37,063 bases of DNA from an uncultured Clostridia bacterium (GTDB lineage Bacteria; Bacillota; Clostridia; Oscillospirales; Acutalibacteraceae), in assembly GCA_947364045.1 (NCBI GenBank), contig CANARN010000019.1:1-37063 (forward strand), read 5' to 3'. A model generated the notes under the pieces. The model had not been told where the DNA came from. It searched no databases and saw only the letters and a program-made list of their open reading frames with translations. The position numbers and the translations under genes are program-made. Positions 1-37,063 of the stretch are shown one piece after another (position 1 is the first letter of the stretch; each line of letters opens with the position of its first letter).

Positions 1-3000
1 TTCTGTTTGTCTGTATTGGGTAAATGGCGCTGTTCGTATTGTGCTTTTTGACAGTCCCGATAACATTGCCGTGCTTGTCATACTTAAATTCATAAAGCTG
101 AGCGTAATAATTATGAAGAGCTGATTTTACCTGATATTTTGTTGTGCCTGCCGAGGCATTGTCTGAATTGTAGGTGTATGTGTAATTTACATTTTCAGCG
201 TCTTTATAGCCTGTAAGGCGGTTTGCGCTGTCTATGGTATTAAGCGTATTGCGTTCCGCCATATCCTTTGCGCTGACCAAATTGCCTTTTGTATCATAGC
301 TGTAAGCCGAACCCGTTTTGTCAATGGTCATATTCATTCCGGAGAAGCAGGCGGCGTTTTGTTCGCAGAAATATCTGAAATATACCGTTAAAAATGTTAC
401 GTGCTTTGAGCTGTTTGCCTTTGACGGAGTTACAAGCTGTGAGGCGTACTGCCACGCTGTACTGCTCGGATTAAAATCAACAATCACATATTCCGTTGTA
501 TTGTCGCTGAAATGAATAGATACGCTGATTGCAAAATGCCGCGAATCTCTCTTCGGCAAAGCTTTTCCGCAGGCATAACCGCTGAAATTCAAAGCCAATT
601 TGTTCGCAGGAACATTCACCTGAACATCCTGACGAACATATTTTTTCTGACTTGCATCGCCCTTTATGACCGCGCCGTTTGTAATAAAAGAGGGACAGCC
701 GCTGCTGTATGCAGAACCCGCAGTTTTAATAGCTGTATTGCCTGAGCTTTCACTGCTTTGCCAACTGCTCAATCCGTCTTTAAATGCACTGTTTTCAACC
801 ATATTATACGGGTTTACCGAAACGCCGTATTCAAGCTGTGCGCAGTCAACATAAACCGTACCTTTCGCATTTTGCAAAGCAATTACGGGTTTAATTGTTT
901 TAAATTCAGAAGTAACATTTGCAGTAACACCGAGCCTTGCCCACTCCCCGTTTGTTGAATATGTACTTCTGTTTCCCCGAACATACTGAGAGGTACCGTC
1001 TTCCCTGTACATTGCAATCATTGCTTCAATTCCGCCTGAACCTGTAAGTCCGCTTGTTTTATAGTAAAACGAAAATACATAATTTCCTGTTTTAACAGGC
1101 GTATAATCTTGATAAATACGGTTAACAAGATTATCTGCATTTGCATACAGCTTTATTGATTTGTTACCCAAATACGCATTGGAAGAATCCACTGCCGAAC
1201 CGCCGTCACTGTTTGAATTTGAATTATAAGTCTTCCAGCTTGTAAGATTTTTTTCAAAGCTTGTATTTTTCAGCAAATTGTCAATAGGCATAGTTGATGA
1301 CGAGGACGACAACAGCTTATTGTTCTGATTAAAATTTGTTCTGTGGTCTTTATCATTTTCAAAAACATTTTTAGTGTATTGCGCCGAAGAAGCGCCCAGC
1401 CCGTCAACTGCGCTTGTTGTTCTGCCCATATTGTCAAAATTGTAAACAACGCTTCTGTTTTTGTTGTCAGTAACCTTTGTATAATTCCCCTCATTGTAAT
1501 TAAATGTTACGCTTTTACCTGCGGTTTTTGTACCGCTTGAATTGGGCGCGGAATACTCCGTTGCTTTTAAAATTCTGTTTTTCGCCGCAATATTCCCGGA
1601 GGTTTGGTATGAATATACAACAGATGTGCCGTCCTTTGAAATTACAGAGGTCAGGCGCAAATCGCTGTCATATGTAAACTGTATTGTATCTCCGTTCGGA
1701 TGTGTTATTTTAACAAGCTTTGAGCCTGAATAGCTGAATACTATTTTGCCGAATAAATTCCTTATCCACGTTACAGCGTTATTTTCATTTCTGCCGATAG
1801 TTATTGCATTGCCCGAGCCGTCTGTAATTTTAGTCAAAAAATTGTCTGAATTATATGTGTATGTAATTTTATCTGTGCTTTGGTTGCTTTGAACAGAGGA
1901 AAGACGTCCGCCTGAGGTAAATGTCTTTTTGTTGTTTTGCTTATCTGTAAGCTCCCAGCCGCCGGTTGAAACTATTCTTAATGTATAGCCCTTGCCTAAC
2001 TCATCCTCAAATGTATCTTTAATAATATTGTTATTGGCGTCTTTTTTCTCTTTCATATACAAAACCGTACCGTCAGCGTCTGTATATGTATATTTTATGC
2101 CTTGCTTGTGCAAATCGTCATTGTTTCCCTTTCCGGGAGTGAGATATGAAAGCTGTTCGTCAACATTCATCTTCCACCCTGCGCCGCAAATGGATTTGGA
2201 TGCGTTATATACTCCTCCGCCCTGTGTTACGGCAAAATGACGTCCTGACTGATAGCCGTTATAATAATAGCTGACGCCCGCAGGCAGACCCGCCGAGCCT
2301 GTATCGCATATAGGTATATTTACAACAAGATTACCCGTGTAGTTGTTAACATAACCCGTTCCGCACCCGAGATTTTGTTCGGTAAAAGACCAATAGTCCT
2401 CAAGACCCATATTGTTAATGTACTGAACCGTCATAACGGGCTTTCCGTTTTTAATATTGTTATTCTTTGACACAAGCTGTGCAATCGCAATGCGTGAGTC
2501 AGACGGTTTCAGGAATATTCCGTGATTTGCTTTGCCGTCATACCATTTTTTTACAGTTGATGTTACATCCCAATAAATTTGCTTGTAGTTATTAGAGGCA
2601 GATGTCGTAGTATAATCAAGCACGCGGGAATCGTATTTTGGGTCAGCAGCAGAGTATATGCCGGCTTTTGACGAGTCAAAACCGCTCCAAGCCGAAGTAA
2701 TTTCATATGCGTTTATCTGTAAATTAGGTTGGCTTACATCGCTGTAGCTGAGCTGTCCGAGATACATACAGGCTTTTATTACCATATCGCCTTTATCAAG
2801 CGTCGGCAGCTTTGTAAATTTAACAGCAGCGCGCGTCAGTCCCATAAGTCCCTGTTGGTTTCCTACATATATTGAGCCGTAAGCCTCAAGATTATAGTTA
2901 CCGGAAGTAATATATTTATTTTTAATCGTCGCAGTATCAGGCTTGGTCTGAACCATAGGGTCAACCGTTACGGGATAAGCCCTGTTCTTGCTGTCAAGCC

Positions 3001-3877
3001 ACGCGCTGTCGAGAGTTGTTATAACAGTGAACATACTGCTTTTAACATTTGACAGCGAAAGAGTAATACCGTCAGAAAATTCACCGTTGACATCAATCAT
3101 AACGGGTGCGGTGAGTATATATATCGCTTCTCCGTCCCCGTTTTGCAGTTCAATAGTCTTACTGTCAATCTGAACGGGTGTAAGTCCGACTGTCTTATAT
3201 TCAGCAGTAAATTCACGGTTTGTACTCGCCGAATTTAAAATAATATTCTCTTTAAGTCCGTCGGATGAAATTATATATTCTAAATCCGTATTTTTATATA
3301 CATTTTTAAAGCACACCGATGATGAAAGCTTTTCAAGGCTTCTTCTGTCACCGTCATCCTGCTGCTGAGAAATCTCAGCAGTACTCTTGCCCGCGCCGAC
3401 ATAATACCAAGAAAGCTTGTATCCATCCTTTTCAATGCGTACAAATTTTTTGCCGTTGGTTTTCTTTGAAATGCGAATGTTCAGGTCCGAGTTTTTAACG
3501 GTTAAATCTTTATTTTTAAGAGTTTTTCCCTCATTTTCCTCTTCGTCGGCGTCAGTTTCGATAAGGGTATTATCATAATCCACCCACTTGCCGTTTTGCT
3601 GAAAATGAACAGGCACATCATACTGCGCCGCCTGCATTGTGCCGTCGCTCATACGGAAATGCTTGACATTTTCCTCCCGCTTTTCAAGCTCTTCAGCAAT
3701 AATTGCCGCTTTCTGTTCTTCCTCTGAAGCATAATTTTCAACTGCTTCAGCCGTATCGGAAGGCATCTCGCTGCTATTGCCTTCGGCAAATACCTGAATC
3801 GGCGCACACTGCACTGCCAACACCAATGAAAGCATTACAGACATAACCCTCGTCACAAATTGAATTCCCTTTTCCAT
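1..3877 (-). CDS. Secreted RHS/YD-repeat protein, C-terminus outside the window
   Basis: One open frame of 1292 codons starts at an ATG at 3877 (AAGGAG about 9 nt upstream) and is still open at the left edge. Residues 1-32 form a signal peptide: a short basic start, a hydrophobic core and a probable cut after VFA. About residues 305-486 resemble a DNRLRE-type domain (GLTRAAVKF, then DVTSTVKKWYDGKANHGIFL). From about 590 there are YD/RHS repeats such as ITYTYNSDNFLTKITDGSG and FTYDSDLRLTSV. Two regions starting near 869 and 1023 (NTSFEKNLTSWKTY; NSAFKDGLSSWQSS) look like carbohydrate-binding beta-sandwich modules inserted between repeats. YD repeats resume near 1190. Family members are wall-associated or secreted shell proteins that often carry a variable C-terminal effector. 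Any toxin tip and immunity gene would lie left of the window, so function is not decided here. Numerous short antisense frames were judged shadows. Confidence 0.85.
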   Translation of the reverse strand, partial: MEKGIQFVTRVMSVMLSLVLAVQCAPIQVFAEGNSSEMPSDTAEAVENYASEEEQKAAIIAEELEKREENVKHFRMSDGTMQAAQYDVPVHFQQNGKWVDYDNTLIETDADEEENEGKTLKNKDLTVKNSDLNIRISKKTNGKKFVRIEKDGYKLSWYYVGAGKSTAEISQQQDDGDRRSLEKLSSSVCFKNVYKNTDLEYIISSDGLKENIILNSASTNREFTAEYKTVGLTPVQIDSKTIELQNGDGEAIYILTAPVMIDVNGEFSDGITLSLSNVKSSMFTVITTLDSAWLDSKNRAYPVTVDPMVQTKPDTATIKNKYITSGNYNLEAYGSIYVGNQQGLMGLTRAAVKFTKLPTLDKGDMVIKACMYLGQLSYSDVSQPNLQINAYEITSAWSGFDSSKAGIYSAADPKYDSRVLDYTTTSASNNYKQIYWDVTSTVKKWYDGKANHGIFLKPSDSRIAIAQLVSKNNNIKNGKPVMTVQYINNMGLEDYWSFTEQNLGCGTGYVNNYTGNLVVNIPICDTGSAGLPAGVSYYYNGYQSGRHFAVTQGGGVYNASKSICGAGWKMNVDEQLSYLTPGKGNNDDLHKQGIKYTYTDADGTVLYMKEKKDANNNIIKDTFEDELGKGYTLRIVSTGGWELTDKQNNKKTFTSGGRLSSVQSNQSTDKITYTYNSDNFLTKITDGSGNAITIGRNENNAVTWIRNLFGKIVFSYSGSKLVKITHPNGDTIQFTYDSDLRLTSVISKDGTSVVYSYQTSGNIAAKNRILKATEYSAPNSSGTKTAGKSVTFNYNEGNYTKVTDNKNRSVVYNFDNMGRTTSAVDGLGASSAQYTKNVFENDKDHRTNFNQNNKLLSSSSSTMPIDNLLKNTSFEKNLTSWKTYNSNSNSDGGSAVDSSNAYLGNKSIKLYANADNLVNRIYQDYTPVKTGNYVFSFYYKTSGLTGSGGIEAMIAMYREDGTSQYVRGNRSTYSTNGEWARLGVTANVTSEFKTIKPVIALQNAKGTVYVDCAQLEYGVSVNPYNMVENSAFKDGLSSWQSSESSGNTAIKTAGSAYSSGCPSFITNGAVIKGDASQKKYVRQDVQVNVPANKLALNFSGYACGKALPKRDSRHFAISVSIHFSDNTTEYVIVDFNPSSTAWQYASQLVTPSKANSSKHVTFLTVYFRYFCEQNAACFSGMNMTIDKTGSAYSYDTKGNLVSAKDMAERNTLNTIDSANRLTGYKDAENVNYTYTYNSDNASAGTTKYQVKSALHNYYAQLYEFKYDKHGNVIGTVKKHNTNSAIYPIQTNR

Positions 3878-3945
3878 TTTTCATATCTCCTTTTATACGG
3901 TTTGGAATATGATATACATACTTTTTTCATAAAAAATATATTTAT

Positions 3946-3974
3946 ATTATTCGGTATGGCAATATTCTTGTCAA
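3946..3974 (-). promoter_or_regulatory. Promoter of the RHS gene
   Basis: On the minus strand TTGACA (3974-3969), a 17-nt spacer and AATAAT (3951-3946) lie about 70 nt upstream of the ATG. The -35 is perfect and the -10 is off by one or two bases. No other comparable pair was seen between here and the gene. Confidence 0.65.
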
Positions 3975-3980
3975 TGCTAA

Positions 3981-3998
3981 ATGCAAAACTATGCAAAA
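3981..3998. repeat. Direct repeat ATGCAAAA x2 next to the RHS -35
   Basis: ATGCAAAA occurs at 3981-3988 and 3991-3998, a period of 10 bp, directly upstream of the -35 of the RHS promoter. Same-face spacing suits a regulator site. No regulator is known; this is inference. The rest of 3999-4130 is AT-rich and I see nothing else in it. Confidence 0.4.
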
Positions 3999-4130
3999 TT
4001 TGATACAAAAAATGTATTTTTCCCTACAAAAGCTATGTTTTGTGCTTGTATTTCGACAAAACACTTTTTACGGTATTTAATTACGTTTATAAATAACTGC
4101 ATCACAAGCTCATAAAGAAGTGATTACCGA

Positions 4131-4162
4131 AAAATAAAAAAAGCACCTGAAAACAGGTGCTT
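4131..4162 (-). terminator. Intrinsic terminator downstream of the fucosidase
   Basis: A perfect 9-bp stem (4141-4149 with 4154-4162, loop AAAA) is followed on the minus strand by TTTTTATTTT. It lies 139 nt past the fucosidase stop and upstream of the RHS promoter, so it ends the antiporter-fucosidase transcript. Confidence 0.8.
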
Positions 4163-4165
4163 ACA

Positions 4166-4256
4166 GACTGTCGATAAAGCCGCAAAAGCGTGCATAAATA
4201 AAAAATATGCCGACATTGTTTATTATTGAATTTTAAATTATGCGCTTGACGTTTTT
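4166..4256. repeat. Diverged dispersed intergenic repeat, copy A
   Basis: Begins with CTGTCGATAAAG-C-CGCAA and ends with CTTGACGTTTTTTC. Both blocks recur in the same order and orientation at 32574-32708, where the middle is longer. No coding potential was seen. Between this element and the fucosidase stop (4257-4300) nothing else is recognisable. Confidence 0.5.
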
Positions 4257-4300
4257 TCTGTTAATAATACAGTATTTATATGACACATTATTTGTTTTTG

Positions 4301-5653
4301 TCACAGTCTGTAGGCGCCTGTTTTACAAACCTCAATTTTATTCAAGCAGGGCGTCTTTCTGGATTTGCCTATAACCAAAGTCAGCCTGTCGGTAACAATC
4401 GGCTCGTCAAAAACAGCAATTTTGGAAAATCCTATAACTGTTCCCTTAAACACGCTTTTTTCACCGCAAAGTATTTCAAATTCTTCTACTCGCTGTGATT
4501 TTGTCGTATCCTCGCTGAGCCTTAAACGGTCAACGGACTGTTTGTCAAACTCAATGCTGTAAACCGTATTGTCCATATCGGCAGTAAATCTGCTTTTAAT
4601 TACACTTTCGTTTTCTTTTCTCAGCCAATGCCCCATTTCCTCAAGACGTTTAATATCCTTTTTCCCGAATCTTCCCTTTCTGTTGGGCGGAATATTCAGT
4701 ATCAGCAGGCAATTACTGCCCACACTGCCGTAATAAATTTCCATAAGACGACGGAGAGATTTAACCGAAAAGAACTGAAGCGAATGGTAAAACCAGCCTA
4801 ATCTTATAGACACATCCACTTCCGCGGGATACCACATAAATTCATCATATTTTGAAAGAAACTCTCTTGAGCCTATGTCCTCAAGAAGAACATCCTGACA
4901 GCGCTTCTGAAATTTTTTAAAGTCATCATCCTGCTGGCAGTTGTCTGCAATATTCTGAAGCTCGTACTGAAATTTGGGAACAACATTCCATTCGCTTTTT
5001 CTCGCTTTTCCGCTCTCATTGCCTACCCAGCGAATGTCCGGAGCGCAGCCCGACATAACAATGCCCGGCTGAAGCTCCAACGCAGTTTTCCAAATACGCT
5101 CAAAGTCATAATTCTGCTTCGGCATTCCGTCTGCCTTTGCGCCGCAGGCGCCGTCAAGCCAAAGCATAAAAATTTCACCGTAATTTGTTAAAAGCTCCGT
5201 AAGCTGTTCAATGTAAAAATCGTTATATGCCTCTGTTCCGTAAAGCTTGCTGTTTCTGTCCCACGGAGAAAGATAAACGCCGAATTTCAGACCGTATTTT
5301 CTACAGGAATCGGAAACTTCTTTAACAACATCGCCCCTGCCGTTTTTATAAGGACTGTTTTTAATTGAATATTCCGTTGTTTCGGTCTGCCACAGGCAAA
5401 ATCCGTCATGATGCTTACAGGTCAGAACAACACCCTTCATACCTGCATTTTTTATTGCTCTGCACCATTCGTCCGTATCCTGAGCCTTAGGATTAAATAT
5501 TTCGGGAGAGTCAGTTCCCTTTCCCCATTCTCTTCCGGTAAACGTATTCATTCCGTAATGAATAAATGCGTAAAACGGCATTTGCTGTATTTTAAGCTGT
5601 CTTTCGTTCGGAACTATTGAAGTATACAGCTCCAGTCTTTCATTTTCAGTCAT
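4301..5653 (-). CDS. Alpha-L-fucosidase, GH29 family (cytoplasmic)
   Basis: 450 residues. Family members hydrolyse terminal alpha-L-fucosyl linkages from glycans with retention of configuration. Visible GH29 hallmarks are FIHYGMNTFTGREWG (30-44), CKHHDGFCLW (79-88), the beta-strand YLSPWDRN, and FMLWLDGACG (162-171), whose Asp167 should be the catalytic nucleophile. The C-terminal ~100 residues look like the beta-sandwich that follows the barrel. There is no signal peptide, so it should act on imported fucosylated oligosaccharides. The start is set by the ATG at 5653 behind a GGGGGA tract. It lies 56 nt behind the antiporter and probably shares its transcript; the functional link is unclear. 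Family assignment is firm; the exact linkage is not inferable. Confidence 0.88.
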   Translation of the reverse strand: MTENERLELYTSIVPNERQLKIQQMPFYAFIHYGMNTFTGREWGKGTDSPEIFNPKAQDTDEWCRAIKNAGMKGVVLTCKHHDGFCLWQTETTEYSIKNSPYKNGRGDVVKEVSDSCRKYGLKFGVYLSPWDRNSKLYGTEAYNDFYIEQLTELLTNYGEIFMLWLDGACGAKADGMPKQNYDFERIWKTALELQPGIVMSGCAPDIRWVGNESGKARKSEWNVVPKFQYELQNIADNCQQDDDFKKFQKRCQDVLLEDIGSREFLSKYDEFMWYPAEVDVSIRLGWFYHSLQFFSVKSLRRLMEIYYGSVGSNCLLILNIPPNRKGRFGKKDIKRLEEMGHWLRKENESVIKSRFTADMDNTVYSIEFDKQSVDRLRLSEDTTKSQRVEEFEILCGEKSVFKGTVIGFSKIAVFDEPIVTDRLTLVIGKSRKTPCLNKIEVCKTGAYRL

Positions 5654-5709
5654 ACTAATCCCCCGTTAAGTGTCACAGCCCTCTGCCTGCCCTATTATAT
5701 TTAACTCAG

Positions 5710-6732
5710 CTAAAACGGAAGATAGTGCATTGAAGAATTAGTTACAAGCACCGCAACGTAAGCTATATAAATACAAATCATCAAAGCACCCTGCCAACGA
5801 CTCAGCTTTTTGAAAATAAGCGTTGGAATAATTGCAATAAGAATTACCACCATACAAACTGCAATGTCAAGGTATGCAGACTGCTTGCCCACAGGCAGCG
5901 AACCCTTTGTAATAAACGAGCAAATAGGAAGAATAAGCGTAAGGTCAATAATATTTGCGCCGATAATGTTACCGATTGAAAGCTCAGACTGCTTCTTTAT
6001 AATCGCGGTAACGGTTGTTACAAGCTCCGGAAGAGAGGTTCCCACCGCAATAACCGTAACGCCTATAATCGCTTCGGAAACGCCGATATGCGTTGCAATT
6101 ACCGTGCCGTCGTCAACAAGCAAGTCAGCGCCGATAACAATTCCCGCCGCGCCGATAAGAAACTTTGCTATATTGGTTGACAGCGATTTTGCGTTGATTA
6201 CGGGATTGTCTGACTTGTCGTCCTCATCCATTCCCGTTTTGCCCGAAATAATATTTTCCACCATAAATACGGCAAAAATTGCTATAAGGATTATGCTCTG
6301 CCAAATTGACAGGCTTAAATTCTGGGTGAATATAAACAGCGCCGCAACTGCGCCTATCATCAAAAAGCCTTTAAATGCTACTTCTTTTCGTTTGACCAAT
6401 GCCGGCATACAAAGAATTGAAATACTCATTATAAGCCCTACATTAGCGGTAACCGAGCCGACCGCATTGCCGATTGCCATATCGTTTTTGCCCTGCGTTG
6501 CCGCAATTGCAGAAACCAAAAGCTCAGGTAAAGTGGTCGCAAAGCTTACAACGGTTGCGCCGATAATGAATTTCGGAATTCCCGTTGCCTCGGCAATCCA
6601 CGTAGCAGCGTCAACAAAAACGTCTCCGCCCTTAACAATAAAGAAAATTCCGATAACGAAAAGTATAACCGCAAAAATTATATTGTCATTCGGAATTGAA
6701 ACCAGCTCTGCCAATTTTGCAGATATTTCCAT
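5710..6732 (-). CDS. Calcium/sodium antiporter, CaCA family (YrbG-type)
   Basis: 340 residues, almost entirely hydrophobic with about 10 membrane segments. The two inverted alpha repeats of the family are evident: FATTLPELLVS with GNAVGSVTANVG near the N-terminus, and GTSLPELVTTV with GNIIGANIIDL in the second half. These acidic/polar motifs line the cation path in NCX-like exchangers. Length fits the bacterial YrbG group (about 325-340). An acidic cytoplasmic loop (MDEDDKSDN) separates the halves. ATG at 6732 with AAGGAGAG upstream. It has its own promoter, downstream of the phosphatase stop, and leads into the fucosidase gene. The ion specificity (Ca2+ versus K+ or H+) cannot be read from the sequence. 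Confidence 0.9.
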   Translation of the reverse strand: MEISAKLAELVSIPNDNIIFAVILFVIGIFFIVKGGDVFVDAATWIAEATGIPKFIIGATVVSFATTLPELLVSAIAATQGKNDMAIGNAVGSVTANVGLIMSISILCMPALVKRKEVAFKGFLMIGAVAALFIFTQNLSLSIWQSIILIAIFAVFMVENIISGKTGMDEDDKSDNPVINAKSLSTNIAKFLIGAAGIVIGADLLVDDGTVIATHIGVSEAIIGVTVIAVGTSLPELVTTVTAIIKKQSELSIGNIIGANIIDLTLILPICSFITKGSLPVGKQSAYLDIAVCMVVILIAIIPTLIFKKLSRWQGALMICIYIAYVAVLVTNSSMHYLPF

Positions 6733-6771
6733 AAAAAACTCTCCTTACATTTTACTGAAACTCGAGTATTA

Positions 6772-6800
6772 AGTTTAACATAAACCCAAAAATAAATCAA
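6772..6800 (-). promoter_or_regulatory. Promoter of the antiporter-fucosidase unit
   Basis: TTGATT (6800-6795), a 17-nt spacer and TAAACT (6777-6772) on the minus strand, in the gap between the phosphatase stop (6808) and the antiporter ATG (6732). Confidence 0.5.
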
Positions 6801-6807
6801 TAAAAAA

Positions 6808-7284
6808 TTAGTTTTCGCTGTTTTTTAACAGAGACTCCAACAACGCGGTACAGCCTTTTAAAATATCGTTATAGGCTGTGTCGAACCGACGTGAATACCA
6901 CGGGTCTGCAACGTCGCCCCCGTCGCCTGCAAATTCGAGCAGCTTATGTACTTTTCCGTCACTGTCCGAGCCGAAAATTTTCATTATATTACGGACATTG
7001 CTACTGTCCATTGCGATAAATAAATCGTATTTGCCGTAGTCACTTTTTCTGAGTTGAACAGCTCTTTTACCGTCACAGGTTATTCCGTGCTTCAAGAGCT
7101 CAGCCCTTGCGGGAGGATAAACGGGATTGCCGATGTCGCCCCATATCTCTTCAGCACTTGTCGCTGAGGAAGACACGCTGAAATTCTGCAAAACGCCTGA
7201 CTTTTCGGCAAGGTCTTTAAAAATAAACTCTGCCATCGGGCTTCGGCAAATATTACCGTGGCACACAAACATAATTTTAATCAA
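6808..7284 (-). CDS. Low-molecular-weight protein tyrosine phosphatase
   Basis: 158 residues, the usual length. The P-loop CHGNICRS (Cys8, Arg14) is right at the N-terminus, as in all LMW-PTPs, and the general acid loop VADPWYS is near residue 127. The enzyme dephosphorylates tyrosine (or arginine/low-molecular phosphoesters) through a phospho-cysteine. The start is a TTG at 7284 behind AGGCGGTGA; the next ATG (in IKIM) would leave only three residues before the catalytic Cys, so TTG is preferred. It is monocistronic or first of its unit, divergent from the DUF3737 gene. No capsule or tyrosine-kinase genes adjoin, so the substrate is unknown. Confidence 0.9.
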   Translation of the reverse strand: MIKIMFVCHGNICRSPMAEFIFKDLAEKSGVLQNFSVSSSATSAEEIWGDIGNPVYPPARAELLKHGITCDGKRAVQLRKSDYGKYDLFIAMDSSNVRNIMKIFGSDSDGKVHKLLEFAGDGGDVADPWYSRRFDTAYNDILKGCTALLESLLKNSEN

Positions 7285-7317
7285 AGTTTCACCGCCTGTC
7301 TTTTAATGCTTTTTAAA

Positions 7318-7346
7318 ATTATATAATAATCCACAAGATAATACAA
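7318..7346 (-). promoter_or_regulatory. Promoter of the tyrosine phosphatase gene
   Basis: TTGTAT (7346-7341), 17-nt spacer, perfect TATAAT (7323-7318) on the minus strand, about 35 nt upstream of the TTG start. Confidence 0.55.
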
Positions 7347-7366
7347 CCGAAATAAACACTTATTTA

Positions 7367-7394
7367 TTGACATAAAAATATTTTGTAATATAAT
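7367..7394 (+). promoter_or_regulatory. Promoter of the DUF3737 gene
   Basis: Perfect TTGACA (7367-7372) and perfect TATAAT (7389-7394) with a 16-nt spacer. The predicted transcript starts near 7401 and has a 5' leader of about 120 nt. Confidence 0.75.
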
Positions 7395-7400
7395 TTATAA

Positions 7401-7520
7401 CCAAGCGCAGATGTTTTCTGCCTTTAAGGCGGCTGCAATCACGCACCGACTCTGCTATTTGCTTGCAAGACAGAGCGTTTCTACGGTTTAAAAAGATAAT
7501 TCTCACAAGGAAAAACAGCT
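7401..7520 (+). other. Structured 5' leader, possible regulatory RNA
   Basis: About 120 nt between promoter and ATG, GC-richer than the flanks. Visible pairings include GCAGA/TCTGC around 7411-7423 and an outer CTCTG/CAGAG stem enclosing TTGC/GCAA around 7451-7475. The ribosome binding site AAGGAA lies just before the ATG at 7521. I do not recognise a known riboswitch class; a plain untranslated leader remains possible. Confidence 0.35.
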
Positions 7521-8372
7521 ATGCAAAAGATAAATAATTTGACATTTGATGAAGAAAGAGCGCTTTACGCTCTCAAAGACGCAGAAGTAAATTTCTGTAA
7601 AATTGACGGTTCTGCGGACGGTGAGTCGGCATTTAAGGAATGCAGAAATATTACGGTTAATAATTCGTATTTTAATTTGCGTTATCCGTTCTGGCACAAT
7701 ACGAACACAGTTATCAAAAACTGCGAGTTGACTGTTAACTGCCGCGCGGCGATTTGGTACTGCAACAGCTTTTCCGCCGAAAACTGCAAAATGAACGGTA
7801 TTAAAGCCTTCAGGGAGTGTAAAGGCGTAAGCCTTGACAGCGTTACCGCAAGCTCTCCCGAATTTTTTTGGAAATGCAGCGATATTCACATCAAAAACAG
7901 CGAGATAATATCGGAATATCCGTTCTTTGAATGCAAAAATATTTCAATCGACAGTCTTAATATGACAGGTAAATACTCTTTCCAATATGTTGAAAATGCG
8001 GTTATAGAAAACTCCGTTCTGACAACCAAGGATGCATTCTGGCACAGCAAAAATGTAACTGTTAAGGACAGCGAAATTACAGGTGAATACCTCGGTTGGT
8101 ACTCTGAAAATCTACATTTAATCCGCTGTAAAATCATAGGCACTCAGCCGCTTTGCTACTGTAAGGGGCTTATTTTAGAGGATTGCGAAACAGAGGGGTG
8201 TGACCTTTCATTTGAGCGAAGCGAAGTAACTGCAACAATAAAGGGCGAAATTGAGAGCATTAAAAACCCAGCGCCCAATTCGGTTATCACGGCAGACAAA
8301 ATCGGAGAAATAATTCTTGAAAAAGAATTTTGCGAACCTGATAAAGTTACGATACATACTGAAATAAAATAA
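7521..8372 (+). CDS. DUF3737 family beta-helix protein
   Basis: 283 residues with a repeating pattern of about 20 residues, each turn ending in small/polar plus hydrophobic pairs: FKECRNITVNNS, FWHNTNTVIKNC, FRECKGVSLDSV, FWKCSDIHIKNS, FFECKNISIDSL, FWHSKNVTVKDS. This predicts a right-handed parallel beta-helix, with regular Trp/Phe and Cys columns on one face. There is no signal peptide or membrane segment, so it is cytoplasmic. It matches what is catalogued as DUF3737, a widespread family without established function. ATG with AAGGAA upstream. It is monocistronic, with a strong promoter and a bidirectional terminator downstream. The aromatic/Cys columns could bind a flat ligand or a metal, but this is speculation. 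Confidence 0.8.
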   Translation: MQKINNLTFDEERALYALKDAEVNFCKIDGSADGESAFKECRNITVNNSYFNLRYPFWHNTNTVIKNCELTVNCRAAIWYCNSFSAENCKMNGIKAFRECKGVSLDSVTASSPEFFWKCSDIHIKNSEIISEYPFFECKNISIDSLNMTGKYSFQYVENAVIENSVLTTKDAFWHSKNVTVKDSEITGEYLGWYSENLHLIRCKIIGTQPLCYCKGLILEDCETEGCDLSFERSEVTATIKGEIESIKNPAPNSVITADKIGEIILEKEFCEPDKVTIHTEIK

Positions 8373-8379
8373 AAATTTT

Positions 8380-8545
8380 CGCCCGCCTTTTATAAAAGGC
8401 GATAGGGTCGATGGGCTAAGTCCCCGTCGTTCTTTGCAAAAAACAAAACCTTTTTTCTTAGAAAAGCGCAGGAAGGGCGTAAAACGTTTCGTTGAAACAT
8501 TTTACGGGGGAAACACTCACCGGGGGTTCCCATTATACATAAAAA
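8380..8545. repeat. Non-coding palindrome-rich element
   Basis: Three potential hairpins in tandem. GCCTTTTATAAAAGGC is near 8391-8406. CGATGGG / CCCCGTCG with a CTAAGT loop is near 8408-8431. A 12-bp stem with one mismatch (GTAAAACGTTTC GTT GAAACATTTTAC) spans about 8479-8505. A G-run pair GGGGGAA/TTCCC follows. The only frame here (8434-8622) has no ribosome binding site and ends inside the terminator and the next gene. It looks like a mobile or dispersed intergenic element, but no second copy is in the window. Confidence 0.4.
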
Positions 8546-8547
8546 CA

Positions 8548-8580
8548 AAGCCAAGCGGTTTGCTGCCGCTTGGCTTTTTT
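8548..8580. terminator. Bidirectional terminator
   Basis: Perfect 11-bp stem (8548-8558 with 8566-8576, 7-nt loop) with TTTTTT on the plus side and TTTGTTTTT on the minus side. It serves the DUF3737 gene and the phosphodiesterase operon, whose last stop is at 8587. Confidence 0.85.
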
Positions 8581-8586
8581 ATGCGC

Positions 8587-9132
8587 TTATATTTTCATTT
8601 CATGATATGCTTTTCCATCTAAATCTTTCCACGTGAAAACTCCGTTTTCGAGGGTCATAAACCCGTGTGACGAGTTATTTTTCGGGATTGATACAGAGCC
8701 AGGATTCAGATAAAGATTTTCATTTCCGAATGTATCCCACGCAGGGATATGCGTATGCCCGTGAAGAAGAATATCACCCTCAGCAAAGGGTAAGGGAGTA
8801 TTGACATTGTGATTATGCCCGTGAGTAAAATAGATAAGCCGTCCGCCCTCACTCAGCACACCGTAATCCGCCATTATGGGAAAAGGCAATACCATTTGGT
8901 CAACCTCACCGTCGCAGTTTCCCCTTACACAAAGGATTTTATCGGCAAATTCACTCAGCATTTTTATTACAGCTTTAGGAGAATACTCCTTCGGCAAATC
9001 ATTTCTCGGTCCGTGATACAGAATATCGCCGAGCAAAATTATTTTATCTGCATTTTCATTTTTGAATGCACTCAGCATTTTTTCACAGTAAAACGCAGAA
9101 CCGTGAATGTCCGACACTATAAAATATTTCAT
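8587..9132 (-). CDS. YfcE-type metallophosphodiesterase
   Basis: 181 residues, the usual length. The calcineurin-like metal-binding motifs are in order: SDIHG (7-11), LLGDILYHGPRN (33-44), VRGNCD, FTHGH and HGHTH, followed by NPGSV. They form the di-metal (Mn2+-type) site of YfcE/MJ0936 phosphodiesterases, which cleave phosphodiester model substrates; the natural substrate is mostly unknown. ATG with AGAGGA upstream. It is the last gene of the PLC-MBL-PfkB-phosphodiesterase operon, 13 nt behind the kinase stop, and is closed by the terminator at 8548-8580. Context suggests a phosphoester in the same small-molecule route, which is inference. Confidence 0.9.
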   Translation of the reverse strand: MKYFIVSDIHGSAFYCEKMLSAFKNENADKIILLGDILYHGPRNDLPKEYSPKAVIKMLSEFADKILCVRGNCDGEVDQMVLPFPIMADYGVLSEGGRLIYFTHGHNHNVNTPLPFAEGDILLHGHTHIPAWDTFGNENLYLNPGSVSIPKNNSSHGFMTLENGVFTWKDLDGKAYHEMKI

Positions 9133-9145
9133 AAAGCAAATCCTC

Positions 9146-10045
9146 TTATTTAATAAATTCGGGATAAATTTCTTTTATATAGCTTTCAATGTCCGTTCGC
9201 GCCGCTTTGAGCGGTCCGGGCGTTTCCATTTTCAGAGAAACCGTTGCAGTGGCATACAAAAGCGAATGTGGAATGTCATTCGTAAGCCTTTCATTTATAT
9301 ATGCGGCAAAGGTGGTGTCCCCTCTCCCCGTTCTGCCGCTTAAATTTCTCGCTCTTATGGGGCAAGTGTAAATATTCTCACCGTCAAAAGCCAAAACCTC
9401 TGTGTTATGGGTAATAAGCACCTCTTTGGCTCCCCATCCGTAAAGAATTTTTGCCGCTTCGGCTCTGTCTGACGTTCCCGTCATAATCTCCGCTTCCGCC
9501 GCATCGGTCTTTAAAAAGTCAATATACGGCAGCATTTCTTTTTTATCCGCCCAATCCTCAAAGTACATTTCGCCCGTGTCTGTATTTACGTGTCGCAGGC
9601 ACGTTTGCACGTCAACAGCGATTTTACCTTTCTTTGCACATTCTTTAATCATTTCATTCGGGAAATCGCCGTAGACAAGTCCTGCAAAATGGTATATGTC
9701 CGCTGAAATTCTGTCGGGAATATCGGAAAGCTCAAACGGTGTGCCGACGGACAGACAAGAAGAATTTCTCCGCTCCTTGTCAGGCGTTAAATAAACATTT
9801 TTCATTGTAGTCGAATTTTCACACCAAACGGCATATATATCCTCTTTCGGGATTGTAAACTGTTCAAGTCTTTCGCTGTCCTTTTCCGCAAGACGTGTTA
9901 CTGCGGCAACACTATGCCCCAAAGCGTGCGCAGACGCTGACGAATAAAGCACTGCTCCGCCGCAAACAAATGCGCTGTTTCCTAAATGGTCAATGTTATT
10001 ATCCATTGAAATGTGCCCAATTATAATACTTTCGTAATGCTTCAT
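9146..10045 (-). CDS. PfkB-family carbohydrate/nucleoside kinase
   Basis: 299 residues. Ribokinase-fold features: N-terminal IIGHISMDNN, FVCGGAVLYSSASAHALGHSV (the GG switch and lid region), and the C-terminal anion-hole signature SGRTGRGDTTFAAY with the catalytic Asp in GRGD. Members phosphorylate sugars, inositol or nucleosides with ATP. The substrate is not readable; the short lid would fit a small polyol or sugar. AAGGAG precedes the ATG. It is 18 nt downstream of the MBL-fold gene and 13 nt upstream of the phosphodiesterase. Next to a PI-PLC-X protein an inositol substrate is a reasonable guess, no more. Confidence 0.85.
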   Translation of the reverse strand: MKHYESIIIGHISMDNNIDHLGNSAFVCGGAVLYSSASAHALGHSVAAVTRLAEKDSERLEQFTIPKEDIYAVWCENSTTMKNVYLTPDKERRNSSCLSVGTPFELSDIPDRISADIYHFAGLVYGDFPNEMIKECAKKGKIAVDVQTCLRHVNTDTGEMYFEDWADKKEMLPYIDFLKTDAAEAEIMTGTSDRAEAAKILYGWGAKEVLITHNTEVLAFDGENIYTCPIRARNLSGRTGRGDTTFAAYINERLTNDIPHSLLYATATVSLKMETPGPLKAARTDIESYIKEIYPEFIK

Positions 10046-10063
10046 TTTTATTCTCCTTTATTT

Positions 10064-10753
10064 TCAAAGAATATACGTTTTCAATTCCTCTGCAACTGTG
10101 ATGTTTTTGTAGGTCTTTAACTCCTCGGTCGGGTCAAAATCCGCTGACAAATGCGTTGCAATTATTTTTGCATAATATTTTTTTGACAGCTCAATTGCGT
10201 TTTCTGTGTTCATATGCGGTCCTTTAAAGCCTTTTGGCTTTGAGCAGTCGGCAAGAACGCAGTCGCTCCTCTCAAAGCATTTCGGAATATTTTCATTATA
10301 CACCGTATCGCCCGTATAGCAAAGCGTTTTTTCGCCATTTATTATGACTGCATAATCCGTAACTGTGTGATTCATTTTCAAAAATGACAGCGTCATACTG
10401 CCGATTTTTATTTCAGAATTTTCATTAATATTTATCACATTAAACTGAGGGTGGTCAAAAAGAATTTTGTACCACGGTGTGTCCTCTTTATGAGTGTAAA
10501 TATTAACAGTGTGGTCTAATTCCTCAAGCAGATAGCGAAACGGCAATAAGTCGCTGGTGTGGTCAAAATGCAGGTGGGAAATAAAAATGTGCTTGATTTT
10601 CTTTATATCTGCAATTCCCATAAGGCGTGACAGTGTTCCGCTGCCCATATCCATAACGAGATAATCGTCTTGATTTTTTACAAGATAGCCGCTTGCCGCT
10701 CCCGTTCCCGCCTTACCGTAAGGGCCATATTTCCCGAGTACAGTCAGTTCCAT
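10064..10753 (-). CDS. Metallo-beta-lactamase-fold hydrolase (RNase Z/phosphodiesterase-like)
   Basis: 229 residues. HLHFDH at 60-65 is the MBL metal motif (HxHxDH). It is followed by MNHTV, TGDT and ATHLS, which supply the remaining ligands. The compact, domain-free architecture and opening MELTVLGKYGPY resemble the YhfI/RNase Z-like group, which acts on RNA or cyclic phosphodiesters rather than beta-lactams. The start overlaps the stop of the upstream PLC gene by 10 nt, indicating translational coupling. The substrate is unknown; neighbours suggest a phosphodiester. Confidence 0.85.
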   Translation of the reverse strand: MELTVLGKYGPYGKAGTGAASGYLVKNQDDYLVMDMGSGTLSRLMGIADIKKIKHIFISHLHFDHTSDLLPFRYLLEELDHTVNIYTHKEDTPWYKILFDHPQFNVININENSEIKIGSMTLSFLKMNHTVTDYAVIINGEKTLCYTGDTVYNENIPKCFERSDCVLADCSKPKGFKGPHMNTENAIELSKKYYAKIIATHLSADFDPTEELKTYKNITVAEELKTYIL

Positions 10754-11643
10754 TTAAGTCCCTCCGAATACAGTTCTCTCAAATCCTCTTTAACATTGTT
10801 TTTCAGAAGATTCAGTCTTAAAATAAGCTCGCTTTTCATATAATCCTTCGTCATAAAATCCCCCGCAATAATATTTGCCTGCGAAAGATAATTTTCATTG
10901 CCCGCAATTTTGTCAATAATTTCGTGAAAATACGGACGCATACTCCCATCAAGCTTATAAGGCTGAGTAATTCCGATTTCGGTAAAGGGATTCGGCGTTT
11001 GCTGAGTCTGAAACCAATAAAGCCCTTCTGTGTGGCAGGTGTCAAAAAAGTCTGTTGCGTGAATACGAAAATTTTCCGCTTTCATGCCGTTTATTTTGCT
11101 GTCCCACGGTGTAATCTGCTCGCAGGGCTTGCTGAAGCGGTAGCTTTGCGCCTCATTTATGAGAATAAACCGCTTACCTGCATTTCTTATGTCCCCGATT
11201 GTAACATCGCCTATTTTGTCAAAATCGTAATAAGCATATTCTTCGGGATTTATATACTTTTTCAGCAGTGCATTCACTTTTTCGGGGTCTGCTTTATATT
11301 TCAGCGTTATCGGTCCGAATTTTTGCGGCTGATATTCTCTTATATCAAGGAGCAATATTTCAGTCGGATAATTTTCAAGAATTTCTTTAATATCCTTAAG
11401 AGCGTTTTCAAATAAATCGCCCTTTGTCACTCCGTGAGCAAGAAAAATTTCGCCGTTTTTACCCTCACTGAGTCTCAGGCAGAATTGCCTTATGCCGAAT
11501 TCAAACTGTTTCCGCAAGCCGTCCTTCTGACACTCAGCCATTTTTTTCATTCCGTAGCTGCCTGCATTGTGCGCTCCGGGTATGACAATTTGCGTCAGCT
11601 TTGCTTCATCCTTTATGAAGCTCATCCAGTTTTCGTAAATCAT
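10744..11643 (-). CDS. PI-PLC X-domain protein, cytoplasmic
   Basis: 299 residues. IPGAHNAGSY (His25) and FLAHG (His70) are the two catalytic histidines expected in bacterial phosphatidylinositol-specific phospholipase C. LLDIREYQ resembles the second barrel strand of the X domain. Such enzymes cleave phosphatidylinositol to diacylglycerol and inositol 1,2-cyclic phosphate. Unlike secreted Bacillus or Listeria enzymes there is no signal peptide, so it should act inside the cell or on a soluble phosphodiester. AAGGAGG precedes the ATG. It is the first gene of the operon and is divergent from the PHP gene. No clear promoter for this direction was identified in the 60-nt gap. Confidence 0.82.
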   Translation of the reverse strand: MIYENWMSFIKDEAKLTQIVIPGAHNAGSYGMKKMAECQKDGLRKQFEFGIRQFCLRLSEGKNGEIFLAHGVTKGDLFENALKDIKEILENYPTEILLLDIREYQPQKFGPITLKYKADPEKVNALLKKYINPEEYAYYDFDKIGDVTIGDIRNAGKRFILINEAQSYRFSKPCEQITPWDSKINGMKAENFRIHATDFFDTCHTEGLYWFQTQQTPNPFTEIGITQPYKLDGSMRPYFHEIIDKIAGNENYLSQANIIAGDFMTKDYMKSELILRLNLLKNNVKEDLRELYSEGLKWN

Positions 11644-11668
11644 AAAGCGTAAATCCTCCTTACAGCTA

Positions 11669-11697
11669 TTGACCGCTAAATAAAAGTTTGATAAAAT
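11669..11697 (+). promoter_or_regulatory. Promoter of the PHP-domain gene
   Basis: TTGACC (11669-11674), 17-nt spacer, TAAAAT (11692-11697). The predicted start near 11704 leaves a leader of only about 10 nt before the ATG at 11714. Confidence 0.55.
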
Positions 11698-11713
11698 AAA
11701 TTCGGTGATAAAA

Positions 11714-12739
11714 ATGAAGAAAATTTTACTTCCCGAACAAAATGAAAAATTAAAATATTACAAGGCTAACCTACACTGCCACTCAACAATTTCCGACGGT
11801 GCTAAATCCCCCGAGCAGTTAAAGGAGGATTACAAGGCACACGGGTACAGCATCCTCTCAATTACAGACCATGAGGTTTTTATTCCGCACAGCGAGCTTT
11901 CCGACAGTGAATTTCTTATGCTGAACGGATACGAAATTGAGGCGTGCGGAACAGGCGGCAAAACCTGTCACCTGTGCTTTGTAGCTCTTGAGCCTGATAA
12001 CACCGAAGAAGTCTGCTTCAGCAAAGCGCACCTTTGGGGCAACGCAAAGGAAAATGCAAAATATGTAAATATCAACAAAAAGACAAGTCTGCTTTTCAGA
12101 AAATACACGGGTCACGGAGTAAACAAGTTAATCAAAACAGGTAAAGAACACGGATTTTTCGTAACCTACAACCACCCCACTTGGAGTCTTGAGTCTTATC
12201 CGCAATATACACGGTACAAAAATGCAGACGCTATGGAAATCACCAATTACGGCTGTGTTGTTTGCGGCTATGACGATGACAACGGTCACGCTTATGACGA
12301 TATGCTGAGAAACGGCGAAAAGCTCTTCTGCATTTCAACTGACGATAATCACAATCTTTTTCCCGATTCCTCACCTGACTGCGACTCCTACGGCGGATAT
12401 ATTATGATTGCTTCGCCGTCACTTAATTACAGAGATGTTACCGCCGCTCTCAAAAAAGGAATGTTTTATTCCTCAACGGGTACATATCGGCACACAGGTC
12501 CCGAATTTCACGGCATAACATATGAAAACGGTGAGGTACATATCAAAACAGGCGATGTACGCTCCATTGCCTATATTCCCTGTTCCCGTGACTGCCAAAT
12601 TAAAAATGCCGAGGACGGAAAGTGCATTAACGAGGCGACCTTTAAAATAAAGAAAAACGAAAAATATTTCAGAATAGTAATTACCGACACATTCGGCTAT
12701 AAAGCATATTCAAACGCTTATTTTCCGAAAGAGTTTTAA
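11714..12739 (+). CDS. PHP-domain metal-dependent phosphoesterase
   Basis: 341 residues from the ATG at 11714 (GGTGAT just upstream); a GTG at 11705 is the alternative start. PHP motifs: ANLHCHSTISDG (HxH plus Asp), SITDHE, FVTYNHPTW and CISTDDNHN. They supply the trinuclear metal site seen in histidinol phosphate phosphatase and related phosphoesterases. An inserted Cys-rich stretch (CGTGGKTCHLC) and a beta-sandwich-like C-terminus are present. The family includes oligoribonuclease/3',5'-nucleotide phosphatase and 5'-3' exonuclease-like enzymes; the substrate is unknown. It is divergent from the phospholipase operon, with which it may be functionally linked. Confidence 0.85.
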   Translation: MKKILLPEQNEKLKYYKANLHCHSTISDGAKSPEQLKEDYKAHGYSILSITDHEVFIPHSELSDSEFLMLNGYEIEACGTGGKTCHLCFVALEPDNTEEVCFSKAHLWGNAKENAKYVNINKKTSLLFRKYTGHGVNKLIKTGKEHGFFVTYNHPTWSLESYPQYTRYKNADAMEITNYGCVVCGYDDDNGHAYDDMLRNGEKLFCISTDDNHNLFPDSSPDCDSYGGYIMIASPSLNYRDVTAALKKGMFYSSTGTYRHTGPEFHGITYENGEVHIKTGDVRSIAYIPCSRDCQIKNAEDGKCINEATFKIKKNEKYFRIVITDTFGYKAYSNAYFPKEF

Positions 12740-12769
12740 GTAGCATTATAACCTATAACATCTCATCCA

Positions 12770-12936
12770 CCGCTAAAGCGGTTCCCCTTCATTCTCACTT
12801 GCCGTGTAGGGACAGCCGACCCGGCTGTCCGAAATAAAATACGTTATCAATAGCACTTATCGCCACGGTGCGCCGAGGTCGGCGCACCCTACAAGTAGGG
12901 GACGATGCCACATCGTCCCAAGATGTCCACAGGACA
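12770..12936. repeat. Array of five short palindromes with GTAGGG heads
   Basis: Perfect hairpins: CCGCT/AGCGG (12770-12781); GGACAGCC/GGCTGTCC (12810-12830); GGTGCGCC/GGCGCACC (12867-12888); GGGACGATG/CATCGTCCC (12899-12919); TGTCC/GGACA (12924-12936). GTAGGG or GTAGGGG abuts the second and fourth. The third is followed by CCCTAC, the same head inverted. No coding frame was seen. This resembles GTAGGG-type dispersed intergenic palindromes found in Oscillospiraceae genomes (recalled, not searched). Confidence 0.7.
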
Positions 12937-12985
12937 CCCTCACCTTCGCTATGCCCAAACAGAATAATTTATATTATATCCTACC

Positions 12986-13018
12986 AAAACAGGACCGCAA
13001 ATGCGGTCCTGTTGCTTT
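12986..13018 (-). terminator. Terminator of the folD operon
   Basis: Perfect 11-bp stem ACAGGACCGCA/TGCGGTCCTGT directly past the folD stop (13019). The minus-strand tail is TTTTGG, a short U-run. The plus side has TGCTTTTT, so it may also stop read-through from the PHP gene. Confidence 0.7.
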
Positions 13019-13861
13019 TTACTTATTATTTTTAGACGCAGTTAGAGTGTTGTTAAGAAGCATTGTAATAGTCATTGGCCCTACGCCTCCCGGAACGGGA
13101 GTTATGAACGAGCATTTGTCCTTTACTCTCTCAAAATCCACATCGCCGCAAAGCTTGCCCTCAGCATTTCTGTTCATACCCACATCAATTACAACAGCCC
13201 CGTCCTTTACCATATCGGCTGTTACGAAATTCGCCTTACCTACAGCCGCAACAAGAATATCCGCACGGCGGCAGACCTCGGCAAGATTTTGAGTCTTTGA
13301 ATGGCAAACTGTCACTGTTCCGCTGTTTTGCAATAAAAGCATTGCCATTGGCTTGCCCACAATGTTGCTTCTGCCTATTACGACACACTCTTTTCCGCAG
13401 ATTTCAATGTTGTAGAATTTCAGCATCTCGATAATTCCTGCGGGCGTGCATGGCAAAAACGAGTGGTCGCCTATCATAATATGTCCCGTATTTACAGGAT
13501 GAAAAGCGTCAACATCCTTTTTGGGTGCTATTGAATTTATTACGGTTTTCTCATCAATATGCTTCGGCAACGGAAGCTGACAGAGAATACCGTCAACCCT
13601 ACTGTCCCCATTAAGTTTATTTATAAGCTCTAAAAGCTCTTCCGTTGTTGTTTCTTCGGGGAGTGCATATTCATAGGAATTTATTCCGACCTCCGCACAG
13701 CCCTTTTTCTTGTTGTTAACATAAACCTTTGAGGCAGGGTCATTGCCCACAATAATAACTGCAAGGCCTGTTTCCTTTCCGTTTTTTCTAAGGCTTGCAA
13801 CCTCATTTGTTATGCGTTCGCGAACCGCTGCCGAAACTGCTTTTCCGTCAATTATCTGCAT
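13019..13861 (-). CDS. folD: Bifunctional methylenetetrahydrofolate dehydrogenase/cyclohydrolase
   Basis: 280 residues, typical FolD length. It interconverts 5,10-methylene-, methenyl- and 10-formyl-tetrahydrofolate with NADP(H) in the cytoplasm. Signatures: SKVYVNNKKKGCAE (Tyr47, catalytic Lys51), DGILCQLPLPKHI, PCTPAGI, VVIGRSNIVGKPMA (Rossmann cofactor site) and TPVPGGVGPMT. The start is the ATG at 13861 behind AAGGAGAAG; an upstream in-frame extension to 13918 lacks a ribosome binding site and lies wholly inside lgt. The gene overlaps the lgt stop by 14 nt, so it is translationally coupled as the last gene of the M16-M16-lgt-folD operon. Confidence 0.96.
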   Translation of the reverse strand: MQIIDGKAVSAAVRERITNEVASLRKNGKETGLAVIIVGNDPASKVYVNNKKKGCAEVGINSYEYALPEETTTEELLELINKLNGDSRVDGILCQLPLPKHIDEKTVINSIAPKKDVDAFHPVNTGHIMIGDHSFLPCTPAGIIEMLKFYNIEICGKECVVIGRSNIVGKPMAMLLLQNSGTVTVCHSKTQNLAEVCRRADILVAAVGKANFVTADMVKDGAVVIDVGMNRNAEGKLCGDVDFERVKDKCSFITPVPGGVGPMTITMLLNNTLTASKNNK

Positions 13862-14783
13862 TTTTCTTCTCCTTATATTCATTAACCTTATACACATTTC
13901 TTCTGTGAATTTGAACAAACTTTACAATTGTTATTGTAAGACACAAAACGGCAATTACAAGTGAAAGCGCCTGCGATACGCGAATATTTGTATTTGCAAT
14001 GTAAAGGCTGTCTGTCCTAAGCCCCTCGACCACTGTTCGTTCCAATCCGTAAATCACACCGTAGCCGAGTATTAACTGACCGTCAAATTTTCTGAATCTT
14101 TTACAAACTATGTAAAGGATTAAAAATCCGAGCAGACACCAAACAGACTCATAAAGAAATGTCGGGTGAACGGGCTTAGAAGCTTCCATATCAATTCCGT
14201 TTGCTGACAAAGCTGCATAATTTGCATTGATATAATCCGCAACCTTTTCGCTCCACATACCCCAAGGCAAGTCGGTGTTTGTACCGAACGCCTCCTGATT
14301 TGTAAAGTTTCCCCAACGGCCTATTCCCTGACCGATAAGCACGCTCATTCCGAATAAATCAAGCAGCTTTAAAAAATTTAATCCGTTCTTTTTGCAGACA
14401 AAATATGCCGCCAGTATTCCTCCGATTATTCCGCCGTAAATTGCAAGACCGCCCTCCCAAATTTTGAAAATTGAGAGCAAATTGTCCTTATAGCTGTCCC
14501 ATTCAAACGCCACATAATAAAGGCGCGCTCCGATGATTCCCGCAACCGTGCCGTACAAAAGAACATCAAGCATTTTGTTTAAATCCATTTTCCATTTGTA
14601 CGCCATTCTTCCGCCGAAAAGTACGGCGAGAATGAAGCCGAATGCAATAATTACACCGTAGAATTTTATTGTAACATCAATGTCCCACCCGGGAATTGTA
14701 AATTCCACAAGATTTGCATAAACGTCAAATTTCCAGTCCAACGCAGGAAATTCAACTGCTGTATAGTCAGACAAAAACCGCAT
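13848..14783 (-). CDS. lgt: Prolipoprotein diacylglyceryl transferase
   Basis: 311 residues, multi-pass membrane protein. It transfers diacylglycerol from phosphatidylglycerol to the lipobox cysteine of prolipoproteins. Lgt signatures: the early FYGVIIAFGF helix, GARLYYV, the IGRWGNFTNQEAFG signature with essential Arg/Asn, HPTFLYESVW, and a conserved late GLERTVVEGLRTDS helix. ATG with AAAGGAG upstream, 12 nt after the M16 peptidase stop. Its C-terminal codons contain the folD ribosome binding site and start. Confidence 0.96.
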   Translation of the reverse strand: MRFLSDYTAVEFPALDWKFDVYANLVEFTIPGWDIDVTIKFYGVIIAFGFILAVLFGGRMAYKWKMDLNKMLDVLLYGTVAGIIGARLYYVAFEWDSYKDNLLSIFKIWEGGLAIYGGIIGGILAAYFVCKKNGLNFLKLLDLFGMSVLIGQGIGRWGNFTNQEAFGTNTDLPWGMWSEKVADYINANYAALSANGIDMEASKPVHPTFLYESVWCLLGFLILYIVCKRFRKFDGQLILGYGVIYGLERTVVEGLRTDSLYIANTNIRVSQALSLVIAVLCLTITIVKFVQIHRRNVYKVNEYKEKKNADN

Positions 14784-14795
14784 ATTTTGCTCCTT

Positions 14796-16073
14796 TCATT
14801 CCGCTTTAATAACGGACATTGAAGAATTATTTACGTCAATAGCCTCATTTAATCTTCTGTTTATATCCTCAACCGTAATACTTTCAAGAACCGCCAGACC
14901 GTCAAAGGAAGCGTCGCCGTTGAAATAATCGTTTATAAGAAAATTTGCCACAGCGTCAACATCGTCAAAGCCCATAATAAATTTGCCGTAATGCTTTTTC
15001 TTAATCCGCTCAAATTCGCGCCTGTCTATGCCTTCTGACTGCAAGCGTAAAATTTCTTCGTCAATTCTGCGTCTTACCTCTTCCGGATTTTCGCTCTCAC
15101 CTGAGAAAATGTGAGCGCCGTAGCCCAGCCCTTCAAAATATTCAGAATAAAAGGTTGTGTTAACAAGACCGCTTTCCATCATTTTTTCGTAAAGGGCAGA
15201 TGTTTTGCCTGCGATTATGTCAAGCATTATTTCGCTCTCTAAGGTCTGCTTTAATGTTCTGCGCGTATTTCCCACATCTTCCTTATAGCCTATTGCGAAC
15301 AAGGGTCTTGACACATCAAGGTGTTTTTCTGCGTAACGGCTTACAACCTCTTTGGGTTCATTTTCAAATTTACGTTCTATCTGCTTTTCCTCAGACGGCT
15401 TCAAAATTTTATCCGCAACAGCCAAAACCTCTTCTACAGTGACATTTCCTGCCACAGCCAACGCCATATTGTTAAGATTATAAAAAGCGTTATAACACTC
15501 GTACAAAAGGTCAGCCGTAATTTCGCTTATTGACTGCACTGTACCTGCAATGTCAATGCTTACGGGATGGGTTTTATACATTGCCTTTAAAAGAGTGAAG
15601 AGCGACGCCCAGGACGGCTCGTCATTAGTCATTTTTATTTCCTGACCTATTATTCCCTGCTCTTTACTGACGGTTTCGGGAGTAAAATACGGACTTGTCA
15701 CAAAGTCAAGCAATATTTCAAGGGATGCTGAAAAATTACCCGTGCAGGAGAAAAGATAGCAGGTCTTGTCAAAAGAAGTATAAGCGTTTGCCGAAGCGCC
15801 TGTTTCGGAATATCTTTCAAACGCGCCTCTCTCCTCGCTTTCAAACAGTTTGTGTTCAAGAAAATGCGCAATTCCCTCGGGAACGGTAATATATTCACCG
15901 TTTTTACCTGCCTTGAAGCAGTTGTCCGTTGAACCGTATTTTGTGCCGAAAATTGCATAGCAGGAAGAATAATTTTCCTTCGGATAGACAAAAATTTTAA
16001 GCCCTGACGAATGGTCTATCTCATAATATTTTTCATTTAAAATCTCATTCTTGATTTCTTTGATATTATTCAT
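14796..16073 (-). CDS. M16 zinc peptidase, catalytic member of a pair (YmfH-like)
   Basis: 425 residues. GIAHFLEHKLFE carries the inverted zinc motif HxxEH (His70, Glu73, His74), and the downstream Glu is present in the LDFVTSPYFTPETVSKEQGI region, so it should be active. Two ~200-residue M16 halves are visible; the second includes RPLFAIGYKED. Bacterial homologues of this size form heterodimers with a non-catalytic paralogue, here the upstream gene, which it overlaps by 8 nt. The ribosome binding site GAGGAAA lies in the end of that gene. It is cytoplasmic (no signal) with an unknown peptide substrate. Confidence 0.9.
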   Translation of the reverse strand: MNNIKEIKNEILNEKYYEIDHSSGLKIFVYPKENYSSCYAIFGTKYGSTDNCFKAGKNGEYITVPEGIAHFLEHKLFESEERGAFERYSETGASANAYTSFDKTCYLFSCTGNFSASLEILLDFVTSPYFTPETVSKEQGIIGQEIKMTNDEPSWASLFTLLKAMYKTHPVSIDIAGTVQSISEITADLLYECYNAFYNLNNMALAVAGNVTVEEVLAVADKILKPSEEKQIERKFENEPKEVVSRYAEKHLDVSRPLFAIGYKEDVGNTRRTLKQTLESEIMLDIIAGKTSALYEKMMESGLVNTTFYSEYFEGLGYGAHIFSGESENPEEVRRRIDEEILRLQSEGIDRREFERIKKKHYGKFIMGFDDVDAVANFLINDYFNGDASFDGLAVLESITVEDINRRLNEAIDVNNSSMSVIKAE

Positions 16074-17346
16074 CGTTTTCCTCCCCGCTGAGAAGATAAA
16101 CGCTGTCTGCCGCCGTTTTTTGCGCGCATTTTATTACGTCCTCTCTCGTAACTGCTGAAAAAGCCTGAGCCTCTTCTTCGCCGCTGATTATTTCATCGGC
16201 AAAGCATTGGGAGGCGTAATACGTGCAAACTCCCATAGGGCTGTCCTCTACTCCGCAGTAAGCGTCTGCGAGCGCTTTTTTTGAGGACTCCAGCTCCTCA
16301 TCGGTAAATTCTCCGTTTTTCATAACTGCAAGCTGATTTAAAATTTCGTCTAACGCCTTATTGTAATTTTTCTTCTCAATACCGCTCTGCACAAAAATTA
16401 TGCCCTTTTGCCTTATGAGCCTTGCGCCGCAGTAATAGCAAAGGCTCAATTTTTCACGCACATTTGTGAAAAGGCGTGAATACGGTCCTCCGCCGAAAAC
16501 GTCTGTCATTATTCTGTAAGCGTAGTAGCTGTCCGTATCGTTTTCCATTCCGCTTCGAAATCCTATTACAAGCTTTGCCTGATTCATCATTTTCATCGAC
16601 TCGCTGAAATAACGGATTTCACCGGCGCCTGTAACAAATTCCGAGGTTAATTTCACAGGCTTTCTGTTTTCTATATTATTTGCAAAGGCGGTAATTTTCT
16701 CACAAAGCATATCCTGACTTAATGTGCCGCAGGCTGTTACCGCAATCTGCGCTGTACTCAGTAAATTTTTATAAGCCTCAAAGAGCCTTTCCGAAGTTAC
16801 ATCGCGAACGCCGTTTTCGAGCCATTCACTGTCAACTCCGTACTTTTCTCCCTCGCACATAAGCTGCTTAAGACGTGACAGCGCATAGGCTCTCTTGTCA
16901 TTCTTCTTTGCTTCTAAATCCTCCAAGGTAAAACGGATTTCACGCTTTGCCGCCTCTTCATCAAACCTTCCGTTTTTGCAAAGCGGATTTAAAAGAATAT
17001 TTATAAGGAAATCGACAGCTTCCTCTGACGGAGTGTCTTTGTAAAGGGCAAAGCGGTCGTCGGGCAGCTCCAAGCAGAAAGAGAGGCGTACATTGTCACC
17101 GTAACTGCCAATTCCCGAATCAAATGACGCGCCGTAAAGACCTTCAACCTTAGAATTAAAGCTCTTAAAGGTCGGATAATCACGCGATGTATGCGCCAAC
17201 AGACTGCACAAAACATACTGCGCAGGCAAATCCTCCCCGATAGGCGCAAACAGGTCAATGCTGATAAAATTCGTCTTGAACTTCCCCGTATTAACGCAAA
17301 GCAGCCTTATTCCGTCTGCTGTTTCGTTATATTTTACATTACTCAT
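16066..17346 (-). CDS. M16-family protein lacking the zinc motif (YmfF-like partner)
   Basis: 426 residues from the ATG at 17346 (AAGG 8 nt upstream; a GTG at 17355 is possible). The fold matches M16, including the C-terminal half with YYAYRIMTDVFGGGPYSRLF and RLIRQKGIIFV. Where the zinc site should be, the sequence reads LLAHTSRDYPTF, so HxxEH is lost and the protein is a non-catalytic partner that would build the chamber with the downstream peptidase. The overlapping genes imply equal synthesis. It is first in the operon ending in lgt and folD. I could not assign a convincing promoter in the AT-rich 17347-17520 stretch. Confidence 0.88.
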   Translation of the reverse strand: MSNVKYNETADGIRLLCVNTGKFKTNFISIDLFAPIGEDLPAQYVLCSLLAHTSRDYPTFKSFNSKVEGLYGASFDSGIGSYGDNVRLSFCLELPDDRFALYKDTPSEEAVDFLINILLNPLCKNGRFDEEAAKREIRFTLEDLEAKKNDKRAYALSRLKQLMCEGEKYGVDSEWLENGVRDVTSERLFEAYKNLLSTAQIAVTACGTLSQDMLCEKITAFANNIENRKPVKLTSEFVTGAGEIRYFSESMKMMNQAKLVIGFRSGMENDTDSYYAYRIMTDVFGGGPYSRLFTNVREKLSLCYYCGARLIRQKGIIFVQSGIEKKNYNKALDEILNQLAVMKNGEFTDEELESSKKALADAYCGVEDSPMGVCTYYASQCFADEIISGEEEAQAFSAVTREDVIKCAQKTAADSVYLLSGEENDE

Positions 17347-17521
17347 CCTTTTCACCTTAATATAACACAGAATATAAATTAAAAATAGTATTATCGGTTA
17401 TTTTACCATATACTGTAATTTTTTTCTACTGTATTTTTGATTTTTCAGATATTATTTTTACCTGTATGTGACAAAATACTCAAAATATGTATGAAAAATA
17501 ATTAAAAGGTCTAAAATATTG

Positions 17522-17550
17522 TTGACTTTACTCTCTTTTTCCTCTAAAAT
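17522..17550 (+). promoter_or_regulatory. Promoter of the radical SAM gene
   Basis: TTGACT (17522-17527), 17-nt spacer, TAAAAT (17545-17550). AGGTGA precedes the ATG at 17583. Confidence 0.65.
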
Positions 17551-17582
17551 AATTTAAATAGCGTTTTTTATTAGGTGAAGAT

Positions 17583-19055
17583 ATGAATTTTACTTACAAT
17601 ATGCAGAAAAAGGGTATCGAGCTTTTGCTTGACAAAATGCTCAAATACATTGACAAGGACCCGCAGGGCAACCTTGTTAAGATGTCTTATAAAATTGAGC
17701 CTATTTTCAATAAGATTTTCCCGCCCGAGAACTTTAAGAAGTTTCAGGACGCGGCTAAAGACCCTGACAACATCTGGACTCAGTATGCTTTAAGCTTAAT
17801 AAAGGATATTGACCGAGGAGTTTTCAAGCAGATGCTTGTGTCCTTCGGCGTTGACGCAGGTCTTTACGGTACAAAGGCTGTGCGTGAAAACCGTGAAAAA
17901 TACAAGTGCAATATTCCTTTCATTATTCTTTTTGACCCGACGAGCGCCTGCAACCTTAAATGCAAGGGGTGCTGGGCGGCGGAATACGGTCACAAGCACA
18001 ACCTTTCAAATGAAGAAATGCAGTCTATTGTGTCGCAGGGCAAGGAATTGGGAACGCACTTTTATATGCTTACGGGCGGCGAACCGCTTGTACGCAAAAC
18101 GGACATTGTTGAGCTTGCAAAGAACAACAAGGACTGCGTATTCGTAATTTATACCAACGCCACGCTTGTTGACCAAAAATTCTGTGACGATATGAAAGAA
18201 GCGGGTAATATCTCATTAGCGCTCAGCATTGAGGGCAGTGAGGAAACAAACGACTGGCGCAGAGGCGAGGGCGCTTATAAACGCACAATGGACGCTATGA
18301 AGCTGCTTAAAGAAAACAAATGTCTTTTCGGCGTTTCAATCTGCTACACGAGCAAAAATATTGAGGCGGTTACTGACACAGCATTTATGAAAATGCTTAT
18401 AGACGAAGGGGCAAAATACGCTCTTTATTTCAACTATATGCCCATCGGTCACGATGCTGACGCCGAGCTTATTCCCACTCCCTCTCAGCGTGAAAGAATG
18501 TATAAATGGCTCAGGGAAACGAGGAACAGCAAGACGGGCAACCCGATTTTCGTTATGGATTTCCAGAACGACGCGGAATATGTGGGCGGCTGTATTGCCG
18601 GCGGCAGAAACTATTTCCACATCAACTCCGCAGGCGACATTGAGCCGTGCGTTTTCATTCACTATTCTGACGCAAACATCCGCACGCACACGCTGCTTGA
18701 GGCTCTTCGTTCTCCGCTGTTCACGGCATATTATAAAAATCAGCCCTTTAACGACAATCATTTACGCCCCTGTCCAATGCTTGAAAATCCTGATATATTA
18801 AGGAAAATTGTATCGCAGTCAGGCGCAAAATCCACTGATTTAATCATTCCCGAATCCGCTGACGAGCTTTGCTCAAAATGCGATTGCTATGCAGCCGCCT
18901 GGGCGCCGAAAGCAGAAGAAATTTGGAATTCGACACAGCACAAGGACACTCATACTCAGTATTACCGTGACACGCCCGAAGGCAAAAAAAAATTCGGCTG
19001 TAACGGGAATTGTGCAGAATGTGCAGAGAAACACGAATCAAATTGTAATCAGTAA
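17583..19055 (+). CDS. Radical SAM protein with SPASM-like C-terminus
   Basis: 490 residues. The radical SAM cluster motif CNLKCKGC (Cys123, Cys127, Cys130) is followed by MLTGGEPL, the SAM-binding GGE motif, and LALSIEG. A 110-residue helical N-terminal part precedes the barrel. The C-terminal half has further cysteines (GGC, EPCVF, CPM, CSKCDC) typical of SPASM/twitch auxiliary Fe-S clusters, and ends in a Cys-rich tail, CNGNCAECAEKHESNC. I do not recognise the substrate. It is monocistronic or leads the AlkD gene 117 nt away, and is divergent from the M16 pair. No precursor peptide was found within 250 nt on either side, so a RiPP role is not supported. Confidence 0.85.
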   Translation: MNFTYNMQKKGIELLLDKMLKYIDKDPQGNLVKMSYKIEPIFNKIFPPENFKKFQDAAKDPDNIWTQYALSLIKDIDRGVFKQMLVSFGVDAGLYGTKAVRENREKYKCNIPFIILFDPTSACNLKCKGCWAAEYGHKHNLSNEEMQSIVSQGKELGTHFYMLTGGEPLVRKTDIVELAKNNKDCVFVIYTNATLVDQKFCDDMKEAGNISLALSIEGSEETNDWRRGEGAYKRTMDAMKLLKENKCLFGVSICYTSKNIEAVTDTAFMKMLIDEGAKYALYFNYMPIGHDADAELIPTPSQRERMYKWLRETRNSKTGNPIFVMDFQNDAEYVGGCIAGGRNYFHINSAGDIEPCVFIHYSDANIRTHTLLEALRSPLFTAYYKNQPFNDNHLRPCPMLENPDILRKIVSQSGAKSTDLIIPESADELCSKCDCYAAAWAPKAEEIWNSTQHKDTHTQYYRDTPEGKKKFGCNGNCAECAEKHESNCNQ

Positions 19056-19060
19056 AAGTA

Positions 19061-19148
19061 GGGCGGGGTTGCGGATGTCAGGTGGACATCTTTAAATCAA
19101 AGATTTAAAAGCAACGAACGAGGCGGGAGCGGAGAATTTGCTCCCGCC
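19061..19148. repeat. Three consecutive hairpins between radical SAM and AlkD genes
   Basis: GATGTC/GACATC (19074-19090), TTTAAATC/GATTTAAA with AAA loop (19091-19109), and GGCGGGAGC/GCTCCCGCC (19122-19148) follow a GTAGGG head at about 19058. The last stem is followed by GTTACATTTTT and may act as a weak terminator. The design resembles the array at 12770-12936. Confidence 0.55.
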
Positions 19149-19172
19149 GTTACATTTTTATCAGGAGAAAAT

Positions 19173-19853
19173 ATGATAACAGACGAAATCAGAAACAACC
19201 TTTTTGAAAATGCAGACGAGGACTATAAGCGATTTCAGGCAAAGCTTATTCCAAATATTCCGTCGGAAAGAATAATCGGCGTGCGCACTCCCGTTATAAA
19301 AAAGCTTGCAAAGGAATACTGCAAAAGGGCTGACATTGACGGATTTTTGTCGGATTTGCCCCACAAATACTATGACGAAAACAATCTTCACGGATTTATT
19401 ATTGCAGAATGTAAGGACTACGAAAAATCCGTTGAATATATAAACGCTTTTTTGCCCTGTGTGGATAACTGGGCAACCTGCGACCTTCTAAAGCCGAAAG
19501 CCTTTGCCAAAAACCGCGATAAATTGAAAAATGATATTGATAAATGGCTCTGCTCCGAAAAGGTTTACACAAAACGTTTCGGAATGGGAATGGTTATGTG
19601 CCATTTTTTAGACAGTGATTTTGATAAATCATATTTTTCAAAAATTGCAGATATAAAAAGTGATGAATACTACATACAAATGATGCAGGCATGGTTTTTT
19701 GCTACCGCGCTTGCAAAGCAGTGGGACGACGCCGTAAAAATTATTGAAGAGCGCAGACTTGACCCGTGGACGCACAAAAAAGCAATACAGAAATCCTGCG
19801 AAAGCTTCAGAATAACAAAAGAGCAAAAAGAATATCTTAAAAGTTTAAAATAA
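19173..19853 (+). CDS. AlkD-family DNA alkylation repair protein
   Basis: 226 residues, all-helical, typical AlkD length. These HEAT-repeat glycosylases remove N3- and N7-alkylated purines without flipping the base. Family features: IIGVRTPVIKKLAKEY, EENNLHG-like helix (YYDENNLHGF), CVDNWATCDLL (the DNWxxxD motif with the catalytic Asp), KRFGMGMVM, and YYIQMMQAWFFATAL. RIT near the end is also typical. AGGAG precedes the ATG. It follows the radical SAM gene and has a possible terminator at 19896-19938. Confidence 0.9.
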   Translation: MITDEIRNNLFENADEDYKRFQAKLIPNIPSERIIGVRTPVIKKLAKEYCKRADIDGFLSDLPHKYYDENNLHGFIIAECKDYEKSVEYINAFLPCVDNWATCDLLKPKAFAKNRDKLKNDIDKWLCSEKVYTKRFGMGMVMCHFLDSDFDKSYFSKIADIKSDEYYIQMMQAWFFATALAKQWDDAVKIIEERRLDPWTHKKAIQKSCESFRITKEQKEYLKSLK

Positions 19854-19870
19854 TTTTTATCACATTTTTT

Positions 19871-19965
19871 AGTCTATACTTAATTCTACATAAAAAGCCT
19901 TTATTTTCAATATATTTTGAGAATTGAGGCTCATTTTTCATTAAATTAAGTCTATACTTTATTCT
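19871..19965 (+). repeat. Two long direct repeats upstream of the symporter gene
   Basis: AGTCTATACTTAATTCT (19871-19887) and AGTCTATACTTTATTCT (19949-19965) match at 16 of 17 positions with a period of 78 bp. The second copy sits just upstream of the symporter promoter. They could be operator half-sites or a remnant duplication. Confidence 0.5.
19896..19938 (+). terminator. Probable terminator of the AlkD gene
   Basis: AGCCT/AGGCT outer stem (19896-19900, 19927-19931) enclosing TTTTCAA/TTGAGAA, followed by CATTTTT. It is AT-rich and weak, and lies between the two direct repeats. Confidence 0.45.
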
Positions 19966-19988
19966 CTATTCCATTCTTGTTAAAAGTG

Positions 19989-19997
19989 TGGTATTAT
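19989..19997 (+). promoter_or_regulatory. Extended -10 promoter of the symporter gene
   Basis: TGG followed by TATTAT (19992-19997) is an extended -10. The -35 (TTCCAT at 17 nt) is poor, which would fit activator dependence. Confidence 0.45.
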
Positions 19998-20027
19998 ATT
20001 TTGTAATTTTTTTGAAGGAGAATGATT

Positions 20028-21575
20028 ATGACTACAACAAGCATTGTAATCCTTGTTGCCATTGTACTTTATATGGCAATGATGATAAGTATCGGCTTTG
20101 CCTTTGCAGGTAAAAACAAAAGCTCCGGCGACTTTTTCCTTGCAGGCAGAAAATTAGGTCCTCTTGTAACCGCAATGAGTGCAGAGGCGTCTGATATGAG
20201 CGGCTGGCTTTTAATGGGACTGCCTGCCGTTGCTTTAATGGGAGGTCTTGCCGAGGCCTCGTGGACGGCTATCGGTCTTGCCGTAGGTACATACGTAAAC
20301 TGGCTTATCGTTGCAAAAAGACTTCGTGTTTACAGCCAGAAAATTGACGCATTTACAATTCCCGATTTCTTTACAAAGAGATTCGGCGACAAATCCAAAG
20401 TTCTTACCACCGTTGCGGCTGTATTTATTATAATATTCTTTATCCCCTACACCGCCTCGGGATTTTCAGCCTGCGGTAAGCTTTTCTCGGCTCTGTTCGG
20501 TATGGATTACATAACCGCAATGATTATCAGCGCAATTGTTATTATTGTTTACTGCACTCTCGGCGGTTTCCTTGCCGCATCAACAACCGACTTTATTCAG
20601 AGCATTATTATGACAATAGCGCTTTTCGTTGTTATCGGCTTCGGCGAGGGCGCCGCAAAGGGCTTCGGAAATGTTTTTGCTAATGTTCAGAGCCTTTCAG
20701 GCTACCTTGATTTGTTCAAGGGTTTTGACGTGGCAAGCGGTACAACGGGCAGCTACGGCGCATTACCTGTTGCATCAACGCTTGCATGGGGTCTCGGTTA
20801 CTTTGGTATGCCCCATATTCTTCTCAGATTTATGGCTATTGAGGATAAAAATAAATTAAAGACCTCACGCCGTGTTGCCTCGGTTTGGGTAACAATTTCA
20901 ATGGGCGTTTCAGTTGTTATCGGCGTTGTAGGATATTCTCTTATGAAATCGGGCATCATTCCGACTTACGCAAGCAGCTCTGCCGCTGAAACAATTATTG
21001 TTGACATTGCAAAGGTTATTTCAAGCTACGGTTATGTTCCCGCATTTGTAGGCGGTATTATTCTTGCAGGTATTCTTGCTTCGACAATGTCTACAGCGGA
21101 CTCACAGCTTCTTGCCGCCGCTTCTGCCGTTTCGCAGAATTTGGTTCAGGAAGCTTTCGGAGTTAAGCTTTCTCAGAAAAAGTCAATGCTTCTTGCAAGA
21201 TTTTCGGTTATTGTTATTTCAATTATCGCAGTATTCCTTGCGCGTAACCCTGACAGCTCGGTTTTCCGCATCGTTTCATTCGCATGGGCAGGCTTCGGCG
21301 CAGCATTCGGTCCTGTTGTTCTTGCGGCTCTTTTCTGGAAGCGCGCAAACAAATGGGGCGCAATTGCAGGTATGGTTGCAGGTGGCGTAACGGTATTTGT
21401 ATGGAAATTCGTTGTACGTGTTCAGTTTGCGGACACAATCCTTAACATTTACGAGCTTCTCCCCGCATTCATTGTAGGTCTTATCGCAATTGTTGTTGTA
21501 AGCCTTCTCACAAAAGCTCCCGAAAAGGAAATTGAGGAAACCTTTGAGCAAGTAAAGGTTGAAATTAAAGAATAA
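20028..21575 (+). CDS. putP: Sodium/solute symporter, PutP-type (proline)
   Basis: 515 residues with about 13 membrane segments. It belongs to the sodium:solute symporter (SSS) family; PutP imports L-proline with Na+. SSS features: AGRKLGPLVTAMSAEASDMS with SGWLLMGLPA (TM2, Na+ and proline site region), GGFLAASTTDFIQS, ASTMSTADSQLLAAASAVSQN (the second Na+-site helix), and FAWAGFGAAFGPVVL. Start: the ATG at 20028 has AAGGAG 7 nt upstream, whereas the ATG at 20022 is only 1 nt from it. It is monocistronic, with direct repeats upstream and a bidirectional terminator downstream. Proline is the best substrate guess from overall resemblance; pantothenate or other SSS substrates cannot be excluded. 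Confidence 0.88.
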   Translation: MTTTSIVILVAIVLYMAMMISIGFAFAGKNKSSGDFFLAGRKLGPLVTAMSAEASDMSGWLLMGLPAVALMGGLAEASWTAIGLAVGTYVNWLIVAKRLRVYSQKIDAFTIPDFFTKRFGDKSKVLTTVAAVFIIIFFIPYTASGFSACGKLFSALFGMDYITAMIISAIVIIVYCTLGGFLAASTTDFIQSIIMTIALFVVIGFGEGAAKGFGNVFANVQSLSGYLDLFKGFDVASGTTGSYGALPVASTLAWGLGYFGMPHILLRFMAIEDKNKLKTSRRVASVWVTISMGVSVVIGVVGYSLMKSGIIPTYASSSAAETIIVDIAKVISSYGYVPAFVGGIILAGILASTMSTADSQLLAAASAVSQNLVQEAFGVKLSQKKSMLLARFSVIVISIIAVFLARNPDSSVFRIVSFAWAGFGAAFGPVVLAALFWKRANKWGAIAGMVAGGVTVFVWKFVVRVQFADTILNIYELLPAFIVGLIAIVVVSLLTKAPEKEIEETFEQVKVEIKE

Positions 21576-21587
21576 AATACCGTTAAA

Positions 21588-21631
21588 TATCAAAAAAGGG
21601 TGTTGCAAATCGCAACGCCCTTTTTTTGATA
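21588..21631. terminator. Bidirectional terminator between putP and the eight-gene operon
   Basis: GGGTGTTGC/GCAACGCCC stem (one G-T pair) flanked by AAAAAA and TTTTTTT, extended by TATC/GATA. It ends both convergent transcripts. Confidence 0.88.
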
Positions 21632-21646
21632 TTTTATTACATAAAA

Positions 21647-22813
21647 CTACGCAAGAACTGCTTCAGCAATTTTCTCAAGACCGTTTTCTGCGGCGTTTTC
21701 CGCATTTCTTACTACAAATTTCACAGAATTAACAGCCACTTTGCCGAGTCCGCCGAGAAAGCTGTCAAACGCAGCCTTTGTTTCCCCGTCAGTATCCTTA
21801 CAAACCTTAACAGCGCCTTTGACCGAGCTTACCAAATTACGTGAGACGTTCATAAGTCCGTCCTGACCTATGCCTTTTATCAGCTCGGTGAACCATTTGT
21901 CAATAAGCCTTCCCTCATCGTCTGTAACACGGTAAATCACCTGTTTTAAAAACTCATCAGTCAGTTTTGCAAGTCTTGAAATGTCATCTCTGAAATAAAT
22001 TTCCGTACCTTTTGTTTTCCACAAAGAAAGGTCATGCTGAATAAATCCGAGAAAATGCTTGCACCTAACCGCCTTAAAGTCGTTATCGTGTACCAAAAGC
22101 ATTCCGATAAATGAATTTGCCGGAACAAAATGACGGTAATTGGGGAGAATTTCCCTGTATTCCGAGCTTGTTGTTAAATCGTCGGTTACAAAACCCGGAC
22201 CGTCATTATTATAAAGCCGAACAATTCTCTGCCTTGTGTTTTCACAGCATTTAACGGCGCTGTAAAGAGCAATATTGCCGCCCTTTGAATGACCGCATAT
22301 AATTATATCGCCGTCATAATGCTTTGCAACATTTTCAAGATATTCCACTGCCAAAGCGTGTGACGGTATTCCTTTTCTTGTATAGAGATTCAAATCCTCC
22401 TGCCAGCCGATAAGGGAATCGTCAGTGCCTCTGAATACAACAACAGCCGTTCCGTCGGGAAGCAAAAAGGTCATTGCGCCGAACTGAAGCGGAGGTTCAA
22501 CGTCAAAAGCGCATTTACAGCCAACAACCTTCATTGAGGCAAATCGCTCGGTATCTGCCATGGCCATCATTTTAACGCTGATTTTTTTCATCAGAATAAG
22601 TCCCGGAGCTACATGGCGGTTACCGTTATAAGCAAACAGCTTTCGGCAGGCTTCTGAAAACGGAACAGGCTCATCATTAAAGCTGTCCGATACAACCTTT
22701 TCAAACGGCATATAGAGAATTTCGCAAAGCGCGATATTATCTACATCGTTAAAAGGAATTTCCGCAAAATCACGGTCGCCGTATTTTTTAATATAATTGA
22801 TTGATGTTGCCAC
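21647..22813 (-). CDS. DUF2974/Mbeg1-like alpha/beta hydrolase
   Basis: 388 residues from a GTG at 22813. AGGGGAG lies 7 nt upstream, and the resulting N-terminus (NYIKKYGDRDF, PFNDVDNIALCEILY) fits the family's usual opening; an in-frame ATG at 22894 would overlap the preceding gene and lacks a site. VVFRGTDDS is the oxyanion region. IICGHSKGGNIALYSA carries an intact GxSxG nucleophile elbow. An Asp (NNDGPGF) and a late His (FIQHDLSLW) complete a lipase-like triad. The last ~100 residues are helical. It is the last gene of the operon, 61 nt after the previous stop. Family members are annotated as lipase-like with unknown substrates. Confidence 0.82.
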   Translation of the reverse strand: MATSINYIKKYGDRDFAEIPFNDVDNIALCEILYMPFEKVVSDSFNDEPVPFSEACRKLFAYNGNRHVAPGLILMKKISVKMMAMADTERFASMKVVGCKCAFDVEPPLQFGAMTFLLPDGTAVVVFRGTDDSLIGWQEDLNLYTRKGIPSHALAVEYLENVAKHYDGDIIICGHSKGGNIALYSAVKCCENTRQRIVRLYNNDGPGFVTDDLTTSSEYREILPNYRHFVPANSFIGMLLVHDNDFKAVRCKHFLGFIQHDLSLWKTKGTEIYFRDDISRLAKLTDEFLKQVIYRVTDDEGRLIDKWFTELIKGIGQDGLMNVSRNLVSSVKGAVKVCKDTDGETKAAFDSFLGGLGKVAVNSVKFVVRNAENAAENGLEKIAEAVLA

Positions 22814-22874
22814 AAAAACACTCCCCTGTAAAAAAATTATATTGATTAAAGCAGATTTTCGGTAAAAATCCGCA

Positions 22875-23819
22875 TTATTCATCCGCTTTTTCATTCAGTC
22901 CGTTAAGCCATTCGATTATATCTCCAAAAACCTCTTTACGATTTATCTCATTAAGAATTTCGTGCCGTGCGCCCTCATAAAGCTTGAGAGTTACATATTT
23001 ATGCCCTGTTTTCTTGAGGGTCTTGTAAACCTCATTAACTCCTTTTGAATAATCGCCTATTGGGTCCATTGAACCTGACATAAGTAAAATCGGCATACTC
23101 AAGGGTACGGAATTGTACCATCGCCTTGTAGAAACAGCTTTAAGCGTCAGGAAAAGCGTTTTCATTCCGCTGACGGTATATTTGTAACCGCAAAGGTCAT
23201 CTGCAATAAACTTGTCAACCTCTTTAGCATCTCTCGAAACCCAGTCACATTCGGTTCTTTTCTCCGTTTTTCTGTTATATGTGCCGAAAGCTATTGTATC
23301 AAGAAGCTCGGAACGATAATAAGGTCCGTTCTGCTTTATAAGCGTATTGGCAAGCTGAATTCCTATGCTCAAAGCAGGGTTCTGACCGCTTGTGCCGGTA
23401 TAAATCACGCCGTCAAGCAAATAGCCGTATTTTGCAGTATATTTCCGCGCAATAAGAGAACCCATTCCGTGTCCGAGCAAATACAGCGGTAAATCATTAT
23501 ATTCGCTCTTTATAATATCCGTGAGGGTTTTCATATCCTCAACGAACGCTTCTTCACCGTTTTCTCCGAAATAGCCGAGCATATCCCTTTCCGCAACAGA
23601 AGACCCATGCCCGACATGGTCGCTTATGAACACGGCGTATCCGTTTTTACAAAGCTCCAGCGCAAAACGCGCGTATCTGTTAGAATATTCTGCCATTCCG
23701 TGTGAAATCTGAACTACGCCCTTTATTTGACCGTAATCAATCGGCGCGGCACTTTGAGCATAAATGTCGCAAAGCCCTGACGCTGACGGGAACGTATATT
23801 CCTTCGTTAAAAATTCCAA
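22875..23819 (-). CDS. Alpha/beta hydrolase (lysophospholipase-like) lacking the nucleophile serine
   Basis: 314 residues, TTG start at 23819 with AGGAG 7 nt upstream. The fold matches the monoacylglycerol lipase/lysophospholipase group: VVQISHGMAEYSNRY, FISDHVGHGSS, a cap region, SGSMDPIGD (Asp252) and GARHEIL (His286). The nucleophile elbow, however, reads LLGHGMGSL: the expected GHSMG serine is Gly118 (codon GGA). Two base changes separate GGA from a TCA serine codon, so a single read error is unlikely. Ser121 lies three residues later and is not in the elbow position. The protein may therefore be a binding or regulatory pseudo-enzyme. It is the seventh gene of the operon, 21 nt after the ACS-like gene. 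Confidence 0.85.
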   Translation of the reverse strand: MEFLTKEYTFPSASGLCDIYAQSAAPIDYGQIKGVVQISHGMAEYSNRYARFALELCKNGYAVFISDHVGHGSSVAERDMLGYFGENGEEAFVEDMKTLTDIIKSEYNDLPLYLLGHGMGSLIARKYTAKYGYLLDGVIYTGTSGQNPALSIGIQLANTLIKQNGPYYRSELLDTIAFGTYNRKTEKRTECDWVSRDAKEVDKFIADDLCGYKYTVSGMKTLFLTLKAVSTRRWYNSVPLSMPILLMSGSMDPIGDYSKGVNEVYKTLKKTGHKYVTLKLYEGARHEILNEINRKEVFGDIIEWLNGLNEKADE

Positions 23820-23840
23820 GATACCACTCCTGCAAGTTTT

Positions 23841-24530
23841 TTACTTTCCTGCATTTTTAAAATGCAGCTCCTTCATACCCTCAACCTCATCGCATATTGC
23901 TTTAAGCTTGCAGGTATCACAGTCCAAATTTAGATTCCTTATTACACGGTCAAGAGCCGATGTAATTTCACGGCTTTTCTCAGACAGTGAATTAAGCGCG
24001 GTATAATTCACTGTTTTGTCTGTAATAAAGAACAGCTTAACTGCTTTTACTGCGGAATTTTCCTTATATTTTGAAATAAGCAGACTGCCTGCCTTTTCAA
24101 AAGAAATCCCCTCTTTTACCGCTTTTTTTGAAACTCTTACGTTTTCTTCACTGCTCAGCGAATTAGTACGTACCATATATCCCTTCGGGAAATAATGATA
24201 TTTAATATACTCAATTTTTTTAACAGTATCATGCGCTGTTTGCTCGTCTGAAACCGAGTCAAGCTCTATAAGACTTACGCGGGCAAATAACGTACCGTTT
24301 TTGAGGTCTTTCAGGTCTTCTCCGACAACAATTATTTCATCTTTTCCGAGTTTATCGGATGTAAACAGCTCAAAGCCTGTGCCGTGAAGCTCAAAAGCCG
24401 CTTCGCGCTGCATAACAATTTCGTTTCTTCCGACATCCTCCCAGAGCTTTCCGTGAAATGCAAAAACAGATTTGCCTTTACCGTCGATTTCACGCTGAAA
24501 TTCGCCGATTTGCTTATCAAAGAACCTCAT
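23841..24530 (-). CDS. Stand-alone acetyl-CoA-synthase middle-domain-like protein with C-terminal CxxC-x5-C
   Basis: 229 residues, no signal or membrane segment. By memory comparison it follows the middle domain of acetyl-CoA synthase (AcsB/CdhC): AAFELHGTGFELF is like the ACS PAFELVRTV strand, and DEIIVVGEDLKDLKNGT is like its EVIGPDID...EGS segment. VRVSKKAVKEGISFEKAG is like LRVSKDAVAKGFRFKNYG, and VKAVKLFFITDKTV is like VQVTIFTDEAKV. Where ACS would continue into its A-cluster domain, this protein instead ends with CDTCKLKAIC (Cys204, 207, 213) and DEVEGMKELHF. So neither the A-cluster nor the CO-channel domain is present. The ATG overlaps the preceding stop by 1 nt (TAATG). Function is unknown; CoA or Fe-S/Ni binding is possible. 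Homology is probable, role undetermined. Confidence 0.65.
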   Translation of the reverse strand: MRFFDKQIGEFQREIDGKGKSVFAFHGKLWEDVGRNEIVMQREAAFELHGTGFELFTSDKLGKDEIIVVGEDLKDLKNGTLFARVSLIELDSVSDEQTAHDTVKKIEYIKYHYFPKGYMVRTNSLSSEENVRVSKKAVKEGISFEKAGSLLISKYKENSAVKAVKLFFITDKTVNYTALNSLSEKSREITSALDRVIRNLNLDCDTCKLKAICDEVEGMKELHFKNAGK

Positions 24531-24688
24531 TAAAGCTTTCTGTCCTTTTCAAGATTGTCATAATGCTTGCCGAGCTTATCATAAACAAAGCGGACAAGCT
24601 TCATATCAAGATTAAAGAAATAAATAATAAACGTAAGCGCAAATAAGCACAAAAGTACAATTGCAATTATAATCAATGCCTTAATCAT
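24530..24688 (-). CDS. 52-residue single-pass membrane protein
   Basis: A short gene between the activase and the ACS-like protein. It opens MIKALIIIAIVLLCLFALTF, a hydrophobic helix over about residues 4-25, and continues with a charged amphipathic tail (MKLVRFVYDKLGKHYDN, then LEKDRKL). Its ATG overlaps the activase stop (ATGA) and its stop overlaps the next ATG (TAATG), so it is translationally coupled on both sides. GAAAGG lies upstream. I recognise no family. The coupling argues it is real and needed in fixed ratio with its neighbours, perhaps anchoring the complex at the membrane. Confidence 0.75.
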   Translation of the reverse strand: MIKALIIIAIVLLCLFALTFIIYFFNLDMKLVRFVYDKLGKHYDNLEKDRKL

Positions 24689-25479
24689 TTTGAAAGCCCT
24701 TTCTGCCTTGCGTATTCGGCGGCGCCGAGAGCGCCCATAAGCTGAGGGTCAATTGCAAGGTCAACAACTTTAATTTTCAATACCTTTTCAATTGCTCTTT
24801 TAAGGCCCTCGTTTTTAGCGCATCCGCCCGTAAGCGTAATGCTGTCTGTTGCGCCTGCCTTCTTTGCCATTACAAAACAGCGTTTTGCAACTGCAAGCTG
24901 AATTCCCGCAGCAATTTCATCCATAGGCTTGCCCTCGCCGACAAGAGAAATAACCTCGCTTTCGGCAAAAACAGTACACTGCGCTGTTATCGGGATTGTA
25001 TTTTTTGCTTCAAGGGAAAGCTTGCAGAATTCGGGAAGACTCATTTCAAAGGCGTTTGCCATAGCCTCAAAAAATCTGCCTGTGCCTGCGGCGCATTTGT
25101 CATTCATTGCGAAATTTTTTACTGTACCGTCCTTATCAATTGCAATGCCCTTAACGTCCTGACCGCCAATGTCGATAATCGCCTTAACCTCAGGATTTGT
25201 AACGTGAACGCCCATTGCATGACAGCTTATTTCCGAGATATTTTCATCGGCAAAGGGAACTTTATTTCTGCCGTAGCCTGTGCCTATAAGATATGAAAGC
25301 TGCTCAGCAGAATTAAGCTCCGCAACCTTTTCAATTGCCTCGCCAAGCGCCAATTCCGCGCTTTTAACAGGATTTATTTTACTTCTTACTGTCGCATCGG
25401 CAACCATTTTGCCGTTTTCATCAAGAATTACACATTTTGCGTAGGTGGAGCCTACGTCGCATCCGCCGAAATATTTCAT
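24685..25479 (-). CDS. Acyl-CoA dehydratase activase-type ATPase (HgdC/BcrA-like, ASKHA)
   Basis: 264 residues, usual HgdC length. The homodimeric activase carries one [4Fe-4S] cluster between subunits and fires electrons into its partner on ATP hydrolysis. Motifs: GGCDVGSTYAKCVILD (phosphate-1), GTGYGRN, DIGGQDVKGI (phosphate-2), NDKCAAGTGRFFE (cluster ligand Cys129), TAQCTVFAESE (ligand Cys168), and LTGGCAKNEGL (adenosine motif). Start: the ATG at 25479 behind AAAGGAG; the longer frame to 25536 overlaps the upstream gene without a site. It lies 13 nt after the large subunit, as expected for its redox partner. Confidence 0.93.
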   Translation of the reverse strand: MKYFGGCDVGSTYAKCVILDENGKMVADATVRSKINPVKSAELALGEAIEKVAELNSAEQLSYLIGTGYGRNKVPFADENISEISCHAMGVHVTNPEVKAIIDIGGQDVKGIAIDKDGTVKNFAMNDKCAAGTGRFFEAMANAFEMSLPEFCKLSLEAKNTIPITAQCTVFAESEVISLVGEGKPMDEIAAGIQLAVAKRCFVMAKKAGATDSITLTGGCAKNEGLKRAIEKVLKIKVVDLAIDPQLMGALGAAEYARQKGLSK

Positions 25480-25492
25480 TAGTTTTTCTCCT

Positions 25493-27043
25493 TTACCAAG
25501 CCATTGTATCATCAAAATCAACAAGAGTGGGGTCAACAGGCTCTTCGCCGAGAACCGTTGTCATATATTTGTTTATCTGCTCACGCATATCACGGCGTGA
25601 AATTGTTCTCGGGTCCATAAGGTCCTGCGGAACCCAGATAAAGCTTATATCCCGTTCTCTTGCCTGGTCGTCAAATATACCCACAAGACCGTCCATACCC
25701 TTACAGGAAATCTGGTCATACATAATAACCATATCCGCATTAAACTCGTCAACTATTCGCCAAAGCTCATCAACAACATTTTGATAACCGCCCTTGGTGT
25801 GCTTTCTCATTGTTGTTCGCTGAAGAGTTTTCGCATAAGTTGCAAGCGCCTTTTCTTCATCTGACGTGTCATATTTTATGTAGGAAATCATTGTTTCCAT
25901 ATCCATAACAACATTAATTCCCCAACAGTTTTCAAGCCAGTTTGCAAGGCTTGTGTAATAGTTCGCGGGACAGGACCAGACAATAGCTCTGTGGCGCATT
26001 TCCTTTGAAACCTTTTCTTTCTTTCGGAAGCCCTTCATCATAAGCTTATTAACCTTTTTGTCGGTTTTTGGATAAAGCGTGTTCATTCCGCCTGAAATGT
26101 GAAAATAGAAAAGCCTGTAAAGCCAAAAGGTTGCGCCCGTCATTTGCGGATAGTCGGTTTTGTTTATATCCCATTTCTGCATTTCGTAATCAAGCTGAAG
26201 GTTGTACCTTTCCATAGCCGAAGAAAATGCGTCCCAGCTGAATTTAACGCCTGTCTGCTCTTCGATAAATCTTATTGCAGATTTAACCTCTTCAACGGCA
26301 TATTCCTGCGCATCCTCACCGTTGTAGCGAAGCGGAACATTTATCGGGTGAGTCGGAATATTAAAACGTCTGTCAACAAAGCTTGAATTGATAACCGAGC
26401 CGTCACAGGGCATATTACACGTAAGCGCGCATTTGCCGAAAAGCGGATAGTCGTCGTTTATTGCAACGCCCGCCTCAGCAGAGGGCAACGGGCAAACATC
26501 TGCGGGAACGCCGTAGCTTTCGGTAATATCAAGGTAATGAGGCGTTATGTTTTGGTCGACCATTGACGTTAAGAAAATCGGAATAGTAGAAACGTGAACG
26601 TCATGAAGTCCCGGGAAGCCCGCTGTAAGCTCAGAGGAAAAAATCTCGTCAACAAGTATTGTCCTGTCGTCCATTTTAGACTTTTTGTGGAAATGCTTAT
26701 CATTTGAAAGCAGATAACGGATTAAATCCGTTGTTGGCTGAACAAGCCCGTTAAAATGAAGATGTGCAATACGAAGATGCGTGCCGCGAAGACCCTCAGT
26801 GTGTCTGTCAACCCAAGCGGGAGCTGAAAGATAGGACGCCATCCAGCGATAATTCCAAAGCCCCTTAACCGTTGAAACAGGAGCCTTGAGCGTCATTACG
26901 ATTATATTTTTCCACGTGATAAGCCAGCGGTAATAATCGTACATCGTGTCCCTAAGGCCTCTCCATTCGCGGTGCTTTAAAATTCCTGTTTTATCTTTAT
27001 GAAGCTTGCCGAGATTTTTCGGCTCGTTAACCCAAAAGCCCAT
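25493..27043 (-). CDS. 2-hydroxyacyl-CoA dehydratase-family large subunit (516 residues)
   Basis: The C-terminal ~350 residues fit the HgdA/BcrC/double-cubane superfamily. Rossmann-like halves show VWSCPANYY and WLENCWGINVVMDMETM, then NADMVIMYDQISCKGMDG and a terminal conserved block. Candidate cluster cysteines are C184 (ADVCPLP), C205/C209/C213 (KCALTCNMPC), C358 and C447. The C205-C213 set is richer than the three ligands usual per subunit. The ~150-residue N-terminal extension (Trp/Tyr-rich, HREWRGLRDTMYDYYRW) is unlike classical dehydratases. ATG behind AGGGGG, 11 nt after the small subunit. No CoA-transferase or hydroxyacid dehydrogenase is nearby, so dehydration of a hydroxyacyl-CoA is not implied. 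Confidence 0.82.
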   Translation of the reverse strand: MGFWVNEPKNLGKLHKDKTGILKHREWRGLRDTMYDYYRWLITWKNIIVMTLKAPVSTVKGLWNYRWMASYLSAPAWVDRHTEGLRGTHLRIAHLHFNGLVQPTTDLIRYLLSNDKHFHKKSKMDDRTILVDEIFSSELTAGFPGLHDVHVSTIPIFLTSMVDQNITPHYLDITESYGVPADVCPLPSAEAGVAINDDYPLFGKCALTCNMPCDGSVINSSFVDRRFNIPTHPINVPLRYNGEDAQEYAVEEVKSAIRFIEEQTGVKFSWDAFSSAMERYNLQLDYEMQKWDINKTDYPQMTGATFWLYRLFYFHISGGMNTLYPKTDKKVNKLMMKGFRKKEKVSKEMRHRAIVWSCPANYYTSLANWLENCWGINVVMDMETMISYIKYDTSDEEKALATYAKTLQRTTMRKHTKGGYQNVVDELWRIVDEFNADMVIMYDQISCKGMDGLVGIFDDQARERDISFIWVPQDLMDPRTISRRDMREQINKYMTTVLGEEPVDPTLVDFDDTMAW

Positions 27044-27054
27044 TATTCCGCCCC

Positions 27055-28239
27055 CTAAGCTTTTTGAATTTTCTTGATTTCAAGACTTTCAACAAAAGCC
27101 TGAACGCGTGTTCTGAGCTGTCCTGAGGCGTTGGCAGTGTACTGCCTGTCGACCGTTACGGACGGAATTCCGAACTCATTTGTCATAATGTGAGAGGCAA
27201 GCGCGCGTTCATAGCCCCAATACTCGCAGAATTTAATCTGCTCATAAATTACGCCGTCAGCGTGATAGTCATTTACAAGCTGTTTAACGTATTCTTTTCT
27301 GCCTCGTACTTTATCCTGCGACATATATCTCGGACACTGGCAGGTTTTCATATAGTGAAGAACAATCTGTTCAAGCACGTTATGCTCATCGGTAAGGCGT
27401 ATCTCCTCACGCCCGGGAAGAGAGCCGAAGCAATAGCGGTCGGCAACTACCAAAGCGCCCGACTCCTCAATAAGCTTTGTAAAATCGGGGTCGTCCATTT
27501 CTGAGCCGACAACAACCACCTTCGCCCTGTAATTTTTCTTTTCGTCGGGAACCCTTGTTTTAAGCTCCTCGGCTGTTTCACGAAGCTTGTCGATAATTAA
27601 ATACTTAGGACAGCAATATGTAATAAGGTTCAGTACGTGAAATTCGTAGCCCGTAATTCTCGGATTTTCTTCTTTTCTGTATTCGCCGATTTCGGTTATA
27701 AGCCTGCAAATCTCATTATGCTCCTCAACCGCTTTGCGAAGAGAGCTTTCGCTTATATCAACTCCGTAAACCTCATAAAGCCTGTCAAGCACCTTAGTTT
27801 GCATTTGGTTTACATAGTGCTTCACCGTGTGCGGCTCGATTTTAAAAGGAATGTCGGCAATAGATACAAAAAACTTGTCATTGGCAACAAGGTTAAGAAT
27901 TTCAAAATGCTCATATGTTCTGTTCATTTCGGAGCAGGATTCCGAGCCAATAAGCGCTGAAAGAAAGTTGTAGCCGCCTTCAATTCCGCGTTCCAGCAAA
28001 GCCTTTGAATATCCGCAAAGGTAAGAACTCATATAATACGTCGCAATGTCCATTGAGCCTGTTCGCGGCGCTCGAAGGCGAACCGAAAAGCAGTTATCAA
28101 CATTGAGCAAAACCTCGGGAATATGGTAGCAGGTGTATGCCACTGCCTTTTTGCCGTCGGCAATAGCCTTGTCTACAAGCTCATTTTTAGCTTCCTGTAA
28201 TAAATTCTCAAAATAAATGAGATGTTTTAAATCCTTCAT
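27055..28239 (-). CDS. 2-hydroxyacyl-CoA dehydratase-family small subunit (HgdB-like, 394 residues)
   Basis: Clear HgdB/BadD/BcrB-type protein. YTCYHIPEVLL and the LRAPRTGS loop are near the N-terminus. SSYLCGYSKALLE (C75) and GSESCSEMNRTYE (C102) follow, then YEQIKFCEYWGYE (C338), together forming the likely [4Fe-4S] or double-cubane ligand set. The terminal DRQYTANASGQLRTRVQAF is the family signature. A central Rossmann segment reads AKVVVVGSEMDDPDF. AAAGGGG precedes the ATG, 14 nt after the CooC-like gene. With the next gene it should form the heterodimeric acceptor of the activase. The substrate is unknown. Confidence 0.88.
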   Translation of the reverse strand: MKDLKHLIYFENLLQEAKNELVDKAIADGKKAVAYTCYHIPEVLLNVDNCFSVRLRAPRTGSMDIATYYMSSYLCGYSKALLERGIEGGYNFLSALIGSESCSEMNRTYEHFEILNLVANDKFFVSIADIPFKIEPHTVKHYVNQMQTKVLDRLYEVYGVDISESSLRKAVEEHNEICRLITEIGEYRKEENPRITGYEFHVLNLITYCCPKYLIIDKLRETAEELKTRVPDEKKNYRAKVVVVGSEMDDPDFTKLIEESGALVVADRYCFGSLPGREEIRLTDEHNVLEQIVLHYMKTCQCPRYMSQDKVRGRKEYVKQLVNDYHADGVIYEQIKFCEYWGYERALASHIMTNEFGIPSVTVDRQYTANASGQLRTRVQAFVESLEIKKIQKA

Positions 28240-28253
28240 AGCCTTCCCCTTTA

Positions 28254-29018
28254 TTATAGAACGCCTAAATTTTCAAGCGCTGTGCGTACACCGCATACAA
28301 TCGGCGAAGCGCTCGGTAGCTCCAGAATGTTTTTGCCCTCAATATCAAATGACGCCAAATTTTTATCTGACATAATGTAGGACAGCACGGGAATGTCCCC
28401 CGTATTTATAAGTGGTATAATACTTTTGTCCGGAATTCTGTTAACAATTGCGCCTGTTTTTTCATACATAACAAGGCTGTCCGCAACCTCTTTGACGGTT
28501 TTAATTACTCCGCAGCCCTTTTTGCTCGCATCCGTCACTAAAATTAAATGCGTTACCTTTTCCATTACCCTTCGGTTAATCTGCTCAATTCCCGCCTCGC
28601 CGTCTATTACAACGTAATCAAAATCTGCGGACAGAACAGATATAACCTCTTTAAGATATGCATTGATTTTACAGTAACAGCCTGCGCTTTCGGGTCTGCC
28701 AACGGCAATAAATGCAAATTTATCGGTTTCAATAAGAGCGTCAAACATTTTGAACCGCGCGTCGCCCAGTGTTTCAATAGCGGCGCGCACCTTACCGTTC
28801 TCTACCTCGTTTACAAACTCCTTGCGTATATCGTCAATGGTCATTTTAACGTCTATCCCCAAAGCAGTTGAAAGACCCACAGCAGGGTCTGCATCTATAG
28901 CTAAAATTCGCTTATCGGGATATTTTTCCGTTAAAAGCTTTACTACCGTGCCGGAAATTGAGGTTTTGCCTACTCCGCCCTTTCCCGCAACAGCAATTAT
29001 CTTCGCTTTTTGCTCCAT
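28254..29018 (-). CDS. CooC-like P-loop ATPase with CxC metal motif
   Basis: 254 residues from the ATG at 29018 (a TTG at 29024 is possible). Deviant Walker A AGKGGVGKTS (11-20), IDADPAVGLSTALG, and FDYVVIDGEAGIEQ place it in the SIMIBI/MinD group. GRPESAGCYCKINAYLK (Cys114-x-Cys116) is the CooC/AcsF signature whose cysteines bind Ni or Zn at the dimer interface. Family members insert nickel into CODH (CooC) or ACS (AcsF). It is the first gene of the eight-gene operon, with its own promoter. Finding it with HgdB-type subunits and an ACS-like fragment, but no CODH, suggests it matures a different metallocentre. Confidence 0.9.
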   Translation of the reverse strand: MEQKAKIIAVAGKGGVGKTSISGTVVKLLTEKYPDKRILAIDADPAVGLSTALGIDVKMTIDDIRKEFVNEVENGKVRAAIETLGDARFKMFDALIETDKFAFIAVGRPESAGCYCKINAYLKEVISVLSADFDYVVIDGEAGIEQINRRVMEKVTHLILVTDASKKGCGVIKTVKEVADSLVMYEKTGAIVNRIPDKSIIPLINTGDIPVLSYIMSDKNLASFDIEGKNILELPSASPIVCGVRTALENLGVL

Positions 29019-29054
29019 AAACAATCACTTTCAAAAAAATATATAATTCAAGTT

Positions 29055-29083
29055 ATTATATCAAATATTGCATTGTTTTTCAA
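29055..29083 (-). promoter_or_regulatory. Promoter of the CooC/HgdB/ACS-like operon
   Basis: TTGAAA (29083-29078), 17-nt spacer, perfect TATAAT (29060-29055) on the minus strand. The predicted start near 29048 gives a 30-nt leader. No operator was recognised. Confidence 0.75.
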
Positions 29084-29104
29084 CTGTAAAGCACTGAGAA
29101 TGAC

Positions 29105-29136
29105 AAAAAAATAACGACAATAATTTGCCGTTATTT
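29105..29136 (-). terminator. Terminator of nrdD-trxB
   Basis: AAATAACG/CGTTATTT stem with an inner CAA/TTG pair (29109-29136), followed on the minus strand by a run of T. It separates trxB from the downstream operon promoter. Confidence 0.7.
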
Positions 29137-29175
29137 TACTGCATTTTGCCATATTTTACTTTGAAAAATCCAATA

Positions 29176-30084
29176 TTAAAGAGAATCAATATAATCGCAT
29201 GCCGCAAGAGCCGCAACTGCGCCGTCCGCAGCCGCCGTTGCAACCTGACGAATACGCTTTGTACGGCAGTCGCCCGCCGTGAAAATCCCGTTTGCTTTTG
29301 TTTTGCAGGTTTCGTCCGAAACCGCATAACCGTAGCCGTCAAGCTCGATTACGTCCTTAAAATATTCATTTTGAGGAACAAGACCCACCGCAAGAAAAAC
29401 GCCGTCAACCGTGATTTCGCTTTCAGCACCGCTGCTCTGATTTTTAATAATTATTCCCGTTATTTCGCCGTCCTGAGATTTATATTCCGACAAAACCGTG
29501 TCGCAGATTATTTCCGTATTTTCCTTAGAACGAAGCTGTTCCTGTAATTTTTGTTCGCCCGTAAGAAAATCAAGATTTTGAATAACATAAACCTTTTTTG
29601 CCAAATCGGAAAGCAAAATTGCCTCCTGCAAGGCGGAATTACCGCCGCCTACCACCGCAACGGTCTTATTTCTGTAAAATGCGCCGTCGCAAACTGCGCA
29701 GAATGAAATACCCTCGCCGATAAGCGCTTCTTCTCCGGGCAGTCCTAAGGTTCTGTGCTTTGCACCCGTGGCAATAATAACAGCCTTTGACTCAAATTCG
29801 CCCGAATCGGTGACGACAGTTTTTATTTCTCCGTCAATGATTTTCTGCACTTCGCAGGATTCAAAATCAGCGCCCTGACCTATTACCTGCTCAACGAGTT
29901 TTTCTGCAAATTCGTTACCCGAAAGCTCTGAAAATCCCGGAATATTTTCTACTTTCGGCGAAAAGGTTATCTGACCGCCGAAGGTTTCTTTTTCAATTAC
30001 AAGCACATTTTTGTCAGCCCTGCGTGCATACAGAGCGGCGGTAAGCCCTGCAGGGCCACCGCCGATGATGATAATATCATACAT
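29176..30084 (-). CDS. trxB: Thioredoxin reductase
   Basis: 302 residues. Low-molecular-weight flavoprotein that reduces thioredoxin with NADPH. The FAD motif IIIGGGPAGLTAALYA is at the N-terminus, the redox-active CAVC (Cys129/Cys132, usually CATC) follows ISF, the NAD(P) motif is VVGGGNSALQEA, and the closing flavin motif is GIFTAGDCR. It lies 16 nt downstream of nrdD with AAGG upstream and is followed by a terminator. Its place behind a redoxin-tailed NrdD suggests it supplies electrons to deoxyribonucleotide synthesis. Ferredoxin-dependent relatives exist, so the electron donor is not certain. Confidence 0.92.
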   Translation of the reverse strand: MYDIIIIGGGPAGLTAALYARRADKNVLVIEKETFGGQITFSPKVENIPGFSELSGNEFAEKLVEQVIGQGADFESCEVQKIIDGEIKTVVTDSGEFESKAVIIATGAKHRTLGLPGEEALIGEGISFCAVCDGAFYRNKTVAVVGGGNSALQEAILLSDLAKKVYVIQNLDFLTGEQKLQEQLRSKENTEIICDTVLSEYKSQDGEITGIIIKNQSSGAESEITVDGVFLAVGLVPQNEYFKDVIELDGYGYAVSDETCKTKANGIFTAGDCRTKRIRQVATAAADGAVAALAACDYIDSL

Positions 30085-30100
30085 AGATTACTGTACCTTA

Positions 30101-32467
30101 TTAAAGCTTATAGTATTTCTTAATATCGGAAACGCCGTAAATCTTCTCTGCCTCGCCGTTTTTAACTACTACCAGCGTCGGCGCTTTCTTAATGCCGAAT
30201 TCAGTTGCCAATTCGGGCTGTTCGTCAGCATAAATCTTGTCGTAAGCAATACCTGCCTTGTCAAGAATTGAAGAAACTATTTTGCAGTTGGGGCAGGTTG
30301 TCGTTGCGAAAAGATAAGTTGCGTCCTGCGCGGAAGCGTCGCAGCAGCAAGCATCATTTTCATCAGCCTTTTCAAGAACGCCTGTATGGGAAAGATGTGA
30401 ATTTGCAATGTTATAAACCTTACGGTCCTTATACTCCTGAGCCTTACCGTCATTCCAGTTCTGAACTGGACGGTAATAGCCTGTGATACGGCTGTAAACC
30501 TCTGTCTTTTCACCGCACTCAGGGCAAATGAACTGCTCACCTGCAAGGTAGCCGTGGTTTTTACATACGGAATATGTGGGTGACATTGTGTAATACGGAA
30601 GCTTATAATTCTCCGCTATCTTGCGGACAAGATTTGCCGCCGCCTGCCAGTCGGGAAGCTTTTCGCCGAGGAACGCGTGGAAAACAGTACCTGATGTGTA
30701 AAGCGTCTGAAGCTCGTCCTGAATGTCAAGAGCCGAGAAGATGTCCTCAGTAAAGCCGACGGGAAGATGTGAAGAGTTGGTATAATAAGCCGTTCCGTTC
30801 TCATTGGCTGTAATTATGTCGGGGTAATATTTTTTATCGTGCTTTGCAAGACGGAATGAGGTTGACTCAGCAGGAGTTGCCTCAAGGTTGTAAAGGTCGC
30901 CGTATTCTTCCTGATAGTCGGAAAGGCGCTCACGCATATGATTAAGAACCTCTACCGTGAAGTCCTGCGTTTCCTTGCTTGTCATATCTTTTTTAAGCCA
31001 TTTAGCGTTAAGACCTGCCTCATTCATACCGACAAGACCTATCGTTGAGAAATGGTTATTGAAGGTGCCGAGGTAACGCTTTGTGTACGGATAAAGACCG
31101 TTGTCAAGAAGCTTTGTAATTACCGTACGCTTAATTTTAAGAGAGCGTGCCGCAATGTCCATAAGCTTATCAAGACGTTTGAAGAAGTCCTCTTTGTCAG
31201 CCGCAAGATAAGCGATTCTGGGCATATTGATTGTAACAACGCCCACAGAGCCTGTTGACTCGCCCGAGCCGAAGAAGCCGCCTGATTTTTTGCGAAGCTC
31301 ACGAAGGTCAAGACGAAGTCTGCAGCACATTGAACGTACGTCCGACGGCTCCATATCTGAATTGATGTAGTTTGAGAAATAGGGAGTGCCGTATTTTGCC
31401 GTCATCTCGAAAAGGAGCTTGTTGTTCTCAGTTTCGGACCAGTCAAAATCCCTCGTAATTGAATATGTGGGAATGGGGTACTGGAAGCCTCTTCCGTTGG
31501 CGTCGCCCTCAATCATAATTTCAATGAAAGCCTTGTTGACCATATCCATTTCTTTTTTGCAGTCTTTGTATTTGAAATCCATTTCCTTGCCGCCGACAAT
31601 AGCGTTAAGCTCTGCAAGGTCATTCGGAACTGTCCAGTCAAGAGTAATGTTGGTGAACGGTGACTGAGTACCCCAGCGCGAAGGTGTATTTACGCCGTAA
31701 ATGAAGGACTGAATGCACTGCTTAACCTCTTTGTAGGAAAGGTTGTCTATCTTTACAAAAGGAGCTAAATATGTGTCGAATGAAGAGAAAGCCTGCGCTC
31801 CTGCCCACTCGTTCTGCATAATGCCGAGGAAGTTAACCATCTGATTGCAAAGTGTTGAAAGGTGAGAAGCGGGAGAAGAAGTAATCTTTCCGGGGACACC
31901 GCCGAGTCCCTCCTGAATTAACTGCTTTAAGGACCAGCCCGCGCAGTAGCCTGTAAGCATTGAAAGGTCATGAATGTGAATGTCGGCATTGCGGTGTGCG
32001 TTGCCGATTTCTTCATCGTAAACCTCGGAAAGCCAATAGTTTGCCGTAATAGCTCCCGAGTTTGAAAGAATAAGACCGCCTACGGAATAGGTAACGGTTG
32101 AATTTTCTTTTACACGCCAGTCATTTATCTGAAGATAGTTATCTACAATAGACTTGTAGTCAAGCGTTGTCTTGCTGATGTTACGGAGCTTCTCTCTCTG
32201 CTTACGGTAAAGAATGTAAGCCTTGGCAACATCGTCATAGCCCGCTTTAATAAGCACTGTTTCAACGCTGTCCTGAATATTTTCAACGGAAATTCTTCCG
32301 TCCTTGATTTTCGATTCGAAATCAGACGTTACCTTTAGCACCAAAAAGTCGATAGTGTCAGGGTGATACTGAGTTTCACAAGCTTCAAACGCCAAAACAA
32401 TGGCGTCTTTGATTTTTTCAAGGTTAAATTCAACAACCTTGCCGTCACGTTTAACAACTGTGTACAT
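30101..32467 (-). CDS. nrdD: Anaerobic (class III) ribonucleoside-triphosphate reductase with fused redoxin domain
   Basis: 788 residues. It reduces NTPs to dNTPs with a glycyl radical. The N-terminal ATP-cone (about 1-95: VVKRDGKVVEF, YILYRKQREKLRNI) senses dATP/ATP. The catalytic barrel contains DLSMLTGYCAGWSLKQL (Cys175) and RSMCCRLRLD (Cys381, Cys382). A zinc site is formed by CKNH (635-638) and CPEC (648-651), and the glycyl-radical loop is SRITGYYRPV (Gly663). After a CCC patch (707-709) comes a thioredoxin/glutaredoxin-like tail with CPNC (725-728) and APTLVVVKNG. The start at 32467 has AAGGAG; an upstream frame to 32524 overlaps the promoter. It is followed by trxB. NrdR boxes lie in its promoter. 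Confidence 0.95.
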   Translation of the reverse strand: MYTVVKRDGKVVEFNLEKIKDAIVLAFEACETQYHPDTIDFLVLKVTSDFESKIKDGRISVENIQDSVETVLIKAGYDDVAKAYILYRKQREKLRNISKTTLDYKSIVDNYLQINDWRVKENSTVTYSVGGLILSNSGAITANYWLSEVYDEEIGNAHRNADIHIHDLSMLTGYCAGWSLKQLIQEGLGGVPGKITSSPASHLSTLCNQMVNFLGIMQNEWAGAQAFSSFDTYLAPFVKIDNLSYKEVKQCIQSFIYGVNTPSRWGTQSPFTNITLDWTVPNDLAELNAIVGGKEMDFKYKDCKKEMDMVNKAFIEIMIEGDANGRGFQYPIPTYSITRDFDWSETENNKLLFEMTAKYGTPYFSNYINSDMEPSDVRSMCCRLRLDLRELRKKSGGFFGSGESTGSVGVVTINMPRIAYLAADKEDFFKRLDKLMDIAARSLKIKRTVITKLLDNGLYPYTKRYLGTFNNHFSTIGLVGMNEAGLNAKWLKKDMTSKETQDFTVEVLNHMRERLSDYQEEYGDLYNLEATPAESTSFRLAKHDKKYYPDIITANENGTAYYTNSSHLPVGFTEDIFSALDIQDELQTLYTSGTVFHAFLGEKLPDWQAAANLVRKIAENYKLPYYTMSPTYSVCKNHGYLAGEQFICPECGEKTEVYSRITGYYRPVQNWNDGKAQEYKDRKVYNIANSHLSHTGVLEKADENDACCCDASAQDATYLFATTTCPNCKIVSSILDKAGIAYDKIYADEQPELATEFGIKKAPTLVVVKNGEAEKIYGVSDIKKYYKL

Positions 32468-32514
32468 TTTTCTTCTCCTTATATTTTTATTGACTAAAAT
32501 TGGTTTCGCATTAA

Positions 32515-32542
32515 AGTATATCACATTTTATAGTAATGTCAA
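32515..32542 (-). promoter_or_regulatory. nrdD promoter
   Basis: Perfect TTGACA (32542-32537), 16-nt spacer and TATACT (32520-32515) on the minus strand. The start near 32508 gives a leader of about 40 nt. Confidence 0.8.
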
Positions 32543-32567
32543 TACACTTTAGCACAATATATTGTGT
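32521..32567 (-). promoter_or_regulatory. Tandem NrdR boxes of nrdD
   Basis: Plus-strand 32552-32567 (GCACAATATATTGTGT) matches the NrdR consensus ACACTATATATAGTGT at 13 of 16 positions. 32521-32536 matches at 10 of 16 and fills the -35/-10 spacer exactly. Centres are 31 bp apart, the spacing expected for NrdR pairs. NrdR is a Zn/ATP-cone repressor of nrd genes; repression by promoter occlusion is inferred. Confidence 0.8.
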
Positions 32568-32573
32568 TTTTTG

Positions 32574-32751
32574 TCTGTCGATAAAGGCGCAAGACCGTAC
32601 AAAGATAAAAACATATCAAATATTATATTTATTCTTCATAAATTCCGAATTTAAACCGATGTGAAATTTATAACGTATTGTTTTTGTAATGTACTTGACG
32701 TTTTTTCGCCCTCTCGGAGTACCTTTGTACGCCTTCGGGACGAAAAAAACG
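32574..32751. repeat. Dispersed intergenic repeat, copy B, ending in a long stem-loop
   Basis: Begins CTGTCGATAAAG-G-CGCAA (32574) and contains CTTGACGTTTTTTC (32695-32707), both shared with 4166-4256. It ends in a large imperfect stem-loop: CGTTTTTTCG (32699-32708) pairs with CGAAAAAAACG (32741-32751) around an inner GTAC-CTTT-GTAC. It fills the gap between nrdG and the nrdD promoter, and the stem-loop may stop nrdG transcription. Nothing coding was seen between 32568 and 32788. Confidence 0.55.
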
Positions 32752-32788
32752 CCATCTTGCACATTTCTCGCCAGCCTCTATGCCCGAC

Positions 32789-33481
32789 TTAAATTCCTCT
32801 TATTTCACAGGTCTGCACGTATTTCAGCGCTTTTTCACGCATAAGAGAAAGAGTTTCCCTTGAGCATTCGTGCATATTTTCGCCTATTAAATTGCCGGAA
32901 TCGGTAAAATTCTGAAGAAAATACCTCGGCGCACCCTTTATCCGTTTGCCGATTTTTTCAATATCCTCAACCGTGTGAAATTCTTTTACCACTGTAGTTC
33001 TGAATTCAAAATCCACCTTGCCTGACAGCAGAAAATCTATGCTTTCTTCAATTTTTGAAGTGTTAAAGCTCGGAATACCTACTGTTTCGCCGTATTTTTC
33101 CGCACAGTTTTTAATGTCCATTGCCACATAATCCACAATACCCTCGCTGACCAAATCGCGAAGCTTTGCAGAGTAAGCGCCGTTTGTGTCAAGCTTTACG
33201 GCATAACCCATATTTTTAATTTTTCGGATATAGGACGCAATGTCGGGCTGTAAAAGCGGCTCGCCGCCCGTAATTGCCACACCGTCCAATATTCCTCTGC
33301 GTTTTTCAAGGTAAGAAATTACATTTTCCGCAGGAATTACATCTGTATTTGAAAGCTGTGTAACCAAAAGCGCGTTGTGGCAAAACGGACAGCGCAAATT
33401 GCAGCCTCCCGTAAAGACCGTACAGGCAACACGCCCCGGAAAATCAAGCAGCGTCATCTTCTGAAAGCCGTGAATCTGCAT
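32789..33481 (-). CDS. nrdG: Anaerobic ribonucleotide reductase activating protein (radical SAM)
   Basis: 230 residues. It generates the glycyl radical on NrdD by reductive cleavage of SAM. The cluster motif is CNLRCPFC (Cys27, Cys31, Cys34) after LLDFPGRVACTVFTGG; VAITGGEPLL (GGE motif), LDTNGAY and DYVAMDIKN follow. This longer form with an LDFPG opening is the NrdG type common in Clostridia. The start is the ATG at 33481 behind AAAGGAG; the extended frame to 33547 covers the promoter and is rejected. It is a separate transcription unit from nrdD, with its own NrdR box. Confidence 0.93.
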   Translation of the reverse strand: MQIHGFQKMTLLDFPGRVACTVFTGGCNLRCPFCHNALLVTQLSNTDVIPAENVISYLEKRRGILDGVAITGGEPLLQPDIASYIRKIKNMGYAVKLDTNGAYSAKLRDLVSEGIVDYVAMDIKNCAEKYGETVGIPSFNTSKIEESIDFLLSGKVDFEFRTTVVKEFHTVEDIEKIGKRIKGAPRYFLQNFTDSGNLIGENMHECSRETLSLMREKALKYVQTCEIRGI

Positions 33482-33537
33482 CTTTCTCTCTCCTTTCAAA
33501 AACAAGATATTCCCTGTGTATTGCGCAACTGTTAATA

Positions 33538-33566
33538 AATATACCATATATAGTGGTTTATATCAA
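33538..33566 (-). promoter_or_regulatory. nrdG promoter with an NrdR box in its spacer
   Basis: Minus strand TTGATA (33566-33561), 17-nt spacer, TATATT (33543-33538). Plus-strand 33541-33556 (ATACCATATATAGTGG) matches the NrdR consensus at 13 of 16 positions and covers the spacer and the edge of the -10. A partner box one to three turns away is at best weak. Confidence 0.7.
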
Positions 33567-33634
33567 TATGGGATTATGTATAAATCAAAAGGAAATTTTT
33601 GTGTATTTTGCAGGATTTATTTAAAAACATTTTG

Positions 33635-33663
33635 TTTACTATGCGTCTTGGCTGTGATATACT
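33635..33663 (+). promoter_or_regulatory. Promoter of the GPH transporter gene
   Basis: TTTACT (33635-33640), 17-nt spacer, TATACT (33658-33663), then AAGGAGA 8 nt before the ATG at 33698. Confidence 0.6.
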
Positions 33664-33697
33664 TTATGTATATGCTTTTATTCAAGGAGATGTTTTT

Positions 33698-35125
33698 ATG
33701 CAAGCCTCATTTACAAAGCGCAAAAAGCTTGGCTACTGTTCGGGAATCGTAACAGAATCTCTGCTTTACAATATGTTTTACACATATTACCTTGTTTTTC
33801 TGACAGATGTCATTAAAATGGACCCTATTCTTGCGGGTACCGTCAGCTTCATTTCAATTGTTTGGGATGCGGTAACCGACCCTATTATCGGCTCGTTTGC
33901 AGACAGAAACGGCGCTGACAAGCGTAAATTTATGGCAAAAGCCGCATTTCCTTTAGGTTTCGCGTTTATTGCCGCTTTTGTTAATATCGGCTCGCAATCC
34001 TCTGCTGTTCAGTTTATTTACTACACGGCTGTAACTATGCTTTTCTGGCTTGCTTACACTGTTTACACCATTCCCTATTACGCTGTGGTTGCTGAGATTA
34101 CGCAGGATTATGACGAGCGCACGGCAATACGCAGTACAAGCTCGCTTATCAACACTGCCGCCATATTCCTCGGCAATGCGCTGCCTGCCGTTCTTCCCTC
34201 GCTTTTGGCGGGGCTTGTATTCTCCGGCAAAAAAATGGGCGACTCATTCGGCTGGACCGCCTGCGCAGTCATAATGTCCGCCATGTCGGTAATTTTCGCC
34301 GTTATTACGGTTAAATCTCTTAAAGGGGTTGCTCTGCAAAAGGCGGAAACAACAGCGTCGGCAAATGAAAGAAAGAACATTAAAGTGATTTTCAGCGAAT
34401 TTTTTGAGGTTCTGAAAATCAAGCCGTTTAAATGGTTTGCAATGTTTATTGTATTCTTCCTTATGGCTTCGTCCATGATTCAGTCATCCTTTGAATATAT
34501 GATTAAGTATCTTGTAAACGAAGACCCTGAAACATGGATGACAGTTGTAATTATTGAATTGGTTGTTGTTATGGCGGCGTTTATTCCTCTTGTCACAAAA
34601 ATTGTAGAAACACGCGACAGAAGATTTTCGAGTATTTTATTTATGAGCCTTATGTGCATAGGTCTTATAATTTGCAGAATAATAGGTGTTCGCTCAATAG
34701 CCGTTGTTTTGGCAGTAACCTTCTTTATGGCTATGGGTATGGCAAATTTCTGGACGGTGTTTTACTCTATGGCTTATGATCTTGTTGAGGTTGACGAATT
34801 TGCCTACGGAACACGCCGTGAAAGCGTAATAACCGCGCTTCCGCAATTCTTCCAGAAATTCGGCGCGGCAGTGGGCGTATGGACCGTTTCACTGATTTTG
34901 AAATTAACGGGATATAACGGCGAGCTTTCTGTTCAAAGCGCGAAGACCGTTAACGGAATTGAAAATAACGTCACGCTTATCCCTGCGGCATTCCTCGTTC
35001 TCTCCGTTATCGGCGCGGTAATGTACCCCATCACAAGAGAGAAATTTGCTTTTTTAAGTAAAGAGCTTCAAAAGAAACGTGACGGAAAAGAATATTCAGC
35101 CAAGGGGCTTGAAAAGATTATATAA
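33698..35125 (+). CDS. GPH-family (MelB-like) major facilitator transporter
   Basis: 475 residues, about 12 membrane segments. The glycoside-pentoside-hexuronide:cation symporter pattern is visible: an early YYLVFLTDV helix, the acidic VWDAVTDPIIGSFADR motif in TM2/loop 2-3 that binds the coupling cation in MelB, YTIPYYAVVAEIT in TM4-5, and in the second half MAMGMANFWTVFYSMAYDLVEVDE with RRESVITALPQFFQKFGAAVG. Start: the ATG at 33698 has AAGGAGA; an in-frame extension to 33599 spans the promoter. No glycosidase adjoins, so the substrate is unknown. It lies 136 nt upstream of the two-component system. Confidence 0.87.
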   Translation: MQASFTKRKKLGYCSGIVTESLLYNMFYTYYLVFLTDVIKMDPILAGTVSFISIVWDAVTDPIIGSFADRNGADKRKFMAKAAFPLGFAFIAAFVNIGSQSSAVQFIYYTAVTMLFWLAYTVYTIPYYAVVAEITQDYDERTAIRSTSSLINTAAIFLGNALPAVLPSLLAGLVFSGKKMGDSFGWTACAVIMSAMSVIFAVITVKSLKGVALQKAETTASANERKNIKVIFSEFFEVLKIKPFKWFAMFIVFFLMASSMIQSSFEYMIKYLVNEDPETWMTVVIIELVVVMAAFIPLVTKIVETRDRRFSSILFMSLMCIGLIICRIIGVRSIAVVLAVTFFMAMGMANFWTVFYSMAYDLVEVDEFAYGTRRESVITALPQFFQKFGAAVGVWTVSLILKLTGYNGELSVQSAKTVNGIENNVTLIPAAFLVLSVIGAVMYPITREKFAFLSKELQKKRDGKEYSAKGLEKII

Positions 35126-35167
35126 TTCAAGATTTAAACTGTATTGCAAATTTGCAGAGAACGCCGA

Positions 35168-35205
35168 CCTATGTCCTTACACTCTTGTTACCTATGTCAC
35201 TCTTG
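35168..35205 (+). repeat. Imperfect tandem repeat upstream of the response regulator
   Basis: CCTATGTC (35168-35175 and 35191-35198) and CACTCTTG (35180-35187 and 35198-35205) form two copies of a CCTATGTC-CACTCTTG unit, the second shortened by 5 nt. Located 57 nt before the response regulator ATG, it may be an operator. TTGACA at 35203-35208 overlaps its end but has no good -10 at 16-18 nt. Confidence 0.45.
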
Positions 35206-35261
35206 ACAGAAAACCTGTCCCTGCTTTTCACCATTTACTGAATAGTAAAGGAGTTGGAATT

Positions 35262-35936
35262 ATGTTCAACATTTTAGTAGCCGATGATGATAAAAACACA
35301 AGACTGCTGATAAGCACTGTGTTAAAATCCGAGGGGTATTCCGTATACACCGCGAACGACGGCATTGAAGCTTTGGATATTCTTGATAAAGAGCATATTG
35401 ACTTGGCTGTGCTTGACGTTATGATGCCTAATATGGACGGGTACGAATTTGCAAAGACGGTGCGTCAGGGCAACAGCGATTTACCTATTTTAATGGTTTC
35501 GGCAAAGCATCTTCCGCAGGACAAATACACAGGCTTTTTAGCAGGCACAGACGACTATATGACAAAGCCGATAGACGAAGAGGAAATGCTTCTCAGAATA
35601 AGGGCGCTCTTACGCAGAGCTAAAATCGCAAGCGACCGCAAAATAGAAATAGGCGATATTGTAATTGACTATGACTCGCTTACGGTTACAGGCCACGGCG
35701 AAATTCAGGAGCTGCCTCAAAAGGAATTTATGCTTCTTTACAAGCTTTTGTCTTTTCCGAATAAAATTTTTACACGAATACAGCTTATGGATGAAATTTG
35801 GGGAAGTGACAGCGACACAGGCTGGGAAACCGTAACGGTTCACATAGGCAGACTTCGCAAGCGATTTGAAGGCTGGGAAGAATTTGAAATCCAGTCCGTC
35901 AGGGGACTCGGGTACAAGGCGGTGAAAAAAATATGA
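35262..35936 (+). CDS. OmpR/PhoB-type response regulator
   Basis: 224 residues from the ATG at 35262 (AAAGGAG upstream; an in-frame extension to 35079 overlaps the transporter and is rejected). The receiver domain (1-118) has the acidic pair in VADDD, phospho-acceptor Asp52 in AVLDVMMPNMDG, the Ser in LMVSAK, and the Lys in DDYMTKPID. The winged-helix effector (about 130-224) ends with VTVHIGRLRKRFE and SVRGLGYKAV, as usual for the family. The kinase gene overlaps its stop by 4 nt. Target genes are unknown; the repeat at 35168-35205 may be an autoregulatory site. Confidence 0.95.
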   Translation: MFNILVADDDKNTRLLISTVLKSEGYSVYTANDGIEALDILDKEHIDLAVLDVMMPNMDGYEFAKTVRQGNSDLPILMVSAKHLPQDKYTGFLAGTDDYMTKPIDEEEMLLRIRALLRRAKIASDRKIEIGDIVIDYDSLTVTGHGEIQELPQKEFMLLYKLLSFPNKIFTRIQLMDEIWGSDSDTGWETVTVHIGRLRKRFEGWEEFEIQSVRGLGYKAVKKI

Positions 35937-37000
35937 AGGACAAAAGAAAGGAACTGATAACAAGGCTTAAACTGACCCTGTTCTTTTCAGGGTTTGTTTT
36001 TCCAATAATAATAGTTGCTATCGGAATAATAATCGGCGTAGACGCATTGCTTATACATACGGGTGCGCTTGAGCTGGGCGATAATATTCCGAGTATTAAG
36101 AAAAACGTTTTAACTGCGGCGCTAATCAGCCTGTTTCTCGGATTTGTTACATCCTTTTCAACAGGCGCATTCTCCATTTCTCCGTTCAATATCGTTTTCA
36201 GCGCAATGGACTCGCTCGCTTCGGGAAATTATGCAGTGCGGCTTAAATTCAAATCTGTTTTCGGCAAAACAAAAATTGCAAGAGATTTTGAAAAAAGCTT
36301 TAATTCAATGGCGTCGGAGCTTCAGAAAACAGAAATGCTCAGGTCTGATTTCGTTAATAACTTTTCCCACGAATTCAAAACGCCTATTGTTTCAATCTCG
36401 GGCTTTGCAAAGCTTTTAAAGCACGGTAATCTTTCGCCTGAAGAGCAAAAAGAATATATTGACATTATCGAAGAGGAATCTCTCAGGCTTTCGCATATGG
36501 CGACCAATGTCCTCGCTCTTACAAAAATCGAAAATCAGGTAATTCTGACCGATATAAACACCTTTAATCTTTCCGAACAGATAAGAAATTCCGTTTTGCT
36601 TCTTCAAAATAAATGGGAAAAGAAAAACATTGAGCTTATTCTTGATTTTGACGAGTACAACGTAAATGCAAATGAGGAAATGCTTAAACAGGTTTGGATA
36701 AATCTTGTTGACAATGCCGTTAAATTTACTCCCGAAAACGGTAAAGTCGAAATCGACATCAGAAAACAGGGAAATCTTATCACCGTGTCAGTTATCAATA
36801 CGGGTAACTCCATTCCCGATGAAAAGCTTCCGCTTATATTCAACAAGTTTTATCAGGGAGACGAATCCCATGCGGGAGAGGGCAACGGAATCGGGCTTGC
36901 AATAGTTAAACACGTTGTAAATCTTCACCACGGAGAAATTAAGGTTAAAAGCCAAAACGGCGCAACCTGTTTTAAGCTGATTTTGCCGATAGGTGTATGA
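35933..37000 (+). CDS. Membrane sensor histidine kinase
   Basis: 355 residues. TM1 is about 14-42 and TM2 about 58-80, joined by only ~15 extracytoplasmic residues, too short for a ligand-binding domain. A HAMP-like linker follows (82-130). The dimerisation helix has NNFSHEFKTPI (His146). The ATPase domain has the N-box WINLVDNAVKF, the G1 box VINTGNSIPDEKL, the F-box IFNKFY and the G2 box GEGNGIGLAIV. It overlaps the response regulator by ATGA and is its cognate partner. The architecture resembles intramembrane-sensing kinases that watch cell-envelope stress, which is inference. Confidence 0.94.
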   Translation: MKDKRKELITRLKLTLFFSGFVFPIIIVAIGIIIGVDALLIHTGALELGDNIPSIKKNVLTAALISLFLGFVTSFSTGAFSISPFNIVFSAMDSLASGNYAVRLKFKSVFGKTKIARDFEKSFNSMASELQKTEMLRSDFVNNFSHEFKTPIVSISGFAKLLKHGNLSPEEQKEYIDIIEEESLRLSHMATNVLALTKIENQVILTDINTFNLSEQIRNSVLLLQNKWEKKNIELILDFDEYNVNANEEMLKQVWINLVDNAVKFTPENGKVEIDIRKQGNLITVSVINTGNSIPDEKLPLIFNKFYQGDESHAGEGNGIGLAIVKHVVNLHHGEIKVKSQNGATCFKLILPIGV

Positions 37001-37022
37001 AAGAACCAATTTAACAAACAGT

Positions 37023-37052
37023 ACGGACAGGTTTCCATGCCTGTCCGTTTTT
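37023..37052 (+). terminator. Terminator of the two-component operon
   Basis: Perfect 9-bp stem ACGGACAGG/CCTGTCCGT with 8-nt loop followed by TTTTT, 23 nt past the kinase stop. Confidence 0.85.
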
Positions 37053-37063
37053 GTATTCAATTG

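Follow-up and report, generated by a model that had tools for sequence, protein, structure and literature searches.

Why are a CooC-like nickel ATPase and an ACS-like protein encoded in one operon with two dehydratase-type (HGD-D) subunits and an ATP-dependent activase? The question is raised by a 37,063-nucleotide contig of an uncultured Clostridia bacterium (the window), for which a preliminary description had proposed an eight-gene operon bounded by one promoter and one terminator. Eight same-strand open reading frames indeed occupy the minus strand between positions 21,647 and 29,018, and the protein families assigned to them hold. In gene order these encode a CooC-like ATPase of 254 residues, predicted to insert nickel (28,254–29,018); a small, BzdN-like HGD-D subunit of 394 residues (HGD394; 27,055–28,239; PF06050, E = 4.6e-94), the predicted carrier of an [8Fe-9S] double cubane; a large HGD-D subunit of 516 residues (HGD516; 25,493–27,043; PF06050 across residues 167–492, E = 3.9e-45), the predicted substrate subunit; an ASKHA ATP-dependent activase of 264 residues (24,685–25,479; PF01869, E = 1e-56); a 52-residue protein, S52 (24,530–24,688); a 229-residue protein, which we call mini-ACS, combining the middle domain of ACS with a C-x2-C-x5-C tail (23,841–24,530; PF03598 CdhC, E = 1e-7); a lipase/esterase-like Hydrolase_4 protein of 314 residues (22,875–23,819; PF12146, E = 4.9e-46); and an Mbeg1-like or lipase-3-like protein (21,647–22,811; PF11187, E = 1.3e-60) starting at either an ATG (22,894) or a GTG (22,811). 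With the GTG as the last start, the intergenic gaps are 14, 11, 13, −4, −1, 21 and 63 nt, the S52 gene overlapping its neighbours by 4 and 1 nt. Sites matching the consensus of a promoter (TTGAAA-17-TATAAT, 11 of 12 positions, minus strand, 29,055–29,083) and a terminator (a hairpin of 15 pairs with a T run, 21,592–21,626, between convergent genes) are present at the two ends. However, promoter-like sites number 26 in this region, compared with 16.4 ± 4.4 in shuffled sequence, and the one at 29,055–29,083 therefore proves little by itself; for terminator-like sites the figures are 14 and 9.0 ± 3.4. An Rfam search at gathering thresholds gave 0 matches, and a tRNA search found none.

The operon and its unusual mix of genes are real and conserved, but the conserved unit is six genes rather than eight. 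Among 80 named loci collected with a profile of the 516-residue subunit, the full core of CooC, HGD394, HGD516, activase, S52 and mini-ACS is present in order in 56; another 10 differ solely in that CooC is relocated beside mini-ACS, and 14 lack one or more core genes. The two lipase-like genes were each seen in 4 of the 80 loci, and for this reason were rejected as core parts and regarded as local additions. The order of the core is intact in two further families of the same class, and 6 of the 97 genomes covered in another class carry a related gene set, with two activases per set and acyl-CoA dehydrogenases upstream of the core. Across 36 genomes of the window's genus, mini-ACS, HGD516 and any HGD-D gene mark an identical set of 17. 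This co-occurrence search had been set beforehand as a refutation test, and in relatives the CooC-like and ACS-like genes are kept with the dehydratase-type genes. Plasmid spread was considered and rejected: one weak match was found to the large HGD-D subunit (Rhizobium) and none to the window's mini-ACS. Most of the variable genes flanking the operon gave no lead.

Conservation also reveals an internal division. CooC and mini-ACS are both present at 50 of the 52 loci that had enough sequence on either side, and in the genomes of the remaining two they are adjacent to each other elsewhere; they remain paired in these split clusters, and S52 stays with the HGD-D genes in both genomes. When mini-ACS was missing from the locus and the genome was searched (six genomes), it was absent from two drafts (G455 and G457). 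Distance-matrix correlations over 57 loci, which like the Fisher test ignore shared phylogeny, were 0.86 for HGD394 with HGD516 and 0.77 for mini-ACS with CooC, compared with 0.29–0.64 for other pairs. The gene set originally proposed to serve one complex is conserved as a whole but consists of two modules, HGD394/HGD516/activase/S52 and CooC/mini-ACS, able to occupy separate loci.

The first module was evaluated using its cysteine ligands. Residues C37, C75, C102, C270, C302 and C338 of HGD394 align to Cys36/73/100/263/293/327 of BzdN (counted along the alignment), which are [8Fe-9S] ligands according to the accessible part of the BzdN source. All six are invariant in 10 diverse members and occur in 73 or 74 of 74 members of the close clade. 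Given this complete double-cubane ligand set, HGD394 is BzdN-like, and the HgdA/B-type dehydratase suggested earlier is not the best picture. HGD516 carries an N-terminal extension of ~165 residues, and its C184, C213 and C447, also invariant in 10 diverse members, align with cysteines of MbdO and/or DCCP, not directly with BzdO; from these alignments they are taken as counterparts of BzdO Cys95/128/380, as numbered in the accessible portion of that source. The activase scores 215 bits against TIGR00241 (cut-off 125.4) and keeps both cluster-cysteine motifs, one of which, NDKCAAGTGRF, occurs in 74 of 76 complete named copies. The sequence features of a class I benzoyl-CoA reductase (BCR) or DCCP are therefore all found here, namely six cysteines in the small subunit, three in the large subunit and an ASKHA activase with two cluster-cysteine motifs, and the ligand cysteines favour the ATP-powered Fe-S reductase first proposed. 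The small coupled protein noted at the outset, S52, has one helix, is conserved and accompanies the HGD-D subunits; an alignment of seven diverse members has a single hydrophobic stretch and a conserved charged tail, and the protein probably anchors the HGD-D pair to the membrane.

Despite these features, none of the curated equivalog models of known dehydratases or reductases was matched above its cut-off. Scores were 105 against the BzdN model (cut-off 453.8), 146.8 for HGD394 against the DCCP-type model (350), 89.9 against HadC (700 bits) and 25.3 against HadB (750 bits). Furthermore, the residue three positions after C213 of HGD516 is Ser216, where the catalytic histidine of a benzoyl-CoA reductase proper (BzdO His131) is expected. 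Given how widely the cut-offs were missed, an ordinary dehydratase or BCR was rejected.

In the second module, the best solved-structure match of the CooC-like ATPase is CooC (3kje, E = 4.8e-16), with its CYC aligned to the CYC of CooC. The CxC is invariant in 10 diverse members, and KGGVGKT and GCxC are found in 62/62 and 61/62 complete named copies, respectively; this P-loop and metal motif are what a nickel-insertion ATPase would be predicted to carry. Mini-ACS scores 32.4 bits against PF03598 (cut-off 24). An hhalign comparison of 21 mini-ACS with 50 full ACS sequences gave 97.7% and an E of 1.8e-12 (single comparison) over 169 columns, and places the C-x2-C of mini-ACS on the A-cluster C-x2-C of the full enzyme. 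The full-length set was drawn from 53 fetched loci, excluding L204 (547 aa, under the 600-aa limit) and the wrong-frame ORFs L144 and L145; 70 complete mini-ACS copies gave 66 after deduplication, and alignments A2 and A6 comprise 16 rows each. The C-terminal C-x2-C-x5-C supplies three of the 9 residues invariant in 14 diverse members. Of the six conserved cysteine columns of full ACS, the C-x2-C is kept, the third cysteine is spaced differently and the protein ends there, with neither the fourth [4Fe-4S] cysteine nor the C-G-C nickel motif, so that mini-ACS alone cannot form a normal A-cluster.

Such a truncated protein could be read as debris, in which case an ordinary 2-hydroxyacyl-CoA dehydratase or benzoyl-CoA reductase cluster would merely neighbour unrelated remnants of a lost CODH/ACS. 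The protein families do overlap both systems, and PF03598 is frequent, being present in 113 of 398 genomes of the phylum, but short PF03598 proteins occur in only 2 of the 398, both with the HGD-D set. Gene order is conserved across families, the cysteine triad is invariant, and in a tree with 17 full ACS (every third of the 50) mini-ACS falls on one side of a branch supported at 100/100. Together with the low equivalog scores and the six double-cubane ligands, these data make the debris explanation hardly credible; conservation and the tree already contradict it. The ACS homology claimed for the presumed fragment holds, but the invariant triad and the single group against full ACS reject a decayed remnant in favour of a distinct group of proteins of ~230–280 aa.

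Neighbouring genes lend fresh support to a nickel role, beyond what the preliminary description could see. A pattern search placed CooT between S52 and CooC in 11 of the 80 named loci, and one copy checked by Pfam scored 55.7 bits (cut-off 27). One split genome has a row of His-rich, CooT, CooC and mini-ACS genes, and the window's genome encodes a His-rich–CooT pair at a locus away from the operon. Within the genus, CooT was found in 7 of 17 genomes bearing the system and in 1 of 19 without it (G009), and in Butyrivibrio, 11 of the 13 loci read have CooT and/or the His-rich gene close to the operon. The His-rich gene adjoins CooT in 7 of 7 loci read; its histidines are N-terminal, it has no family match, and its likeness to CooJ is one of composition and neighbourhood.

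Alternatively, CooC and mini-ACS could act in assembly only, fitting a metal or Fe-S cluster into HGD516/HGD394 while remaining outside the working enzyme; CooC is an assembly ATPase in the accessible part of PMC6006190. Two extra cysteines of HGD516, C358 and C373, are kept in 79/80 and 80/80 members of the close clade, so that its site may be modified, yet they are not invariant in 10 diverse large subunits. The known clients of CooC are CODH and ACS. A search of the window's genome found no PF03598 protein other than mini-ACS, and Ni-CO-dehydrogenase was found in none of the 36 genus genomes. Moreover, we know of no requirement of BzdNO or DCCP for CooC-type assembly factors, nor of any nickel factors for DCCP. 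An assembly-only role is thus quite improbable.

These data allow us to propose, with a probability of roughly 0.6, that the six-gene system encodes an ATP-driven multi-electron reductase that is tethered to the membrane, belongs to the class I BCR/double-cubane family and has a nickel subunit. The proposal builds on which genes are present and conserved, on their co-inheritance as two modules, on the ligand residues, on homology to ACS and on the nickel-factor neighbourhood; from these we infer the metals, membrane site, docking, electron path and reaction as follows. The activase would spend ATP to charge the [8Fe-9S] double cubane of HGD394 with low-potential electrons, which would then pass to the open three-cysteine [4Fe-4S] site of HGD516, the putative substrate-binding site. 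S52 would anchor the pair at the membrane. CooC, aided by CooT and the His-rich protein, would load nickel into mini-ACS, which may then dock on the reductase and contribute, as a subunit carrying Ni or Ni-Fe-S, to electron delivery or catalysis. The ATP-powered Fe-S reductase and conserved joint gene set first envisaged are retained in this model; the eight genes, HgdA/B identity and plain ACS fragment are not.

The same parts could operate with their roles reversed, the double-cubane complex being a reductive activator that feeds the nickel site of mini-ACS, where the chemistry would occur. Analogous cases are the ATP-driven complexes that restore activity to methyl-coenzyme M reductase or to corrinoid proteins. 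Consistent with this, the activase scores 94 bits against methanogenesis marker 15 (cut-off 455.75), 12 of 80 loci have a SAM methyltransferase close to the operon, CooC and mini-ACS act as their own module, and activase/HGD-D modules supply very low-potential electrons according to the accessible parts of the literature. However, the three-cysteine site of HGD516 resembles substrate-binding BzdO, mini-ACS lacks the known nickel ligand motif, and all 13 Butyrivibrio-genus loci read carry a second HGD-D pair that is followed by an S52 paralogue but lacks a mini-ACS of its own. We consider the reversal unlikely.

For the favoured reductase, a substrate can be suggested with little confidence. 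The cluster is carried by some gut and rumen bacteria, including 27 of 79 genomes of the genus Butyrivibrio (neighbourhoods read for 13 of the 27 carriers) and B. proteoclasticus B316. This species is reported to be the only known rumen stearate former, and mini-ACS was not found in the one B. fibrisolvens genome examined; with only two named genomes compared, a link to stearate formation cannot be established. In 13 of 13 Butyrivibrio-genus loci read, mini-ACS is directly followed by a flavoenzyme of the Oxidored_FMN family that comes closest to BaiCD and bilirubin reductase without reaching the cut-off of either. The lipase-like genes after the core in the window and the acyl-CoA dehydrogenases before it in the distant class offer further hints, and S52 suggests a membrane site. 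It is therefore conceivable, but a long shot, that the system encodes a nickel-dependent ene reductase driven by ATP, which would saturate isolated C=C bonds in unsaturated fatty or acyl chains and, in B. proteoclasticus, carry out the missing step from vaccenate to stearate in rumen biohydrogenation. Neither the window's own genus nor the distant class is known for biohydrogenation. As B316 is a cultured rumen strain, the question is testable, and an unsaturated fatty acid substrate would provide genes for a rumen lipid step affecting milk and meat fat.

Nickel insertion by CooC/CooT and ATP-driven double-cubane electron transfer are not known to act together in the literature searched, and the gene set is not described in the accessible parts of the open-licence literature searched. 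If our model is correct, an operon joining both through a truncated ACS would put the ACS fold to a new use and would suggest a nickel site beyond those of the known nickel enzymes. The putative isoprene reductase operon of Acetobacterium wieringae similarly combines a reductase with dedicated nickel chaperones, but these are an FAD oxidoreductase, HypA/HypB and ferredoxin, with HGD-D, activase and an ACS part unmentioned in the accessible part of PMC10134865. The CooC-CooT-CooJ set of the Rhodospirillum rubrum CODH, as far as covered by the accessible part of PMC6006190, shares the clustering of CooC, CooT and a small His-rich protein; there the client gene is CODH and the histidines of CooJ are C-terminal, whereas here the client gene is mini-ACS and the His-rich end is N-terminal. 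AcsB/CdhC with CooC/AcsF has in common the middle (A2) domain, the first A-cluster C-x2-C and a CooC partner, and differs in possessing the CODH-binding domain, fourth Fe-S cysteine and C-G-C nickel motif that mini-ACS lacks. DCCP and its reductase (PDB 6eno, 7yyl) share the double-cubane ligands and an activase partner, although DCCP is a homodimer in the accessible part of its source. BzdNOPQ (class I BCR; PDB 8s02) likewise pairs two HGD-D subunits with an ATP activase and has six [8Fe-9S] ligand cysteines in the small subunit and three cluster cysteines in the large. In contrast to BzdNOPQ, the present system has one activase (two in the distant class), Ser216 in place of BzdO His131 and an N-terminal extension on the large subunit, and adds CooC, mini-ACS and S52.

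The eight open reading frames of the operon lie where the preliminary description had placed them, and its family assignments for their products agree with Pfam and NCBIfam. The genes are spaced by -4 to 63 nt, with a good promoter-like site upstream and a terminator-like hairpin downstream, each identified by its match to consensus. Conservation was assessed at 80 named loci, namely those recovered with the 516-aa profile, in genomes sampled from one phylum, the majority of which are drafts. The six core genes occur in order at 56 of these loci, two of which also carry an esterase-like gene; at 10 CooC is relocated beside mini-ACS, the 229-aa protein resembling the ACS middle domain, and at 14 at least one core gene is absent. 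Where there was room on both sides of the locus, CooC and mini-ACS were both present in 50 of 52 cases.

CooC and mini-ACS can separate from the remaining genes as a pair. Loci L082 and L100 lack both, and the two genes are adjacent elsewhere in the respective genomes. A genome-wide search of six genomes missing mini-ACS at the locus recovered it in four and did not find it in two drafts (G455 and G457). Across 57 loci, the best-correlated distance matrices were those of the small and large HGD-D subunits (0.86) and of mini-ACS and CooC (0.77), as against 0.32 for CooC and the large subunit; the maximum over 500 permutations was 0.23 for any pair. The 52-aa protein S52 remains beside the HGD-D pair in split genomes, and is duplicated alongside a second HGD-D pair in all 13 Butyrivibrio-genus loci read. 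Such second pairs adjoin the operon at L270 (1137-4336), L295 (15530-18734) and L210 (11300-14706); in the Butyrivibrio genus they come with a dedicated S52 paralogue, and in genome G496 with a dedicated activase (57.5% identical to the window's).

A search of 59 relatives recovered mini-ACS in 17 genomes and the 516-aa subunit likewise in 17. These are the identical 17, all from the window's genus (36 genomes including the window's own), and include G032, where both matches are contig-end fragments; neither protein was found in any of the 23 genomes from other families. HGD-D proteins (PF06050) are restricted within the genus to the same 17 genomes, the window's having just the operon's two, and different HGD-D proteins are present in two genomes from other families. 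Ni-CODH (TIGR01702) was found in none of the 36 genus genomes, and the single PF03598 match in the window's genome is mini-ACS itself.

In a draw of 398 genomes from the phylum, PF03598 matched in 113, with frames of at least 360 aa except for those of the window and of G217, a genome of a distant class. At E 1e-15, mini-ACS was found in five of 291 genomes of the window's class, the window included. Three of the other four carriers have the core order intact from CooC through small subunit, large subunit, activase and S52 to mini-ACS, their CooC being 55-63% and their mini-ACS 26-40% identical to those of the window; in the fourth, a short contig carries the final four genes, the leading one truncated. 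In G217's class mini-ACS occurs in six of 97 genomes, the remaining matches being full ACS or longer frames plus a 145-aa fragment in G528. All six carriers have activase, mini-ACS and CooC consecutively, with two activases wherever the contig extends far enough, and at three loci acyl-CoA dehydrogenases precede the HGD-D pair. Between these lie related proteins, 220-600 aa long, to which no Pfam family could be confidently assigned (L173, 14187-16686; L214, 3506-4909; L210, 3665-5639). Mini-ACS is further present in 27 of 79 Butyrivibrio-genus genomes (the genus of G750) and four of 40 from the family of G711. Within the former, a 4-kb contig piece of G858, Butyrivibrio proteoclasticus B316, matches plasmid NC_014390.1 at 100%, and G854, which has no mini-ACS match, is 100% identical over 6 kb to a B. 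fibrisolvens plasmid. In two genomes of G711's family mini-ACS is divergent, about 276 aa in length, extended at the N-terminus and with C-x2-C-x5-C kept (L310, 9635-10465; L311, 8631-9461); it is accompanied by HGD-D and activase genes and adjoins a chemotaxis-receptor-like gene.

The mini-ACS profile aligns with the ACS middle domain and into the start of the A-cluster region (97.7%, 169 columns, E 1.8e-12 as the value for one single comparison), its C-x2-C falling on that of the A-cluster. Six Cys columns are conserved in full ACS (50 sequences). The third Cys of mini-ACS lies nearer (x5 rather than x8) and was left unaligned by the program, and mini-ACS stops ahead of the fourth Cys and the C-G-C. 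Comparison of 14 mini-ACS proteins, the others being 22-49% identical to the window's, gave nine invariant residues, three of which are the motif's Cys. The pattern is present in 69 of 70 complete named copies, and in the remaining copy the residue at the first Cys position is ambiguous. In an unrooted tree, in which L310 and L311 were flagged as long branches, a branch supported at 100/100 separates 19 mini-ACS from 17 ACS.

CooC, CooT and CooJ are described in PMC6006190 as nickel factors of CO dehydrogenase. The best solved-structure match of the operon ATPase is CooC, with the CxC aligned. By pattern search, a CooT gene lies between S52 and CooC at 11 of 80 named loci, one copy having been tested against PF10133. 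At eight loci a protein of 77-83 aa, His-rich at its N-terminus, is encoded immediately 5' of the HGD-D genes. The two genes are adjacent in 7/7 loci read, and the window's genome has such a pair on a separate contig (about C31:11910-12389). Of 13 Butyrivibrio-genus loci read, 11 have CooT and/or the His-rich gene close to the operon. The split genome of L139 has the order His-rich, CooT, CooC, mini-ACS; in that of L140 neither gene was seen beside the CooC/mini-ACS pair. Within the genus, CooT occurs in 7 of 17 system-bearing genomes versus 1 of 19 others (Fisher p 0.016, without correction for phylogeny); among other families, none of 23 genomes has it. We infer that mini-ACS is the client of CooC, CooT and the His-rich protein in this system. 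Genus member G009 has a His-rich/CooT pair (L263, 7420-7860) with no mini-ACS or HGD-D gene found there, which may reflect loss, a draft gap or another client.

Operon neighbours vary by lineage, being lipase-like in the window's close kin and acyl-CoA dehydrogenases in the distant class. An Oxidored_FMN flavoenzyme is encoded directly 3' of mini-ACS in all 13 Butyrivibrio-genus loci read; at three of four loci in G711's family one lies 2.5-4.5 kb away from the cluster. Because these neighbours share an acyl/ene theme, our guess is that the system is a biohydrogenation enzyme. B. proteoclasticus is the sole stearate former among strains tested or known, according to PMC7339423, PMC2914790 and PMC4901502. 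PMC4478896 describes rumenate reduction, the earlier step, as NADH-dependent with 1:1 stoichiometry, and nothing in this suggests that ATP is used; the same paper states that genomes could not be searched for the butyrivibrio fatty acid oxidoreductase, as it was missing from databases, although it mentions an earlier report of a sequence. Other neighbours include a SAM methyltransferase (Methyltransf_11), which is encoded close to the operon at 12 of 80 named loci and just 3' of mini-ACS at L118, L120, L123, L128, L130, L132 and L133; the best NCBIfam name for that of L120 is corrinoid protein-associated CpaM, below cut-off. At L272 two ORFs lie immediately upstream of the operon (2834-4775), the second encoding a sigma-54-type regulator whose best match, PrdR, is also below cut-off.

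Equivalog scores of the HGD-D subunits are far below every cut-off. Counting along the alignment, C37, C75, C102, C270, C302 and C338 of the 394-aa subunit correspond to BzdN Cys36, 73, 100, 263, 293 and 327, the [8Fe-9S] ligands according to PMC11971306. All six are invariant across the small subunits of ten diverse pairs, which include L035, whose contig ends before any mini-ACS link could show. In the ten large subunits C184, C213 and C447 are the sole invariant Cys; alignment places them on Cys of MbdO and/or DCCP, and they are taken as putative counterparts of the BzdO [4Fe-4S] ligands. BzdO His131 has no counterpart. By what is known of the family, a double cubane together with an open [4Fe-4S] site would speak for net multi-electron reduction over dehydration.
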